Shown here: in pieces, positions 1-64,000 of the stretch
Numbering within the stretch: the stretch's first letter is position 1
Layout of the letters: the number at the start of each line of letters is the position of its first letter
NCBI RefSeq assembly: GCF_002868845.1
Contig: NZ_PKUB01000028.1
Coordinates: 1-64,000 of the forward strand
Direction: 5' to 3'
DNA length: 64,000 nt
DNA from: Desulfuromonas sp.
GTDB lineage: Bacteria; Desulfobacterota; Desulfuromonadia; Desulfuromonadales; BM501
Notes under the pieces: generated by a model
What the model saw: the letters and a program-made list of their open reading frames with translations, nothing else
The model's database searches: none
What the model was told of the DNA's origin: nothing
Position numbers and translations under genes: made by a program

Positions 1-1
1 G

Positions 2-64
2 GTCTACCTGCGGCGCCGCAAGGGAACGGTCGACGCCGACGCCTTCGACGGGATGAAGGGATGA
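2..64 (+). CDS. nuoK: NADH-quinone oxidoreductase subunit K, C-terminal tail (partial)
   Basis: Only the last 20 codons are present; the gene begins before the window. The tail reads VYLRRRKGTVDADAFDGMKG, which resembles NuoK C-termini (basic cytoplasmic end, acidic residues, final KG). The TGA stop overlaps the nuoL ATG as ATGA, the usual coupling inside a nuo operon. NuoK is a small three-helix membrane subunit of complex I. The call rests on the tail sequence plus position directly before nuoL. Confidence 0.72.
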   Translation, partial: VYLRRRKGTVDADAFDGMKG

Positions 65-1926
65 AAGAGAACCTGCTCTTCCTCATACCCCTGCTGCCCC
101 TGACCGGGGCGGCGCTCAACATGGTCCTGGGGACGCGCCTGCCGCGCCGCCTGGCGGTAGCCATCTCCGTTTCGAGCGTGGCCGCGGCGACGCTGCTGAC
201 CATGCTGTTGTGGCCCCTCTGCGCCGGCGAGGGGACCCGGGCCACCCTCTATACCTGGCTGGCGAGCGGCTCCTTCCGGGCGCCGGTGGAGATCCTCTTC
301 GACCCCCTCTCGGCCCCCATGGCCCTCATGGTGACGAGCGTCTCGACCCTCATCCACATCTACGCCTCGGGCTACATGAAGGAGGAGCGGGACTTCGCCC
401 GGTTCTTCGCCCTGCTCAACCTCTTCGTCTTCGCCATGCTGGTCATCGTCCTGGCCGACAGCCTGCTCCTCCTCTTCCTCGGCTGGGAGGGGGTCGGCTT
501 CTGCTCCTACGCCCTGATCGGCTTCTGGTACCGGGAGGAAAAGAACGCGGACGCCGGCCGCAAGGCCTTCCTGGTGACCCGGGTGGGGGACGTCTTCCTC
601 GGCATCGCCGTCCTCTGGAGCTTCGCCCTGCTCGGGACGGTCTCGATCTCGGCGCTGAACGCCGGTGCCGCGGACCTGCCCTGCGCCACCGTCACCCTGC
701 TCTCTCTCCTGCTGCTGGGCGGGGCCTGCGGCAAGAGCGCCCAACTTCCCCTGATGACCTGGCTGCCCGACGCCATGGCCGGCCCGACCCCGGTCTCGGC
801 CCTGATCCACGCCGCCACCATGGTCACCGCAGGGGTCTACCTGCTGTGCCGCCTCTTCCCCCTGGTCTCCCTCTCCCCGGGGGCGATGGCTACGATCGCC
901 ACGGTCGGCGCCCTGACCGCACTCTACGCGGCGACCTGCGCCCTGGCCCAGCGGGAGATCAAGCGGGTGCTGGCCTACTCGACCATGAGCCAGGTCGGCT
1001 ACATGTTCCTCGCCGTGGGAGCGGGAACGGTCTCGGGAGCCATGTTCCACCTCTTTACCCACGCCTTCTTCAAGGCGCTGCTTTTCATGGCCGCCGGCTG
1101 CGTCATCCACCTGGCCGGGGGCGAAAACGACATTTACCGGATGGGGGGAATGCGGCGCAAAAGCCCCCTTCTCTTCTGGAGTTTCCTCGCCGGCGGCCTG
1201 TGCCTGGCGGGATTCCCCCTGACCGGCGGCTTCTTCTCCAAGGACGGCATCCTCCTGGCGACCCTGACCGCGGCCCCCCCCCTCTACAGGGGGCTGTGGG
1301 CGGTGGGCGCCCTCACCGCCCTTTTGACCGCCTTCTACACCTTCCGCCTCCTTTACCTGGTCTTCGCCGGGGAGCCCCGGCAAAGGCACCACGGCCACTA
1401 CCTGCCCCCGGTCATGGGCATCACCCTTCTGCCCCTTGCGGCACTCGGGCTCGGGGGAGGCCTGCTCAACCTGCCGGCCCTCTACGGCGGCAACGAAGCG
1501 TTGACAAGACTGCTCGGTCCCCTGGCGGGCCGCCCCGTGCATGCCTCCCACGAACTGGAGTGGACCCTCGCCGGGCTCGCCGCAGCCATCCTGGTCGCCG
1601 GCTGGGCCATCGCCCACTGGCGCTACGCTCGATTCAGGGGCGACCGGGAGGCGGCCCCGAATCGTTTCCTGCGGCAAGGCTGGGGCGCCGACTGGCTGGT
1701 GGAGAAAACCGTCCTCGTCCCCTTCCGGGCCCTGGCGACATTCTCCTGGAAAGGAGCCGACCAGACGGTCATCGACGGCCTGCTCGAATCGGCCGCCGCG
1801 GGCTGCCAGGGGGCGGGGGAGCGGCTGCGCCGCCTCACCACCGGCCGCCTCTCGGTCTACCTGCAGAGCCTAGCCTGGGGGCTTGTGGCGGTCCTCGGCT
1901 GGATGCTGATCGCGCTGGTGAAATAG
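61..1926 (+). CDS. nuoL: NADH-quinone oxidoreductase subunit L
   Basis: 621 aa, a normal NuoL length. It is an antiporter-like proton-translocating subunit at the distal end of the complex I membrane arm. Hydrophobic throughout, with the conserved block GWEGVGFCSYALIGFWY whose Glu is residue 143 (the TM5 Glu of the family), then LPDAMAGPTPVSALIHAATMV and QREIKRVLAYSTMSQVGYM. The last ~100 residues match the amphipathic lateral helix and final TM helix specific to NuoL. The ATG is fixed by the ATGA overlap with nuoK. Ends in TAG. Next in the operon is nuoM, but 309 bp away across a repeat element. Confidence 0.95.
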   Translation: MKENLLFLIPLLPLTGAALNMVLGTRLPRRLAVAISVSSVAAATLLTMLLWPLCAGEGTRATLYTWLASGSFRAPVEILFDPLSAPMALMVTSVSTLIHIYASGYMKEERDFARFFALLNLFVFAMLVIVLADSLLLLFLGWEGVGFCSYALIGFWYREEKNADAGRKAFLVTRVGDVFLGIAVLWSFALLGTVSISALNAGAADLPCATVTLLSLLLLGGACGKSAQLPLMTWLPDAMAGPTPVSALIHAATMVTAGVYLLCRLFPLVSLSPGAMATIATVGALTALYAATCALAQREIKRVLAYSTMSQVGYMFLAVGAGTVSGAMFHLFTHAFFKALLFMAAGCVIHLAGGENDIYRMGGMRRKSPLLFWSFLAGGLCLAGFPLTGGFFSKDGILLATLTAAPPLYRGLWAVGALTALLTAFYTFRLLYLVFAGEPRQRHHGHYLPPVMGITLLPLAALGLGGGLLNLPALYGGNEALTRLLGPLAGRPVHASHELEWTLAGLAAAILVAGWAIAHWRYARFRGDREAAPNRFLRQGWGADWLVEKTVLVPFRALATFSWKGADQTVIDGLLESAAAGCQGAGERLRRLTTGRLSVYLQSLAWGLVAVLGWMLIALVK

Positions 1927-1995
1927 CGGGGGCGAGGACAAAGGAAAAAGGTAGAAGGATAATGAACGCGTTTCTGGTATCTGGTATCTAGGCTT

Positions 1996-2215
1996 TTAGG
2001 TGCCCCCCCTTTCGACGCCGCCGGAGCGAAGCGGATATTTTGAGGAATTCGAGGGCAAATGTCTGAGCGAAGCGAGTTCTTGCCCGCGCTCAAAAAATCC
2101 GCGCAGCGGAGGGAACCCGCAGGGCAAGTCGTTGGGGCGCCCTTTCTCTGCTTACTCTCTTTGGGCGAGCAAAGAGAGTAAGGCGTCGTCCGGGGACGCA
2201 ACCCCGATATTTTGC
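1996..2215 (-). repeat. structured dispersed repeat, copy A, between nuoL and nuoM
   Basis: About 220 bp matching, in inverted orientation, the element at 6050-6240. Parts on the + strand: outer stem 2031-2044 with 2089-2102 (14 bp, one mismatch), inner stem GGGCAA 2053-2058 with TTGCCC 2080-2085, loop 2059-2079, then a separate 13-bp perfect hairpin 2151-2163 / 2170-2182 with a 6-nt loop. Sequence shared with copy B on the reverse strand includes GGGTTCCCT, CGCTGCGC, AACTCGC, GACAT and CTCCGGCGGCGTC. The short reading frames here look spurious. This element fills the whole nuoL-nuoM gap. Confidence 0.85.
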
Positions 2216-2235
2216 GATCGAACACAAAGGCCAAC

Positions 2236-3738
2236 ATGCACAACCTGACCCACATCCCCTGGCTTACCCTCCTCCTCGCCATCCCCATGGCCGGAGCCCT
2301 CCTTTGCCTGGTCCTGGCCCGGCGCCCGGCGGCCTGCCGCTGGATCGCCCTGGCCGCCACGGTCGCGGTCTTCGCCGTGGCCGCGGGCCTCTTCATCCAG
2401 GGCAACGCCGGCATGGGCTGGCTGTGGTGGGAGGACGCCCCCTGGATCGGCCGCTGGGGCATCCGCTACACCGTCGGCATGGACGGCCTCTCCCTCCTCC
2501 TGGTCCTGCTCTCCGCCTGTCTTCTGGTCCTGTCGGTGCTGATCTCCTGGCGGGAGATCGACCGCCACGGCCCCCTCTACTACGCCCTGCTTCTTCTGCT
2601 GGAGACGGGCATCCTGGGGGTCTTCCTCGCCCTCGACCTGGTCCTCTTCTATCTCTTCTGGGAGGTCATGCTCATCCCGATGTTCCTTCTCATCGGGATC
2701 TGGGGCCACGAACGACGGCTCTACGCGGCGGTGAAGTTCTTCCTCTTCACACTCGCCGGCAGCCTCCTGATGCTCCTGGCGATCCTCGGCCTCTACGTCC
2801 TGCACGGCCGCCAGACCGGGGACTGGACCTTCGCCCTGGCCGCCCTTCAGGAGACGGCCGTCCCCGCCGGGTTGGCCCCCTGGATGTTCGGCGCCTTCCT
2901 GCTGGCCTTCGCCGTCAAGGTCCCCCTCGTCCCGGTCCACACCTGGCTGCCCGACGCCCACACCGAAGCCCCCACCGCCGGATCGGTGATTCTGGCAGGC
3001 CTGCTCCTGAAGACCGGCGTCTACGGCCTGCTGCGCTTCGGATTTCCCCTTTTTCCGGAGGTCGCCCTGACCTCCCTCCCCCTGCTGGCCCTGCTCGCCC
3101 TGATCGGCATTTTCTACGCCGCCTGGATCGCCTACCTGCAGGTGGACGCCAAGCGCCTGGTCGCCTACTCTTCTGTCGCCCACCTCGGGTTCGTGATCCT
3201 GGGGATCGCCGCATGGAACGTCACCGCCCTTGAGGGAAGCATTCTGCAGATGGTCAACCACGGCATCACCACCGGGGCCCTTTTCGCCCTGGTGGGGATG
3301 ATCGACGCCCGGGCGGGGACCCGCCGCCTCGACGGCCTTGGCGGGCTGTGGGCCAGGATTCCCGTCCTCTCCGCCTTCTTCCTCTTTTTCTGCCTCGCCT
3401 CGCTGGGGCTGCCGGGTCTGAACAACTTCGCCGGCGAGATCCTCATCCTGGTCGGCGCCTTCCAGGCCCGGCCCATCTGGGGAGCCCTCGGCATGGCCGG
3501 GGTGGTCTTCGCTGCAGCCTACACCCTGCGCCTGGCCCAGGGCGTCATCTGGGGGGAACCGCGGGACAAGGAACCCTGGCCGGACATGACCGTGCGCGAA
3601 GGGCTGGTGCTGGTGCCCCTGGCGGTGATGGTCCTGTGGCTGGGGCTCTACCCCGCCCCCTTCCTGGAGCCGCTGCGCGAACCGGTGCAACTCCTTCTGG
3701 ACTCCCTCGCATCGGCACCGAAAGGAGGGTTGCCGTGA
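2236..3738 (+). CDS. nuoM: NADH-quinone oxidoreductase subunit M
   Basis: 500 aa, normal for NuoM, the second antiporter-like proton-pumping subunit. FYLFWEVMLIPMFLLIGIWG carries the TM5 Glu (residue 143), followed by KVPLVPVHTWLPDAHTEAP and RLVAYSSVAHLGFVILGI. I chose the ATG at 2236, preceded by an AAGG. A TTG at 2212 in the same frame would add eight non-homologous residues that lie in the repeat edge. The stop overlaps the nuoN GTG by 4 bp (GTGA). Because the preceding gap contains two strong hairpins, translation here must be initiated independently of nuoL. Confidence 0.94.
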   Translation: MHNLTHIPWLTLLLAIPMAGALLCLVLARRPAACRWIALAATVAVFAVAAGLFIQGNAGMGWLWWEDAPWIGRWGIRYTVGMDGLSLLLVLLSACLLVLSVLISWREIDRHGPLYYALLLLLETGILGVFLALDLVLFYLFWEVMLIPMFLLIGIWGHERRLYAAVKFFLFTLAGSLLMLLAILGLYVLHGRQTGDWTFALAALQETAVPAGLAPWMFGAFLLAFAVKVPLVPVHTWLPDAHTEAPTAGSVILAGLLLKTGVYGLLRFGFPLFPEVALTSLPLLALLALIGIFYAAWIAYLQVDAKRLVAYSSVAHLGFVILGIAAWNVTALEGSILQMVNHGITTGALFALVGMIDARAGTRRLDGLGGLWARIPVLSAFFLFFCLASLGLPGLNNFAGEILILVGAFQARPIWGALGMAGVVFAAAYTLRLAQGVIWGEPRDKEPWPDMTVREGLVLVPLAVMVLWLGLYPAPFLEPLREPVQLLLDSLASAPKGGLP

Positions 3739-5147
3739 GCCTTCTCGAGCTGACCTCCCTGCTGCCGGTGCTGATCCTGGCCCTCGGCTCCACCGCCCTG
3801 CTGATGGCGGGAGCCTGGTGGCCCGCCTCCCGCAGTCTCCTTCTCACCGGGGTCGGCATCGCCCTGGCCGCCGCCCTCCATGCCGCCCTGGTTACGCCCC
3901 CGGCGGCGGAGGTGGCGGGAATGTTCGGAACGGGACCCTATGCCCGCTTCTTCACCGTCCTGTGGTCTCTTGCGGGCGCACTCACCCTCCTGCTGTCGCT
4001 GCGCTACGGACCCGAGCGGAATTTCCCCGCGGGCGAGTACGCCTCCCTGATCCTGTTCGCCTCCGCCGGCATGGCCCTTCTCTCCTCGGCGACCTCCCTG
4101 GTCGGCGTCTTCCTCGGCCTGGAGACCTTCACCCTGGTCTTCTACATCCTCATCGCCTTCCACAAGGAAAGCCCCGACGGGGCCGAGGCCGGCCTCAAGT
4201 ACCTGGTGATGGGAGCGGTGGCCACCGGTTTTCTCGCCTTCGGCATCGCTCTGATCTACGCGGTCTCCGGTACCTTTCACATCCCCGAAGCGATGGCGGG
4301 CCTCGTCGCCGACGGCCGCCTTCGCCCTCTCGGCCTGGCCGGCTGGGCGATGCTGGTCGTCGCCCTCGGCTTCAAGATCTCCCTCGTCCCCTTCCATCTC
4401 TGGACCCCCGACGTCTATCAGGGGGCCCCCGCGCCGGTGACGGGCATTCTCGCCGCCGGCTCCAAGGGAGCGACGGTCGCCGCCCTGGTCCCCCTCCTCT
4501 CCGGCCCCCTGACGGGAGGAGACCTGACGCCCCTGCTCTGGCTCCTGTCGGCCCTGACCATGCTCGTCGGCACCCTCTGCGCCCTGCGCCAGGAGAACCT
4601 CAAGCGGATGCTCGGCTACTCCTCGGTCGTGCACATGGGCTACGTACTGATCGGCCTGATCGCCAGCGGGGAGATCGGAGAAAGCGCGGTCCTCTTCTAC
4701 CTGGTATCCTACACCGCCGCCACCCTCGGCGCCTTCGGTACAATCGCCTCTCTCTCGGGCCCCGAGGGCGAGCCCCAGGACCTGTCGGCCCTGCGCGGCC
4801 TCGGCTACCGCCATCCCTATCGCGCCGGCGCCCTGGCGGTCTTTCTCTTCTCCCTGGCCGGCATCCCTCCCGCCGCGGGATTCATCGGCAAGTTCGGCAT
4901 CTTCTACGCGGCGGTCAAAACCGGCTACGTCGGCCTGGCGATCCTCGGGGCCCTCGCCTCCCTCGTCTCCGTCGCCTACTACCTGCGGCCGGTAATGGCC
5001 ATGTTCATGACCGAAGAGAAAGGCCCGGAGGTGCCCGCCGGAAACTCGGCAGAGCATACCGCCCTGGCCGCCTGCCTGGCGGCCACCCTGCTTCTGGGAA
5101 TCCTTCCCGGGCCGCTGCTCGACCTGATCGCCCTTGTCCTTCCCTGA
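3735..5147 (+). CDS. nuoN: NADH-quinone oxidoreductase subunit N
   Basis: 470 aa, the third antiporter-like membrane subunit of complex I. Typical NuoN blocks: FLGLETFTLVFYILIAFHK, SLVPFHLWTPDVYQGAPAPV, LKRMLGYSSVVHMGYVLIGL and SLAGIPPAAGFIGKFGIF. The GTG start at 3735 is supported by a strong ribosome site (AAAGGAGGG, 5 nt upstream) and the 4-bp overlap with nuoM. A much longer open frame upstream is antisense-free read-through inside nuoM and is not the protein. This is the last nuo gene of the cluster. The AIM24 gene follows after 51 bp with its own ribosome site. Confidence 0.94.
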   Translation: MSLLELTSLLPVLILALGSTALLMAGAWWPASRSLLLTGVGIALAAALHAALVTPPAAEVAGMFGTGPYARFFTVLWSLAGALTLLLSLRYGPERNFPAGEYASLILFASAGMALLSSATSLVGVFLGLETFTLVFYILIAFHKESPDGAEAGLKYLVMGAVATGFLAFGIALIYAVSGTFHIPEAMAGLVADGRLRPLGLAGWAMLVVALGFKISLVPFHLWTPDVYQGAPAPVTGILAAGSKGATVAALVPLLSGPLTGGDLTPLLWLLSALTMLVGTLCALRQENLKRMLGYSSVVHMGYVLIGLIASGEIGESAVLFYLVSYTAATLGAFGTIASLSGPEGEPQDLSALRGLGYRHPYRAGALAVFLFSLAGIPPAAGFIGKFGIFYAAVKTGYVGLAILGALASLVSVAYYLRPVMAMFMTEEKGPEVPAGNSAEHTALAACLAATLLLGILPGPLLDLIALVLP

Positions 5148-5198
5148 TCAGAACCAGGAAGGAAGCCACCCAGACAATCACGACAAGGAGGACGCAGC

Positions 5199-5987
5199 AT
5201 GAAATGCCATGAAGTCGATTACGAGATCGTCGGAGACGACATGCAGATGGTTACGGTCGAGCTCGACCCGGGCGAGACGGTCATCGCCGAGGCCGGGGCG
5301 ATGAACTACATGGAGGAGGGGATCGCCTTCGAGGCGAAGATGGGGGACGGCTCACAGCCCGACCAAGGGCTCATGGGGAAACTCCTGGGCGCCGGCAAGC
5401 GGGCCCTGACCGGCGAGTCGCTTTTCATGACCCACTTCAGCAACGGCGGAGTCGGCAAGCGCCACGTCGCCTTCGCCGCCCCCTACCCGGGGCGGATCAT
5501 CCCGATGAACCTGGCCCGGCAGGGAGGCGAGATCCTCTGCCAGAAGGATTCTTTCCTCTGCGCCGCCCTCGGCACCGAGGTCGACATCGCCTTCCAGCGC
5601 CGGCTCGGCGCCGGATTCTTCGGCGGAGAGGGCTTCATCCTGCAGCGTCTGCGCGGCGACGGCATGGTCTTCATTCACGCCTGCGGCACCATCGTCGAGC
5701 GGGAGCTGAAGGGCGAGACCCTGCGGGTCGACACCGGCTGCCTCGTAGCCTTCGAGCCGACGGTGGAGTACGACATCGAACGGGCCGGCAACCTCAAAAG
5801 CATGTTCTTCGGCGGCGAGGGTCTCTTTCTCGCCACCCTGCGCGGCCACGGCCGTGTCTGGATGCAGAGCCTCCCCTTCAGCCGACTGGCCGACCGGATC
5901 ATCTCCCACGCCCCGAAGGCCGGGGGGAGCGCCAAGGGCGAAGGCTCGGTTCTCGGCGGCCTCGGGCGCATGCTCGACGGGGACTGA
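5199..5987 (+). CDS. AIM24 / TIGR00266 family protein
   Basis: 262 aa. Matches the AIM24 (TIGR00266) family, a beta-rich double-psi-barrel-like fold of unclear function, by segments such as [38 protein letters not shown] and the C-terminal [20 protein letters not shown]. No signal peptide or membrane segment, so probably cytoplasmic. Start fixed by AAGGAGG 7-8 nt before the ATG. It lies 51 bp after nuoN on the same strand and may be co-transcribed. I see nothing linking it functionally to complex I. Followed by repeat copy B and a strong bidirectional terminator. Confidence 0.85.
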
Positions 5988-6049
5988 GGGGAAAGGAGGG
6001 GCCTCCCCAGGTCCCGTTTACCGCCGAGAAACGAAAAAGCCGGCGGGTT

Positions 6050-6240
6050 TCGCCCCGCCAGGCGAGTCACCTTTCTTGATCGGCCAAGAAAGGTAACCCA
6101 AAGAAGGCCGCCCCGCGCCTTGCCCTTAGGGTTCCCTGCGCTGCGCAGATGAATTCGGCACGGACGGAAACTCGCCTTCGGCTTCGGACATCCGTCCGCG
6201 TCTCTCCGAATTCATCCACTCCGCTCCGGCGGCGTCACAG
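6050..6240 (+). repeat. structured dispersed repeat, copy B
   Basis: Same family as 1996-2215, opposite orientation. Hairpin one: ACCTTTCTTG 6069-6078 with CAAGAAAGGT 6085-6094, 6-nt loop. Then TTGCCC..GGGTTCCCT and CGCTGCGC, an outer stem GATGAATTCGG 6148-6158 with CCGAATTCATC 6206-6216, an inner stem GGACGGA 6162-6168 with TCCGTCC 6191-6197, loop 6169-6190, and CTCCGGCGGCGTC at the end. Stem sequences differ from copy A while pairing is kept; the loop and flanks are conserved. The 379-bp gap 5988-6366 holds this element and the terminator that follows, and no gene. Confidence 0.85.
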
Positions 6241-6276
6241 GGGGAGAGTGCTCCCCGGAAAATCCCTGTTGAACCC

Positions 6277-6330
6277 AAAAAAAGGGCCATGGACGCGGGG
6301 AGTCGCCCCGGTCCATGGCCCTGTCTTTTT
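6277..6330. terminator. strong bidirectional intrinsic terminator
   Basis: Perfect 11-bp stem GGGCCATGGAC (6284-6294) with GTCCATGGCCC (6311-6321). Extra G-C pairing lies inside, an A7 run on the left and a T5 run on the right. Read on the minus strand the T-tract is seven Ts, ending the lipoprotein transcript. On the plus strand it would end the AIM24 transcript. Confidence 0.9.
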
Positions 6331-6366
6331 ATCCCGGGAAGATTTCCCCGGTCCGCTTCCCTCCGG

Positions 6367-7758
6367 TTAGAAGGTGTAGACGACCGTGTTGGTCAGGCCG
6401 TTGGCCCTGATGGTGACCGTGTCGTGGACGCCTTCGGCGCCTCCCGGGATGTGGAAGGAGGCCGCACCCGAGGAATCGGTAGCGGGGGAATCGGACTTGG
6501 AGTAGTCGTCGGTGCCGAACATGCTGAAGGAGACGGTGCAGCCGGAGACAACGGGGTAGACCGTGGCGGTGACCGTCACGTCCGTCCAGGGCCCGGGGTC
6601 GAGGGGGCTCGGCACCGCGGTCACCGACACGATGTCGGAGCAGCTGTTGGAGACGGAAACGACCTCCTCGAAATCGACGGTGATCGTCTCGCCCGGCGCG
6701 ACCTCGTCGAGGGGGACCGGCTTGAAGTCGATGACCATCTCCTTGCCGTTGGCGGGGGGCTGAAAGTTGGTGATGGTGATCGGGGCATAGCCGTCGATCT
6801 CCATGACAAAGGTGCCGCCGGCGCCGAAGAGGTTGGGAATCTTCCCGTCCGCGCCGATGTTTCCGGTCGTCAGGGTGCATACATCCGAAGCCTTGGAGGA
6901 GCAGGAACTGGGGGTGAACATCCAGTTGATGATCTTCCCGCCGATGTAGCCGCCGAGGGCCCCGGCGCCGATCACGACGGCGGCGGGAGCGCTGACCGTG
7001 ATCACCCCGGCGGAGATCAGGTAACCGGCGGTGCCCGCGCCGATCAGGCCGCCGGAGACCCCCATATAGGAGGAGACGCCGGTCTCGGCCGCCTTGACCA
7101 GGTGCTTCTGGCGGACCTGCTTCAACTCATGGGCGAACAGCTCGGCATCGGTCGAGTCGGGGTTGTTGTACTGGGGATATTCCGCCATGAGTTTCTTGAC
7201 GTCCTCGAGAGCCGCCTTGGGCAGGTCGCCCACCGCCTTTACCAGGCCGGGGGAGAGTCCGTTGTCCAGGCCGGGCACCAGGTTGAGGGCCTCATCGCCC
7301 GCCCCTTTCTGGGGGATGCTCAGTCCCGAACCCAGGCTCAGAACGCCCTTGCTCGCGCTAACAGCGTCGACGCTGGCGTTCAGGGCCTCCATGGCGGCGG
7401 CGAGATCCTCGCCGGTGTCGATAAAGGCATTCAGCAGGACCATCGCCTCGGCGTTGCTGAGGGCGTCGAGGTTGGCCCCCTCCCAGGCGTGGGCGGCCAC
7501 GGCAAAGACGTGATTCTTCGCCACCACGTCTTCGAAGGCGTCGTTGTAGCCGGCGATGCTCGTGGTGAGGGCTACGGAACCGGGGCTGCCCGTGTCGTCG
7601 CCGTTCGAATCGTCCCCGGGGTTGGTGGTATCGTCCCCGAAAAGATCGTCCAAAATCTCACTGCCGTCACCGCCCCCGCCGCAACCGGCCAGGGCCAACG
7701 AAAAGACGAGAAACCCGACCAGAAAAACATTCCTCAAAACTCCAACCCCCTTGCTCAT
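6367..7758 (-). CDS. predicted secreted lipoprotein with C-terminal Ig-like domain
   Basis: 463 aa, function unknown. Signal peptide with lipobox LALAGC (Cys about residue 26), then a Gly/Asp-rich low-complexity linker. A helical middle region follows with a hydrophobic Gly/Ala stretch (GYLISAGVITVSAPAAVVIG...) that may be membrane-active. The last ~90 residues (AVPSPLDPGPWTDVTVTATV onward, with a Cys) look like a bacterial Ig-like (Big) fold. The ATG at 7758 is preceded by AAGGAGG at ideal spacing; a longer frame upstream has no ribosome site. Likely anchored in the outer membrane or periplasm. Monocistronic with a strong terminator. Confidence 0.8.
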   Translation of the reverse strand: MSKGVGVLRNVFLVGFLVFSLALAGCGGGGDGSEILDDLFGDDTTNPGDDSNGDDTGSPGSVALTTSIAGYNDAFEDVVAKNHVFAVAAHAWEGANLDALSNAEAMVLLNAFIDTGEDLAAAMEALNASVDAVSASKGVLSLGSGLSIPQKGAGDEALNLVPGLDNGLSPGLVKAVGDLPKAALEDVKKLMAEYPQYNNPDSTDAELFAHELKQVRQKHLVKAAETGVSSYMGVSGGLIGAGTAGYLISAGVITVSAPAAVVIGAGALGGYIGGKIINWMFTPSSCSSKASDVCTLTTGNIGADGKIPNLFGAGGTFVMEIDGYAPITITNFQPPANGKEMVIDFKPVPLDEVAPGETITVDFEEVVSVSNSCSDIVSVTAVPSPLDPGPWTDVTVTATVYPVVSGCTVSFSMFGTDDYSKSDSPATDSSGAASFHIPGGAEGVHDTVTIRANGLTNTVVYTF

Positions 7759-8499
7759 CACTTCCTCCTTCGTTAAACGGGCAACAAATTGTCTGCCGCA
7801 CGGACCCATCCAGTGCGCCGGACATTTCAATGGCGTTTGGCCGCCCCGATCATGGAAACAAAAGACAGAACGGATAAAAAGAATCTTCGAAAACAGAAAA
7901 GCACAACTAAAGTAGGATTAAACCTAGGGCTTCTGAAGAGGATTACATCATAAAGATATTCTATTGTAAATCAAAAATAGATACTAATAGCCAACCTCGT
8001 CCATGCAAAAGACCAAGGTGTTGAAATAACACCTCATTCGTCCGAACCCTGTTCAGAGGAAAAACCCCGATGGTCCTGGACCGACCGACATAATGCCTTC
8101 CGGGCGGGCGACACCCTGATCTTGAACAAACACCTTTTCACAATCGCCGAAAGCATTTCGCTCGGCCTTGAAACAAAAGTTCTGGGTGGGTCCGTCAGAA
8201 AACGAGATCGTCAGGCCTCTCGCGCAAGGCCTCCTCAGCGCTTTCGGAGGGCACCGCCCGGGCCACCCCCTTGAGGCGGAAGCGGTCACAGGCGTCGGCT
8301 CCCACCGCAAACCATATTGCCCTGCCATCGGCCTTTCCAGCGCAAAGGAATTCGCAAATCCCCTGCCAACCTCTAAGAAAAAATACGAACGACATATCAG
8401 CCACTGGCGGTCATGGTCCCGACGCGCCACACCCCGGCGGTTTTTTACGGGCAGCAGTGTCCGGCCCTGCGCCGACTCTCCCGCGGGGAGGATCCCCTG
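7759..8499. other. gene-poor intergenic stretch with an AT-rich patch
   Basis: No convincing gene. 7850-8030 is clearly more AT-rich than its surroundings. On the minus strand 8195-8404 there is a 69-codon frame (LCAGKADGRAIWFAVGAD...) whose second half has GC-rich third positions like real genes here. It lacks a ribosome site and I do not recognise it. It could be a remnant or a small unannotated gene. Confidence 0.4.
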
Positions 8500-8528
8500 T
8501 TGACAATCCTCGGCCGACTGCCTAGATT
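8500..8528 (+). promoter_or_regulatory. sigma70-type promoter for the CoA-binding protein gene
   Basis: TTGACA (8500-8505, perfect -35), 17-nt spacer, TAGATT (8523-8528). It lies 80 bp before the ATG at 8609. Confidence 0.6.
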
Positions 8529-8608
8529 GAAGAGGGTCACCCGCCCCGGCAGCGTCATTCTTTCTTTGCAGGAAAACTGCTGCAAATGACCGAAGAAAGG
8601 AACGGATC

Positions 8609-9007
8609 ATGACCGAAAAAATTGCGATTTTTCTGGCGGCGGACGCCTTCGGCGTGGCTGGGGCCTCTGCCGACCGCTCCAAGTTCGGCAACAAGGTTCT
8701 TCGCTGCCTCCTGCAATGCGGTCGCAGGGCGATACCGGTCAACCCGACAGCTGAATCGGTCGAAGGCATTCCCTGCGTGGCCAGCGTGTCGAACCTCCCG
8801 GAGGGTGTGAAAAGCCTCTCCGTGGTCACCCCGCCGAAGGTCACCGAGGTGGTGGTCGAACAGGCCATAGCCCGGGGTCTCGAGAACATCTTGATGCAGC
8901 CCGGTGCCGAAAGCCCCCGGGCCGTTGAGAAGTGCAGGGAGAAGGGCATCAACGTCATAGCCGACGGCAGTTGCCTCCTTGTGGCCCTCGGCTTTTCTGA
9001 GCACTAG
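8609..9007 (+). CDS. CoA-binding domain protein (CoA_binding_2 family)
   Basis: 132 aa, a single Rossmann-like CoA-binding domain covering the whole protein, as in the YccU-type family. Recognisable parts are the N-terminal GVAGASADRSKFGNKVLR, the central RRAIPVNPTAESVEGIPC, and the motif NILMQPGAES before the C-terminal strand. Substrate or partner unknown; cytoplasmic. ATG preceded by AAAGGA at good spacing. A single transcription unit: its own promoter upstream and a perfect 19-bp terminator downstream shared with the convergent sfrA. Confidence 0.85.
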   Translation: MTEKIAIFLAADAFGVAGASADRSKFGNKVLRCLLQCGRRAIPVNPTAESVEGIPCVASVSNLPEGVKSLSVVTPPKVTEVVVEQAIARGLENILMQPGAESPRAVEKCREKGINVIADGSCLLVALGFSEH

Positions 9008-9053
9008 GCCCCGGGAGACGGAAAGACCTTCCGAACGCGTTCGGTAGACAAAA

Positions 9054-9094
9054 AAGAGAAGCGCCCCGGCGGTATCCGCCGGGGCGCTTCTCTT
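9054..9094. terminator. bidirectional terminator between CoA-binding gene and sfrA
   Basis: Perfect 19-bp stem (9054-9072 with 9076-9094) and a 3-nt loop TAT. The core is GCGCCCCGGCGG, with A-rich sequence on the left and a C/T-rich tail on the right. It serves both convergent genes. Confidence 0.9.
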
Positions 9095-9117
9095 CTCTAA
9101 TCGGTGAAAATGGCAGG

Positions 9118-11673
9118 TCAGGCTTTGCTGACCTTGACGCTGACCCGGTTCTGGCCGAGGGGCATCATCTGCTGGACATTGAGCTCTTCGAAGTGGTGAG
9201 GTGCGAAAAGAAGTCCCTGGGGAACGTTTTCGCTGACCTTGACCGCACCCCTGGCCGAGCCGGTCGCGGAGGAGACCTGAATCGAGGCCCCGTCTGCAAC
9301 ACCGCAGCTCCGGGCATCTTCGGGGTTCATCTCGATATAGCCGGAGGGCCCAACCGCGAGGCAGCCCTCGGAATAGGTGGTGGTCGTCCCGAAATGGTAG
9401 AGGCTCTTGCCGCTGAGCAGCTGGAGCCCCTCGGTCCCGGCCCCTCCCTCCACGGGGGTATAGGTCATGCTCTTCTCGGCGGGGCGGAAAGCCTCCTTGA
9501 GGCAGGTCCTAACACCGCCCTCCCCGGCTGAACAGACATCGCTGTAAAGACCGGTCGATTCCTTGATCTCGGCCTGGAGCGCGGCAAGGTCGAGCCCCGT
9601 GGCCCCGGGGGCGACCCGGCTGTAGATCCCGGCCAGGATGGCCAGGTCCTCGCAGGCCTCGCCGACCGGCGACATGGCCCGGGCCAGACCGCCGACCCGC
9701 TGGTCGAGGGAGGTCACGGTACCGCTCTTCTCGGCGAAGGAGACTCCGGGCAGAACCACATCGGCCAACCGAGTGAGTTCCGACTCGAGAATATCCTGGA
9801 CCACCAGGAAGTCGACCTGCTCCAGGGCCTTGCGCCAGCGTGCGCTCTCGGGATAGGCGACCAGGGGATTGGTCGCCGCGAGGTAGAGGAACTTGATCTC
9901 CCCTTTCTCGATCCCCTCGAGGATTCCCATGGCGTCGAGCCCGCCCTGGGGAAGCTTCTCCCTCCAGGCGCTTTCGAAAGCGCCCCGCGCCTGGTCGTAG
10001 TCCTGCTGGCCCGGCAGCATCTCGGGGCAGACCCCCATGTCGAGGAGGCCCTGGGTGTTGCCCTTCTCGTCTACGGGGAAGAGACCGCCGACATCGCCGT
10101 GCAGGGCCCCGGTTACAAGGGCGAGGTTGGCGATGGCCGCCACCTTGTCCTCGGCCGCCTCGCTGCGGGTCACGTCGCCGCCGAAGATAACGGCCACCGA
10201 CTCGGCTTCGCCAAGGTAGAGGGCCGCCTCCTCGAGGATTTCCAGGGAAAGGCCGGTCTCCTGTACGGCCCGCTCCAGGTCGATGCCGAGGAGATGGGCC
10301 TTGAGCTCGTCCAGGTTCTCTACGAATTGATTCAGGTAACCATCGTCGGCCAGGCCCTTCTCGAGCACGATCCGCCCCAGAGCGTTGGCCAACTGCACCT
10401 CGCTGCCCGGCCGGTAACCGAGGAAGGTATTGGCGTGACGGGTCAGCTTGACCCGGCGCATGTTGGCGACCACCAGTTTGCCGTCGTTCTTCCGGCAGGA
10501 CTTCTCGATCTGCCAGTCGATCGCCGGAGCCTCGGCGGTCACGTCGGAGCCGAAGACGAGGACCGCTCCGGCCCGGCCGATGCGGTCCATGCGGTTGCTG
10601 GCGCCCTTGAGGCCCAGCGTTCTGGAGAGAGTCTTGAGGGCGCGCAGGGCCCCGAAGCGGGCCTCGGAGTCGATGTTGTTGCTGCCGATGGCGGCCCGGA
10701 ACAGCTTCTGGAAGAGGTAGTTCTCCTCGTTGGTCAGGCGGCCGGAGGCCAGGCCCGCCAATGCGCCTGCTCCCGAAGAGTCGCGCACCTCGGTCATCTT
10801 CCCGGCGACCGCGCCGAGGGCCTCGTCCCAGCCGGTACCGAGCCCGTTCAGCCGGGGCTGGACAAGGCGTTTGGCCGAGTTGACGAAGCCGTAGCCAAAG
10901 AAACCGCCGACGCAGAGCTGGCCTTCGTTGACCGTCCCCTCGTCCGGGGAGGTGACGCGGTAGACCTGGTTGTTCTTGACGTTGACCTCGATCTGGCACT
11001 GGCTGGCGCACAGGGTACAGACCGAAGGGGTCTTGCGCAGCTCCCAGGGACGGGCCTTGAATTTGAACGTCTTGGAGATCATGGTGCCGGTCGGGCAGAC
11101 CGATACGCAGCTGCCGCAGAACTCGCACAGATCCAGTTTCTTGTCGATGAACGCCCGGTCCCCTTTGTCGTTGACGAACAGGGAGCTCGACCCCACGCTT
11201 TCGTGGCAGACCTTGACGCACTTCTCGCACATGACGCAGCGGGAAGGGACCTGCTGGATCAGGGGCCACTCGTTGATGTCCCCGGCGTTGACGTCCTCTG
11301 CCCGGTAAGGCTGGGCGGTCACGTCGAGGTCGTAGCAGATGTTCTGCAGGTCGCACTCGCCGGCGGCATCGCAGACCGGGCAGTCGAGGGGATGGTTGAT
11401 CAGGAGAAGCTCCACGATCTGCTTACGGATTGTGGTGAGCTGCTCGGACTGGGTAGTGACGACGATCCCCTCTTTGACCGGCGTGTTGCACGCGGTCATC
11501 GGCCGATCGACCCCCTCGATCTCCACCGCGCAGATCCGGCAGGCGCCGGTCGGGGAGACCTTCTGAAGCCAGCACAGGGTCGGGATTGCGATGCCCAACT
11601 CCCGGGCAGCCTCCAGGATCGTCGTTCCCTCGGGCACCCCTATCGTCTTACCGTCAATCGTCAAGCTGACCAT
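9118..11673 (-). CDS. sfrA: NuoG-like iron-sulfur/molybdopterin-fold subunit of an SfrAB-type NADPH oxidoreductase
   Basis: 851 aa. The N-terminus matches the NuoG / NAD-reducing hydrogenase ferredoxin region: a [2Fe-2S] set (C34, C45, C48, C62), a His-ligated cluster (H94, C98, C101, C107), two 4Fe-4S sets (C146/149/152/156 and C183/186/189/193), then an N7-like set (C219, C222, C226, C254). A molybdopterin-oxidoreductase fold follows to the end; metal occupancy cannot be judged. It lies 99 bp after sfrB. Size and partner match SfrA of Geobacter, first isolated as a soluble NADPH-dependent Fe(III) reductase and later tied to NADPH/acetate metabolism. Alternative: a stray nuoG, less likely because of the sfrB partner. 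ATG with GAGGTG upstream. Confidence 0.85.
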   Translation of the reverse strand: MVSLTIDGKTIGVPEGTTILEAARELGIAIPTLCWLQKVSPTGACRICAVEIEGVDRPMTACNTPVKEGIVVTTQSEQLTTIRKQIVELLLINHPLDCPVCDAAGECDLQNICYDLDVTAQPYRAEDVNAGDINEWPLIQQVPSRCVMCEKCVKVCHESVGSSSLFVNDKGDRAFIDKKLDLCEFCGSCVSVCPTGTMISKTFKFKARPWELRKTPSVCTLCASQCQIEVNVKNNQVYRVTSPDEGTVNEGQLCVGGFFGYGFVNSAKRLVQPRLNGLGTGWDEALGAVAGKMTEVRDSSGAGALAGLASGRLTNEENYLFQKLFRAAIGSNNIDSEARFGALRALKTLSRTLGLKGASNRMDRIGRAGAVLVFGSDVTAEAPAIDWQIEKSCRKNDGKLVVANMRRVKLTRHANTFLGYRPGSEVQLANALGRIVLEKGLADDGYLNQFVENLDELKAHLLGIDLERAVQETGLSLEILEEAALYLGEAESVAVIFGGDVTRSEAAEDKVAAIANLALVTGALHGDVGGLFPVDEKGNTQGLLDMGVCPEMLPGQQDYDQARGAFESAWREKLPQGGLDAMGILEGIEKGEIKFLYLAATNPLVAYPESARWRKALEQVDFLVVQDILESELTRLADVVLPGVSFAEKSGTVTSLDQRVGGLARAMSPVGEACEDLAILAGIYSRVAPGATGLDLAALQAEIKESTGLYSDVCSAGEGGVRTCLKEAFRPAEKSMTYTPVEGGAGTEGLQLLSGKSLYHFGTTTTYSEGCLAVGPSGYIEMNPEDARSCGVADGASIQVSSATGSARGAVKVSENVPQGLLFAPHHFEELNVQQMMPLGQNRVSVKVSKA

Positions 11674-11772
11674 ATATTTTCACCTCGAAGCCTGGGTAAG
11701 GGCGAAATGCCGGGACCCGGGTCTCTCATCCGCCCGTTCCGGCCCCGCCCCCTATTCACGTATTTTGTTCAG

Positions 11773-13794
11773 TTACACGGCCATCATGGCCACGCGGTAG
11801 CAGCGCAGGCAGCGCTCCGCCTCTCGGACCGCCTGGCTGTCCTTGAAGCCGAGCTCCACCTCGGAGTAGTTCCCCTCGCTGGCCCGCTCCGCACCGTGGA
11901 TCTCGGCCTGATTCTCCCGGGCGGCGGAATCGAGCCAGGGAACCTGCTCGTTCTTGTCGTAGACCTCCAGATGAGAGAGAAGGTCTTCCATGATGTCATC
12001 GTCGTCCAGATAGGCTTTGCCCTCCTCGAGCCAACGCTGGATCACCTTGGCGGCACGATGACCGTTGCCGACGCAGGCGACGACGGTCAGCGGGCCGATC
12101 TCGGCGTCGCCGGAGGCGAAGACCCCCTCCAAATCGGTGATCAGGGTCCGGGAGAGAGGGTTGCCCATGTCGTCGTTCAAATTCCGGCCGGCTGCGTTCT
12201 TGAGCGGCAGGAACTTTGTGACGACGGTGTTCCAGCGGGTAATGTCGATCCCCATCTTCTCGGGGATGAAGGAGAGGTCGGGGTCCTGACCGATGGCCGG
12301 GATGACCGTGTCGCACTCGACGACGAACTCGCTCCCCTCGACGGGCTGGGGACGGCGACGGCCCGAATCGTCGGGCTCGCCGAGTTCCATGCGCACGCAC
12401 TCGACGCCGGTGACCTGCTCGTTCTCGTCGACGACGATCTTCTTCGGAAGGACAAGGAATTCAAACTTGACACCCTCCTCGTCGGCGCCGTCGACTTCCC
12501 AGGAATCGGCCGGCATCTCCTTGCGGGTCCGGCGATAGAGCAGGACCGACTCCTCGGCCCCCTCGCGCAGAGCCACCCGGACGCAGTCGATGGCGGTGTT
12601 GCCGCCGCCGACCACGACGACCTTCTTGCCCATGCCCGTCGGCTGGCCCATGTAGGCCTCGCGGAGGAAGTCGATGCCGCCGGGAAGGAATCCCTTGTAG
12701 CCCTTGTCCTCGCCTTCGACTCCCATCGGCTTGGAGCGATGAGCGCCCGGGGCGAGCAGGACGGCGTCATACTTCTCCTTGAGCTCGGGCAGGCTGATGT
12801 CCTTGCCAACCCGGGTGTTGTAGATGATTTCGACCCCGAGGGCGGCGATGATGTCGATGTCGCGCTGCAGGATATGACGCGGCATCCGGTAGGCGGGAAT
12901 GCCGACGGCGATCATGCCGCCGCCGTACCCTTCGGGCAGTGCCTCGTAGATGGTGCAGGGAAATCCCTCCAGGGCGAGATAATAGGCTGCGGCGAGGCCG
13001 GCCGGACCGGCGCCGACGATCGCAACCGTCTTGTCCTTGCGGGGCTTGGGCTGCATCGGGGGAATCTGGTTGTGCTGCCACTCGAAGTCCGACGCGGTCC
13101 GCTTCAGAACCATGATGTTGACCGAGTCGTCAACGTTCTTGCGGCGGCAGGCGCTCTCGCAGGGATGGGGGCAGACCCGTCCGCAGACCGAAGGCAGAGG
13201 CATGTTCTCGCGGATGGTGGCCAGGGCCTCGCCGGGCCGGTTGTCCTTGATCTCCTCGACGTAGGCGGGAATGTCGATATGAGCCGGGCATTTGCTCTGG
13301 CAGGGAGCGGTGAGCTGCACCTTGTAGTCGGCCTGCTTGGGCTGGCGCTCGCCGCGGATGTAGGCCAGATAGTCGTCCCGGTAGTGCTTGACGGTGTCGA
13401 GCACCGGGCGGGCGGAGGTCAGGCAGAGGGTGCATTTGCAGTTCTGCAAAAGAGCGGCGACGCTTTCGACGGTATCCAGGTCGCGCTCCTCGCCCTGGCC
13501 GGAGATAATGCGGGCCATGGTGTCCTGAAGAACGCGGGTTCCGCGCTTGCCCGGAGTGCATTTGGCGCAGCAGTAATCTTCCTGGACCCTTTTGGCGTAC
13601 TCGGCGGCCATGGCAACGATGTCGACGTTCGGGTCGTTGACGATCACCCCGTCCCAACCCATAAAGGCAGACCAGGAACGTTCGCCGTCATAGGTCGTGG
13701 GGAGTTTCTTTTTGGCAACCTCCACCTCGCCGTCGCCACCTCGGCGATTGTCGACAATTTCTTTTCCCCAACTGGAAAACACAACCTGAGACAA
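11773..13794 (-). CDS. sfrB: SfrAB-type NADPH oxidoreductase, flavoprotein subunit (NuoF-like plus GltD-like)
   Basis: 673 aa. Residues ~65-145 are NuoF-like with a Cys-rich iron-sulfur region (YCCAKCTPGKRGTRVLQ; C75, C76, C79, then C119, C121, C124). From ~165 it is GltD/NfnB-like: a Cys-rich domain (CGRVCPHPCESACRR), FAD motif VGAGPAGLAAAYYLALEG and NADPH motif VVVGGGNTAIDCVRVALREG. It probably passes NADPH electrons to SfrA clusters in the cytoplasm. The start is TTG at 13794 with AGGAGG 5 nt upstream, decisive over any later ATG. First gene of the sfrB-sfrA operon, with a promoter and a palindromic operator candidate upstream. Confidence 0.87.
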   Translation of the reverse strand: MSQVVFSSWGKEIVDNRRGGDGEVEVAKKKLPTTYDGERSWSAFMGWDGVIVNDPNVDIVAMAAEYAKRVQEDYCCAKCTPGKRGTRVLQDTMARIISGQGEERDLDTVESVAALLQNCKCTLCLTSARPVLDTVKHYRDDYLAYIRGERQPKQADYKVQLTAPCQSKCPAHIDIPAYVEEIKDNRPGEALATIRENMPLPSVCGRVCPHPCESACRRKNVDDSVNIMVLKRTASDFEWQHNQIPPMQPKPRKDKTVAIVGAGPAGLAAAYYLALEGFPCTIYEALPEGYGGGMIAVGIPAYRMPRHILQRDIDIIAALGVEIIYNTRVGKDISLPELKEKYDAVLLAPGAHRSKPMGVEGEDKGYKGFLPGGIDFLREAYMGQPTGMGKKVVVVGGGNTAIDCVRVALREGAEESVLLYRRTRKEMPADSWEVDGADEEGVKFEFLVLPKKIVVDENEQVTGVECVRMELGEPDDSGRRRPQPVEGSEFVVECDTVIPAIGQDPDLSFIPEKMGIDITRWNTVVTKFLPLKNAAGRNLNDDMGNPLSRTLITDLEGVFASGDAEIGPLTVVACVGNGHRAAKVIQRWLEEGKAYLDDDDIMEDLLSHLEVYDKNEQVPWLDSAARENQAEIHGAERASEGNYSEVELGFKDSQAVREAERCLRCYRVAMMAV

Positions 13795-13895
13795 GTTAAC
13801 CTCCTATCCGGCTCACCCTCCTCGCGACAGAGGGCGGAAAACTCCCTGAAAAAAGGGAAAGACGGCCCGTTTTCCCCAGCTGTCTCTCCCCATTT

Positions 13896-13943
13896 TTGTA
13901 TACAGTATGCAAGCTAATAACACAAAGAGCGTTGCAAAATCAA
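13896..13943 (-). promoter_or_regulatory. sfrBA promoter with GntR-type operator candidate
   Basis: Minus-strand -35 TTGATT (13943-13938), 18-nt spacer, -10 TATTAG (13919-13914). Directly downstream is the near-perfect 17-bp inverted repeat TTGCATACTGTATACAA (13912-13896, one mismatched pair). It resembles GTATAC-type operators of FadR/GntR-family regulators and would cover the start point. Binding is inferred, not shown. Confidence 0.5.
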
Positions 13944-14056
13944 GGGAAATCTTCCCCGCGACCCCCTGATTCTCAGGGGTAAAATACTTGGAATGACGTG
14001 CGATTTTCCCCATGCCAGGGGGGAGTTCTCACGTCTCCGGGCTCACCGGCGGAGAT

Positions 14057-14497
14057 TCATGGGAAGGGCGGAAAGGGCGTTGTTATTTGCCAGAGGCCGG
14101 AATACCGGCCCTCCCCCTCCCCGCGAATCCACTCCTGTTGCCAGTGGAACGTTTCAACCGTTATCGAGGGGAGCAGGTAATAATCGATGGCGACCCTGAC
14201 CACGGCCCGGGCGCCGTCATCCCGGAACTCAACCGACTCCATTCCGACCCCGACGACATGGAGCCCCTTCAGAGCCTCGAACTGCTGCCGGAAATCCGAA
14301 CGGTTGGCCTCGTCCACGTGCTGGGCCGCGCCGTGGTAGTCGCCCCAGCGCAACCGCTGGGCGAAATCGTCGCTGGCCTCGGAGAATTGCCGAGCGGGGA
14401 CCATCTCCATGCCGCACCCCCCGAGCATCCCCGCTACCAGAAAAACAACCAGAAGCCCTCTTTTCAAAACCGGCACGAACCCCTCTTTTTTTTGCAT
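14057..14497 (-). CDS. small predicted lipoprotein, function unknown
   Basis: 146 aa. Basic N-terminus, hydrophobic core LLVVFLVAGMLGGC with a lipobox Cys (about residue 28), then a compact soluble domain with an NTF2-like feel (SDDFAQRLRWGDYHGAAQHV, later VRVAIDYYLLPS). Not recognised as a named family. ATG preceded by AAGGGGGAT. Lies between the sfrBA promoter and the divergent glutaredoxin gene; no co-transcribed partner is evident. Confidence 0.7.
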   Translation of the reverse strand: MQKKEGFVPVLKRGLLVVFLVAGMLGGCGMEMVPARQFSEASDDFAQRLRWGDYHGAAQHVDEANRSDFRQQFEALKGLHVVGVGMESVEFRDDGARAVVRVAIDYYLLPSITVETFHWQQEWIRGEGEGRYSGLWQITTPFPPFP

Positions 14498-14686
14498 GCC
14501 ATCCCCCTTGCAAATTGCCTATTGCAGGTTAGTATGGAATTCGGTTTCCGTCGATCGTCCGGCACCGGGCGTCCCGCCCGGAGCCGACTCCGGTCGCGCC
14601 GCCCGTCTTTTCGCCCAAGACAACCGGGCCTCGCACCCGCCCACTTGCCGCCACACCTCCGAAGGCCTCGCAACCCAGGATGGCGC

Positions 14687-14959
14687 ATGAAAAAAATCGA
14701 AGTCTACACCAAGAGCTACTGCCCTTATTGCGCCCGGGCTCTGGAGCTGCTCCAGATCAAGGGAGTCGATTACTCTCTCTACGACGTATCGGCAGACCCG
14801 GCCAAAGAACTGGAGATGCAAGAGCGCTCCGGACAGGAGACGGTGCCCGAGATCTTCGTGGAGGGCACCCTTCTGGGGGGCTGCGCCGAACTGTTCTGGA
14901 TGGACGAAAAGGGCGAGCTGGACCGGCTCCTCGGCCTCAGGGCCGGCTGCTGCGAATAA
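14687..14959 (+). CDS. grxC: glutaredoxin (dithiol, CPYC)
   Basis: 90 aa, standard glutaredoxin length. Thioredoxin fold with active site SYCPYCARA near residues 11-17, the cis-Pro segment TVPEIFVEG, and the GG-C glutathione-binding turn LLGGCAEL. It catalyses GSH-dependent disulfide or mixed-disulfide reduction in the cytoplasm. The ATG at 14687 gives the family N-terminus MKKIEVYTKSYCPYC. The long upstream extension of this frame runs antisense through the lipoprotein gene and is not part of it. The 3' end overlaps the convergent methyltransferase gene by 23 bp. Confidence 0.92.
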   Translation: MKKIEVYTKSYCPYCARALELLQIKGVDYSLYDVSADPAKELEMQERSGQETVPEIFVEGTLLGGCAELFWMDEKGELDRLLGLRAGCCE

Positions 14960-16787
14960 CCTCGATCAACGCCAGGGCCAACTCTACCCGACCGAAGGGG
15001 GGCATGAGATAGTACCCCCCGACCCTTGCCCCGCCCGCCTCGATCAGCTCCCGGGCAATGGCAATCCCCTCCTGCACCCCCTCTTCCCCCTGCTTCCCCC
15101 GCATGCGCCTGCGCACCTCCTCGGGCAGCGTGATACCGGGCACCTCGTTGTGGAGGAACTCCGCATTGCGCTCGCTCACCAGGGGCAGGATCCCGACCAG
15201 GACCGGCACCCCGAGGGGTGCGGTCTTCTCCAGCAGGGTCTCGAGAACCTGTACCGAGTAGACCGGCTGGGTTTGGACGAAGCGGGCCCCGGCCGCCACC
15301 TTCTTCTCCAGACGCCGCAGCTGCCCCTCCATGCTCGGCAGGTTGGGGTTGAAGGCGGCCCCCGTCAGGAAGCCGGTCCGTCCCCGGAGTTCGGTTCCGA
15401 ACAGGGTGCGTCCCCCGTTCAGCGAGGAGAGGAGCTCCAACAGGCCGATCGAATTGAGGTCGAAGACGCTGGTGGCTCCGGACTCGCCCCCCACCGCGAC
15501 CGGATCGCCGGTCACCGCCAGCACGTTGCGAATCCCCATCAGGTGTGCCCCCATCAACTCCGAATGGAGACCGAGCAGGTTGCGATCCCGGCAGGTCACA
15601 TGGACGATGGCCTCCACCCCCGTTTCGTCCTGAACAAGGCGGGCCAGGGCCATGTTCCCCAGGCGGATGCGGGCCAGGGGGTTCTCCGCCAGACTGATGG
15701 CGTCCACCCCCGCCTCGGCCAGGGCGCGAGCCCCGGCGAGAACCTTGGCGCAGTCGATCCCCCGCGGAGGGTCGAGCTCGACGGTGATCACGGGGCGCCG
15801 GCCCCAGTCGCTCAGAAAGGTCCGCTCCGGCTCCGGGGAGGGGACTCCGGGGCGAGGCTCGGCGGGCTCCGCCGGTCCCGCGCCGACCCGCCCCCCGGGC
15901 CTGACTCCCCGCAGGGCCAGGGAAAGGGCCCGGATGTGCTCGGGGGTGGTCCCGCAGCACCCCCCCACCAAGGCGGCCCCGACCTCCGCCATCTCTTTTC
16001 CCGCCGCGGCGAAATACTCCGGCGTCGCCAGGTAGATGTAGCGCCCGTCATGATACTGGGGAAAGCCTGAATTGGGATACGCCGAGAGCGGAAGGTCGCA
16101 GACCGCGGCCATGCGCGCGAGCACCCCCTTCAACTCCCGGGGCCCTGAGCCGCAGTTGGCCCCGAGAGCCGAGGCCCCCGCGGCCTGAAGGCGGCGGGCC
16201 GCCTTCTCGGCGGACACACCGTCCCGGGTGACTCCCCCTTCCATAAAGGCCATCTGGGCCACGGCGGGCAGGCCGAGCTCCACGGCCAGGGCCAGGGCCA
16301 GTTCCAGATCCTCCAGGCCGGGAAAGGTTTCCAGCACGAACAGATCCACCCCCCCTTCGGCGAGGGCCTCCATCTGCTCCCGTAGCACCTCCGCCTTCTC
16401 GGCGGGGGCCAGTTCACGATCCTGACCCCGGGGCCGGATGAGGGGCCCCACCGAACCGGCGACAAAGATGTCGCTTCCGGCCACCGACCGGGCGAGGCGG
16501 GCGCCGGCAAGATTGATGGAACGAACCTTTTTCTCCAGGCCGATGGTCGAAAGGCGCAGGGACGAGGCGCCGAAAGTGTTGGTCTCCAGCACCTGGGCCC
16601 CCGCGCGAAGGTAGTCCTCGTGCACCCGCCGCACCTGCTCGGGACCGACCAGGTTGAGATGCTCGAAGTTGGCCTCCAGGGGGACGCCCCGGCTGTAAAG
16701 GAGGGTTCCCATGGCGCCGTCGCCGACCAACACCTCTGCGGCCAGGCGTTCCAGAAAGAGCTTGCTGCGTCGGGTCGATGGGTTCAT
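14937..16787 (-). CDS. yitJ: bifunctional homocysteine S-methyltransferase / 5,10-methylenetetrahydrofolate reductase
   Basis: 616 aa, the usual size for this YitJ-like fusion. Residues ~15-290 are the homocysteine methyltransferase barrel with the three zinc-binding cysteines visible (C212 in GANCGSGP, C277 and C278 in GGCCGTTP). After a Pro/Glu-rich linker, ~325-610 is a MetF-type FAD-dependent reductase (VELDPPRG, HVTCRDRN, GIRNVLAVTGDP, QTQPVY). It links the folate one-carbon pool to methionine synthesis. The 3' end overlaps the convergent grxC by 23 bp. Start ATG at 16787; no strong ribosome site seen. Confidence 0.92.
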   Translation of the reverse strand: MNPSTRRSKLFLERLAAEVLVGDGAMGTLLYSRGVPLEANFEHLNLVGPEQVRRVHEDYLRAGAQVLETNTFGASSLRLSTIGLEKKVRSINLAGARLARSVAGSDIFVAGSVGPLIRPRGQDRELAPAEKAEVLREQMEALAEGGVDLFVLETFPGLEDLELALALAVELGLPAVAQMAFMEGGVTRDGVSAEKAARRLQAAGASALGANCGSGPRELKGVLARMAAVCDLPLSAYPNSGFPQYHDGRYIYLATPEYFAAAGKEMAEVGAALVGGCCGTTPEHIRALSLALRGVRPGGRVGAGPAEPAEPRPGVPSPEPERTFLSDWGRRPVITVELDPPRGIDCAKVLAGARALAEAGVDAISLAENPLARIRLGNMALARLVQDETGVEAIVHVTCRDRNLLGLHSELMGAHLMGIRNVLAVTGDPVAVGGESGATSVFDLNSIGLLELLSSLNGGRTLFGTELRGRTGFLTGAAFNPNLPSMEGQLRRLEKKVAAGARFVQTQPVYSVQVLETLLEKTAPLGVPVLVGILPLVSERNAEFLHNEVPGITLPEEVRRRMRGKQGEEGVQEGIAIARELIEAGGARVGGYYLMPPFGRVELALALIEVIRSSRP

Positions 16788-16917
16788 GGCTCAGAGGGGA
16801 TAGAGAGAAGAGAGAAGAGATCGGGGCGGACATCCGCCGCCGTTATGCCACAAAAACGGGCAAAAAGAAAGGGCCTTGGGCGGGCATCGCCTTCGCCGGA
16901 CAAGCGATACGGCGGGG

Positions 16918-18153
16918 TCAGCTCTGCTCGCGCAGGATGGCGGTGTAGAAGAGGTGGCCGTCCGACTCCGCCACCGAAAGGGAAACCTCCAGGGAGAAGG
17001 TGGTGCCGTCGCGGCGGCGGGCGGGCAGGCGGTGGACCTTGCGCAGGAGGCTGCCGGCGTTCTCCCGAAGGTAGTTCTCGACCCCCCCGTCGCGGAGCGA
17101 GCCGCACTCCTCGTCGACGAGACGGGTAACCGGCACCCCCAGGATCTCCCGCTTGCTGTAGCCGAACATCCGCTCGGCCTGGCGGTTGAAAAGGATGATC
17201 TGCCCGTTGCTCAGGAAGGAAACGATCACGTCGCGGGCGGTCTCGGTGAGGGTCCGGAACCTCTTCTCCGACTCCTCCAGGTGCTCGGTCTTCTCCCGCA
17301 GGTGGTCGATCATCTCGTTGAAGCCGTCGATGAGAATCCCGATCTCGTCCCCGCTGCGGCTGGAAATCTTCCTCTCGAACCGCCCGGTGCGCACGATCTC
17401 CCCGATGGCCCCTCCGAGCCGCCCCAGGGGACCGGTGACCGCCAGCCGGGTCAGCAGCCCCAGGCAGGTGACCAGGGCCAGGAAGATCCCCCCCGTATAG
17501 AGGCCGACGTTGCGAACGTTGGCGACGACCTGGCGGGAGAGCTGGTCCATGGGGATGGTCACCGAAGCGGCGCCGATAACCTCCCCCACCCGGTAGTTGT
17601 AGGCCTGGTCGGCCTGCTCGGGAAACAACTCCTTGAGGAAGGCGGGGGCCTGGGCGGGGTCGCCGTGACACTCCAGGCAGCTCTCTTCGGCCCGAAAGGG
17701 CTGCAGGTAGCGGAAGACCCGCTCGCCGTCCAGCTCGGTAATGGCAAAGCGTTCCGGCTGGCCCGGTTGATCCTTAAACGTCTTAAGTTCGGCCGCCTCG
17801 AAGGCATCCGGGGCATTCATGGGGTTGCGGTAGCGGTTGGAGACCTGGCGGATGCGGTAGCCCACGTCCTTGGCCACCCGCTGGCCGATGCGGTTGGAGG
17901 CGACCACCGGGATCAGGCCGTAGCGCTCGGCGGAGAGCCGGACCCCCCCGGAGTCCAGCTCGTCGGAGATGTACTCCCGTGTCTGGATGGCCTCGGAGGC
18001 GATGATGCGGGCCTTCTCCTTGGCCTCCCCGATGATGAAGGCCTTCTGCTGCCGGTAGCTGAGATAGGTCGCCAGGGCGAACAGGGAGAGAAGGATGACG
18101 GTGACGATGAGAATGACCTTGGACAGCAGGCCCAGGTTGCGCAGTGGATTCAT
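16918..18153 (-). CDS. membrane heme sensor: DUF3365 (Tll0287-like) - HAMP - PAS, no output domain
   Basis: 411 aa. TM1 ~10-30; periplasmic DUF3365 domain ending in one c-type heme motif CLECH (C159, C162, H163); TM2 ~218-240; HAMP ~240-290; PAS ~295-405, then the protein stops. Such domains sense redox state or ligands through the heme. No kinase, GGDEF or methyl-accepting domain follows, so output must come through a partner or the gene is a truncated form. Compare the kinase-bearing relative at 43881-46886. Ends 130 bp before the methyltransferase gene. Confidence 0.85.
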   Translation of the reverse strand: MNPLRNLGLLSKVILIVTVILLSLFALATYLSYRQQKAFIIGEAKEKARIIASEAIQTREYISDELDSGGVRLSAERYGLIPVVASNRIGQRVAKDVGYRIRQVSNRYRNPMNAPDAFEAAELKTFKDQPGQPERFAITELDGERVFRYLQPFRAEESCLECHGDPAQAPAFLKELFPEQADQAYNYRVGEVIGAASVTIPMDQLSRQVVANVRNVGLYTGGIFLALVTCLGLLTRLAVTGPLGRLGGAIGEIVRTGRFERKISSRSGDEIGILIDGFNEMIDHLREKTEHLEESEKRFRTLTETARDVIVSFLSNGQIILFNRQAERMFGYSKREILGVPVTRLVDEECGSLRDGGVENYLRENAGSLLRKVHRLPARRRDGTTFSLEVSLSVAESDGHLFYTAILREQS

Positions 18154-18232
18154 TATGGGAGGTCCCCTCGGCGGAAAATCCCAACAATTCTAACCCGAAA
18201 CGAGCCGATTGCAAGATGCCCCCGAGGAGCGA

Positions 18233-18802
18233 TCAGACCGGGAGGCGCCCAAGTCGCTGGAGAAACTGGAGCAGGATCGCCGCGGTGAGCCCCCAGACCT
18301 CGTGCTCGTCCACGGTGCAGAAGTGGACCGGGTGGCACCGGCCACGGTGGCGCCAGTCCTCCCGGCGCCATCGGCCGGGATCGCTCAGAACGGCGAGGGG
18401 CGCCTGGATGACCTCGGCGACCTCCGCGGAATTGACCTGAAAGGGGTAGGGGTGGGGAATGGTGCCGACATAGGGGGTGACGCGGTAGTCGTGAACCGAA
18501 ACGATATCGTCCAGTCGGCCCAGCAGGGTGACGTCCGCCGGCCGGATGCCCATCTCCTCTTCGGTCTCGCGCAGGGCCGTCTGCTCCAGGTCGCCGTCCT
18601 CGTCATGACTTGCGCCGCCGGGAAAGGCAATCTCGCCCCGGTGGTGGGGGAGGTCCTCGGTGCGGCGGGTCAGGAGCACCCACCCCTCTCCGCCCTTGAC
18701 GAACAGGGGCATCAGCACGGCCGCGGGGCGCAGGGCCCCCAGGTCGAGAATCCGGCTGGGGTGGCGGGCCAGGGCGGCCCTCACCTCGACGGGGTCGATC
18801 AT
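18233..18802 (-). CDS. NUDIX hydrolase, CoA pyrophosphatase type
   Basis: 189 aa. Nudix box seen as GGASHDEDGDLEQTALRET followed by EEEMGI, fitting GX5EX7REUXEEXGU. The upstream LLTRRTEDLPHHRGEIAFPGG matches the CoA-pyrophosphatase (YeaB/NudL) subgroup, which removes damaged or excess CoA to 3',5'-ADP and 4'-phosphopantetheine; the substrate is inferred from family. Cytoplasmic. Its ATG overlaps the rpe stop as TGATG, so it is translationally coupled to rpe. Confidence 0.88.
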   Translation of the reverse strand: MIDPVEVRAALARHPSRILDLGALRPAAVLMPLFVKGGEGWVLLTRRTEDLPHHRGEIAFPGGASHDEDGDLEQTALRETEEEMGIRPADVTLLGRLDDIVSVHDYRVTPYVGTIPHPYPFQVNSAEVAEVIQAPLAVLSDPGRWRREDWRHRGRCHPVHFCTVDEHEVWGLTAAILLQFLQRLGRLPV

Positions 18803-19467
18803 CAGACTGCCACGCTGACCGCGTTCTCCTTCAGGGCGGCGATGGTGGCGGCGTAGTCCGGGGTTCCGAAAACGGCGCTTCCGGCGACAAAGACATCGGC
18901 GCCGGCGCCCGCGATCAGGCCGATATTGTCGGTCTTCACCCCGCCGTCCACCTCCAGTTCCACCGGCAGGCCGCGCCGCTCGATCTCCCGGCGCAGGGCC
19001 TCGATCTTGGGCAGGCAGGAAGGAATGAAGCTCTGCCCGCCGAAGCCCGGGTTGACGGTCATGACCAGCACCAGGTCGATCTCCTCGAGGATCACCTCCA
19101 GGGAAGAGACGGGGGTGGCGGGATTGATGGAGACGCCGGCCCTTTTGCCCAGGCTCTTGATGAGCTGCACGCTGCGATGCAGGTGGGCCGAAGCCTCGAG
19201 GTGAACGGTGATGATGTCGGCGCCGGCCCTGGCGAATTCGGGGATGTAGAGGTCGGGGTTCTCGATCATCAGGTGCACGTCGAGGGGCAGGGCCGTCACC
19301 TTGCGGGCGGCCTCCACCACGAGGGGGCCGATGGTGATGTTGGGCACGAAATGGCCGTCCATGACGTCGATGTGAACGTAGTCGGCGCCTCCGGCTTCGA
19401 TGGCGCGGATTTCGTCGCCCAGGCGGGCGAAGTCGGCGGACAGGATGGAAGGGGCGATCTTGACCAT
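18802..19467 (-). CDS. rpe: ribulose-phosphate 3-epimerase
   Basis: 221 aa, family length. TIM barrel with [13 protein letters not shown], the metal-site segment [38 protein letters not shown] and [12 protein letters not shown], so all metal and substrate residues look intact. It interconverts ribulose-5-phosphate and xylulose-5-phosphate in the pentose phosphate pathway. Followed by the coupled nudix gene. Upstream is rsmB on the same strand after 173 bp, a common rsmB-rpe order. Confidence 0.95.
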
Positions 19468-19640
19468 GGCGGAACTCTCTTTCTTCTTAATTGTCAGAAG
19501 GTCTGGGCGTCAAAGCAGCAGGGAAAAACATTTCCCGGAGAGATTCTCTATCAAAAGGGTCGCAAAGGGCTTTTTACCACAGGGTCCCGAAGAGCGCAGA
19601 GGAAATAATCATGCCGGCAAAAGGTTTTCCTCGGCGGCCC

Positions 19641-20993
19641 CTACCCTTTCCTGAATCGCACCGCGTAAAAAGCGTCCATCCCCCCGTGGCGATGGGTCAA
19701 GGTGCGCAGGGCGCCCTCCCCGTCGAAGAGCTCTCCCCAGGAAGGGGGCGCGACGGGGCGCAGGTCCTCCCGCACAAAGTCCGGGCGGGCGGCGAGAAAA
19801 CGTTCGACCACCCCCGTGGTCTCCTCCGGGGAGAGCGTGCAGAGGGAATAGAGCAGGCGGCCGCCGGGCCGCACCAGGGGGGCGACGCTGGCCAGGATGG
19901 CCCCCTGGACCCGGGCCAGTTCCCCCAGGTCGGACTCGGTGCGAGTCCAGCGGGTCTCCGGGTTGCGCCGAAGCACCCCCAGACCGCTGCAGGGCGCGTC
20001 GACCAGCACCCCGTCGAAACTCTCCGCCTCCAGAAAGGGGGGGGGAGCCATCAGGTCCCAGGGGCGGGTCTCGATCCCGTCGCAGCCGAGCCTCCGGGCC
20101 CCTTCCTCCACCAGGCGCAGCCGCCGCGGGTACAGGTCTAGAGCCAGGATCGACGCCCCGTTGTCCGCCAGGGCGGCCAGGTGGGTCGTCTTCCCCCCCG
20201 GGGCGGCGCAGGCGTCCAAAAGGCGTTCCCCCTCCGCAGCCTGCAGCAGATGGGCGATGAGCATGCTCGCCTCGTCCTGAACCTGATACCAGCCCTCTGC
20301 CGCACCGGGCAGTGGCCCGTCCCCCCGCTCCTCGAGGACGACCCCCTCGGGGGCGTACTCCGAGGGCACCCCGCGGTGCCCGGCCTTCTGCAGGGCATCC
20401 AGGTACGCGTCCCGTGTGACCCTCAGGGTGTTCACCCGCAGGGTGAAAGGGGGCTGACTGGAGAGGGCCTCGGCGAGACCGAAGGCCTCCTCCTTGCCGT
20501 ACTCCTTCAGCCAGCGGCGCGCCAGCCACCACGGAAGGGAGAGGACATGCTCGAGATAAGCCTGGGACTGACGGTCCCTGTCGGGCCAGGGGATGCTTGC
20601 CGCTCCCCTGTCGAGGGCGCGCAGGATGCCGTTGATGAACCCGGTGGCCCGGTCCAGCCCCTCTCTCCGGGCGAGTTCCACGGTCTCGTGGACCGCCGCC
20701 CGGACGGGAATGCGCTCCAGGCAGAGGATCTGGTAGGCCCCGAGGCGCAACAGGCAGAGGATGCGCGGCTCCACCTTGGAGAGGGGCTTGCGGCAGAACC
20801 GGGACAGAGCGAAGTCCAACCGTCCCCGCTGGCGCAGGACCCCGTAGACCAGTTCCGTGGCCAGCGCACGGTCCCGGCCGTCCATCCCCTCCGACCGGGT
20901 CAGGGCGCCGTCGAGGGTCAGGTCGGAGAAGGCTCCCTCGTCCACCCTGGAGAGGACATCGAAAGCGATTTTTCGTGGACTGGCTGTTTTCAA
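19641..20993 (-). CDS. rsmB: 16S rRNA (cytosine-967 C5) methyltransferase RsmB
   Basis: 450 aa, standard. NusB-like RNA-binding domain ~5-140, then the SAM-dependent m5C methyltransferase: DACAAPGGKTTHLAALA, DAPCSGLG and YSLCTLSPEE, which carry the paired catalytic-site cysteines. It modifies 16S rRNA during ribosome assembly. The start is TTG at 20993 with GGAG six bases upstream and gives the conserved TASPRKIAFDVL N-terminus. Preceded by htpX, with a weak hairpin between (about 21009-21035, AGGGGCG..CGCCCCT plus a T-rich tail). Confidence 0.93.
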   Translation of the reverse strand: MKTASPRKIAFDVLSRVDEGAFSDLTLDGALTRSEGMDGRDRALATELVYGVLRQRGRLDFALSRFCRKPLSKVEPRILCLLRLGAYQILCLERIPVRAAVHETVELARREGLDRATGFINGILRALDRGAASIPWPDRDRQSQAYLEHVLSLPWWLARRWLKEYGKEEAFGLAEALSSQPPFTLRVNTLRVTRDAYLDALQKAGHRGVPSEYAPEGVVLEERGDGPLPGAAEGWYQVQDEASMLIAHLLQAAEGERLLDACAAPGGKTTHLAALADNGASILALDLYPRRLRLVEEGARRLGCDGIETRPWDLMAPPPFLEAESFDGVLVDAPCSGLGVLRRNPETRWTRTESDLGELARVQGAILASVAPLVRPGGRLLYSLCTLSPEETTGVVERFLAARPDFVREDLRPVAPPSWGELFDGEGALRTLTHRHGGMDAFYAVRFRKG

Positions 20994-21061
20994 ATCGGCT
21001 CCAAAGAAAGAGGGGCGCGACGAGCACGCCCCTCGGGGAAGGTCGATGGTTAGGGGTCGCC

Positions 21062-21892
21062 TCAGACGACGGTCATGCTCTCCAGCCGGCGGATGCGCTC
21101 CTCCATCGGAGGGTGGGTGGAGAAGAGGGCCCGCAGGCCTCCGCCCTTGAGCGGGTTGACGATGAACATATGGGCGGTGGCCTCGTTCACCTTCGGCATG
21201 GGAATCTGCCGGTTGGCGCTCTCGAGCTTGCGCAGGGCATTGGCCAGGTAATGGGGATTGCCGGAGAGTTTCGCCCCGCCCTTGTCCGCCGCGTACTCCC
21301 GGGAGCGGGAGATGGCCATCTGCACGAGCATCGCCGCGATCGGGGCGAGGATCATCATCGCGATCATGGCGATCGGGTTGCTATCCTCGTCGTCGCTGCC
21401 GCCGAAGAGCATCGACCACTGGGCCATGTGAGCCATGTAGGAGATGGCCCCGGCGATGGTTGCGGCGATGGAGCCGATAAGGATGTCGCGGTGCTTGACA
21501 TGGCTCATCTAGTGGGCCATGACCCCCGTCAACTCCTCGCGGGAGAGGATCTGGAGAATCCCTTCGGTGGCGGCCACCGCGGCATGTTTGGGATTGCGCC
21601 CGGTGGCGAAGGCGTTGGGGGTGGGCTGGGGCAGGGTATAGACCTTGGGCATCGGCAGGCCGCCCCGCTGGCAGACCTCCTGGACCACCTCGTAGAGGGG
21701 GCCGGCGTGGACCTCCTTACCCTTGTACATTTTGAGGACGATCTTGTCGGAGAACCAATAGGAACCGAGGTTCATGACCCCCGCCATGATCAGGGCGATC
21801 AGGGCTCCTCCCTGTCCGCCGAGGGCGCCGCCGGCCCAGACCAGGACCAGGGTCAGGAAAGTCATCAGGGCGGCCGTTCTAAGGATATTCAT
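21062..21892 (-). pseudogene. htpX: HtpX-family membrane zinc metalloprotease, interrupted by TAG at the HExxH glutamate
   Basis: Reading through one TAG (21511-21509, codon 128), the frame encodes 276 aa, a full HtpX length: two N-terminal TM helices, VCQRGGLPMPKVYTLPQPTP and PNAFATGRNPKHAAVAATEG, the zinc site, and the C-terminal [14 protein letters not shown]. The zinc motif reads H127-stop-M-S-H131, where the family has catalytic Glu in HExxH. GAG to TAG is one G-to-T change. Everything around it is intact. Either a fresh nonsense mutation or a sequence error; if real, the 127-aa fragment is inactive. Quality-control protease of the inner membrane. An ATG just after the stop opens the rest but lacks a ribosome site. 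Confidence 0.85.
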
Positions 21893-22009
21893 AGCGTTTT
21901 CACCTTTTTGCAGTAATCGATGGAAAAGACCGGCCCCCCTCAGGCAGCCGGGAGGGCCTCAATGCTCACAATATCAATATAAATACTGGCAGGAGGAAAA
22001 TCAAGAGCC

Positions 22010-22789
22010 TCAGGCGGTCACGTACTCGTCCAGGGTCCTCTCCACCTCGGCCAGGACGATGTGGGTGTTGACGCAAGGGCCCTCGGGACGTCGATTGAGA
22101 ATCCCGATGACCGGCAGGGGGTAGGCGTCGCGGATTCCGGAGGTCAGATCCCTCTCGCAGGCCACCGCGAGAATGAACCGGGGGCGCTTCTCGACGATAA
22201 TCTTGCGCGCCAGGGTCCCGCCGGTGGCGACGGCGATGTCGATCCCGCGACTGGCGGCGAGTTCGGCCAGACCGCTGATGTCGCACTTGCCGCAGCGCCG
22301 GCACTTTTTGACATCCCCGGTGATCTTGATCGCACAATCGAACATCTGGATGCAGTGGGGCAGGAGGATAAGGGTCTTGGCGGGCGGAACCCGCAACTTC
22401 TTGGCCCGCACCAGCTGGTTGTTAAGGGCGATGAAGGACTGCTGCAGGGTGTCCCGGTCGATCCCGGCCAGACGGCCCAGGGCGATGATGGCGGGAAAGA
22501 GGTACTTGATGACGACTTTGCGCAGCCGCTCGGAGAAGAGCAGGTCCCGGCCGGACAGCAGGGTGAGGATGAGCAGGGAAAGCCCTGCGACGATGGACAG
22601 GGAAAGGGCCGCCAGCACCACTCCGAAGAAGACCGGCAGGGCCGGGTGGATAGTGCCCAGGCCGACGTTCGGAACCCACCACAGAAGGAAAGCCACTGCC
22701 AGGACCAGGGCGCAGGCTACACCCAGCAGCCCGATAAAGAGCCGCTTGCGCGGGTGGTAGGCCTCCGGGGAAGGCTCGACCGCGGGCAC
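22010..22789 (-). CDS. DUF116 membrane protein
   Basis: 259 aa. Two TM helices near the N-terminus (~17-40 and ~50-80), then a cytoplasmic DUF116 domain with a Cys cluster CAIKITGDVKKCRRCGKCD that could bind a metal or Fe-S centre. The motif VATGGTLARKIIVEKRP and AVACERDLTSGI, with C-terminal GPCVNTHI, are typical. Function unknown; the family often sits beside def/fmt/rsmB, as here. GTG start at 22789, one base after the fmt stop, so translationally coupled. Confidence 0.88.
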   Translation of the reverse strand: MPAVEPSPEAYHPRKRLFIGLLGVACALVLAVAFLLWWVPNVGLGTIHPALPVFFGVVLAALSLSIVAGLSLLILTLLSGRDLLFSERLRKVVIKYLFPAIIALGRLAGIDRDTLQQSFIALNNQLVRAKKLRVPPAKTLILLPHCIQMFDCAIKITGDVKKCRRCGKCDISGLAELAASRGIDIAVATGGTLARKIIVEKRPRFILAVACERDLTSGIRDAYPLPVIGILNRRPEGPCVNTHIVLAEVERTLDEYVTA

Positions 22790-22790
22790 C

Positions 22791-23735
22791 TCAGGACTCC
22801 AGACGGGTTCCGGCAGGCAGGGGGCAGCCCCGCAAAAAGTCGGCGGCGCCCAGGCGTTCCTTGCCCGGCAGCTGCAATTCGCGCACCAGCAGGGCTCCCT
22901 CGCCGCAGGCGATGCGCACCCCTTCCGGTCCGGCTGACAGGACTGTGCCGGGATCGCCCGCGCCCTCGGCAGGAAGGGTGGAGGCGACCTTCAGCACCTC
23001 GCCCTCGAGACCCGTGTAGGCCCCGGGCCAGGGATCGAGGCCCCGCACCAGGTTGTGCACCGCCGTCGCGCTGAGACTCCAGTCGATGCGGCCGTCCTCT
23101 TTCTTGAGCATGGGGGCATAGGTGCTTTGCGCGTCGTCCTGCGCCTCGCCCTTCAGGGTGCCGGCGCAAAGGAGGGTCAGGGTCTCCTCCATGGCATCGC
23201 GGCCGAGCGCCGCGATGCGGTCGTGGAGCTGCCCGGCGGTTTCCTCGGGGCCGATGGGGGTGGAGCGCTTGACCAGCATGTCGCCGGTATCGAGGCCCAC
23301 GTCCATGTACATGGTGGTGACCCCGGTCTCCTTCTCGCCCTCGATGATCGCCTTGTTGATCGGCGCCGCTCCGCGATAGCGCGGCAGCAGCGAGGCATGC
23401 ACGTTGATACAGCCGTACTTGGGAATCTCGAGCACGCTTTTCGGCAGGATCTGGCCGTAGGCCACGACGACGATCAGGTCCGGGGCAAGGGCCCTGAGCT
23501 CTTCCACCACGGCCGGGTCGCGCAGTTTCTGCGGCTGAAAGACGGCGATGCCGTGCTCCTGGGCCAGCTCCTTGACCGGCGGCGGGGCGAGCTTCTTGCC
23601 CCGCCCCTTGGGGCGGTCGGGCTGAGTATAGACGCCGCAGAGGTTCACCCCCGCCGCGAGCAGCCCCTCCAGGGTGGACAGGGCGAAATCGGGCGTCCCC
23701 ATGAAGACGGTACGGATATCCTGTGGTTTGATCAC
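22791..23735 (-). CDS. fmt: methionyl-tRNA formyltransferase
   Basis: 314 aa, family length. N-terminal formyltransferase fold with VFMGTPDFALSTLEGLL, the catalytic Asn/His segment CINVHASLLPRYRGAAPI and VGLDTGDML carrying the Asp, then the C-terminal OB-like tRNA domain. It formylates initiator Met-tRNA using 10-formyl-THF. The start is GTG at 23735, overlapping the def stop as GTGA, with GGAG upstream. The frame extends further 5' but that part is antisense-free read-through of def. Confidence 0.95.
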   Translation of the reverse strand: MIKPQDIRTVFMGTPDFALSTLEGLLAAGVNLCGVYTQPDRPKGRGKKLAPPPVKELAQEHGIAVFQPQKLRDPAVVEELRALAPDLIVVVAYGQILPKSVLEIPKYGCINVHASLLPRYRGAAPINKAIIEGEKETGVTTMYMDVGLDTGDMLVKRSTPIGPEETAGQLHDRIAALGRDAMEETLTLLCAGTLKGEAQDDAQSTYAPMLKKEDGRIDWSLSATAVHNLVRGLDPWPGAYTGLEGEVLKVASTLPAEGAGDPGTVLSAGPEGVRIACGEGALLVRELQLPGKERLGAADFLRGCPLPAGTRLES

Positions 23736-24250
23736 ATCTGCTCCTGTTGTTGGTCCATGATTTTCTTGTATTTTTTCCGGAACATGTTCCTCTTCAGCGC
23801 AGAGAGGCGGTCCACGAAGAGAATGCCGTCGAGATGGTCGATCTCGTGCTGAAAGGCGACGGCCAGAAGGCCGTCGGCCTCCATCTCCCGCTCCTCGCCG
23901 TCCAGGTCGAGAAAGCGGACCTTCACCCACGCGCTGCGCGAAACCCGGGCGTAGTAGCCGGGCACCGACAGGCACCCCTCTTCCTCGAAGTCCTCCCCCT
24001 CGCGCGCGACAATCTCGGGGTTGACCGCGGCGATAAGCCGGGGCGCCTCGTCCTTGGGCGAGCAGTCGATCACCACCAGACGCTTGGAGACTCCGACCTG
24101 CGGAGCCGCAAGGCCGACTCCGGGGGCGGCGTACATCGTCTCGGCCATGTCGGCGGCCAGGGTCTTCAAGGACTCGTCGACACCGGCGACGGGCTCCGAA
24201 GCCCGGGCCAGAATCGGTTCAGGATAATGCAGGATTCGCAGAAGCGCCAT
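23732..24250 (-). CDS. def: peptide deformylase
   Basis: 172 aa. All three motifs are present: GVGLAAPQVG, EEGCLSVPG and QHEIDHLDG, giving the Cys and two His metal ligands and the catalytic Glu. It removes the formyl group from new polypeptides; paired with fmt as usual. I prefer the ATG at 24250 (MALLRILHYPEP, family N-terminus, GGAA upstream) over the TTG 12 bases earlier. Overlaps fmt by 4 bp. Confidence 0.95.
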   Translation of the reverse strand: MALLRILHYPEPILARASEPVAGVDESLKTLAADMAETMYAAPGVGLAAPQVGVSKRLVVIDCSPKDEAPRLIAAVNPEIVAREGEDFEEEGCLSVPGYYARVSRSAWVKVRFLDLDGEEREMEADGLLAVAFQHEIDHLDGILFVDRLSALKRNMFRKKYKKIMDQQQEQM

Positions 24251-24327
24251 ATCTATTTCCAAATCGTCGTCTGCTCAATGACAGATGAGGGCAACCCGCG
24301 GGACGCCCTTGTCTTCAGCAAAACCTC

Positions 24328-24357
24328 ATGATAAAGGCACAAACCCGCTGAAGTCAA
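24328..24357 (-). promoter_or_regulatory. sigma70-type promoter for def-fmt-DUF116
   Basis: Minus strand: TTGACT (24357-24352), 18-nt spacer, TATCAT (24333-24328). About 80 bp before the def ATG, and divergent from the promoter at 24447. Confidence 0.55.
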
Positions 24358-24446
24358 CCTCCGACCGGGGCGCTCCGCCACAATAAACCCTCCCGGAAAC
24401 AGGGCAATACGTTCCGGGCGAATCTCTGCCCCGCCACGCGGGCGTC

Positions 24447-24475
24447 TTGCAAAAAAGAAAAAAAACTTCTATGAT
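24447..24475 (+). promoter_or_regulatory. sigma70-type promoter for the CydA-like/cytochrome c operon
   Basis: TTGCAA (24447-24452), 17-nt A-rich spacer, TATGAT (24470-24475). Followed by AAGGAGG five bases before the ATG at 24508. Confidence 0.6.
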
Positions 24476-24507
24476 TTTAAATCTTTCGATCGGCCAAGGA
24501 GGGCTGC

Positions 24508-26286
24508 ATGAACTATCCGGTCTGGTACCTGCCGGGGATCGGCGGAGGGACGCTCATCGCCCTGATCGCCGTCACCCATGTCTTCATCTCCCACTTCGCC
24601 GTCGGCGGCGGCCTTTACCTGGTCATGGCCGAGCGCAAGGGGCTGCGGGAGCAGAACCGGGGGATTCTCGACTTCACCCGGTCCCACGCCAAGTTCTTCA
24701 TGCTCGTGACGATGGTGGCCGGCGGGATGACAGGGGTGGGGATCTGGTTCGTCATCTCCCTGGTGCAGCCCGCCGCCACGAGCCTCCTCATCCATACCTT
24801 CGTCTTCGGATGGGCCGCCGAGTGGGTCTTCTTCCTGGTGGAGATCGTCGCGGTCCTCGTCTACTACTACACCTTCGACCGCATGGCCCCCCGCACCCAC
24901 ATGGCCGTGGGGTGGGTCTACTTCGTCTCGGCCTGGCTGAGCCTCTTTCTCATCACAGGCATTATCGGCTTCATGCTCACCCCCGGCGGCTGGCTGCAGA
25001 ACGCCTCCTTCTGGTCGGGATTCTTCAACCCCTCCTTCTGGCCCTCCCTCGTCTTCCGCACCTGCATCGCCCTCATGTTCGCCGGGGTCTACGCCTTCGT
25101 CACCACCGCCTTTCTGAAGGACCGGGAGCTCAAGGCGGCCATGACCCGCTTCTCGGGGAAATGGGTCCTCCTCGCCTTCCTCCCCGCCGTCCCCGCAGGA
25201 TTCTGGTACCTCTCGGTCCTCCCCGGGCCGGCCCGCGCCCTCGTCGCCGGAGGGTCTCCGACCATCCAGCGGACCCTCGAATGGGGATTGTGGGCCGTCA
25301 TCGCCCTGCTCGTCCTCTCCCTGCTCCTCACCCTGGCCCGCCCGGCGGCTCACAACAAGCTCCTCTCCTTCGTCGTGCTGGGGTGCGCCTTCCTCTTCAT
25401 GGGCTCCTTCGAGTGGACCCGGGAGGCCGCCCGCCGCCCCTACGTCATCAACGAGGTCATGTATTCCAACGGCCTTCTGGAGAAGGACGTGACCGCCCTC
25501 TGCGCGGAGGGATGCCTCCCGACGGCCCGATGGGGGGGGATGCGGGAGCTCCACGAGGAGAGCCTGGTGGAGGCCGGAGCCGCCCTCTTCCGCGTACAGT
25601 GCTTCGCCTGCCACAGCGTCGGCGGACCGAACAACGACATCCTCCCCCGCACGGCCACCATGCCCTTCGCTGCCCTGAAGACGTATATCTCCTCCCTCCA
25701 CGAGCGCCGCTACTTCATGCCCCCCTTCGCGGGGACCGACGCGGAGGCCCGGGCCCTGACGGCCTACCTGACGGCGGGGCTGCACGGCAAGCCCCTCCCC
25801 CCCGAGGAGCCTCCGGCCGTCGCCGGGGCGGATGAGGGGAGAACGATCTTCGAGGAGAACTGCCTCTTCTGCCACCCCCTGGAACTGGTAGAGGCCCGCA
25901 CCTCCGGATGGAGCCGGGAAAAGGTCCGCGAAGGGATCGGCAACCTGAGCGCCCTCAACCCTGCCATGCCCGATTTCTACGGGACGGAAGAGGAGAAGGA
26001 TCTCCTCGCCGCCTACATCGCCTCTTTACAGGGGAGCGTCCCGGTGGCCGGGCACGACCCGGGCGAGGACGTCTTCGAAGAGCACTGCGCCCTCTGCCAC
26101 ACCCTCGAAGGCGACTACAACCAGCTCCTCCCCAAGATCGCCGGGTGGGACGAGGCGAAGATCCGCGCCGCCCTCGACGGCTTGGAGCGCCTCAACCCCG
26201 CCATGCCCCCCCTTTCGGCCACCGCCGCCGAGAAGGACGCCCTGGCCCGCTTTCTCGCCGAGTCCCTGAAAGGAGGCGCCCGATGA
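24508..26286 (+). CDS. cytochrome bd-superfamily (CydA-like) membrane subunit fused to three c-type heme motifs
   Basis: 592 aa. Residues 1-~320 form about eight TM helices with a CydA-like pattern: early His in THVFISHFAVGGGLYLVMAE, paired Glu in GWAAEWVFFLVEIVAVLVYYY, and REAARRPYVINEVMY, which resembles the CydA GRQPW segment. The C-terminal ~225 residues carry three CxxCH motifs (CFACH, CLFCH, CALCH), i.e. periplasmic cytochrome c domains. Members of the bd superfamily that lack the usual quinol site are thought to use other donors; this one may take electrons from, or pass them to, periplasmic cytochromes. Strong ribosome site. Partner gene overlaps by ATGA. Confidence 0.72.
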   Translation: MNYPVWYLPGIGGGTLIALIAVTHVFISHFAVGGGLYLVMAERKGLREQNRGILDFTRSHAKFFMLVTMVAGGMTGVGIWFVISLVQPAATSLLIHTFVFGWAAEWVFFLVEIVAVLVYYYTFDRMAPRTHMAVGWVYFVSAWLSLFLITGIIGFMLTPGGWLQNASFWSGFFNPSFWPSLVFRTCIALMFAGVYAFVTTAFLKDRELKAAMTRFSGKWVLLAFLPAVPAGFWYLSVLPGPARALVAGGSPTIQRTLEWGLWAVIALLVLSLLLTLARPAAHNKLLSFVVLGCAFLFMGSFEWTREAARRPYVINEVMYSNGLLEKDVTALCAEGCLPTARWGGMRELHEESLVEAGAALFRVQCFACHSVGGPNNDILPRTATMPFAALKTYISSLHERRYFMPPFAGTDAEARALTAYLTAGLHGKPLPPEEPPAVAGADEGRTIFEENCLFCHPLELVEARTSGWSREKVREGIGNLSALNPAMPDFYGTEEEKDLLAAYIASLQGSVPVAGHDPGEDVFEEHCALCHTLEGDYNQLLPKIAGWDEAKIRAALDGLERLNPAMPPLSATAAEKDALARFLAESLKGGAR

Positions 26287-27368
26287 GCCCCCTCATCCCG
26301 ACACCCGACACCCTCCCCGCGCACTGGGGGGTCTTCCAGTCCCTTCTTCTGCTGACCTTCCCCCTCCACCTCCTCTTGATGAACGCCGCCCTCGGGGCGG
26401 CGGCGGGGGCCCTCCTGGTGCGGGGAAAAGGGGAGACGGGGCGGCGCCTCTCCTTCGATCTGGCCCGGGTACTGCCGCTGCTCATCGCCTTCACCGTCAA
26501 CTTCGGCGTGGCCCCCTTCCTCTTCGTCCAGGTCCTCTACGGCCACTTCATCTACCCCAGCTCCATCCTCATGGGGGTCTTCTGGCTGTCGATCGTCCCC
26601 TGCCTGATCGCCGCCTACTACGGGGCATACCTCTACGACTTCCGCTTCGCCGCCCTCGGGCGCCTCGGCCCCCCCGTCCTGGCGGGCAGCCTGGCGCTGC
26701 TGCTGGCCATTGCCTTCGTCTTCAGCAACAACATGACCCTCATGCTCGCCCCGGGCCGCTGGAGCGCCTACTTCGACAACCCCTACGGCACCCTGCTCAA
26801 CCTCTCCGACCCCGCCCTCTGGCCCCGCTACCTCCACATGGTCACCGGCGCCCTCGCTGTGGGGGGGCTCTTCGTCGCTCTCTTCGGAGCGTTCAGGGAG
26901 AAGGCGGACCCCGGCGCGGGTGAACTGGCCCGCAGGGTCGGGATGCGCACCTTCGCCCTGCTGACGGTGGCCCAGGTCCCCCTCGGAGCCTGGTTCCTCC
27001 TCGCCCTGCCCCGCCCGGTCATGCTCACCTTCATGGGAGGGAACCTCCTCGCGACGGCCCTCTTCGCCTGCGCCCTCCTCCTGATCGCGGGGACCCTCGT
27101 CGCCGCCCTGCGATCCAGGCTCGCCCTGGCCGCCTGGACGGCCCTCCCCCTGGTGGCGGTCATGACCCTGCTGCGCGCCTTCGTGCGCAGTGCCTACCTG
27201 CGGGAGCACTTCACCCTCGACCAGCTCCAAAGCGTCACCGCCTACGGGCCGATGGTTCTCTTTTTCGGCAGCCTCCTCATCGGCATCGCGGCCATCGCCT
27301 GGCTGGTCGCCAAGGCGGCGGCCGCCTTCCGGAAGCCGGCCCCGCCCGAAGAGGGCGAGGCTTGGTAA
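26283..27368 (+). CDS. integral membrane partner of the CydA-like cytochrome
   Basis: 361 aa, about nine TM helices and few polar loops. Not CydB by obvious motifs. The opening HWGVFQSLLLLTFPLHLLLMN and later RYLHMVTGALAVGGLFVAL resemble the helix pattern and His placement of the neighbouring CydA-like subunit, so it may be a degenerate paralogue forming a two-subunit core. Further His are in YGHFIYPSSILMG. Start fixed by the ATGA overlap with the upstream stop, so co-translated. Convergent with sucD across a terminator. Confidence 0.65.
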   Translation: MSPLIPTPDTLPAHWGVFQSLLLLTFPLHLLLMNAALGAAAGALLVRGKGETGRRLSFDLARVLPLLIAFTVNFGVAPFLFVQVLYGHFIYPSSILMGVFWLSIVPCLIAAYYGAYLYDFRFAALGRLGPPVLAGSLALLLAIAFVFSNNMTLMLAPGRWSAYFDNPYGTLLNLSDPALWPRYLHMVTGALAVGGLFVALFGAFREKADPGAGELARRVGMRTFALLTVAQVPLGAWFLLALPRPVMLTFMGGNLLATALFACALLLIAGTLVAALRSRLALAAWTALPLVAVMTLLRAFVRSAYLREHFTLDQLQSVTAYGPMVLFFGSLLIGIAAIAWLVAKAAAAFRKPAPPEEGEAW

Positions 27369-27440
27369 CGATCCCATCCCCTGTCCTTCGGGCAGAGCCC
27401 CTTGGGTCACGATGCAACCGCCGGGTCACCCCCCAAAACA

Positions 27441-27485
27441 AAAGGCGGGCCCGGTGCTAACCCGGGCCCGCCTCGATCCTTTCCC
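27441..27485. terminator. bidirectional terminator between cytochrome operon and sucD
   Basis: Perfect 11-bp stem GGCGGGCCCGG (27444-27454) with CCGGGCCCGCC (27462-27472) and a 7-nt loop. Read on the minus strand it is followed by TTTTGTTTT, so it mainly ends sucCD. Confidence 0.88.
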
Positions 27486-27500
27486 AAAAAACCTGCCCCG

Positions 27501-28376
27501 CTACGCCTTCCCCAGCGCCTCGAGCATCGCCTCCCCCATGCGGGTGGGACTCCGGGAGACCGTCACCCCCGCCGCCTCCAGGGCGGCGATCTTGTCGGCG
27601 GCCATCCCTTTGCCCCCGGCGATGATCGCCCCGGCGTGCCCCATGCGCTTTCCGGGAGGAGCGGTGACGCCGGCGATAAAAGCGGCGACCGGCTTTTTCA
27701 TGTTTTTCCGAATCCAGGCCGCGGCGTCCTCCTCGGCGGCCCCGCCGATCTCCCCGATCATGAAGACCCCTTCGGTTTCCGGGTCGGCATTGAAAAGTTC
27801 AAGGATGTCGATGAACTTCATGCCGATGATGGGGTCGCCGCCGATGCCGACGCAGCTCGACTGCCCCAGGCCCGCGTCGGAGAGCTGCTTGACCGCCTCG
27901 TAGGTGAGGGTGCCGCTGCGGGAGACGACCCCGATCTTCCCCTTTTTATGGATGTAACCCGGCATGATCCCCACCTTGCACTCCTCGGGAGTGATCAGGC
28001 CCGGACAGTTGGGCCCGATCAGGCGGGTCTTGCTGGTGTTGAGCACCCGCTTGACGACCACCATGTCCTTCACCGGAATCCCCTCGGTGATGCACACCGC
28101 CAGTTCGATACGGGAATCGATGGCCTCGAGGATGGCGTCGGCGGCGGCCGGCGGCGGCACGAAAATCATCGAAACGTTGGCCCCGGTGTGCTTCACCGCC
28201 TCCTCCATGGTATCGAAGACGGGGATCCCCTCGATGTGGACCCCGCCCCGGCCGGGGGTGACCCCGGCGACGATTTGACTGCCGTACTCCCGGCAGAGCC
28301 TGGTGTGAAAGAGACCGGTCTTGCCGGTCATCCCCTGAACGACGATCTTGGACTCCCTGTTGATCAGAATCGACAT
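27501..28376 (-). CDS. sucD: succinyl-CoA synthetase, alpha subunit
   Basis: 291 aa, family length. CoA-binding Rossmann half with [35 protein letters not shown] and [10 protein letters not shown], and the phospho-histidine segment [12 protein letters not shown] near the C-terminus. With SucC it interconverts succinyl-CoA and succinate with ATP/GTP formation in the TCA cycle. 30 bp downstream of sucC. Ends at a strong terminator. Confidence 0.96.
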
Positions 28377-28406
28377 ATTTTCACTCCCGCAACTGGCAGT
28401 TTGCCG

Positions 28407-29573
28407 TTAGAGGTTCCCGGCGAGCATCGCCATGATGGTCTCGGCCCCGCCGCCCAGGTCGTCGGCGGTCTTGACGTTGAGCCCCGACTCCAGGAGCAGC
28501 CGCTTGCCCTCCTCCACCTGGGAGCCGTCCATTCGCACCACGATGGGGAGGGTGCAGTGCACCTCGGAGGCGGCCTCGATGATCCCCTGGGCGATGACGT
28601 CGCAGCGCATGATGCCGCCGAAGATGTTGACGAAGACGCCCCGCACGTCGCGGTCCTGGAGGATGATCTTGAAGGCTTCGCTGACCTTCTCCCGGGTGGC
28701 CCCGCCGCCGACGTCGAGGAAGTTGGCCGGGTAGCCCCCCTTCTCCTTGAGGACATCGAGGGTCGCCATGGCGAGCCCCGCGCCGTTGACCATGCAGCCG
28801 ATGTTCCCCTCGAGCTTGATGTAGGCCAGGTCGAACTTGCCGGCGCTGATCTCCAGGGGATCCATTTGGGAGTAGTCCATCAGATCGTGGTACTCCCAGT
28901 GGCGGAAGATGGCGTTGTCGTCGAAGTTGATCTTGGCGTCCAGGGCCAGGAGCCACCCCGCCTTGGTGACGACCAGAGGGTTGATCTCCACCAGGGAGCA
29001 GTCCTTCTCCAGGGCGCAGCGATAGAGGTTGAGAATGAGCTGCACGCAGTCCTCGGCGAGATCCCCCTTGAGCCCGAGCCCGAGGGCGACCCTGCGCGCC
29101 TGATAGGGGCGCAGCCCCGTGAAGGGATCGATCGTCAGCACCTGGATCTTCTCGGGAGACTTGGCGGCGACCTCCTCGATGTCCACCCCCCCCTCGGCCG
29201 AGGCGATGACGCAGAAGCGGGAGGAGTTACGGTCGAGGGTGACCGAGAGGTAGAACTCCCGGGCGATCTCCACCGGCTCCTCCACCAGGATGCGACGCAC
29301 CTTGAGCCCCTCGGGGCCGGTCTGCGGAGTCACCATGCGCTTGCCGAAGAGCTCCTTGGCCACCTCATGGGCCTGCTCGGGGTGGTGGACGAGTTGCACC
29401 CCGCCGGCCTTGCCCCGGCCGCCGGCGTAGATCTGCGCCTTGACCACGCAGCGGCCGCCCATCATCTTGGCCGAACGCTCCACCTGGTCGGCCGTCAGAG
29501 TCATCCGTCCCCGAGGAACGGAGATGTCGTAGGAACCCAGGATTTCCTTGGCCTGATACTCGTGAATGTTCAT
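28407..29573 (-). CDS. sucC: succinyl-CoA synthetase, beta subunit
   Basis: 388 aa, exact family length. ATP-grasp domain starting MNIHEYQAKEIL, KAQIYAGGRGKAGG, then LEGNIGCMVNGAGLAMATLD and the CoA-ligase part with FLDVGGGA and FVNIFGGIMRCD. The ATG at 29573 has GAGGAG upstream; the in-frame extension before it has no family similarity. First gene of sucCD. A good promoter with an overlapping palindrome lies about 290 bp upstream. Confidence 0.96.
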   Translation of the reverse strand: MNIHEYQAKEILGSYDISVPRGRMTLTADQVERSAKMMGGRCVVKAQIYAGGRGKAGGVQLVHHPEQAHEVAKELFGKRMVTPQTGPEGLKVRRILVEEPVEIAREFYLSVTLDRNSSRFCVIASAEGGVDIEEVAAKSPEKIQVLTIDPFTGLRPYQARRVALGLGLKGDLAEDCVQLILNLYRCALEKDCSLVEINPLVVTKAGWLLALDAKINFDDNAIFRHWEYHDLMDYSQMDPLEISAGKFDLAYIKLEGNIGCMVNGAGLAMATLDVLKEKGGYPANFLDVGGGATREKVSEAFKIILQDRDVRGVFVNIFGGIMRCDVIAQGIIEAASEVHCTLPIVVRMDGSQVEEGKRLLLESGLNVKTADDLGGGAETIMAMLAGNL

Positions 29574-29960
29574 GATCTCCTCGTCCCTCGCAAAGGGTTC
29601 ATGGATGGCGCCATGCCCCGGCCGGCTTGGCGGCCGGGACAAACTCGAAGAGCAAACCCGGGACCAAACCCCACCCGGATTCACGGCCGCGGGTTTTCAA
29701 GGGGTTGTCCGTCTCTTGCCGAATCCGCCGGGAAAAACCCGGCCCAGGGTCCGCCATGCAGGGCCAATTTTACCCAAAGTATTGCCCCATGGTCCTCTCG
29801 TCAAAGACAGGCCCGCGAGAGCCACAGAAATTCAGGCACATAGAGACATCCAAAGATCGAAAAATAGTCTTTCGATCGCCATTTGTCAATTGGCCTGACC
29901 AATATTTTTTACTTTCAGTAAAAACAGGGGCGTTGTTCGAAATCCCGGCGGCGGCCGTCA
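29574..29960. other. long sucC leader / intergenic region
   Basis: No gene seen. With the terminator that follows it makes up the 481-bp gap between sucC and the aldolase gene. It holds the sucCD promoter described separately and leaves an unusually long 5' leader of about 285 nt before sucC, in which I could not identify a known riboswitch. Confidence 0.5.
29861..29903 (-). promoter_or_regulatory. sucCD promoter with palindromic operator candidate
   Basis: Minus strand: perfect -35 TTGACA (29889-29884), 17-nt spacer, TATTTT (29866-29861). Touching the -35 is ATTGGTCAGGCCAAT (29903-29889): 5-bp perfect arms, core close to the TGGTC-N-GACCA half-sites of PdhR/LldR-type GntR regulators. Regulator identity is inferred only. 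Confidence 0.5.
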
Positions 29961-29963
29961 CGC

Positions 29964-30027
29964 ACAAAAAAAAGACCCGCCCGCCCTTCGGTCACACACA
30001 TTGTAACAAAAGGGAGCGGGCGGGCCA
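29964..30027 (-). terminator. terminator of the aldolase gene
   Basis: Minus strand: GCCCGCCCGC...GCGGGCGGG stem (30024-30016 with 29984-29976), long loop, then eight Ts. The loop is longer than usual but stem and T-tract are strong. It begins about 28 bp after the aldolase stop. Confidence 0.75.
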
Positions 30028-30054
30028 CAGTCGTGCCTCAGTTATGCGATTCGG

Positions 30055-30702
30055 TCAGTCCTGGGTCTTTTTCCAGTCGGCCAGGAACTTCTCGATGCCG
30101 ATGTCGGTCAGAGGGTGCTTCTCCAGCTGCATCATCACCGAGTAGGGAATGGTGCAGATATCGGCACCGATGAGGGCGGAACGCAGCACGTGCAGAGGGC
30201 TGCGCACCGAGGCGACGATGATTTCGGTACCGTAGCCGTAGTTGTCGAAAATGGTGCGGATTTCATCGACCCCCTCCATGCCGTCGTGCCCCACGTCGTC
30301 GAGCCGCCCCACAAAGGGGGAGACGTAGCTGGCACCGGCCTTGGCTGCGAGCAGGGCCTGAAGGGGTGAGAAGACCAGGGTCACATTGGTCTTGATCCCC
30401 TCGGCCGCGAAGATATGGGTGGCCTTGAGCCCCTCATTGGTCATGGGGACCTTTATGACGATGTTCTTGGGATTGATCTTGGCCAACTCCTGCCCCTCCC
30501 GAACCATCCCTTCGGCGTCCAGGGCGATGACTTCGGCCGAAATGGGTCCGTCCACGAGGGCGGTGATCTCCTCGAGGACCTCCCGGAAATCCCGCCCGCT
30601 CTTGGCAACGAGGGAGGGGTTGGTGGTGACCCCGTCGACCAGGCCCAGATCGCTGGCGGCGCGGATCTCGCTCACCTCGGCGGTATCGATGAAGAATTTC
30701 AT
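30055..30702 (-). CDS. fsa: fructose-6-phosphate aldolase / small transaldolase (TalC/FSA type)
   Basis: 215 aa, the short decameric transaldolase type. [27 protein letters not shown], the Schiff-base lysine in [12 protein letters not shown], and [21 protein letters not shown] are clear. It acts in the non-oxidative pentose phosphate pathway or as an aldolase; sequence alone does not separate transaldolase from FSA activity. AAGGAGC precedes the ATG. Monocistronic, with its own terminator. Confidence 0.92.
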
Positions 30703-30805
30703 GGGAAAGCTCCTTTCTTTGCTGGAAATTCGGGTAGACTGTTAAGTGAATTTGTAGGTCTGCTTTTGCCGGACCGACAAAGCGTATAAACGATCGCGCC
30801 CCGGG

Positions 30806-31048
30806 TTACCTGCGGCCGGAAAAAGCGTCGCGGCACTCCTCGGAGCAGAAGTGGAAGACCTTGCCGCGGACCGTCTTGGTCAGGGAATCGCCACGGGGAA
30901 CATAAGTGCCACAGTGGGGATCCTGGACCATGTCCTCGCCCTGGGGGCTCTTGTCCCGGGACGGCCCTCCCCCCCGCCGGGGCAGAGAGCGGATGACGGC
31001 CTGAACCAGCGAATACCCGAGGAAAAAAAGGAGGGCCAGCAGCAGCAA
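30806..31048 (-). CDS. small membrane-anchored TRASH/YHS-like protein (PP0621 type)
   Basis: 80 aa. One N-terminal TM helix (LLLALLFFLGYSLVQAVI), a basic/Pro linker, then a metal-binding-like C-terminus MVQDPHCGTYVP...GKVFHFCSEECRDAF with three Cys. This matches the PP0621-type TRASH proteins, function unknown. Start uncertain: TTG at 31048, or an ATT three codons earlier giving MIRLLLL. Lies 12 bp downstream of folK, so probably co-transcribed with it. Confidence 0.75.
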   Translation of the reverse strand: MLLLALLFFLGYSLVQAVIRSLPRRGGGPSRDKSPQGEDMVQDPHCGTYVPRGDSLTKTVRGKVFHFCSEECRDAFSGRR

Positions 31049-31060
31049 TCGGATAATGGA

Positions 31061-31567
31061 TCACCATTGATCGGCAAGGCGTCTCACCTCTTCGCCGGCC
31101 GGAAGTTGGGTCAGCAGGTCGCGGACCGTTTCGCCCAGCAACGGATGGACCACCTCGGGAGCTAGGTCGCACAAAGGCGCCAGGACGAACCTCCGCAGAT
31201 GCAGACGCGGGTGGGGAAGTATCAGGTGCGGCTCGCAACGGGTTTCGCCGCCGTACAGAAGCAGGTCGATGTCAAGGGTCCGGGGCCCCCAGGGCTGGCG
31301 ACGCTGGCGCCCGAAGCTCTTCTCCACCTCCAGGCAGAACGTCAGCAGCGCCCCGGGGGTCAGGGAAGTCTCCACCGCGAGGACTGCGTTGAGATAGGGA
31401 CCCTGCCCTTCGGGACCGCCCACCGGGGCGGTTTCGTAGAGATTTGACCAGGCCGCGACGTGCAGCTCCGGATGGCCCGCCAGGGCGGTCCTGGCCCCGC
31501 GCAGGGATTCTCGGCGCTCCCCCAGGTTGGAGCCCAGGGCCAGATAGGCGGTCGTCGTCCTGATCAT
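31061..31567 (-). CDS. folK: 2-amino-4-hydroxy-6-hydroxymethyldihydropteridine pyrophosphokinase
   Basis: 168 aa. HPPK signature: YLALGSNLGERRESLRGA, the substrate segment ETAPVGGPEGQGPYLNAV, and the diagnostic RTLDIDLLLYGGE, then LILPHPRLHLRRFVLAPL. It transfers pyrophosphate from ATP to the pterin in folate synthesis. The ATG at 31567 has GGAA upstream; the longer frame adds unrelated residues. Followed by the small TRASH-like gene, a frequent pairing. Confidence 0.95.
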   Translation of the reverse strand: MIRTTTAYLALGSNLGERRESLRGARTALAGHPELHVAAWSNLYETAPVGGPEGQGPYLNAVLAVETSLTPGALLTFCLEVEKSFGRQRRQPWGPRTLDIDLLLYGGETRCEPHLILPHPRLHLRRFVLAPLCDLAPEVVHPLLGETVRDLLTQLPAGEEVRRLADQW

Positions 31568-31683
31568 GCGTTCCAGCGTTTCATAATAGTCGGTGCCATT
31601 AAAGCACAGCCCCCCAGAGGGAGTCAACGGCGCCAGCCCGGCGGCGGGGCGACATCGGACAATCGCAAAAAGGAGCACCCTCC

Positions 31684-32091
31684 ATGAGCGTGACCTTGAC
31701 CCTCGCAGTCAGCGACCTTGAAACGACCGCATCCTTCTACGGCGGGGTATTGCAACTTGACCTGGAACGCTTCATGCCGGCACCTGGGCACCCTCCCGTC
31801 CTTCTTCTCTACCACGGCGACGCCGTGGTCCTGTTTCGCCAGATGGAAACCCTCGAGGCCCTGCACCCCTCCGTTTTCCAGAACCTGGACCGGCATCCCC
31901 TGGGCATCGGAATGACCGTCGAGTTCGGCGTCAAAACGCTGGACCCGGTCCTGAAGAATATCCAGCACAATCAGCTCCACACCCTCTACGAACTGGAGGA
32001 CGAGGAGCACGACCGCCGGGAGGTCTGGATCCACGATCCCGACGGATACCTCGTCATTCTCAGCGAGGGGTTCGAAGTGGAGGAGGGCTGA
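31684..32091 (+). CDS. VOC (glyoxalase/bleomycin-resistance) superfamily protein
   Basis: 135 aa, one VOC domain: VTLTLAVSDLETTASFYGG at the start, and REVWIHDPDGYLVILSE near the end with the family Glu. Substrate unknown. Strong GGAG 8 nt before ATG. Divergent from folK. Its 3' end faces the signalling island across about 100 bp with no clear terminator. Base composition here is still intermediate to high GC. Confidence 0.88.
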   Translation: MSVTLTLAVSDLETTASFYGGVLQLDLERFMPAPGHPPVLLLYHGDAVVLFRQMETLEALHPSVFQNLDRHPLGIGMTVEFGVKTLDPVLKNIQHNQLHTLYELEDEEHDRREVWIHDPDGYLVILSEGFEVEEG

Positions 32092-32188
32092 GCGAGGGGG
32101 GTATCTTTCACTCACGGTGGGGGAGGGGCACACAACTGGGTCGCTGTGAGCGTTACGCCAGCAGCATGGCAAGCTTGACAACCGGATT

Positions 32189-32752
32189 TTAAGTGGTCAA
32201 GTCGCCAACTTGGCACTCTGCCATAATACTTGCGGCCTCATCTTCCGACATTTCTGACACAATCAACCTGCCATCTTCACTTTTTTCCAGATGAGCAATG
32301 CCGGGATGCTTTTTTTCCAGCATTTCTAATTTAAGCGCCTGATTTCGGACCAAAGCCAGTAATTTTCTGTTCCTGGTTTCCAAGTCATATTTCTCAATGG
32401 CCGCCCGGATGGCAAGCCTTAATTCCATTTCGTTCCAGGGTTTGACCAAAAACCGATAAATCTGCCCTTCGTTCACAGCCTTCATGGCCGCATCAATGCT
32501 GGCATGGCCGGTAAGAATGATTCGGGCGGCTTCAGGGTACCGGAGGCTCACAATAGACAATAGTTCAGAACCTTGCATTCCCGGCATCCGTTCATCAGAA
32601 ATGACGACCTTAAAATTACGGCTTTGAAGCAGGTTCAATGCCTCTTTTCCGCTTCGGGCCGAGCAAATCTCATAATCTTCATCCATGAGCGTTCTCTGCA
32701 ACGCCTTGATTACCTGCTCCTCGTCATCCACGATCAATATGGCATTGTTCAT
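32189..32752 (-). CDS. response regulator, REC domain with short helical C-terminus
   Basis: 187 aa. Receiver domain ~1-120 with acidic pair VDDEEQV, phospho-Asp in VVISDERMPGMQG, and the Lys in FLVKPWNE. A coiled-coil tail follows (ETRNRKLLALVRNQALKLEMLEKK) and an acidic end. No DNA-binding or enzymatic output, so it likely works by protein contact. Its ATG overlaps the stop of the REC-ATPase gene by 4 bp, so it is the last gene of that transcription unit. Confidence 0.9.
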   Translation of the reverse strand: MNNAILIVDDEEQVIKALQRTLMDEDYEICSARSGKEALNLLQSRNFKVVISDERMPGMQGSELLSIVSLRYPEAARIILTGHASIDAAMKAVNEGQIYRFLVKPWNEMELRLAIRAAIEKYDLETRNRKLLALVRNQALKLEMLEKKHPGIAHLEKSEDGRLIVSEMSEDEAASIMAECQVGDLTT

Positions 32753-35214
32753 GATTCCCTCACTTTCCCGATCGGTGCCAGGCCCAAATTCCTCTTATGC
32801 CCACAAAACGCACAAATGTTACAGTCATCCTCCATGGGCACCTTACAGTTGCTGCAAAGATTCTGTTTAAAAACCCCGCAATAGGGGCAGAAGAGAAACT
32901 TGGCATCAATGGTTCTGTGGCAATGTTCGCAAACACGCTCATGTCTGATCTGGGGGCCAATGACCCTGAGGAGCTCTTCAAGGGAGGTCATTCCCTGTTT
33001 GACTTTTTCCAGACCGTCCTGAACAAGGGTTTTCATCCCGTGAGCACGGGCCATGTCGAGCAGTTCTGATTCCCGGTAGTTCTCGCAAATCAAGTGCCTG
33101 AAATCCTCATTCATAACGAAGAGTTCGTATATCCCGGTGCGACCCTGGTAACCGGTATGGTTGCAGCGGTGGCAGCCGAGAGGACGAAAAACCTCTCCGA
33201 GACCTTCCGCTGGAATTCTCAGCAGTTCCAAGTGATCGGGGCTGGGCATATCGACAACTTTGCAACCTTCGCAGAGTCTTCGAACCAGTCTTTGGGCAAT
33301 AATCCCCTCCAAGGCGGAAGCAATCAGATAGGGCTTCATTCCGATATCGATCAGGCGGGTGATGGAGGCAATCGAACTGTTGGTGTGCAGAGAGGTCAGC
33401 ACCATGTGACCAGTCAAAGCGGCCTTAAAAGCCACATCCGCCGTATCCTGGTCCCGAACCTCGCCTACCAGGATGACATCGGGGTCCTGGCGCAAGGTTG
33501 CCCTAAGCACGGAGGCAAAGGAGAGTCCGATCTTCTCCTTCACATGAACCTGGTTGGCATCCTCCAGAAAATACTCCACAGGGTCTTCGATCGTTTCGAA
33601 GTTCTTCGATCGGTGGAGCATTTCTCCGAGAATCGAATAGAGCATGGTGGTCTTGCCGCTGCCGGTGGGGCCAGTGGCTATGAACATGCCCTGGGGTTTC
33701 TTGATTACGCTGTAGATCTTCTTCAGGTCCTCCTCAAGCAGACCGAGTTCATCCAGTTTTTTGATGGCCGCACTTTTATCCAGAATGCGCAACACCACCT
33801 TTTCACCGCTGATGGACGGCATGGTGGAGACCCGCAGGTCGACCAGGCGGGTACCAGACTTGACGGTTATCCGGCCGTCCTGCGGCTTTCTCCGCTCGGA
33901 GATATCCTGTTTTGCCAAGATTTTGATTCTGGAAATGGCTGCGGGATGGAGATCAGCCGGGATTTTGATCTTGTCCTGCAGCAGGCCGTCGATACGAAAC
34001 CGCACCACCGTATATTTGGTTTTCGGTTCGATATGGATATCACTGGCCCGGTACCGTACCGCTTCGGAAATGATGGCATTGACGATTCTGATGATCGGCG
34101 GCACTTCCGACGATTGGATCAATTCCTGGATATTGACATCGGCTTCATCCTCTTCGATGACAATGTCAACCTCGTCTATTGGATCAACTTCGGAGATTTC
34201 GTCGAAATCTATGCCGTTATCCAGTTGGTCATCGCCATAGACGAGGTTAAGTTGTTCCAAAATATCTGAGCTACGAGCAATGACGGCGTTTACCCTGAAG
34301 CCCGTCATGAGCGAAATGTTGTCGCACTTGTAAAGGTCGGAAGGATCGGCCATCGCCAGCGTCATATGGCGCCCCTCGAGCTTGATCGGTATCAGCCGGC
34401 TCTTCTCGCAGAGATTCCTTGGCAAAAACCTTACAATCTCCGGGTTAAGGCCCACCTCCATGAGATCGACAAATTCCAAATGGAGTTGGTCTTGCAGGGC
34501 CCGGACGATTTTCGATTCACTGGCGAGGCCAAGCCGGACCAGAGTGTCGATGACAAACTCCCTTTCCTGGCGTTCCCTCAGGGCCCGATGGTAATCTCCT
34601 TTGGTCACCACGCCGGTTTTGGCGAGGATGCTCCCCAAAACCGCTCTGTTTTCTCCTACCAGGGTCGAAAAGTTTTTGATCTTAGCCTGCTGTTTCCTTG
34701 TGACTTCCTTTAGCTTTTTGTTCTCCTCGATGAGTACGTACTGTTGCAGGCCAAGACTGACGGTCAGCCTCAGGTCTTCGTCATGCCACGGTTTGGTGAT
34801 GAATTTGTATACCGCCCCCTCGTTGACCGCCCCCATAATGGACTGGACATCGGCATAACCGGTGAGCATGATGCGAATGGTAGCCGGCCAGCGTTCCTTT
34901 ACCTCCTTGAGGAGTTGGGCCCCGGTCATGCAGGGCATTCGATGGTCGGAGACAAGCAGGTGCACCCTTTGGCGCTCGAGGATCTGCAGGGCCTCGTCGC
35001 CGTTCGTGGCGGTCAGGATCTGGTAGTTTTCGTCCAGGAAAATCCGTTTCAGCGCCTTCAGGACCCCGGCCTCGTCATCGACAAACAGAAGCGTGAAACC
35101 GTTTTGAGGAACCGACGAATCTCCCTCATCTGATGCTTGCGGTGCCTCTGGCGAAGTTTCCGTTTTAGCTTGGTCGCCGACCGCAGACCGGAACAGGCTG
35201 GCAAATTTACTCAT
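32749..35214 (-). CDS. REC - MshEN - PilB/GspE-type ATPase - zinc ribbon fusion
   Basis: 821 aa. REC ~41-160 (D46, D47, phospho-Asp D90, K141); coiled coil ~160-185; MshEN/T2SSE N-domain ~185-330; acidic linker rich in D/E ~335-365; T2SSE ATPase ~370-755 with Walker A GPTGSGKTT (515-523), Asp box TIEDPVEY, Walker B PDVILVGEVRD and the tetra-Cys zinc site C648/C651/C681/C684. A double zinc ribbon (C762/765, 776/779, 787/790, 798/801/804) ends it. All motor motifs look intact. A phospho-regulated assembly ATPase is inferred. No pilus or secretion genes lie nearby. Overlaps the flanking kinase and regulator genes. Confidence 0.9.
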   Translation of the reverse strand: MSKFASLFRSAVGDQAKTETSPEAPQASDEGDSSVPQNGFTLLFVDDEAGVLKALKRIFLDENYQILTATNGDEALQILERQRVHLLVSDHRMPCMTGAQLLKEVKERWPATIRIMLTGYADVQSIMGAVNEGAVYKFITKPWHDEDLRLTVSLGLQQYVLIEENKKLKEVTRKQQAKIKNFSTLVGENRAVLGSILAKTGVVTKGDYHRALRERQEREFVIDTLVRLGLASESKIVRALQDQLHLEFVDLMEVGLNPEIVRFLPRNLCEKSRLIPIKLEGRHMTLAMADPSDLYKCDNISLMTGFRVNAVIARSSDILEQLNLVYGDDQLDNGIDFDEISEVDPIDEVDIVIEEDEADVNIQELIQSSEVPPIIRIVNAIISEAVRYRASDIHIEPKTKYTVVRFRIDGLLQDKIKIPADLHPAAISRIKILAKQDISERRKPQDGRITVKSGTRLVDLRVSTMPSISGEKVVLRILDKSAAIKKLDELGLLEEDLKKIYSVIKKPQGMFIATGPTGSGKTTMLYSILGEMLHRSKNFETIEDPVEYFLEDANQVHVKEKIGLSFASVLRATLRQDPDVILVGEVRDQDTADVAFKAALTGHMVLTSLHTNSSIASITRLIDIGMKPYLIASALEGIIAQRLVRRLCEGCKVVDMPSPDHLELLRIPAEGLGEVFRPLGCHRCNHTGYQGRTGIYELFVMNEDFRHLICENYRESELLDMARAHGMKTLVQDGLEKVKQGMTSLEELLRVIGPQIRHERVCEHCHRTIDAKFLFCPYCGVFKQNLCSNCKVPMEDDCNICAFCGHKRNLGLAPIGKVRES

Positions 35215-36523
35215 CCTCCCTCCCCTTGGTGCGCAACTGTATTACAAAGGTTGCCCCCCCCTCCGAAGGGCTTTCTGCTTCAATGGTGCCGTCGCAGGAG
35301 GCAATAATGTCATAGGCCACCGAGAGCCCCAGCCCCATTCCCCGACCGACCTCCCTGGTAGTGAAAAAAGGCTCAAAGATCCGATGCTTGATGCCATCTT
35401 CGATTACGGGACCATTGTCCGCAAACTCAACCCTTACCCAGTCACCCTGGCGTTCGGTGCGGATTGTTAGTTTCAGGCCGTCCGGTCGCGCCTGAAACGC
35501 ATTACGGATGATGTTCATAAAAGCCTGGCAGAGCAGGGCCGCATCCCCGGGGACTTCCGGCAGCTCGCAAAAGGATTTGCCGATACGCGTCCCTTCGGGA
35601 GTTTCCGAGGACAGAACGCTGAGGGTGCGTTCGATCTCGCAATTGACATCCACCAATCCTTCCCCGAGGTCATCGACGTGGGAAAAGCACCGCAGATCGG
35701 AAACGATTTTCTTGACCCGTTCGGCGCCGCCAATACTCTGCTGGAACAATTCCACGACATCGCCGGTGATAAAGTCGAGTTTCAGCTCCCGCCATTTCTG
35801 CCGTGCTGTTTGCTGCAGCCCCCCTGGGGCCTTCGAGTTTGCACCGGCATAAAACTCGAGCATTTCAAGAAATCTGCCAACATACTTGTTCAGGGTGTGA
35901 AGATTGCTCAGAACAAAGCCCAACGGGTTATTGATTTCGTGGGCCACGCAGGCTGCCAACTGTCCGATGGAAGCCATCTTTTCCTGCTGTATCATCCGAG
36001 TGTAGGCCTGTTTTAGCTCTTCGGTCCGCTCCTGTACCCTTCCTTCCAGGGTTGCCGCAAGATCCCGGTACTTTTTCTAGGATAGGGTGAGCCGCCGGTT
36101 GATTGCCACCAGTTCCTCATAGGACTGGTTCACCACCTGGGTGTGGATCTCGGTGGTGAGCATCCGTTTCAAGTTGGCGCTCACCATGCTGTTGATGGCA
36201 CCGCCCACCACCCTGGCCACCACCTGCAGAGCCGCGGCATCGGAAACACCGCCGACAAAGCTGATATTTCCCACCGGTTCGCCTTCAAGAAAAATCGGAC
36301 AGGATTCCGTATCGGGCCCGGTTGCGGGAAACGGCGAGCAGACATCATTTTGATCTCTGCCGCAAGACCACAGGGGAACATCGGCCGCGTCCACGATCGT
36401 GGCCCTTCCAATGCCGGCGTTTACCGCGCTTTGGAGCAGCGGCATCACCTCGGCCTCACTGATGACATCGATGAGGCGCTTCTCCGCCCCGACAACAAAC
36501 TCGAGTGTTTCACCTTGCTTCAT
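35207..36523 (-). pseudogene. histidine kinase with Cys-rich GAF/PocR-like sensor, interrupted by TAG
   Basis: The frame from ATG 36523 (GAGG upstream) runs to 35207 with one TAG at 36079-36077 (codon 149). Before it: a soluble ligand-sensor-like domain with WSCGRDQNDVCSPF and ESCPIFLEGEPVGNISFVGG. After it: KKYRDLAATLEGRVQERTEE, a coiled coil, H-box VAHEINNPLGF, then HATPase with DNGP, FEPFFTT and GMGLGLS. LTLS-stop-KKYRDLA fits Ser-Glu-Lys, i.e. GAG to TAG. In the H-box region the usual AAGVAHE reads AACVAHE (TGC at 35950-35948), also a G-to-T fit. The 3' end overlaps the REC-ATPase gene by 8 bp. Confidence 0.8.
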
Positions 36524-36555
36524 GGCTGCCTCGTTATTCGGAATACCCCGCTCGG

Positions 36556-37191
36556 TCAACCACAACTCCGGCTTTCGGGTCGGACAAGCTGACGCAGGAA
36601 GGTTGCCCGGTCCAGGCCGTGATTTTTTTCCAGTCCCCACCGGGCGTCAATGTGACCATAGGTCAATTCAGCCAACCGACAAAAGGCTTCAATGACGCCA
36701 CTCCCCTTAATGGCTGAGCCCAGAAAAACGGGGATCCCGGTCGCATCCCAGACCCGCCTAATATCTGCTTCCGGTACGATGTCGGGAAGGTCCCTCTTGT
36801 TGTATTGGATAATGAGGGGGATCTTCTCGATGTACAGGCCGACAAAGGCGAGATTCTTCTCCAGATTCTCAAAGCTGTTAGAATTATTCATCGTTTCGCA
36901 GGCTCGAGAATCTGCGATAAAGGCAACCCCGTCCGCTCTTTGCAACACCGCCTTGCGGGTCGCATCGTGCTTGACCTGGCCGGGCACCGTATAGACCTTG
37001 ACCTTGATTTTCAGGCCGCTGGGCGCCACCAGAAAAAAGGGCAGTAGGTCGAAAAAGATGGTCCGGTCGTCCTTGGTGTCCAGCACCATGAGATCACCTC
37101 TCCCCTTCTGCTCCAGAATGTAGTGGAGCTGAAGAAGATTGGTGGTCTTCCCCGAAAGGGCCGGTCCGTAATAGACCAGCTTGAGGACCAT
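36556..37191 (-). CDS. MglA/Ras-like small GTPase
   Basis: 211 aa from the ATG at 37191. P-loop YYGPALSGKTTNLLQL, a switch region with TIFFDLLPF, the VPGQVKHDATR G3-like motif, QYNKRDLPD (NKxD) and the SAIKGSG G5. It resembles bacterial MglA GTPases, which set cell polarity and direct type IV pilus motors. Family members start about 12 residues earlier; the homologous FIEYDEAQKK is encoded upstream to about 37224 but has no ATG, GTG or TTG at the expected place. That region overlaps the end of the REC-HD-GYP gene, so coupling is likely. True start unresolved. Confidence 0.82.
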   Translation of the reverse strand: MVLKLVYYGPALSGKTTNLLQLHYILEQKGRGDLMVLDTKDDRTIFFDLLPFFLVAPSGLKIKVKVYTVPGQVKHDATRKAVLQRADGVAFIADSRACETMNNSNSFENLEKNLAFVGLYIEKIPLIIQYNKRDLPDIVPEADIRRVWDATGIPVFLGSAIKGSGVIEAFCRLAELTYGHIDARWGLEKNHGLDRATFLRQLVRPESRSCG

Positions 37192-37225
37192 TTTTTTCTG
37201 GGCTTCATCATACTCGATAAATGCC

Positions 37226-38530
37226 TTACCCCTTAACCAGTACCGCGATACCGCCCTTAAACGGATCAAGCTGATGGTAACGGCGGATGGACTCAATGGC
37301 CTTTCTGTCAAGGAAGGCTCCCTTGCCTAGCAGGAGCAGGCCGGTACCGCTGTATAGGTCACGCCCAAGGGTCATTCCAGCCCGCAGATCGCTGGGGGTC
37401 AGCATCTTTTCCACTTGGTTCCCCTCAGCGTGAGATGTTCCGAAGAGTTCTCGGATCGGCTTTCCAAGATATGGGAACAGTTCCGGATCAAACCTGCTGC
37501 CAAGGTGCCCCTTCGCTTTTATGAGGGTGCTTCCAACCGCAGAATCCTTTTCCAGCTTTACTTGCCTGTCTACAAAGTCGGCCAGGGCGACAACTCTGGC
37601 CCCCAGGGGGATCTCCTCTCCCCGCAGTTGGTCTGGAAAGCCCGCGCCATCGTAACGTTCATGATGATGGCGAATGAGGACTCCCGCAGGCCGCAAATCC
37701 TCAATGGCGTCAATTGCCGTCTGCCCCCGCACCGCATGCAGCCGATATTCTCCCATCTCAGCTTCATTCATCTGGCTCCTGGATTTGCCCAGAAGTTCGT
37801 CCGGGATGCCTATTTTCCCGATATCATGGAGCAGGGATGCGACATAGATGTTTTCCTTCTCTTCGGCGGGCAACCCCATTTCCCCCGCAATCCCCCGGGC
37901 CAGATGGGCCACGTTCCGGGAGTGGTTGCGCATCTCTTCAGCACGCATTTCGATCAGGCCCGAAAACGCCCCAATGGTATCCCGGTAATTTCTTTTCAGA
38001 CGCTCGTTTTTGGTGCCCAGGTCTTCGTTTTTCTCTCTAATCTTGGCCGTCTGCTGCAAGACCCTCGATTTGAGCTTGGCGTTCCACTCCTTGAGTTCTT
38101 CATTCTGCTGGTTGACGATCGCGGTAAGACGCTTATTCTCCTGAACAAGGGCATATTGCTTCACAGCGTCCCTTATAGTTTGAACCAGTTACTGGTCGTC
38201 CCACGGTTTGCTGATGTAGCGGCAGGCGCCCCCTTTATTGATCGCATCTATGGTCGCGTTGATGTCGGCATATCCGGTGAGCATGATGCGCAAGGCCTCC
38301 GGTGCCATTTCCTTTGCCTGCTCCAGGAATTGAGCTCCGCTCAAGCCGGGCATTCTCTGATCAGACACGATCAGGCCGATCCTTTCTTCCTCTCGAAGGA
38401 TTTCCAGCCCTTCCTCTCCCGAATTGGCTGTAATCACTTCATAGTCTTCCTCCATCAAAAGGCGCTGAAGGGCATTCAATATGCTTTTTTCGTCGTCGAC
38501 AAACAGTACGTGAATGGTCGAATCGCTCAT
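37226..38530 (-). pseudogene. REC - HD-GYP response regulator, interrupted by TAA
   Basis: The frame from ATG 38530 encodes 434 codons with one TAA at 38191-38189 (codon 114). The REC domain before it is complete (FVDDEKS, IVSDQRMPGLSG, YISKPWDDQ). After it: LVQTIRDAVKQYALVQENKRL, a coiled coil, then HD-GYP with LLHDIGKIGIPDELLG and HHERYDGAGFP, probably a cyclic di-GMP phosphodiesterase. WDDQ-stop-LVQTI fits Glu (GAA to TAA, a G-to-T change). A start inside the coiled coil could make a free HD-GYP protein from ATG-poor sequence, but no ribosome site is evident. Confidence 0.82.
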
Positions 38531-38556
38531 TGGTCTTTCCCAGGGTCAATCGCCTG

Positions 38557-39510
38557 TCAGGCGGCACCTTTTCTTTTTAAAAGGTCCAAAAATACCTCGG
38601 CTATTTCAGGGTCAAAGGCCTTGTTTTTGCCTTCTGCTATGATTTCTGCTGCCCTCTCGGCCGGAATCCTATTTCGATAGGGTCTGTCCGTCGTCAAGGC
38701 GTCATAAACGTCGGCAACCGCCACCATTCGGGCCTCCAGGGGGATCTCCTCTCCCTTCAGACCGAAAGGATACCCTTTGCCGTCGAACCGCTCGTGATGA
38801 TGCAGGGTCACATTTACCACTTCTTTGGAAAGACGGGCCTGCCGTGCCACCTCGGCCCCCCAATAGGGATGGTTCTTGACGATATCGAAATCCCGGTTGG
38901 AGAGCGCCCCTTTGAAGTTGAGAATCTTTTCCGGGACGCCAACTTTGCCGCAGTCGTGGAGCCAGCTGCCGAGCTTGATCTCCCTCTTGACCTGCTCATC
39001 GAGCTTGAGTTCATCTGCGATACCCAGCGCATATCTGGCAACCCGGTCGCAGTGGCCCTTGGTGTAGGGGTCCTTGAGTTCGATCATCTGCCCCAGGGCA
39101 AGGATTTTGGCCTCGTCCCCCTCGAGCAGGGATTGGACGATCCGGTAGCGATTGAGACTGTCCTCGACGATGGCCTTGAATTCGTCGTTTTCCCACGGCT
39201 TGATGACAAACCGAAAGATCTCCCCTCTGTTGATCGCCTCGATGGCCGTGTTCAGATTCGCGTGGGCCGTCATGAGCACCTTGACGGTCTCCGGAGAAAT
39301 GAATCTGGTTTGGGCAAGGAGGTCAATTCCCATCATCCCGGGCATGAGATTGTCGGTAACCATCACGGAAACGTCTTCATTTTTCAGGTGGGACAAGGCT
39401 TCCTGGGCATCGGAGGCCATAAGGAGCCTCAAGCCGCTGTCCCCGAAAAGCCGATCCAGGGAGTTGAGGACATTTTTTTCGTCGTCGACGAACAATACGG
39501 TTTCAGGCAT
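38557..39510 (-). CDS. REC - HD-GYP response regulator (intact)
   Basis: 317 aa. REC ~1-120 (VLFVDDEKNVLNSL, MVTDNLMPGMMG, FVIKPWEND), short linker, HD-GYP ~150-310 with GHCDRVARYALG, SWLHDCGKVGVPEKIL, HHHERFDGKGYP and DVYDALTTDRPYR. All metal and GYP residues are present, so an active cyclic di-GMP phosphodiesterase is likely. ATG at 39510 with GAGGGG upstream, overlapping the upstream REC-PAS gene by 8 bp. Shares its design with the interrupted neighbour at 37226, suggesting duplication. Confidence 0.92.
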   Translation of the reverse strand: MPETVLFVDDEKNVLNSLDRLFGDSGLRLLMASDAQEALSHLKNEDVSVMVTDNLMPGMMGIDLLAQTRFISPETVKVLMTAHANLNTAIEAINRGEIFRFVIKPWENDEFKAIVEDSLNRYRIVQSLLEGDEAKILALGQMIELKDPYTKGHCDRVARYALGIADELKLDEQVKREIKLGSWLHDCGKVGVPEKILNFKGALSNRDFDIVKNHPYWGAEVARQARLSKEVVNVTLHHHERFDGKGYPFGLKGEEIPLEARMVAVADVYDALTTDRPYRNRIPAERAAEIIAEGKNKAFDPEIAEVFLDLLKRKGAA

Positions 39511-40327
39511 TTCCCCTCTCTTCGTCAAAGACGAGAATCACTCCTTCCTGATCCTCCTCCATTAAATGGGCCCCCTTGATCCATACGTTTTGGTCATTGA
39601 GGCTGATGGCTTCGGAAAGGGTGTCGGTGTCCCCCATCCTATCAATGAAGTCGTTGATTTCGACAGGCAAAACATCCTCAAAAAAGAGGCCGACCAGGCC
39701 GTACCCTTCCTCCTGCAACAACTCCAGTCCCCTGTCATTACATTGGACAATCACCTGCCCTGAATCAATCCCGAGAACCCCTATCGGCAAAGAGTCCAGA
39801 ATGTTCTGATAAATGGTTCGGGCCTGGTTTTGAATGGCAAGGTCTGAAACCCTTTTAGCGACCATCGCCTCAAGGCTCTCATTCATTAACTGAAGCTGGT
39901 CATTGGACTCTTTGAGCTCCGCCATAAGCTTGGCGTTTTTCCTTTTCAGAAAATAACTTTCCAGACCATTGCCGATAGTAACCTTAAGTTCATCGTCGTT
40001 CCATGGCTTGGGTATGAATTTGTAGATTTGTCCATCATTGATCGCATCGACGACGGCGGCCGTATCCGCATATCCCGAAAGGACGATTCGGACCGTATCG
40101 GGGCGGATTCGCAAGACTTCACGCAAAAAGTCCACACCGTTCATGCCGGGCATCCGGTAATCGGAAATGACCATCTGTATCGAGTCTTCCCTGGTGAGGA
40201 TTTCCAGGCCATCTTCACCAGAGAGAGCCGTCAGGAGCTCATAGTCATCATCCAGAAAGATCCGCTCCAGAGCGCGCAGCACGTTTTTTTCGTCATCCAC
40301 ACAGAGTATCCTGATTGGTTCTTCCAT
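39503..40327 (-). CDS. response regulator REC - coiled coil - PAS
   Basis: 274 aa. REC ~1-125 (ILCVDDEKNVLRAL, MVISDYRMPGMNG, FIPKPWND), coiled coil ~135-170, PAS ~175-265 (YQNILDSLPIGVLGIDSG, VILVFDEE). No enzymatic output. The ATG at 40327 lies one base after the stop of the upstream hybrid kinase, so the two are translationally coupled and probably form a cognate pair. Stop overlaps the REC-HD-GYP gene. Confidence 0.88.
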   Translation of the reverse strand: MEEPIRILCVDDEKNVLRALERIFLDDDYELLTALSGEDGLEILTREDSIQMVISDYRMPGMNGVDFLREVLRIRPDTVRIVLSGYADTAAVVDAINDGQIYKFIPKPWNDDELKVTIGNGLESYFLKRKNAKLMAELKESNDQLQLMNESLEAMVAKRVSDLAIQNQARTIYQNILDSLPIGVLGIDSGQVIVQCNDRGLELLQEEGYGLVGLFFEDVLPVEINDFIDRMGDTDTLSEAISLNDQNVWIKGAHLMEEDQEGVILVFDEERGNA

Positions 40328-40328
40328 G

Positions 40329-43300
40329 TCACAGGCCCTCCCTGATGGGAATGCTGAGAGTGAAGGTGGTTCCCACACCCACCTCACTCTTTACGTCGAG
40401 TTCACCGTTGTGCTTTTTTATGATGTCGTAAGAGATGCTCAGACCGAGTCCCGTTCCCTTCCCGATTTTTTTGGTGGTGAAGAAGGGTTCAAACAGTCTG
40501 TCGAGGTTTTCCTTTGGGATGCCGCGTCCGGTATCGGCAATTTGCACCCGAATTATGTCGCCTTCCTGCCAGGTCCTGACCTTGATTGTCCCCTGCTTTT
40601 CGATCGCCTGAGCGGCGTTGATCAGCAGGTTGAGAAAAACCTGGTTAAGTTGCTGGGGGTAGCAGAGGGTCATGGGGAGGTCCCCATAGTTTTTTTCGAG
40701 GGTGGCTTTGTACTTTATTTCGTTCCAGACCACGCAAATCGTGGTCTCGATGCATTCGTTGATATCGGCGTGCATGTGGTCGCCCTCATCCGTCCGCGAA
40801 AAACTCTTGAGATCCTTTACGATCTTTTTCACCCGGTCGGCTCCCTCGAGGGATTCCTTGGTCAGGTTTTTTAAATCGTCGATGATGTAGTCGATCTTTA
40901 ATTGCTTGCGCAATTCCCCGAGGGTGCCGTCACCTCCATTGAGTTCGGTGATCACTACGGTTTGGGCCTGAATGAAATCGGTCAGCCTTTGGGCATACTT
41001 GTCCAGGGTTCCGAGGTTACTCAGGATGTACCCCATAGGATTGTTGATCTCGTGGGCCACCCCGGCCGCCAGCAGGCCGATGGATGCCATTTTTTCATTT
41101 TGGAGGATTTTGGCCTGGGTTGCTTGGAGGTCGGCATAGGCCTTTTGTAGTTCGTTCTGCGCCCCTTCCAGTTCCGCCTTCTCGTCATGCAACCGTTCTT
41201 CCAGGTGCTTTTGCTCCGTGATGTCGACGAGAGAGACGATCACTTTGGACCAGTTTTTTTCACTGCCCGGAGCGATCGACAAGCGTAAATGAACCAACCG
41301 CTCATCCCCTTCAAGGGTAAGGTTGACCCCTTCCGTTTCATAGGTGGTGGCGCCCTGAGCCAGGGCAATCAATTGCTCCCGGAACGGAGGCAGGGATTTC
41401 TCACTCAGGATTTGATCCAGATTGCCAAATAATTCTTCTTTGCTGGCCGCCTTGAACATTTTCAGGGTGGCACTATTGACGTCTACGATTTTGATCAAGC
41501 CGGCACAATGGGTTACCGCCTCAGGGTGGGCTTCGAAATAGGACGAAAAATCGCTCACGCCGGATTGGCGCAGACCATCCAAGTCCTCCCTTACTTGGGA
41601 ATAATCCTCTTCCCACAGGGAAATCGGTGAGTTCTCGAACAGGGAGCGATACTTTGCTTCCTTTTCTTGTATGGCAAACTCCGCCTTCTTGCGGTCGGTG
41701 ATGTCCCGGGATATGCCGATAAGCCCTTCCACGATTCCATTGCCGTCACGATAAACGCTCTTGGTCGCCAAAAAGGTACGCAAAACCCCGTCCGAGGCTT
41801 GGGCGACTTCTTCAAAGGTTTGGGGTCCTCCCGATTTCAGAACCTCCCGATCATTTGCCATGATTTTCTTCGCCTGTTCGGGCGCAAAGAGTTCCATGTC
41901 CGTTTTACAGATGATATCTTCAGCCTCATTATCGACATACCTGGCCCCGGCGGCATTGATCAGCACATAATGACCTTCGACATCCTTTAAAAAGATGGCA
42001 TCGGCGGTCCCCTCGATAACCGTATTCAAGAGGTTGAAATTTTTCTTCAACGTCATTTCGGCTTTTTTTCGTTCCGAAACTTCCGTCTTTAAACCTTCGT
42101 TGGCCTGCGCCAGGGCCAGCGTGCGATGGCTGACTTTTCGTTCCAGGATATCATTGAGCGTCCTGAGCTGTTCCTCCGCATTCTTCTGTTTGGTGATATC
42201 CACGGCACTGCCGAGAAAGCCGGCAAATGCCCCATCCGGGGCGAATTTCGGTATGCCGGCATCCAAAACCCAGCAATAAAAACCGTCAAATCGTCTAACG
42301 CGGTATTCCACATAGAACTGCTCCCGGGATGAAAAAGCGGCTTCGTAGACGTCTATAACCTTGCTCCGGTCATCTGGATGGATGATATCGGTCCAGTTGT
42401 TGCTCATTTCCTCTTCAGGGGTCCGTCCCGTAAAGTCCAGCAGGAATTGGTTGACAAAAGTGAATTTCAGGTCTGGACCGACCATCCAGATCATCACCGG
42501 GGCTTAGTCGGCCATTGTGCGAAACCTTTGCTCGCTCTCGTGCAATGCTTCTTCGGCCCGTTTGCGCTCCAGTGCAGGTCCGATGATTTCGGCGACTCTA
42601 GTAAGCCGTACAAGGCCTTTGCCAGGCCACCAATTCTCGTTCCGTATCGACTGAAGCTCTAGTAACCCTGCCACCTTGCCATTCGCCATTATCGGCAGCG
42701 CTACCAGGGACCGTATGCCCTGTTCCTGCCAGTACTCTTTTGCCGAGCTGGCCTCCCGGGGCAGATCGGCAACCGATGAAACATAAAGGGGCTTCCCGTT
42801 TTTTATTTTTCCCAAGGCCCATTGGAGATCCGGGACATTCAACTCCTGAAGTTTTTCCGGCTGAAGTTTCCCTCCACGAGCACACCACTCATGCGTATAT
42901 CCTGCTTGGGTGCCATCGCTCGAAAACAAAGCAATAAGGCAGCGGTCCATTTGGGTGAATTCACCCAAATGGGACAATGCATGGTCAATAGCGTGATCAG
43001 TTTCTAAGGGGTCTAATTCTATGAATTTGCCGGAAATTTTTGCAATGAGGGTTTCAAAGGCTTCCCGGAAAACTAGGTCCTCATCAGCTTTTTTGCGCTC
43101 GGTGATATCCAAGAGCACTGACTGGTTGGAAATTCTGCCATCTGCTCGAAGGACGGGCGAACTAATAACATGGTACCAGCGGTTATCCTTGGGGCTCAGC
43201 ACCTCGGAGTGCACGGTTTCCCCGCTTAATACCCGGCTATGGACACATTCCGTACAAACCGAGTCTCGGCCATGCACGACCTGGTGGCAAGGCTTGCCAA

Positions 43301-43826
43301 TAACGTTGGAGCCGCTCCGTTTGATTGCCCCATCGTTCATGTACTCGATTCGCCTATCCGGTGAGCAATTATAGATAAACCCATCAATTGCGTTTGCAAC
43401 GGCATTGAGTTGCTGTTCCTTCTGCCGCAGTTTTTTCATTTTCTCCCTGTGCCCAAGACCATACCGTAGGGCTCGTTCCAGCACGGGGACATTGATCTGG
43501 CCCTTTTCAATGAAATCGGCCGCCCCGGCCGCTATCGCTTTCATGTCCAAGTCCTCATTGGACCCGCTGATCAGGATCATGGGCGCTCGGCGTTCCCTTT
43601 GAGTCGCCTTCTGAATGAGGTAGAGCCCGGTATTTTCATCAAGAAGGTGATCGAGCAAATAGATGTCATGGGCATCGCGCTGCATGACTTCCAACCCCTT
43701 GGCGTAGGAATCGGCCCATTCAAGGTTGCACTGCCACCTTTTGATTTCGGACAAGAGGTCACTGATCTTCACATAGGTGAGGCGGCTGTCATCGACCAAA
43801 AGGATATTCAATCGGTTATTGATCAT
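40329..43826 (-). pseudogene. multi-domain kinase REC-PAS-GAF-PAS-PAS-PAS-HK, interrupted by TAA
   Basis: 1165 codons from ATG 43826, with one TAA at 42506-42504 (codon 441). Order: REC-like (LLVDDSRLTYVKI, LLDHLLDENTG), PAS with CxxC (VCTECVHSRV), GAF (CLIALFSSDG...LVALPIMANGKVAGLLEL), PAS (FRTMAD-stop-APVMIWMVGP), PAS, PAS, coiled coil, HisKA VAHEINNPMGY, HATPase with GTGLGLSISYDI. The stop falls inside the fourth sensor domain, where MADSAPVMIW is usual: TCA to TAA, a C-to-A (opposite-strand G-to-T) change. Both halves are otherwise clean. Confidence 0.82.
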
Positions 43827-43880
43827 GGGCGCTTTCCCCGTTGAGAAAATGGACCAATTGCATAGGATTAAATTTCAAAG

Positions 43881-46800
43881 CTAACATTCCCGTTTTTCTC
43901 CTTCTTCCTCAACTACAGGCAACTCGACTGTAAAGGTCGTGCCTTGGCCTTCCTCGCTGACCACCCTGATTTCCCCCTGATGCTTCTTCACAATGTCGTA
44001 GGTGATGCTCAACACGAGCCCGGTGCCACTGCCCACTTCCTTGGTGGTGAAGAAGGGCTCGAAAATTCTGTTCACCTTGTCCGATGGAATTCCGCAGCCC
44101 GTATCGGAAATGGCAATATAGATACGGTCCTTCTCCTGTCCGGTTTTCACCGTGATCTCTCCCTGGGTTTCAATGGCATGGGCGGCATTGACCAGCAGAT
44201 TCAAAAAAACCTGGTTGAGCTGCTGGGGATAACATTTGATGAAAGGCAGTTCGGCGTAATCCCGGTTCAAGGTGACCTTGTATTTCAGCTCATTCCAGAC
44301 GATATTGATGCTACTTTCCAGGCACTCCTTTATGTCCATGTGCTGGGATTCCGCCTCGTCCACACGGGAGAAGCTCTTGAGGTCCTGGACGATTTTTTTC
44401 ACCCGTTCGGCGCCGTCCAGCGATTCCTCTATCAATTCCTTTATGTCTTCGGTGATGAAATCGAGCTTGAGTTGCCTTTTCTTTTGCTCCAGCTCTGCCA
44501 AGGCCTCGGGATCAGGGGAGTTCACCAGCCTTCCCTGGTGTTGGATGAACTCGGTCAGCCTGCCGACATACTTGTCAAGGGTGCCGAGATTGCTCGAGAT
44601 GAACCCCATCGGGTTATTGATCTCGTGCGCCACCCCGGCTGCCAGCTGTCCGATGGAGGCCATTTTCTCCTGGTGCAAGATCTTGGATTGGGCATTTTTC
44701 AGGTCGGTGAAGGCTCGCTCCAGCTGGTTGCCTTTCTTTTCCAGCTCCCGGTTGATGTCCTCCTGCCTTTGAGTCATCTGCTTGATTTGGGTGAAATCAT
44801 GGGCGACCAGGACCCTCCCCTTTTCCTGGTCGTGTTCGAAGGGGTAGGTTTTTAGTAAAAACCACCGCTTGCTGGGACCGTGAAACCCTTCGACAGCATT
44901 GCTCTGATAATCAATGGAGCCGATTTGAAAGGCCTCGAGTACGGTCGCCAGTGCCGTTCCGATAATCTCTTCGAAGCTCTTTCCCCAAAAGTCCTTAAGG
45001 GCTTTGTTGGTTCTTTTAATCTTCCCCTGATCATCGATCAAAAGGACCAAATCATCGACGCAATCCATGGTCTGCTCCCACTCTCTCTTTCCAGTTTCGA
45101 CCTTTTTGAACAGCATCGATAACTGGTCATGCTTCGCTGAGAGTTCCTCCTGACTCTTTTTCAGCGCCTTCTCCGCCTTTGTGCGTTGGGCGATCTCGTC
45201 TTTGAGGTCCTCGTTCGACTGCCTTAAGGCTTGGGTGCGTTGCAAAACCCGTTGCTCGAGGGATTCGTTGAGTTCCCTCAGCTGCTTTTCCACCTCTTTT
45301 TGTTCGGTGATATCCACACATGAGCCGATATAGCCGATAAAGGTTCCGGCCGGCGAAGGTCTCGGTGTGCCCGTCCCAAGCAGCCACCGATAGGTTCCAT
45401 CATGTCGCTGCAGGCGGTATTCGAGGGTGAAGGATTCCCGAGCTTCAAAGGCGCGCTTGAAGGTGTCGAGATACCCCTCTCGGTCATCGTGATGAATACT
45501 TTCTGCCCAGCCGTCGCCCATAGCTTTCTCGGCGGAGAGGCCGGTAAATTCCAGCCAGGGTTGATTGACAAAGGTGCGCTGTCTGCCCGCATCCGTCATC
45601 CAGATCATCACGGGCGCCACGTCGGCCAAGGTGGCGAACCGCCCTTCGCTCTCGGCCAGGGCCTCTTCGGCCTGTCTTTCCCGGGTAATATCTTCGACGA
45701 CCTCGACAAAACCGGTCACTTCACCGCCTTCAGCGAAGGTGGGAAAGGCATGGATCTGAACTCTCGCACGGCTGCCGTTATGACGCTTATTTTCGATTTC
45801 CGCCGAAACAGGTGTTCGGGAGGCCATCGCCTGCGCCCCCGGGCAATCCTTGCAAACCTCCTGGCAACCCCAGAATGCCTCGTAGCAGGGCCTTTGGGTC
45901 AATTCGGAGCTGGGCCTGCCACAGAGGGTTCCCATCCCAGTGTTGGTCATGACTACCCGGTAATCGGCATCGATCCAGGTAATGCCCAGGTCAATATTCT
46001 CAACCAATGAACGAAACCGCTCTTCGCTCTGCCGCAGGGTCTGTTCCCGCTCCCCAATGGCCATGCCCATGACGCTGAAAGCTTCGGCCACCCTGGCAAT
46101 CTCATCATTTCCGCCCATGGCAATGGGAATCTGGTAGTGACCGCTTGCCATCCTCAGCGTCGCTCTCTTGAGTTGCCCCAAGCGGTTGATGACGGTGTGG
46201 CGCAGAAACCAGTAGAGCAGCAGGAAGATGGCCGCCAGTCCTGCAAAAAGGCTGAGCACATGGTCCTGTTGTTGCGAGGCAATTCGTTTCTCCAAATACT
46301 CCGCAGGGAGCTTTATGCTCAAAATCCCGCACAGATCCCCAACCTGATAGGCAAAGCCGCTGTCGTATCGGGCACGTATCGCAGGGGGGGCATCGGCCTT
46401 GTTTCCGTGACATTGTAGGCAGTCGGCTTCAACCCAGAGGGGGGAGGAGTAATGGAAAAAAGCGCGGCCATCTTCAGACGAAAACCTCGCCAGACGCTCT
46501 TTGGCCTCTGGGTTCTTTCGGTAGTAATCGATGGCCTCCACCTCAACGGCATCCGCGGCGTTGTCCGGGTTGCGGGGTCGGGCGGAAACGTTGTTGAAGG
46601 ATATTCCGCATTCACCCCCATTCCGGAAGTCCGCGGAGATACGGGGAAGGGCGTGGGCGGGCAGAAAACCGATGGTTTGCTAGTTTAAGGACAGGCCGCT
46701 GTCGACAAACTGGCGTTGATAAATTCGCCTGGAAGACATGAGCAGGCCGCGGACGGTCCTTGCTTCGGAAAGCATGGTGCCCTCTATATCGTTTTTTGCC

Positions 46801-46886
46801 CTCTGGTAGTCAAAAAATTCGGCGATGCCAAATGATAAAAGGAAAAGGGCGCCGATGATCGCCAGCAGTTTTGTTTGCAGTTTCAT
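43881..46886 (-). pseudogene. membrane heme-sensor histidine kinase DUF3365-HAMP-PAS-PAS-PAS-HK, interrupted by TAG
   Basis: 1001 codons from ATG 46886, with one TAG at 46682-46680 (codon 69). TM1 ~7-25, DUF3365 periplasmic domain split by the stop (GLSLN-stop-QTIGFLPAHAL), heme motif CLQCH, TM2, HAMP, three PAS domains, coiled coil, VAHEINNPMGF and HATPase. The stop position is usually an acidic or Lys codon; GAG to TAG fits. The G2 box reads [12 protein letters not shown] where paralogues here have GTGLGLS: GTG at 44015-44013, a second G-to-T fit that would harm ATP binding. Related in design to the shorter sensor at 16918-18153. Confidence 0.82.
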
Positions 46887-47377
46887 CCTTGGTTCACCTT
46901 TAGCGAAACAGGGCAGCTTTGACCCAAGATGTAGGATCGCCCTGCCCTCCAGTGGGCATTGTCCATGGAAGGAGGGTCAAGGGTTTGGCTAAGTCGGCAT
47001 CTTCTGAAACGTCCCGTTGCAAACCAAAAAATCCCGGGCTTTCGGGAGGTTGGCTTGAGGGAGCGCCGAAAATGAGTCTGATGTTTTTTTCAGGTCAAAC
47101 AATTGACTTCAAGTCTCCTGAAGGGAAAGATTGTAGCGCGTTGCTCCAAGTCCCTGTAACTTGGGACTTGAAATGGTATTTATTGCAACATCAAATATTT
47201 TTTTGAGGATTGCGAATTTCCCCATGGGCACTTAAAGATCAATTTTCATGCCATGCCGGATACGCCCTTAACTCTCTGTTGAATCAGTGAAGGGAAGGCG
47301 GTGAATTTGCTCAATTCCGCCCCGCACCTGGGGGATGATATACTGGTTCTGAAACCAATCCCCCCCGGAGGCAAGCG
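46887..47377. other. intergenic region with inverted repeats, between divergent kinase and DUF547 genes
   Basis: 491 bp without a gene. Contains TTGACCC 46919-46925 pairing with GGGTCAA 46974-46980, with a smaller CCCTCC/GGAGGG alternative inside. An 8-bp perfect hairpin CAAGTCCC 47147-47154 with GGGACTTG 47163-47170 lies further on. The region is AT-richer than the + strand genes that follow. The first structure lies in the 5' leader of the kinase. I could not match it to a known riboswitch. Confidence 0.5.
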
Positions 47378-48190
47378 ATGAACCGTGTCATCTCCGCCCT
47401 GCTCTTTTCCCTGCTCCTGTCCCCCCTAGCGCTTCAGGCCGCCGGCTTCGACTTTTCGGGCTACGCCGCCCTGCTGGACCGCTACGTGGTCGCCGACCAG
47501 AGCGTCGACAGCATCCCCCTCAACGCCGTCGACTACGAGCGCTGGGCGAGGGAGCAGGCCCTTCCCGGCTCCGCCTACCGCAAACTGCTGGGAAACCTGG
47601 CCGGCTTCGACCCCGCCAGCCTCGAAGGCAAGGATGAGCGGCTCGCCTTCTGGATCAACGTCTACAACATCGCCGCCATCAAGACGCTCCTCGACCACTA
47701 CCCGGTCGAGAGCATCCGCTCACGCAGGATCAACTGGCTGGGCCAGCCCTGGACGCGGGAGACGATCCGGGTCGGCGGACAGCCCTTCAGCCTGAACGAG
47801 ATCGAATTCGACATCCTCATCGAGGGACTCCGGGACCTGCGGGCGCACCTGGCGATCAACTGCGCCTCGGTCTCCTGCGCCGACCTGCGCCCCGAACCCT
47901 ACCGGGCCGAGGCGCTGGGCCTCCAACTTCGGGAGCAGGGCGAGCGCCTCGCCGCCCAGCCCGAAAAGGGCCTGCGCATCGACCGGGCGGCACGAAGAGT
48001 GTCCGTCTCCCAGATTTTCAAGTTCGACCGCAAGCACTTCGACGCCTGGACGGGAGGCCCGGTCGCCTTCCTGATCCCCTACGTGACCGACCCGGTCGAC
48101 CGGGCCTTTCTGGAGGCCGGGGACTATACACTCGAGTACCTCGACTACGACTGGAGCGCCAACGACCTGAAGTGGGTGGACCAGAGGTAG
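47378..48190 (+). CDS. DUF547 secreted protein
   Basis: 270 aa. Cleavable signal peptide (LLFSLLLSPLALQAAG), then a DUF547 domain with the conserved LAFWINVYNIAAIKTLLDHY, LNEIEFDILI, LAINCASVSCADLRPEPY and FLIPYV. Periplasmic; family function unknown, though the fold resembles a papain-like/transglutaminase-type core with a Cys and His candidate. GGAGGCAAGCG before the ATG. Stops 12 bp before the P-type ATPase gene, suggesting one operon. High GC returns sharply here after the island. Confidence 0.9.
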   Translation: MNRVISALLFSLLLSPLALQAAGFDFSGYAALLDRYVVADQSVDSIPLNAVDYERWAREQALPGSAYRKLLGNLAGFDPASLEGKDERLAFWINVYNIAAIKTLLDHYPVESIRSRRINWLGQPWTRETIRVGGQPFSLNEIEFDILIEGLRDLRAHLAINCASVSCADLRPEPYRAEALGLQLREQGERLAAQPEKGLRIDRAARRVSVSQIFKFDRKHFDAWTGGPVAFLIPYVTDPVDRAFLEAGDYTLEYLDYDWSANDLKWVDQR

Positions 48191-48202
48191 AAGCGAGACG
48201 CC

Positions 48203-50956
48203 ATGACCGATACAGAGGAATTCAAAGAAGCAGCCCCTTCCCGAAACGACGACGGGGTCGCCTGGCACGCCCTTTCCCAAGAGGACGCCTTTGCCCGGCT
48301 GGATTCCGGAAAGGAGGGGCTCGACGAGGACGAGGCCGCCCGCCGCCTGCGAGAGGTCGGACCCAACGCCCTTCCGGTCAAGCGGCCGCCGAGCCTGCCG
48401 GCCATCTTCCTTCACCAGTTCCTGAGTCCCCTGATCTACATCCTCCTCGTCGCCGGGATCCTCTCCCTGGCCATCGGCGAACAGACCGACGCCGCCTTCA
48501 TCTTCGCCGTCATCCTGCTCAACGCCCTGCTCGGAACCGTCCAGGAGTGGAAGGCGGAGCGCAGCGCCGCCGCCCTGCAGAGCCTTCTGCGCATCGAGGC
48601 CAGGGTTCGCAGGGGCGGGGAGGTGCGGGAGATCCCCGCGGAAGAACTCGTCCCGGGGGACATCATCCTTCTCGAATCGGGGCACCGGGTGCCGGCCGAC
48701 CTGCGCCTCGCCGAGGTGCGAGGCCTCGCCGCCGACGAGTCGCTGCTGACCGGGGAGTCGGTGGCGACGGAGAAGACGGCCGAGCCCCTGGCGGAGAAGT
48801 CCCCCCTCGCAGAGCGCTTCAGCATGGCCTTTGCCGGCTCCACGGTCACCACCGGGCGTGGGACGGGCATCGTGGTTGCGACGGGCCTGGCCACCCAGGT
48901 CGGGCGCATCGCCCGGGAGGTCACCGCGGCCCGGGTCACCAAGCCGCCGCTGGTCATCCGCATGGAGCGCTTCGCCCGCCAGATCAGCTACCTGGTCCTC
49001 GGCTTCGTCGCCCTGCTCGCCCTCGTCTCCCACCTGCAGGGGACTCCCTGGCTGGAGGTCTTCTTCATGGCGGTGGCGCTCGCCGTCTCCAGCATCCCCG
49101 AAGGGCTGCCGGTGGCGATGACCGTGGCCCTCTCCATCGCCACCACGCGCATGGCCCGGCGCAACGTCATCGTCCGCAAACTGACCGCGGTGGAGGGGCT
49201 CGGAAGCTGCACCTGCATCGCCAGCGACAAGACCGGCACCCTGACCGTCAACCGCCAGACAGCCAAGACGCTCTGGCTGCCCGGAGGGGAGACCTTCACC
49301 GTGACCGGAGAAGGCTACGCCGGTGCGGGGGAGGTCCTCGCCGCGGGCGGTGCGGCCCCCGGCGAGGAAGCCAGGAGCCGACTGACCCTCCTGGCGGCCG
49401 CGGCGATTCTCTGCAACGAGGCGACCCTGGTGCGCATCGGAGACGAATGGACCCACCACGGCGACGCCATGGACGTGGCCCTGCTCGCCCTCGGCTACAA
49501 GCTGGGCCTCCACCCGGAAGAGGTGCGGGGCCGGGTCGAGATGCTCGGCGAGATCCCCTACGAATCGGAACTGCGCTACGCCGCACGCTTTTACTGGGAC
49601 GAAGAGGGCAACTGGGTCGTCAAGGGGGCGGTGGAGCGGATCCTCGGATTCTCCGCCAACATGCTGACCGCCGAAGGCGAGATGCCCCTTGATCCGTCCC
49701 TCGTGGAAGGGGCCGCCCTCGACCTGGCCAAGGAAGGGTTCCGGGTCCTGGGGGTGGCCTGGGGGCGCCATATCGACGGCTCCCGTCCAGACCCGGTCGG
49801 CGAAGAGCACATCCCGCCGGTGACCCTGCTCGGCCTGGTCGGCTTCATCGACCCGCTGCGCCCCGAAGTGAAGGAGGCGGTTGCCACCTGCCGGCAGGCC
49901 GGGGTCAAGGTCCTGATGGTCACCGGGGACCATCCGGCCACGGCCCTCGCCATCGCCCGGCAGCTGGGGATCGCCCGGGATGACAGAGACATGCTCAGCG
50001 GAGAGAGCCTTGCCAACGGCGGCCCACCGGAGAGCGAGGAGTTCGCCCGACTGGCCGCCTCGGCCGCGGTCTTCGCCCGGGTCTCCCCCCTTCAGAAACT
50101 GCACATCGTCGACGCCCTCAGCCGGCAGGGGCACTTCACCGCGGTGACCGGCGACGGGGTGAACGACGCCCCGGCCCTGCGCAGGGCCCACATCGGGGTG
50201 GCGATGGGCTCGGGAACCGACGTGGCCAAGGACACCGCCGAGATCATCGTCACCGACGACAACTTCGCCTCTATCGTCGCCGGCATCGAGGAGGGCCGCT
50301 TCGCCTACGACAACATCCGCAAGGTGGTCTACCTCCTCATCTCGACGGGCGGGGCGTAGATCGTCCTCTTCACCCTCGCCCTTCTGGCCGGGCTGCCCCT
50401 GCCCCTGATGGCGGTCCAGCTGCTCTGGCTCAACCTGGTGACCAACGGCATCCAGGACGTCGCCCTCGCCTTCGAGGGAGGCGAACCGGGAGAGATGGAG
50501 CGCCCCCCCCGCTCCCCGCGAGAGGGGATCTTCAATCCCCTGATGATCCAGCAGACCCTCGTCTCGGGATTTGTCATGGGGCTGATCGCCTTCGGCGCCT
50601 GGTGGTGGATGACCGCGGCCGGCTGGCCGGAGGCGCAGGCCCGCAACACGACCCTGCTGCTGATGGTCCTGCTGGAGAACGTCCACGTCTTCAACTGCCG
50701 CTCCGAGCGATTTTCCGCCTTCCGCGTTCCCCTGCGCCGCAACCGGATCCTCATCCTCGGGGTCACGGTGGCCCAGGGGGTCCACATCCTGGCGATGAAC
50801 ACCCCCCTCATGCAGCGAGTGCTCGGGGTCTCCCCCGTCTCCTGGGCCGAGTGGCTGCTCCTGCTCCTGCTCGCCCTCGCCCTGCTGGCCGCCATGGAGC
50901 TCTTCAAGCTCGTCAAGTCCCTGCGGCCGGAGGCCCGGACTGGGACCGTCGCCTGA
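48203..50956 (+). pseudogene. P-type cation ATPase (Ca2+/PMA-like), interrupted by TAG at the TM5 glutamate
   Basis: 917 codons with one TAG at 50357-50359 (codon 719). Cation_ATPase_N ~22-90, actuator LTGES, TM4 SSIPEGLPVAM, phosphorylation site SDKTGTLT, hinge TGDGVNDAPALR, TM6 LWLNLVTNGIQD. PEGLP plus NLVTNGIQD resembles the SERCA-type ion site, so Ca2+ or Mn2+ transport is plausible. The stop is in LLISTGGA-stop-IVLFTLALL, where the family has Glu, an ion ligand in SERCA-type pumps; GAG to TAG is one G-to-T change. Reading frame continues cleanly afterwards. Without read-through the last ~200 residues (TM5-TM10) are lost. Confidence 0.85.
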
Positions 50957-51044
50957 ACATCCGCAAAACTGGCATTCCGGCCTCTCATTGATCTATAATG
51001 AAAACTGAAACTTCCGGTGACCCCCTAAAAACCCAAGGAAGGCC

Positions 51045-51983
51045 ATGGCAACGAAAACCAGAGACAGGATCGTCACGGTCATCGACAGCCTGGCGCGCGA
51101 CTACCTGCAGGGAAAGATCCGCACCCTGCGCCTGGCGGTCATTGCCACAGTGTGCGGCGGGCACCTCCTCCTGGAGGACATCCCCGGCCTCGGCAAGACG
51201 ACCCTCGCCCTGGCCCTGGCCAGGACCCTCGGCCTCTCCTTCGGACGGGTCCAGTGCACCAGCGACCTGCTTCCCTCGGACATCACCGGTCTTTCGGTGT
51301 TCAACCGGGAAGAGAACCGCTTTCAGTTCATCCCCGGCCCGGTCTTCAACAATCTGCTGCTGGTGGACGAGATCAACCGGGCCGCCCCCCGCACCCAGAG
51401 CGCCCTGCTCGAGGCCATGGAGGAGCGCCGTGTGACCGTCGAAGGGGTGACCTACCCCCTGCCCGACCCGTTCCTTGTCATCGCCACCCAGAACCCGGTG
51501 GAACAGGTCGGTACCTACCCCCTTCCCGAGTCCCAGCTCGACCGCTTTACCCTCACCACCGGCCTCGGGTATCCCCCGGCAGAGGTGGAAAAAGCCATCA
51601 TCCAGGGGGGGCGCATCCGCGAAGCCCTTCAGAGGCTCGAGCCGATGCTGACCATCGAGGAGATCCAGCAGGCCCGAAGGGCTGCCGCGTCCGTTCGCCT
51701 GGCGGACAGCCTAGTGGACTATATCCACCGCGTGGTGGAAGCCACCCGCCGCCATCCCCTGATCCTTTCGGGGATCTCCACCCGGGGCGCCATCAACCTG
51801 GCCGAGGCGTCCATGGCGGCGGCCTTCCTCGAGGGCCGCGATTTCGTCGTGCCGGAGGACGTCCAGCTCGTGGCGGTGCCGGTGGGGGCTCACCGGCTGC
51901 TGCTGCGCCCCGAGAACGAAGGGCTCAGCAAGGCGGAGGTGCTGAAATCTATCCTGCAAGAACTGCCGGTCCCGCTGGCCTGA
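51045..51983 (+). CDS. MoxR-family AAA+ ATPase
   Basis: 312 aa. Walker A EDIPGLGKTTLALAL, Walker B LLLVDEINRAAPRTQSALL, sensor 1 VIATQNPVEQVGTYPLPE and the C-terminal lid with SGISTRGAINL. MoxR ATPases act as chaperones for metal insertion or complex assembly, typically with the DUF58 and transglutaminase proteins that follow here. AAGGAAGG before the ATG. Stop overlaps the presumed CTG start of the DUF58 gene. Confidence 0.94.
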   Translation: MATKTRDRIVTVIDSLARDYLQGKIRTLRLAVIATVCGGHLLLEDIPGLGKTTLALALARTLGLSFGRVQCTSDLLPSDITGLSVFNREENRFQFIPGPVFNNLLLVDEINRAAPRTQSALLEAMEERRVTVEGVTYPLPDPFLVIATQNPVEQVGTYPLPESQLDRFTLTTGLGYPPAEVEKAIIQGGRIREALQRLEPMLTIEEIQQARRAAASVRLADSLVDYIHRVVEATRRHPLILSGISTRGAINLAEASMAAAFLEGRDFVVPEDVQLVAVPVGAHRLLLRPENEGLSKAEVLKSILQELPVPLA

Positions 51984-52843
51984 AACTGACCCGATCGGGG
52001 ACGCTCTACATCCTGCTGACCCTGACCCTCGGCTTCGGCGCCGTCAACACGGGCAACAACCTGCTCTACCTGGTGGTCTCCGCCCTGCTCGGCTTCATGG
52101 CCGTCTCGGGGGTCCTCGGCAAGACCAACCTTGAAAAACTGGAACTGCGCCTGGAACTCCCCGAGGAACTCTACGACGGGGTTCAGACCCTGGCGACCCT
52201 CCACCTCGCAAACCGGCGGCGCCTGCCCGCCTTCCTGCTCCACATCTTCCTGCTCGACAGCGACTCCCTGGTGGTCCTTGTTCCCCGGCAAAGCGAGGTG
52301 CGCCACTCCCTGCGGCTCATCCCCCGGGGGCGGGGCTTGCAGCGCGTCGAGCAGGCCGTGGTCCGGTCGGCCTTTCCGGTCAACTTCTTCGTGCGCGCCC
52401 GGAGACTGCCCCTCGAACAGGACATCCTGGTCCTGCCCAGACCCCGCCCCTGCCCCGCGACGGCATTCGGCCACGCCGAGCGCGGCGGCGGAGAGCGCCC
52501 CGCCCGGGGGCGTGGACAGGGGGGGGAGCTCCAGCGCATCGCCGACTACAGCGGCCGGGAGCCCCTCAAGCTGATCCACTGGAAGCTCTCCGCACGGCAC
52601 GACGAGTTGAAGGTCAAGGAACTGGCCCCCACGGCCCGGGAGCCGATCCTGCTCGATCTGGAGCGGCTGCCCGGCCGGAACGTCGAGGAGCGCCTGGGCA
52701 GCGCCGCCTGGCTGGTCAACCGCCACTGCCGCGATGGGCGGCCGGTCGGTCTGCGGATTCACGACCGCACCCTTCCCCCCGCCACCGGTCGCCCCCACCG
52801 GCTTCGCCTGCTGCAGGAGTTGGCCCTTTATGGTCAGGATTAG
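51980..52843 (+). CDS. DUF58 membrane protein, apparent CTG start
   Basis: 287 aa. N-terminus (M)KLTRSGTLYILL, then TM helices with FGAVNTGNNLLYLVVSALLGFM, a soluble part, and the DUF58 core RRIADYSGREPL-like segment (LQRIADYSGREPLKLIHWKL) plus KELAPTAREPILLDLE. Family members begin at this point with Met; here the codon is CTG at 51980, overlapping the MoxR TGA as CTGA, and no ATG, GTG or TTG lies nearby in frame. Translation is likely coupled to moxR. Probably a scaffold for the MoxR system. Confidence 0.85.
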   Translation: MKLTRSGTLYILLTLTLGFGAVNTGNNLLYLVVSALLGFMAVSGVLGKTNLEKLELRLELPEELYDGVQTLATLHLANRRRLPAFLLHIFLLDSDSLVVLVPRQSEVRHSLRLIPRGRGLQRVEQAVVRSAFPVNFFVRARRLPLEQDILVLPRPRPCPATAFGHAERGGGERPARGRGQGGELQRIADYSGREPLKLIHWKLSARHDELKVKELAPTAREPILLDLERLPGRNVEERLGSAAWLVNRHCRDGRPVGLRIHDRTLPPATGRPHRLRLLQELALYGQD

Positions 52844-54728
52844 GATCCCTCTCACCGCGCTCGTCTACGCGAGCGCCCTGCTCGGGTTCGCCCCCCTGTC
52901 TCCCCATATGGAGACCGCCCCGCTCCTGCTCTTTCTCCTGTTCTGGGGGGGCGGACTGACCTGCGACCTGCGCCGGCGCCACCCCGTCGGAGCGCCCCTG
53001 GCCACCCTGCTCTCTCTGGGATTCTGTCTCTATTACGGCCTCGGCCTGAGCCGCGCCAACCTCGTCCTGCCCCTGGTGCACATCCTGACCCTGCTTCTCG
53101 GAGTGCGCCTCCTGACCGCGAAGAGCCCCCGCAACGTCCTTCAGGTCTTCCTGCTGTCCCTCTTCGCCCTGGCCTCCTCCTCCCTCCTCTCCCTGGAGGC
53201 CTCTTTCTTCGCCTACCTGGTTCCCCTGGTCACCGGCATCACCGTCGGCCTCGTGCTGCTCTGCTTCTACCGGGCCGATCCCGACCTCGCCCTCGAAAAG
53301 CGACAGCTGCGCACGGTGTTGGCCACCGCCCTGCTCCTGCCGGCCGGCTCTTTGGTCCTGATGCTCGTCTTTTTCGTGATCCTGCCCCGCACCGGCTACC
53401 CCCTGTGGGACTTCCTCAACCCCGCCGCGGGGGCCCGCACCGGCTTCAGCGAACAGGTCACTCCCGGCAGCGTGGCCCGGATCGCCGAGGACCGCAAGGT
53501 GGCCTTCCGGGCCGAAGGGCCTGAGATCCCCCTGCAACAGCGCTACTGGCGCGGGGTGGTGCTCAACCGCTCCAAGGGGAGCGACTGGATCCGTACCGCA
53601 CCGCCGGAGGGGGAACAACACCGGGTCGCCGGAGGCAGTCCGGTCGGCCTGACCATTCTTAGCGAACCGCAGCGGACCGGCTTCCTTTACGCCCTCGACC
53701 CGCCCGCTGATCTGTCCGGAGTTCGGGCGGCCCGGGCGGCGGACGGCGTTTTCCGCCTGCGACGGTCCCCGGAAAAACGCTACCGCTACCGGGCCGAATC
53801 CCGCCCCGGGGGCACCCTCACGGCGGAGGGCGCGGACCGGCAATTCTACCTGCAGATGCCGGCCGATAAGCCACAGAGGCTCTCGGATCTCGCCCGGGAC
53901 ATCCGAAGCCGGGGCACCACCGAGACGGAGAGGATCGCCCTGCTCGAAGACTTCTTCCGCAACCAGCGGCTCGCCTACGCCACGGACGACCTGCCGGTAT
54001 CAGCGGACCCGCTGACCGAGTTCCTGTTCGAGAAGAAAAGGGGCTACTGCGAGTTTTTCGCCTCCTCCTTCGCCACCCTGCTGCGCCTGTCCGGGGTGCC
54101 GGCCCGCCTCGTGGGCGGCTATTACGGGGGGGACTACAACGAACTGGGTGGATACTACGCCGTCACCGAAGACCGGGCCCATGTCTGGGTGGAGGCCCTG
54201 GTGGAGAACCGCTGGGTCCGGCTCGACCCAAGCACCCTGGCGGTCAACGCCGCATCGACCCTGGAGAGACGCCAGCGCAGCGGACTGGGCCCGGCCGCGC
54301 GGCTGTTCGACGCTCTCCAATACCTGTGGAACCAGGCGGTCCTGACCTACGACCTGGGGCGGCAACTGAGCCTCTTCCGCCAGACGGGCAGGAGCCTGCG
54401 GCAGGTAAGCGTTTCCCGCGAGACCCTGGGGTGGAGCTTCGGTCTGGCGATGATTCTGGCGGCTGCGGGGGGCGCGGTGGGGGTCGCGCACCGGCGGAGA
54501 AAGGACAAGGAAGGAAAGCTGGCCCGGGCTTTCGTGCGCCGGGTCCAAAAGAAATACGCTCTCGAGGGGATCGGCCCGGAGACCGGACTGCTCACGGTCG
54601 CCCGGCGCAGCGGAGATCCCCTGTGCCTGGAGTTTGCGGAGCTTTACTGCCGGGGGGCCTACGGAGGGGTGTCGCTGGGGCCGGAGGAGCGGCGCAGGCT
54701 GCGGGAGATCCTGCGCGCCCTGGGCTGA
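52830..54728 (+). CDS. TgpA-like membrane transglutaminase/protease-fold protein
   Basis: 632 aa. About seven N-terminal TM helices, an extracytoplasmic transglutaminase-like domain ~330-480 with the catalytic triad visible: Cys in KRGYCEFFASSFATLL, His in DRAHVWVEAL, Asp in WVRLDPS. One more TM helix (~545-565) and a cytoplasmic tail follow. The ATG at 52830 overlaps the DUF58 3' end by 14 bp and has GGAG upstream. Third gene of the moxR-DUF58-tgpA module. Convergent with pcnB, 9 bp apart. Confidence 0.9.
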   Translation: MVRIRIPLTALVYASALLGFAPLSPHMETAPLLLFLLFWGGGLTCDLRRRHPVGAPLATLLSLGFCLYYGLGLSRANLVLPLVHILTLLLGVRLLTAKSPRNVLQVFLLSLFALASSSLLSLEASFFAYLVPLVTGITVGLVLLCFYRADPDLALEKRQLRTVLATALLLPAGSLVLMLVFFVILPRTGYPLWDFLNPAAGARTGFSEQVTPGSVARIAEDRKVAFRAEGPEIPLQQRYWRGVVLNRSKGSDWIRTAPPEGEQHRVAGGSPVGLTILSEPQRTGFLYALDPPADLSGVRAARAADGVFRLRRSPEKRYRYRAESRPGGTLTAEGADRQFYLQMPADKPQRLSDLARDIRSRGTTETERIALLEDFFRNQRLAYATDDLPVSADPLTEFLFEKKRGYCEFFASSFATLLRLSGVPARLVGGYYGGDYNELGGYYAVTEDRAHVWVEALVENRWVRLDPSTLAVNAASTLERRQRSGLGPAARLFDALQYLWNQAVLTYDLGRQLSLFRQTGRSLRQVSVSRETLGWSFGLAMILAAAGGAVGVAHRRRKDKEGKLARAFVRRVQKKYALEGIGPETGLLTVARRSGDPLCLEFAELYCRGAYGGVSLGPEERRRLREILRALG

Positions 54729-54737
54729 GAAGGGGTC

Positions 54738-56027
54738 TCAGGAAGCAGGGGGCTTGGGCCGCCGGGGACGGCGACGCCGGGAACGCCGGCGAGGCCGGGA
54801 AGGCTGCTCTGCGGCGGGTTTCGTTTCGCCCTCCCGGGAACGGTCGAGGGCCTTTTGCCAGTCCTCGACCAGCGTCATGTCCTCCCCGCTCGCCTCGGCC
54901 CAAAGGCCGTAAAACTCGAGAACCTGGGGAGTCATGGGATGTTTCAGGAAGCGGCGCTCCCCCCGGCGCCCAAGGCCCCGGACGAGCCGGACGAAGCCGA
55001 CCAGCAGTTCCCTGGCGAGGTGGCGGGTGCCGTGGGAAAGCCGAAAATAGCCGCAGTGGGGAGCCAGCACCAGGTTGGCGATGCGCAGCGCGTCGTTCAC
55101 CGTCGACTCGCTTTCTGGGGGGCAGGCGCGGCGAAAGCGGGAGAGGAACAGGGCCGCCAGCACCAGGTGTTCCTCGACCGGGGCGCCCCCCGCGGTGCGG
55201 ACGTCGATGCGCTCGAGCAGGTCGAAGGTCCCATCATCCCCCTCGAACCCGGCCAGCAGGTGGGGCAGCAGCCCCATGGCCTGGGCGTTGCGCAGGACCG
55301 TCCCGCCGACCCGATGCCGGAACAACTCCATCAGTTCTTCGCGAATGCGCGCCGGCGCGGCCTCGGCGATGAGGGGCGCGCGCAGGGAAATCCCCTCCCT
55401 CACCCTCTCCCCAAGGGAGAATCCGAGACGGGCTGCGAACTCCAGGGCGCGCAGCATCCTCACCGGATCCTCGGTAAAGCGCACCAAGGGGTCGCCGATG
55501 ACCCGCAGGTGCCGGGTCTTCAGATCCTTCAAACCCCCGACGTAGTCGATTATGGAAAAGTCGGAAATGTCGTAAAACAGGGCGTTGACCGTGAAATCCC
55601 GGCGAAAGGCGTCCTGCTCCGGGGTGCCGAAAATGTTCTCGGTGAACAGAAAGTGATCGGCCGGGTCCTCGGGCAGGTCGTCGGGCCGGGCCATGCGCCG
55701 GAAGGTGGCAACCTCGATGACCTTGTCGCGCCCGAAGCGGATGTGGGCCAGGCGAAACCGGCGCCCCACCAGGAAGCAGTTGCGAAACAGCTTCTTCACC
55801 TGGTTGGGGGTGGCGTCGGTGCCCACGTCGAAGTCCTTGGGGGTGCGCCCCAGAAGGAGGTCGCGCACACTCCCCCCCACCAGGTAGGCCTTGAAGCCGT
55901 GGCGGTGAAGGCGGTAGAGGACCTTCAGGGAGTCAGGATCGATCTGGTTTCGGGAAATGGTATGGTCGGAGCGGGGCAGGATCACCGGCAGGGACGGCGC
56001 AGAGGCTGTATCGGGGTCTTTCTTCAT
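54738..56027 (-). CDS. pcnB: poly(A) polymerase / CCA-type nucleotidyltransferase family
   Basis: 429 aa. Class II nucleotidyltransferase head: AYLVGGSVRDLLLGRTPKDF and the DVGTDAT Asp pair, then RRDFTVNALFYD, RFTEDPVRMLRALEFAARLG. The C-terminus is strongly basic (RRRSRRRRPRRPK), typical of PcnB-like enzymes that bind RNA, rather than CCA-adding enzymes. It adds poly(A) to RNA 3' ends, marking them for decay. I chose the ATG at 56027; an upstream in-frame start adds unrelated residues. Confidence 0.88.
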   Translation of the reverse strand: MKKDPDTASAPSLPVILPRSDHTISRNQIDPDSLKVLYRLHRHGFKAYLVGGSVRDLLLGRTPKDFDVGTDATPNQVKKLFRNCFLVGRRFRLAHIRFGRDKVIEVATFRRMARPDDLPEDPADHFLFTENIFGTPEQDAFRRDFTVNALFYDISDFSIIDYVGGLKDLKTRHLRVIGDPLVRFTEDPVRMLRALEFAARLGFSLGERVREGISLRAPLIAEAAPARIREELMELFRHRVGGTVLRNAQAMGLLPHLLAGFEGDDGTFDLLERIDVRTAGGAPVEEHLVLAALFLSRFRRACPPESESTVNDALRIANLVLAPHCGYFRLSHGTRHLARELLVGFVRLVRGLGRRGERRFLKHPMTPQVLEFYGLWAEASGEDMTLVEDWQKALDRSREGETKPAAEQPSRPRRRSRRRRPRRPKPPAS

Positions 56028-56175
56028 AAGCCTGATCGGAAAAGGTGAATGGCCGGGCCGCGGCCGCGCCAGCCGATAACATCCTAACATAACAGAAACG
56101 AGCCGGTTTGCATAGGAGGAATTGCTCCGTCCGCGGCGCGTTGCATCCTCTGGCGAAAAGTCCTAAGATGCCACC

Positions 56176-57093
56176 ATGGAAACGTCCGCCCCAACATGCA
56201 ACCTCATTGTCGTCCTCGGCCCCACCGCCTCGGGCAAGACCCGCCTCGGCGTGGACCTGGCCCGAAGACTGGACGGTGAGATCGTCTCCGCCGACTCGCG
56301 CCAGGTCTTCAGAGGCATGGACATCGGCACCGGCAAGGACCTGGACGAATACGGGGAGATCCCCCACCACCTCATCGACATCGTCGACCCGGGCGATGCG
56401 TTCAGTGTCTTTCAATTCCAGCGCCTCGCCTATAGCGCCCTCGAGAATATCCGCGAGAGGGGACGGCTGCCGGTCTTGGTCGGGGGGACCGGCCTCTACC
56501 TCGACGCCGTCCTCAAGGGCTATCGCCTGGTCGAGGTGCCCGAGAACCCCGCCCTGCGCCGGCAGCTCGCCGAGCACAGTCTAGACGAGTTGCAGAGGCG
56601 CCTCCTTTCCGCCCGGCCCCGGCAGCACAACACCACCGACCTCGAAGACCGGACTCGCCTGGTCCGCGCCATCGAAATCGCCGAGGGCGAGACGGAGGCG
56701 GCCGGGGACCTGCCGCCTCCCCCCGCCGTCGATCCTGCCATTTTCGGCGTGCGCTGGGAGCGGGCCGAGCTGCGCCGACGCATCACCGCCCGGCTCAAAG
56801 AGCGCCTGGGACAGGGAATGATCGAAGAGGTGGAGCGGCTCCACGCCGCAGGCGTGCCCTGGGAGACCTTGGAATTCTACGGCTTGGAGTACCGCTTCAT
56901 CGCCCGCCATCTGCAGGGGGAGCTCAACCGCAACGATATGGCACAGAAGCTGGGCAGCGCCATCCACCAGTTCGCCAAGCGCCAGGAAACCTGGTTCCGG
57001 CGCATGGAGCGGCAGGGAGTACTCATCCACTGGCTCGATGGAAGGGGCGACCCTTGCGGTGAGGCTCTGGAGATATTGCGGAGCAAAGGCTGA
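56176..57093 (+). CDS. miaA: tRNA dimethylallyltransferase
   Basis: 305 aa, family length. P-loop VVLGPTASGKTRLGVDLA, DSRQVFRGMDIGTGKD (the family motif, here with Phe for Tyr), VGGTGLYLDAVL, and the C-terminal FAKRQETWFRRM. It places the isopentenyl group on A37 of tRNAs that read U-starting codons. Only a weak ribosome site is seen. Separated from the next gene by about 150 bp. Confidence 0.92.
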   Translation: METSAPTCNLIVVLGPTASGKTRLGVDLARRLDGEIVSADSRQVFRGMDIGTGKDLDEYGEIPHHLIDIVDPGDAFSVFQFQRLAYSALENIRERGRLPVLVGGTGLYLDAVLKGYRLVEVPENPALRRQLAEHSLDELQRRLLSARPRQHNTTDLEDRTRLVRAIEIAEGETEAAGDLPPPPAVDPAIFGVRWERAELRRRITARLKERLGQGMIEEVERLHAAGVPWETLEFYGLEYRFIARHLQGELNRNDMAQKLGSAIHQFAKRQETWFRRMERQGVLIHWLDGRGDPCGEALEILRSKG

Positions 57094-57241
57094 GCGGGAT
57101 CCTCGATCTCTGTCATGACATCGCTCCGTCGGCCCCTTGAGGCCCGGGCCAGAGAACTAAACCTCTTGACTTCCCAGGGGAAGAAGCTTTACCCTGAGGC
57201 CCCTTTAATCCCGTCACTATGAACCAGGAGGAAAGATCGTC

Positions 57242-57760
57242 ATGAAAAATTTTCTCGTTTTGGCCGTCCTCTGCGCGGCCCTCGTCGCCGCCGGCTGCGC
57301 CCCCAAGGTCGCAGCACCGAAGATGGCCAGCGGCGACCCCGCCGCCCTTTTTATCCTGACCGACCGCGGCATCACCGCCGACATGGACGAGAAGCAGGTC
57401 CAGCAGCTCAACCAGATCGGCAACTACATGGACAAGCAGCTGCTCAGGCTCGCCCAGAAGTCCGGTTACCAGGCCAACCTGATCAGCAGCCGCGACCAGT
57501 TCACCAAGGCCTCTGGGGAGTACCTTCTCAGCGTCACGATCAAAAAATACAACCCCGGCAACAAGGCCGCACGCATGCTCATCGGCTTCGGCGCAGGGGC
57601 CGTCTCCATGGACACCCATTACGAGCTGTTCGGCAAGGGAGCCGAAGCTCTCCTCGCCAATGACGACGGAGTCGGTTCGAGCCGGGACTGGTATTTCGTC
57701 GTCAACAAGCTCAACGAAAAGACCCTCGCCGCCGTCACGGACCGGCTAAACCAGATTTAA
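57242..57760 (+). CDS. DUF4410 lipoprotein
   Basis: 172 aa. Signal peptide with lipobox VAAGC (Cys ~19). The mature part has YLLSVTIKKYNPGNKAARMLIGFGAG and MDTHYELFGKG, typical of DUF4410 lipoproteins, whose role is unknown. AGGAGG upstream of the ATG. Alone on its strand, followed by a clear bidirectional terminator. Confidence 0.88.
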   Translation: MKNFLVLAVLCAALVAAGCAPKVAAPKMASGDPAALFILTDRGITADMDEKQVQQLNQIGNYMDKQLLRLAQKSGYQANLISSRDQFTKASGEYLLSVTIKKYNPGNKAARMLIGFGAGAVSMDTHYELFGKGAEALLANDDGVGSSRDWYFVVNKLNEKTLAAVTDRLNQI

Positions 57761-57820
57761 GCCCGTTTCGGAGGACCCTTCTAAACCCGCCGCAGAGGCA
57801 GGCTCCTTCACCGACAAAGC

Positions 57821-57852
57821 AAAAAGGGCAGCCCGACCGGGCTGCCCTTTTT
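57821..57852. terminator. bidirectional intrinsic terminator
   Basis: AAAAAGGGCAGCCC (57821-57834) pairs with GGGCTGCCCTTTTT (57839-57852) across a 4-nt loop. It serves the DUF4410 gene and the convergent Cys-rich gene. Confidence 0.92.
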
Positions 57853-57871
57853 ACTTTCCCACCATCTCTTC

Positions 57872-58057
57872 CTACCTCCTGCCGTTGAGCCTTTCGTACA
57901 GGGCGATCTGCTCGGCCATGCTGAGCTTTTTACGGCAGGCCCTGGCGCTCTGGAGGCAGAGGCGGCAACGATCGTCCGAACACCACTGGCACATCCGGCA
58001 ATCGCCACAGGGGAATTTTTTCGGTCCGTCCTCGCGTTTTTCCATCAGCGATTCCAT
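57872..58057 (-). CDS. small cysteine-rich protein
   Basis: 61 aa from ATG 58057. Eight Cys in CGDCRMCQWCSDDRCRLCLQ and RACRKK, spaced in CxxC-like pairs, then a helical end LSMAEQIALYERLN. It looks like a small zinc or Fe-S binding protein; I do not know a named family. Start uncertain (a second ATG lies four codons later; neither has a good ribosome site). The frame continues upstream without homology. Downstream terminator present. Confidence 0.65.
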   Translation of the reverse strand: MESLMEKREDGPKKFPCGDCRMCQWCSDDRCRLCLQSARACRKKLSMAEQIALYERLNGRR

Positions 58058-58185
58058 CCCATGATCGGTTTTCTTTTTCGGCAGGCAGAGAGTCCTCCGA
58101 AAACTCAACCTCCGGGACTCTGGGACGACCTTCAAAACAGACAGTCCGACCGGACCGGAAGAGACCACGCCCGCCCTTGCCGCCA

Positions 58186-58470
58186 TTATCCACCACCCGG
58201 TGGTGCCGAATCAACCCCTCGCCCTTCACCCCTAACGAGGTCCCAGTGGTCGGCGAACTGGTCATGGCGCAGGATGTACGTCGCTTCGTCATCTCCACGC
58301 ACCTTGAAGTATCGGTACTCGGGTGCGAGCCATCGCTCGGCCACCTCGACGACCTCCACGACCCCTCCGCCCGCATGGAAGCGCCGCGGAGTCTCCTCCC
58401 CCCTGGAACCGGCATAGCACTCCACCCTCACCGGGAGGAACTCCCGGACCTTTCTAGGCACGGTGCTCAC
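58186..58470 (-). CDS. small conserved-looking protein, function unknown
   Basis: 94 aa from a GTG at 58470 preceded by a GGGAG-type site. Beta-rich: VPRKVREFLPVRVECYAG, then VVEVVEVAERWLAPEYRY and DEATYILRHDQFADHWDL, which resembles a short DUF6504-like or SH3-like fold. Overlaps the 3' end of the CBS gene by 17 bp, so it is probably coupled to it. A second GTG nine bases later is also possible. Confidence 0.65.
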   Translation of the reverse strand: MSTVPRKVREFLPVRVECYAGSRGEETPRRFHAGGGVVEVVEVAERWLAPEYRYFKVRGDDEATYILRHDQFADHWDLVRGEGRGVDSAPPGGG

Positions 58471-58903
58471 GCTCCCTGCGCTCCTCCACCGCAACGAGCT
58501 TGACCAGGTCCGTGAGTTGCTCGCTGAGCAACTCGACCACGTCGTCCACCGAAACGATGCCGACGAGGAGCCCGCCACGGTCGATCACCGGCACTCTGCG
58601 CACCCCGCGGTTGCGCATCAGCTTGACCGTCTCGAGAAGGTCGTCTCCTTCCCGGGCCATGAGCAACTCATAGCTCATGGCATCGCCTACCGAGACCGAA
58701 TCAAGGTCCACCTCCGCGGCCAGCAACTCGATGACGATGTCCCGATCGGTGAGAATTCCAACCGGCATGCATCCGCCGTTCTTTTTGTCGGCGACGACCA
58801 CGTCGCCCACATGGTTGCTTCGCATCACCCTGGCCGCCTCGAGAATGGTGGCGTCCCTCTCGACGTAGACAACCTCTCGACTGCATACTTCCCCGACAAT
58901 CAT
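58454..58903 (-). CDS. CBS-domain pair protein
   Basis: 149 aa, two tandem CBS domains (~5-60 and ~72-130): TILEAARVMRSNHVGDVVV, GILTDRDIVIEL, DLLETVKLMRNRGVRRVPVI, GIVSVDDVVELL. CBS pairs bind adenosyl ligands; no effector domain is attached, so it acts by itself or on a partner. ATG at 58903 with GGAG. 22 bp downstream of pcm. Confidence 0.92.
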   Translation of the reverse strand: MIVGEVCSREVVYVERDATILEAARVMRSNHVGDVVVADKKNGGCMPVGILTDRDIVIELLAAEVDLDSVSVGDAMSYELLMAREGDDLLETVKLMRNRGVRRVPVIDRGGLLVGIVSVDDVVELLSEQLTDLVKLVAVEERREREHRA

Positions 58904-58925
58904 GATCTTGCTCCTTTCCCCGGTC

Positions 58926-59603
58926 CTAGCCCGGAGCACCCCCCTCCCCCGTCAGGGGGACGAAAATCACCCCGAGCACATCCCGGGTATGAAGGACCCC
59001 ATGCTGGTCTTTCTCCACCGCCATCAGTTCCTGATGCATGTAGGGCATCCCCACGGGGACGACCAACCTCCCCCCTGGACGCAACTGGTCGAGCAATGCA
59101 GGTGGCAGGTGGGGGACCGCCGCGGTAACGATAATGCCGTCGAAGGGGGCGTGCTCGGCCCACCCCCGGTAGCCGTCCCCAGAGCGAATCTCCACGTTAT
59201 TGTAGCCGAGCCTTGCCAAACGCTCCGCCGCTTCTATGGCCAGGGCTGGCACAATCTCAACGCTGTAGACCTGGCGCACCATCACGGAGAGTACCGCCGC
59301 CTGGTACCCGGACCCGGCGCCAACCTCAAGGACCACGTGGTCTTTTTCCGGGCAGAGCAGGTCGGTCATCAGGGCAACGATGAAGGGTTGGGAAATCGTC
59401 TGCCCGTCACCGATAGGCAGGGCGTTGTTGGCGTAAGCGGAGGGTTTTAACGCCTGCGGAACGAACTCTTCCCGCGGCACGAGGCCCATGGCGTCCAGGA
59501 CCTTGGGATTCGCCGCCCTGCGACCGGTATAACGCAAGGTAGTCTGGTACTCGTGCTCTATGGTGTTCAGCATTCCCTCGATCCGGTCGCGCCGGGAGAT
59601 CAT
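58926..59603 (-). CDS. pcm: protein-L-isoaspartate O-methyltransferase
   Basis: 225 aa. SAM-binding motif I VLEVGAGSGYQAAVLSVM, the upstream substrate loop PIGDGQTISQPFIVALM, and VTAAVPHLPPALLDQLRPGG. It repairs isoaspartyl residues in aged proteins. Start at ATG 59603 with AAGGGGGA; the frame runs further 5' but without homology. Shares its orientation with the CBS gene downstream. Confidence 0.94.
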   Translation of the reverse strand: MISRRDRIEGMLNTIEHEYQTTLRYTGRRAANPKVLDAMGLVPREEFVPQALKPSAYANNALPIGDGQTISQPFIVALMTDLLCPEKDHVVLEVGAGSGYQAAVLSVMVRQVYSVEIVPALAIEAAERLARLGYNNVEIRSGDGYRGWAEHAPFDGIIVTAAVPHLPPALLDQLRPGGRLVVPVGMPYMHQELMAVEKDQHGVLHTRDVLGVIFVPLTGEGGAPG

Positions 59604-59692
59604 CGATTCCCCCTTCCCTTCACTGCCGGGCCTCTTTCCTAAACCAATATCACCCCGGCCCACCCAGTCAATGGCGAGGCGACAAAATAAAA

Positions 59693-59723
59693 AAAGCCCC
59701 CGGCCGATGTGGCCGGGGGCTTT
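59693..59723. terminator. terminator after the second nuoN
   Basis: Perfect 13-bp stem AAAGCCCCCGGCC (59693-59705) with GGCCGGGGGCTTT (59711-59723) and a 5-nt loop. The minus-strand T-rich tail (TTTTTTTATTTTG) marks the end of the nuo operon. Confidence 0.92.
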
Positions 59724-59745
59724 GCTTCCGGATGGAATGTCGTCT

Positions 59746-61206
59746 CTAGAAGATAGACAGCTTGGCCATCTCCATGACCCCGGAGGGGAGAATCCCGAGA
59801 TAGAGCACGCCGATAAGGGCCACAACGATGGAGATGACGGCGCCGACGGGCATTTTCACCCAGCCGTAATCCTCGACGGGGTCGCGGAAGTACATGTAGA
59901 CCATGATCCGCAGGTAATAGTAGAGGGAGACAGCGGAGTTGAGCACGCCGAGCACTGCCAGCCAGATGTAGCCGGCCTTGACGGCCCCGGCGAAGATGTA
60001 GAACTTGCCGGCGAAGCCCGCTGTCGGGGGGAGCCCCATGAGGGAGAAGAGGAAAATGGTCATCGCCACACCGAGAAAGGGCTTCTTGAATCCGAAACCC
60101 GCGAAGCCTTCAAGGGTGAGATTTTCCTCGCCCTGCTTGCCCGCGAGGGTCAGGACGGCGAAGGCTCCCAGGTTCATGAAGGTGTAGGCCAGCATGTAGA
60201 AAAGAATGCCGGCGACCCCGATCTCGTTCGCAGCGACCATGCCGACGAGGGCGTAGCCGGCGTGGGCGATGGAGGAGTAGGCCAGCATCCGCTTGATGTT
60301 GTCCTGCTTGATGGCGATCACGTTGCCGACGACCATGGTCAGCACCGCGAGGATCCAGAGCATGGAGGTCCACTCGGCTTCCATCCCCTCGAGGCCGATG
60401 AAGAAGACGCGCACGAAAGCGGCAAAGGCGGCGGCCTTGGGCCCGGCGCTCATAAAAGCGGTGATGGGGGTCGGGGCGCCCTCGTAGACGTCGGGGGTCC
60501 ACATATGGAAGGGAGCCGCGCCGATCTTGAACAGGAAACCGATGCTCAGGAAAGCCATCCCGGCGATCGCCATGGGGTTGCCGAGCACCGCGGTGTTGGC
60601 GCTGAAGAACTGGGCGATCTCGACGACCTTGGTGGTGCCCGTGGCGCCGTAGAGCAGGGCCACGCCGTAGAGCAGGAAGCCGGTGGAGAAGGCCCCGAGG
60701 AGGAAGTACTTCAGACCCGCCTCGTTGGAGCGCAACTGGCCCCGGAACATCCCGGCAAGGACGTACAGGGAGACCGAAAGGACCTCCAGGCCGAGGAAGA
60801 TGGTCATCAGGTCGGTGCCCGAGGCCATCCACATGGCGCCCGCTGTGGTGAAGAGGATCAGCGGGTAGTACTCCCCGATCGGGTAGCCTTCGCGCTTGAG
60901 GTAGTCATCCGACATGAGGATGGTCAGCCCGGCGGCGAACAGGAAGATGATGTTGAAGAAGGTGGCAAAGTTGTCCAGGGCCACGCTCCCGGCAAAGCAG
61001 AATTCGGGATTGTTCCACGCCCCGAGGGAGACAAAGCCGGTGACAACGAGGCCGATCAGGCTGATCCAGGCCACATGGGTCGTCTTGCCGCGGGGCGAGA
61101 AGACGCTGACGAGCAGCAGCGCCATGCCGAAGCAGGTCAGCACCAACGATGGCATGATCGCCGCGAAATTGACGTTCTGCATGGCGATTTGCACCAGATT
61201 TTCCAT
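59746..61206 (-). CDS. nuoN: NADH-quinone oxidoreductase subunit N (second copy)
   Basis: 486 aa. FLGLEVLSVSLYVLAGMFR, APFHMWTPDVYEGAPTPITA, IKRMLAYSSIAHAGYALVGM and LMGLPPTAGFAGKFYIF are standard NuoN blocks. Clearly diverged from the copy at 3735 (for example TPDVYEGAPTPI against TPDVYQGAPAPV). Good GGAGGAG before the ATG. Last gene of its operon, followed by a strong terminator. Confidence 0.95.
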   Translation of the reverse strand: MENLVQIAMQNVNFAAIMPSLVLTCFGMALLLVSVFSPRGKTTHVAWISLIGLVVTGFVSLGAWNNPEFCFAGSVALDNFATFFNIIFLFAAGLTILMSDDYLKREGYPIGEYYPLILFTTAGAMWMASGTDLMTIFLGLEVLSVSLYVLAGMFRGQLRSNEAGLKYFLLGAFSTGFLLYGVALLYGATGTTKVVEIAQFFSANTAVLGNPMAIAGMAFLSIGFLFKIGAAPFHMWTPDVYEGAPTPITAFMSAGPKAAAFAAFVRVFFIGLEGMEAEWTSMLWILAVLTMVVGNVIAIKQDNIKRMLAYSSIAHAGYALVGMVAANEIGVAGILFYMLAYTFMNLGAFAVLTLAGKQGEENLTLEGFAGFGFKKPFLGVAMTIFLFSLMGLPPTAGFAGKFYIFAGAVKAGYIWLAVLGVLNSAVSLYYYLRIMVYMYFRDPVEDYGWVKMPVGAVISIVVALIGVLYLGILPSGVMEMAKLSIF

Positions 61207-61262
61207 GAAAATGCTCCTCCGGAAGCGGGATTAAACCTTGTACGTTACTCTCTGTTGCAGGC

Positions 61263-62837
61263 TTAGTGGTGATGCGGCGCGGCAGGCGCATGGTTGACCG
61301 GCGCGTGCTTAACGGGCGACACGACCGCGACCTGCCTGCCTTTGACCTGGGTGAGAAGACTCTCCATAGCCGGATTCATCTTCTCGAAAAAGGTGTTGGG
61401 GTAAACCCCGATCCAGAAGACGAACACCAGCAGGGGAACCATCAGGACGATTTCCCGAGCGGAGAGGTCTTTAAGATTTTCGTTCTTGGGATTGGTCATC
61501 TCCCCGAACATGACGCGCTGGAACATCCACAGCATGTAGACCGCGGCGAAGATGACGCCGGTGGTGGCGACCACCGCGTACCAGCGAAGTTCGCTCTCGA
61601 AAGCCCCCATCAGCGCGAGAAACTCACCGACGAAACCGTTGGTCCCGGGCAGGCCGATGGAGGAGAAGGTGATGATCAAAAAGACCGTGGCGAAAATCGG
61701 CATCTTCTTGGCCAGACCGCCGAACTCGGAGATCTCGCGGGTATGGCGCCGCTCGTAGATGAAGCCGACGATAAGGAAGAGTGCGCCTGTGGAAATACCG
61801 TGGTTGATCATCTGGATCATGCCGCCGGCCATCCCCTGCATGTTCATGGCGAAAATGCCGAGCATGACGAACCCGAGATGGGAGACCGAAGAGTAGGCGA
61901 CGAGTTTTTTGACGTCGCTCTGCATCATCGCCACCAGGGCGCCGTAGATGATGCCGATGGTCGCGAGGGTCGCCAGCAGAGGCATGAAGGTCTGCAGGGC
62001 CTCGGGAAAGAGCGGCATGGCGAACCGCACGTAGCCGTAGGTACCCATCTTCAGCAGGATGGCGGCCAGAATGACTGAACCTGCGGTGGGCGCCTCGGTA
62101 TGGGCGTCGGGCAGCCAGGTGTGCAGAGGGAACATCGGCACCTTGATGGCGAAACTGAACGCGAACGCCAGGAAGAGCCAGTTCTGCAGGTGGGCAGGGA
62201 TGTCTACCTGCCAGAAATGCGCGATGCTGAAGCCCTGGTCGAAGGGCATGCCGGACTGCAGTGCGTAGTAGTAGACGAAGATGATGGCCACCAGCATGAG
62301 CAGGGAGCCGACCGCGGTGTAGATGAAGAACTTGACCGCGGCGTAGATGCGGTTCTTGCCGCCCCAAATGCCGATCAGGAAGTACATCGGGATCAGCATC
62401 AATTCCCAGAAGATGTAGAACAGGAAGAGGTCGAGGGAAATGAAGGCACCGAGCATGGCCGTCTCGAGGAGCAGCAGCAAGGCCATGAAGCCCTTGACGT
62501 TCTTCTCAACGGACAGCCAGGTGGACAGAACCGCGATGGGCATGATGAAGGTGGTGAGCATGACCAGCCACAGGCTGATGCCGTCGATCCCCACGCTGTA
62601 GTTCATCTGGAAGAAGTCGCCTATGGTGATCCAGGGGACGAATTCTTTGTAGTGCATGGCCCCCGAGGTCGTGAAGACGTCGTCAAAAGCCAGGGGCAGA
62701 CTGATCACAAAGGTGATCAGGGTCACCACGAGGGTGAAGCCCTTGAGCAGCCCCTGGTTGTCCCGGGGGAGGAAGAGGACAACCAGCAGCCCCAGAATCG
62801 GGAAGAAGGTCATCAGGCTGAGAAGGTGTTCGGTCAT
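61263..62837 (-). CDS. nuoM: NADH-quinone oxidoreductase subunit M (second copy)
   Basis: 524 aa. FYIFWELMLIPMYFLIGIWG with the TM5 Glu, KVPMFPLHTWLPDAHTEAP, KLVAYSSVSHLGFVMLGIF. It ends with a His-rich tail (VKHAPVNHAPAAPHHH) not present in the copy at 2236. GGAG precedes the ATG. 41 bp after nuoL and 56 bp before nuoN: a compact operon, in contrast to the repeat-split first copy. Confidence 0.95.
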   Translation of the reverse strand: MTEHLLSLMTFFPILGLLVVLFLPRDNQGLLKGFTLVVTLITFVISLPLAFDDVFTTSGAMHYKEFVPWITIGDFFQMNYSVGIDGISLWLVMLTTFIMPIAVLSTWLSVEKNVKGFMALLLLLETAMLGAFISLDLFLFYIFWELMLIPMYFLIGIWGGKNRIYAAVKFFIYTAVGSLLMLVAIIFVYYYALQSGMPFDQGFSIAHFWQVDIPAHLQNWLFLAFAFSFAIKVPMFPLHTWLPDAHTEAPTAGSVILAAILLKMGTYGYVRFAMPLFPEALQTFMPLLATLATIGIIYGALVAMMQSDVKKLVAYSSVSHLGFVMLGIFAMNMQGMAGGMIQMINHGISTGALFLIVGFIYERRHTREISEFGGLAKKMPIFATVFLIITFSSIGLPGTNGFVGEFLALMGAFESELRWYAVVATTGVIFAAVYMLWMFQRVMFGEMTNPKNENLKDLSAREIVLMVPLLVFVFWIGVYPNTFFEKMNPAMESLLTQVKGRQVAVVSPVKHAPVNHAPAAPHHH

Positions 62838-62878
62838 GGGAAATCGCTCCTTATATCGCTTTCAGTCTGCCAGGACTC

Positions 62879-64000
62879 TTACCCGAGGACGTAGAATCCG
62901 ACGATCAGCACCACACCGACCACCATGGCCAGGGCGTAGTTGTGGACGAAGCCGGTCTGGGTGGCGCGCATCCCGGCCGAGGCGGCCTGCACGATCCTGC
63001 CGACGCCGTTGACCACGCCGTCCACCACGCAAACGTCAAACCCTTTCCAGAGGAAGGTGCCAAAGCGCTTGCAGGGATTGACGAAGAGGGCATCGTAGAT
63101 TTCGTCGATATACCACTTGTTGAAGATGGCCCGGTGGAGTGTCGCGAAGTTGGTAGCCAGCTTGCCCGGAATCTCGGGGTTCTTGATATACATGACCCAG
63201 GCGATGAAGATACCGACGATGCCGATGCCGACAGAGATCCCCATCAGGCCGTACTCGGTGGCGTGGCTGCCGTGGGCCTCGATATGGTTAAGCTCGAGGG
63301 CGTGCCCGAAGACCGGCTCCAGGAAGTGGTGGAGGTGGTTGGCGCCGCCGAGGATCGCCGGAACGCCGATGTAGCCGCCGACCACCGCAAGCACGCCGAG
63401 GACCATGAGGGGGATGGTGATGGTCAGGGGCGACTCGGGGATGTGATCCTTGGCACGGGGATCGGTTCGCTGCTCGCCGAAGAAGGTCATGAAGACAAGG
63501 CGGAACATGTAGAAGGCGGTCATGCCGGCAGCCACCGCGCCGACCAGCCAGAGCAGCCAGTGGCCGCGGTTGGAGCCGAAGGCCCACCAGAGGATCTCGT
63601 CCTTGGAGAAGAAGGCGGAGAACCCGGGGATGCCGGCAATGGCGATGGTCGAGACAAGGAAGGTCAAGAAGGTGATAGGCATCTTCTTGCGCAGACCACC
63701 CATGTTACGCATGTCCTGAGGATCATCATGCAGGTGTGCATGGTGGTAGCCGTGATGCATTCCGTGGATCACCGAACCGGACCCGAGGAAGAGGCAGGCC
63801 TTGAAGAAGGCGTGGGTCATGAGGTGGAAGATGCCGGCGGTAAAGGCGCCGACGCCCATGGCCAGGAACATGTAGCCGAGCTGGGAAACGGTCGAGTAGG
63901 CCAGAACGCGTTTGATGTCGTTCTGGGCCAGGCCGATACTGGCGGCGAAGATCGCGGTGGCGGCGCCGACGATGGCGATGGTCATCATGGTGTCGGGAGC
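62879..64000 (-). CDS. nuoL: NADH-quinone oxidoreductase subunit L (second copy), 5'-partial
   Basis: 373 codons of the C-terminal part; the gene continues past the window edge. Contains NDIKRVLAYSTVSQLGYMFLA, FHLMTHAFFKACLFLGSGSV, GIPGFSAFFSKDEILW and the NuoL-specific C-terminal lateral helix region (FNKWYIDEIYDALFVNPCKR). Differs from the copy at 61. The His-rich insert MHHGYHHAHLH in the loop after the TM8 region is typical of NuoL in this group. Confidence 0.94.
   Translation of the reverse strand, partial: APDTMMTIAIVGAATAIFAASIGLAQNDIKRVLAYSTVSQLGYMFLAMGVGAFTAGIFHLMTHAFFKACLFLGSGSVIHGMHHGYHHAHLHDDPQDMRNMGGLRKKMPITFLTFLVSTIAIAGIPGFSAFFSKDEILWWAFGSNRGHWLLWLVGAVAAGMTAFYMFRLVFMTFFGEQRTDPRAKDHIPESPLTITIPLMVLGVLAVVGGYIGVPAILGGANHLHHFLEPVFGHALELNHIEAHGSHATEYGLMGISVGIGIVGIFIAWVMYIKNPEIPGKLATNFATLHRAIFNKWYIDEIYDALFVNPCKRFGTFLWKGFDVCVVDGVVNGVGRIVQAASAGMRATQTGFVHNYALAMVVGVVLIVGFYVLG

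Follow-up and report, generated by a model that had tools for sequence, protein, structure and literature searches.

REPs are 20–40 nt long, and their stem sequence is conserved. Beta-proteobacteria harbor the BRE, a repeat of about 90 bp found as close tandem repeats in Bordetella, for which the accessible part of the original report documents one locus yielding RNAs of about 80 and 200 nt detectable by northern blotting (Hot et al., 2011; PMC3110155). From Geobacter bemidjiensis and Pelobacter carbinolicus, families of intergenic repeats have been catalogued as 'multicopy nucleotide sequences', according to the main text of both reports (PMC2996986; PMC3543383), and the STAXI motif is a repeated pseudoknot whose nature as RNA or ssDNA has been debated (Weinberg et al., 2010; PMC2864571). 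In the literature searched for an earlier description of the repeat presented here, only BRE and the Geobacter/Pelobacter lists were found.

The window, i.e., the whole 64,000-nt stretch of Desulfuromonas sp. DNA analysed, carries two structured elements in opposite orientations which share their loops and possess differing yet pairing stems, just as a sequence-only reading had described. Both are members of a large, hitherto unlisted family of dispersed repeats, representing two of the 24–26 copies in this genome. Pairing in these copies is far above chance, and neither a restriction to two copies with chance-level pairing nor further copies devoid of pairing was seen. The repeat unit is non-coding and comprises about 200–310 bp. 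Hosts are found in the Desulfuromonadales, Desulfobacterales, Beta- and Gammaproteobacteria, Nitrospirota and Nitrospinota, with the fold being kept across at least four phyla (GTDB naming). One genome (G026) possesses 38 copies, another (G003) 25, including a tandem array of 309-bp units. In Rfam, the window gave no match at the gathering score, and elements from four other loci (L346, L349, L353 and L065) did not match even at a relaxed E-value. Carriage by phages or plasmids was rejected, as searches of phages and IMG/VR returned no match and only two of 72,556 plasmids matched a Variovorax copy used as query. Likewise, a coding function was dismissed, the read-through ORFs of the repeat being without Pfam match; the fold would explain why many Proteobacterial genomes show short spurious ORFs reading across repeats of this type.

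The extents initially proposed, 1996–2215 and 6050–6240, hold as to the existence of the elements, whereas the limits shift to about 2004–2206 and 6042–6246 once pseudoknot and outer hairpin are counted. Copy 1 (2004..2206, between nuoL and nuoM) would function as the plus strand of the window, copy 2 (6042..6246, downstream of the 5199–5987 gene) as the minus strand. On this putative RNA strand, the predicted fold begins with the outer stem P1 and continues with a long stem and its loop, the small hairpin HP2 and the arm closing P1; the H-type pseudoknot and the 3' hairpin HP0 come last. In copy 1, the 5' part (2006..2031) consists of CCCCTTTCGAC, belonging to P1, and GCCGCCGGAGCGAAG. Next comes the variable long stem, composed of stems A and B, with its first arm at 2032..2058 and its second at 2080..2101 enclosing the terminal loop ATGTCTGAGCGAAGCGAGTTC (2059..2079), which is near-invariant and the complement of GAACTCGCTTCGCTCAGACAT. 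HP2 with GGGAACCCGCAGGGCAA (2111..2127) comes after it, and then the second arm of P1, GTCGTTGGGG (2128..2137), for which own and foreign partners were compared. The pseudoknot (2138..2182) is built from S1 (CGCCC, 2138–2142), the L1 third strand TTTCTCTG (2143–2150), S2 CTTACTCTCTTTG (2151–2163), the loop GGCGAG pairing with S1 (2164–2169) and S2' CAAAGAGAGTAAG (2170–2182), and HP0 reads CGGGGACGCAACCCCG (2191..2206). In copy 2, the 5' part CCCCTGTGACGCCGCCGGAGCGGAGTG (6217..6243) precedes one arm of the long stem (6191..6216), the terminal loop (AACTCGCCTTCGGCTTCGGACA on the plus strand, 6169..6190), the other arm (AGATGAATTCGGCACGGACGGA on the plus strand, 6147..6168) and HP2 (6120..6136). 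Its pseudoknot (6066..6110) comprises S1 (6106–6110), L1 (6098–6105), S2 (6085–6097), the loop (6079–6084) and S2' (6066–6078), a C.A mismatch of S2 on the plus strand being a G.U pair on the minus strand; HP0 GGCGGGGCGAAACCCGCC (6042..6059) is followed on the same strand by GGCTTTTTCG. Folding z-scores amount to −4.6 for copy 1 and −3.7 for copy 2, with none of 200 shuffles being equally stable.

Across the family, the loop AACTCGCTNCGCTCARACA is almost unchanged (consensus on the functional strand UGUYUGAGCGNAGCGAGUU), while the surrounding stems are wholly different in sequence and yet paired. For 20 aligned copies from this genome, 93.8% of the cells are pairing compared to 81.0 ± 1.0% in shuffles. 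Covariation scores 0.403 in the real alignment and 0.185 ± 0.014 after shuffling, with none of 500 shuffles attaining the former value; the signal is lost when the 3' partner is slid along the alignment. The same holds between phyla, where long-stem arms pair with their own partner at −40.2 and with foreign ones at −24.9 kcal/mol, the own arms outperforming 95% of the foreign arms in 79% of the elements (n = 153). Covariation in P1 is weak. Chance or decay as origin of the paired repeats was rejected on the basis of the shuffle test and the comparison of own and foreign arms across phyla, and the initial claim of selection on structure, rather than of a decayed repeat, was borne out. Covariation over many copies and phyla lends strong support to selection for a structure formed by a single strand. 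As the sequence drifts freely and the fold is kept, a selfish or a regulatory RNA is suggested.

With respect to the strand, the initial folding had to be reversed. Mismatches counted within stems, leaving aside unpaired flanks, are G.T in 12 and A.C in 68 cases (p = 1e-10), and those in the pseudoknot arms 5 and 21, respectively. In addition, the complement is more stable in folding energy for 127 of 151 elements (p = 1e-19). This mismatch asymmetry and the folding energies place selection on the strand complementary to that originally folded. Action as RNA rather than as ssDNA is favoured, transcription being presumed, and the repeat is likely a stand-alone transcript. Upstream of the RNA 5' end, promoter-like sequences do not exceed those in shuffles, so that an own sigma-70 promoter was rejected, and neither a terminator nor a T-run after HP0 is consistent across elements. 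Tolerance of G.T is possible in ssDNA as well.

The 5' half of the elements, in the orientation initially folded but overlooked at that stage, forms a hairpin and an H-type pseudoknot, and the latter covaries too. Pseudoknot pairing of at least 4 bp is found in 111 of 134 elements, compared to 45% with foreign partners and 36% in shuffles; with the minimum raised to 5 bp, the figures are 88 of 134, 16% and 9%, respectively. This stem 1–loop 1–stem 2 topology with covarying stems is that of triplex-type H pseudoknots, and the L1 strand covaries with S2 in the manner of a third strand. Matching L1 to the purine strand of stem 2 by Hoogsteen rules gives 0.787 versus 0.558 ± 0.026, with none of 10,000 permutations above 0.662, in a set of only 30 distinct and partly related variants. 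A-U pairs face U in 134 of 144 cases, G-C pairs face C in 19 of 33 and U-A inversions face G in 8 of 11, the code being broken at some positions. Strand exchange, in which the third strand would duplicate the 3' arm, was discarded, as its match reaches 0.557 on asymmetric arms compared to 0.818 for the mirror or third-strand reading. On the functional strand, the pseudoknot is thus probably a canonical U*A-U/C*G-C major-groove triplex, although it is covariation alone that suggests actual formation of the third strand. With whole stems swapped and pairing kept, the family offers a ready means of testing by covariation for a major-groove triple helix in a natural RNA.

Orthologous sites differ in occupancy. 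The intergenic region on the dapB side contains two, one or no copies, and a Variovorax site is filled in eight genomes and empty in ten genomes read, the element block separating the stop codons of a convergent gene pair; no target-site duplication was discernible, the empty-site genomes having diverged. Together with the tandem arrays, these filled and empty sites indicate that the repeat moves or undergoes gene conversion. A gain and loss of this kind is difficult to reconcile with an immobile cis-acting mRNA element, i.e., a 3' UTR or intercistronic stabiliser or terminator held by selection on neighbouring genes. Such a role would suit the location in short intergenic gaps, often straight after a stop codon, as well as the functional strand of copy 1 running along the direction of the nuoL-nuoM operon. 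However, orientation relative to neighbours is nearly free (26 antisense versus 18 sense in tandem-gene contexts), the T-run behind HP0 is inconsistent as mentioned, and the neighbours differ between genomes, with no flanking gene family enriched or recurrent. Apparent recurrent flanking clusters turned out to be the element's own read-through or housekeeping genes. A cis-acting role is therefore considered unlikely. Duplex DNA as the active form, a cruciform or protein-binding palindrome of the BIME type without single-strand function, could account for the long hairpins, the inverted pairs and the palindromes present between pair members, but a duplex cannot prefer one strand as seen from mismatches and folding energies, and an H-type pseudoknot would be senseless in it. 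As the stem sequence is not conserved, the stems do not hold a sequence-specific protein site either. This reading is largely refuted already and hardly credible.

Inverted pairs are frequent, with 33 facing, 10 pointing away and one tandem among 44 close pairs (within 700 nt), resembling REPINs or BIMEs. Along with the intergenic position and its excess of convergent gaps (32 of 88), the strand-specific structure and the presence of RAYT-type domains in 35 of the 38 genomes, they could speak for an ssDNA element whose hairpins, on one DNA strand, would serve RAYT or another HUH (Y1) transposase as substrate. The initially suggested RAYT-like mobilisation in trans nevertheless failed: copy number does not follow RAYT number (rho = 0.04, p = 0.81), the repeat occurs in three genomes without RAYT and is missing from six that have 8–15 RAYT, no element was found at 30 RAYT loci, and a single RAYT-like ORF lies near 117 cross-phylum loci. 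Accordingly, RAYT was rejected as mobiliser; an element doublet adjoining one RAYT gene in G035 looks accidental. Moreover, no replication-strand bias is common to the two genomes compared, their orientation biases being opposite, which led to rejection of lagging-strand ssDNA insertion, and the 200–310-nt unit with its pseudoknot contrasts with a 20–40-nt REP, leaving a REPIN-like ssDNA element quite unlikely. Copying of an RNA retroposon in trans by a reverse transcriptase, as a bacterial SINE, would agree with the evidence for an RNA strand, with several copies being cut off on one side while the opposite end is intact, and with Variovorax copies carrying an A-rich stretch behind HP0. Against it, RVT_1 is absent from the element-rich genomes G026, G020, G024, G001 and G035, some copies lack the core while retaining both ends, which fits a deletion between repeats, and truncations, read on the RNA strand, take away the 3' module, whereas target-primed reverse transcription loses the 5' end. 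A retroposon is thus very improbable. The integrase-like mobiliser also suggested at first found no correspondence, as neither an integrase nor any other gene accompanies the repeat. IS110 is absent from G019, G023 and G001, and TnpB occurs in one of 38 genomes. In Desulfuromonadales, none of RAYT, the Pfam RVT_1 reverse transcriptase, IS110 and TnpB is an obligatory partner, and flank, domain and copy-number comparisons did not reveal a trans-acting factor.

Considering these findings, we assign a probability of about 60% to a dispersed non-coding family of about 200–310 bp that works as folded single strands, most likely RNA, with the fold being a tag for trans-acting machinery. The functional strand would be transcribed. 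Its long stem, free in sequence but paired, would be capped by the near-invariant loop, and the second stem of the pseudoknot would take up the first loop in its major groove, the loop supplying a third strand of pyrimidines (U*A-U, C*G-C). The fold could then be recognised by cellular or mobile-element machinery copying or converting the element, which would spread non-autonomously to intergenic gaps, in many cases those separating convergent genes, its internal sequence drifting or being exchanged one stem at a time. A further step, tentative and rather doubtful, would be to see in the repeat a novel class of mobile element based on RNA, in which a triplex-pseudoknot RNA, lacking any known kind of dedicated transposase or reverse transcriptase, spreads in the chromosomes of several phyla via cellular machinery that reads fold instead of sequence. 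Having no Rfam entry and no known partner, the repeat makes it possible to test how structure-only repeats spread.

Among the described systems, REP, REPIN and BIME sequences share with the repeat the dispersed, intergenic and hairpin-forming character, the often inverted pairs and the lack of coding capacity. Instead of a short palindrome (20–40 nt) with conserved stem sequence, however, the unit has 200–310 nt, free stems and a pseudoknot with third strand, and a RAYT association was found neither in cis nor in copy number. A partner gene regularly present where copies are many, as in IS110 bridge-RNA, IS605/TnpB-derived and retron/RT-dependent systems, was not observed. STAXI differs in architecture, consisting of small tandem pseudoknots near DNA-handling genes (PMC2864571). 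BRE is also chromosomal, mostly intergenic, multi-copy, variable in copy number per locus and not fork-oriented, and has hosts in Polaromonas, Rhodoferax and Acidovorax, but the accessible part of its report describes neither covariation nor a pseudoknot (PMC3110155). Instead of a close-tandem unit of about 90 bp, the present one measures 200–310 bp and is tandem in one of 44 close pairs and in the single 309-bp array of G003. Parts of the repeat may overlap BRE, the comparison being by description and not by BRE sequence. The Geobacter/Pelobacter multicopy sequences are intergenic families from the same order, presented in the main text without structure, strand, pseudoknot or spread outside the clade; compared by description, they may likewise overlap parts of the repeat. 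Telomerase RNA and the SAM-II riboswitch share no sequence homology with the repeat, whose triplex is predicted from covariation alone and resides within a dispersed repeat, but are alike in having an H-type pseudoknot with a pyrimidine loop 1 running along stem 2 as major-groove third strand.

Both structured elements of the window were found at the positions, in the opposite orientations and with the stems and common loop described in the sequence-only reading, which had missed further parts of their full extent. Copy 1 spans ~2004-2206 between a nuoL-like (61-1926) and a nuoM-like gene (~2236-3738), both named from reading of the protein, and copy 2 (6042-6246) comes after an ORF at 5199-5987. 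Folding of each copy is more stable than in 200 of 200 shuffles, and Rfam gave zero matches. In the own genome (3.70 Mb in 56 contigs), either copy used as query yields more than 20 relatives of 70-95% identity, and 26 copies were found there by a covariance model built on the 120-nt core from an alignment of 20 copies. This model matches in 25 of 38 Desulfuromonadales genomes at 0 to 38 copies per genome; the rest of the phylum is sparse, with matches in 5 of 148 genomes under stricter filters, own genome among them. In the alignment, 93.8% of cells pair under the structure (shuffles, 81.0 ± 1.0%) and the covariation score is 0.403 (shuffles, 0.185 ± 0.014), neither value being equalled in 500 shuffles, and pairing collapses in slid controls. 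The check proposed earlier, a covariance model with copy count, thus reveals a multi-copy family pairing far above shuffles.

Side-by-side comparison gives a single layout common to the copies. On the strand folded in the sequence-only reading, it begins with the hairpin HP0 (GCGGGG-loop-CCCCGC) and GGCGA, followed by a 12-14 bp hairpin, a short A/G-rich strand and GGCG.CCCC, then by the small hairpin HP2 and CTSCGCTSCG, and finally by the long variable stem, whose loop is AACTCGC..GCTCARACA, and by CTCCGCTCCGGCGGCGTCACAGGGG. A loop-based pattern detects more than 117 stretches in named genomes among the matches listed, including Beta- and Gammaproteobacterial names (Variovorax, Polaromonas, Undibacterium, Herbaspirillum, Acidovorax, Luteimonas, Stenotrophomonas, Methylophaga, Alcanivoracaceae, and Sedimenticola) as well as Nitrospirales, Nitrospinota, Desulfuromonadales and Desulfobacterales, and the cross-phylum matches keep the layout of the Desulfuromonadales copies. 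Conservation of the loop is here by construction, because the pattern fixes it; the stems are left free, so that their pairing is independent evidence. Across 153 elements, long-stem arms pair with their own partner at a mean of -40.2 kcal/mol versus -24.9 for arms swapped between elements, and in 79% the own arm beats 95% of foreign arms. The notion of stems differing in sequence yet still pairing therefore holds across phyla. Moreover, the 5' hairpin loop pairs with a G-rich segment further downstream (TCGCC/GGCGA, CGGCC/GGCCG, TGCCC/GGGCA, CGTCC/GGACG, and others), over 5 bp or more in 88 of 134 elements versus 16% with foreign and 9% with shuffled partners, and hence forms an H-type pseudoknot. 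Between both partners lies a strand that complements the 5' arm in parallel orientation and hence mirrors the 3' arm.

Isolated mismatches within the long stem, scored without preference for G.T over A.C or the reverse, amount to 12 G.T and 68 A.C on the originally folded strand (p = 1.2e-10), and those of the pseudoknot arms to 5 versus 21. A.C mismatches on this strand are G.U pairs on the complement, which is also the more stable strand in 127 of 151 cores (p = 1e-19). Because of both the A.C excess and the better folding, the functional single strand appears to be the complement, hence + for copy 1 and - for copy 2, opposite to the strand originally folded. A feature of the duplex would be unable to produce such strand asymmetry in mismatches and folding.

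Occupancy varies between genomes. Beside a dapB-like gene, the intergenic region holds two divergent copies in G020, one plus a remnant in G028 and none in G011 (all Desulfuromonadales). When a Variovorax site flanked by two convergent genes was searched with joined flanks, these were contiguous in some genomes and 0.45-0.9 kb apart in others; the regions read comprise ten that are empty or almost so, two with other genes, and eight in which an element, be it single, double or partly deleted, fills the gap between both stop codons. Between species, the right-hand copy of this orthologous site has unrelated stems that are nonetheless paired within each copy, and stems therefore seem to be exchanged as whole units. 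A Variovorax variant (regions L148, L151, L152, L157, L174, L197, and L218) is without pseudoknot and HP0, its outer stem being longer by ~20 bp (GCCCGGYATGCGGTGCGGG / CCCGCACCGCATGCCGGGC). In L133 1675-1560 (own genome, C15) and L135 2360-2260, core or pseudoknot is gone with both ends kept, apparently by modular deletion between short direct repeats. An ORF with an IS30-type transposase-like end abuts a copy truncated within the pseudoknot in Polaromonas glacialis (L214 ~2100-2340), where the element has apparently been interrupted by an IS. Beside many own-genome copies lies another short repeat, roughly CCTTTGCGGCCNTGAGCGAGCGAAGCGARCGGGCGTGAGGC (flanks of L014, L017, L021, L022, and L023; L135 2360-2500 and 4690-4830), having GAGCGAAGCGA in common with the terminal loop; in Variovorax, the hairpin GGGCCATCGCTTCGCTCGGCC occupies its place.

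Among close neighbor pairs, inverted ones predominate (33 facing, 10 away, 1 tandem), the 33 facing pairs being divergent on the probable RNA strand. Mid-spacers of facing copies often bear a perfect palindrome (L145, L173, L298, and L302), e.g., CGGCTGCAGGCGC-TGCG-GCGCCTGCAGCCG, making the pair one giant inverted repeat. In L103 4800-5760 (G035:C45), an inverted pair is directly followed by a RAYT-like gene, the sole such case seen. In G003:C1:347793-348829 (L065 1294-2330), four similar ~309-bp units, each made up of an element and a common spacer, follow one another in tandem; further clusters in this genome lie at 364-369, 389-402 and 3577-3578 kb. Gene contexts appear rich in convergent gaps, with a raw share of 32 of 88. 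Orientation relative to tandem genes is nearly free (26 versus 18), which counts against a simple mRNA element, and sigma-70-like sites show no excess upstream of the RNA 5' end.

As to mobilization, the RAYT (REP-associated Y1 transposase) suggested earlier finds no support, element count not tracking RAYT count (rho 0.04) and 30 RAYT loci having 0 elements. A required partner is likewise neither the RVT_1 reverse transcriptase, absent from G026 (38 copies), G020, G024, G001 and G035, nor IS110, absent from G019, G023 and G001, nor TnpB, absent from 37 of 38 genomes. No recurrent protein family was found next to the Desulfuromonadales loci or next to 117 cross-phylum ones among the matches listed, the pattern is without match in 2.9 million viral contigs, and plasmids carry almost no elements. 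In two complete genomes whose origin and terminus were located from GC skew, element orientation to the replication fork leans in opposite directions, and lagging-strand ssDNA insertion is therefore a poor fit. Any gene absent today may still have acted in the past. A mobile element that is RNA-based and lacks an enzyme of its own would be categorically new and is, in our estimate, rather unlikely.

On the functional strand, the mirror segment serves as pseudoknot loop 1, following the stem 2 purine strand in the direction required for a Hoogsteen third strand. Its base is U in 134 of 144 positions facing A-U pairs, C in 19 of 33 facing G-C pairs, G in 8 of 11 facing U-A inversions, and U (9) or G (8) among 19 facing C-G inversions. 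Triplex chemistry knows as exceptions G for T-A and T for C-G inversions. The overall third-strand match of 0.787 compares with 0.558 ± 0.026, and 0 of 10,000 permutations exceeded 0.662. Covariation among only 30 distinct variants suggests that loop 1 is probably a major-groove third strand of stem 2. A pyrimidine loop 1 occupies the stem 2 major groove in telomerase RNA and the SAM-II riboswitch. Both are cited among triplex-bearing RNAs (PMC3711454), and the present element would resemble them in its pyrimidine loop 1 along stem 2.

Part of the family has probably been observed already. Hot et al. (2011; PMC3110155) reported BRE, a Betaproteobacterial repeat of ~90 bp that occurs 29 times in a Polaromonas and yields, at one locus, RNAs of ~80 and ~200 nt, and papers on Geobacter bemidjiensis and Pelobacter carbinolicus list 'multicopy nucleotide sequences'. 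Fold, strand, pseudoknot, triplex and phylum range are absent from the main texts on both. We thus regard the element as a new form within a kind already known, the dispersed structured repeats. Compared by description, BRE differs from it by its tandem habit (PMC3110155).
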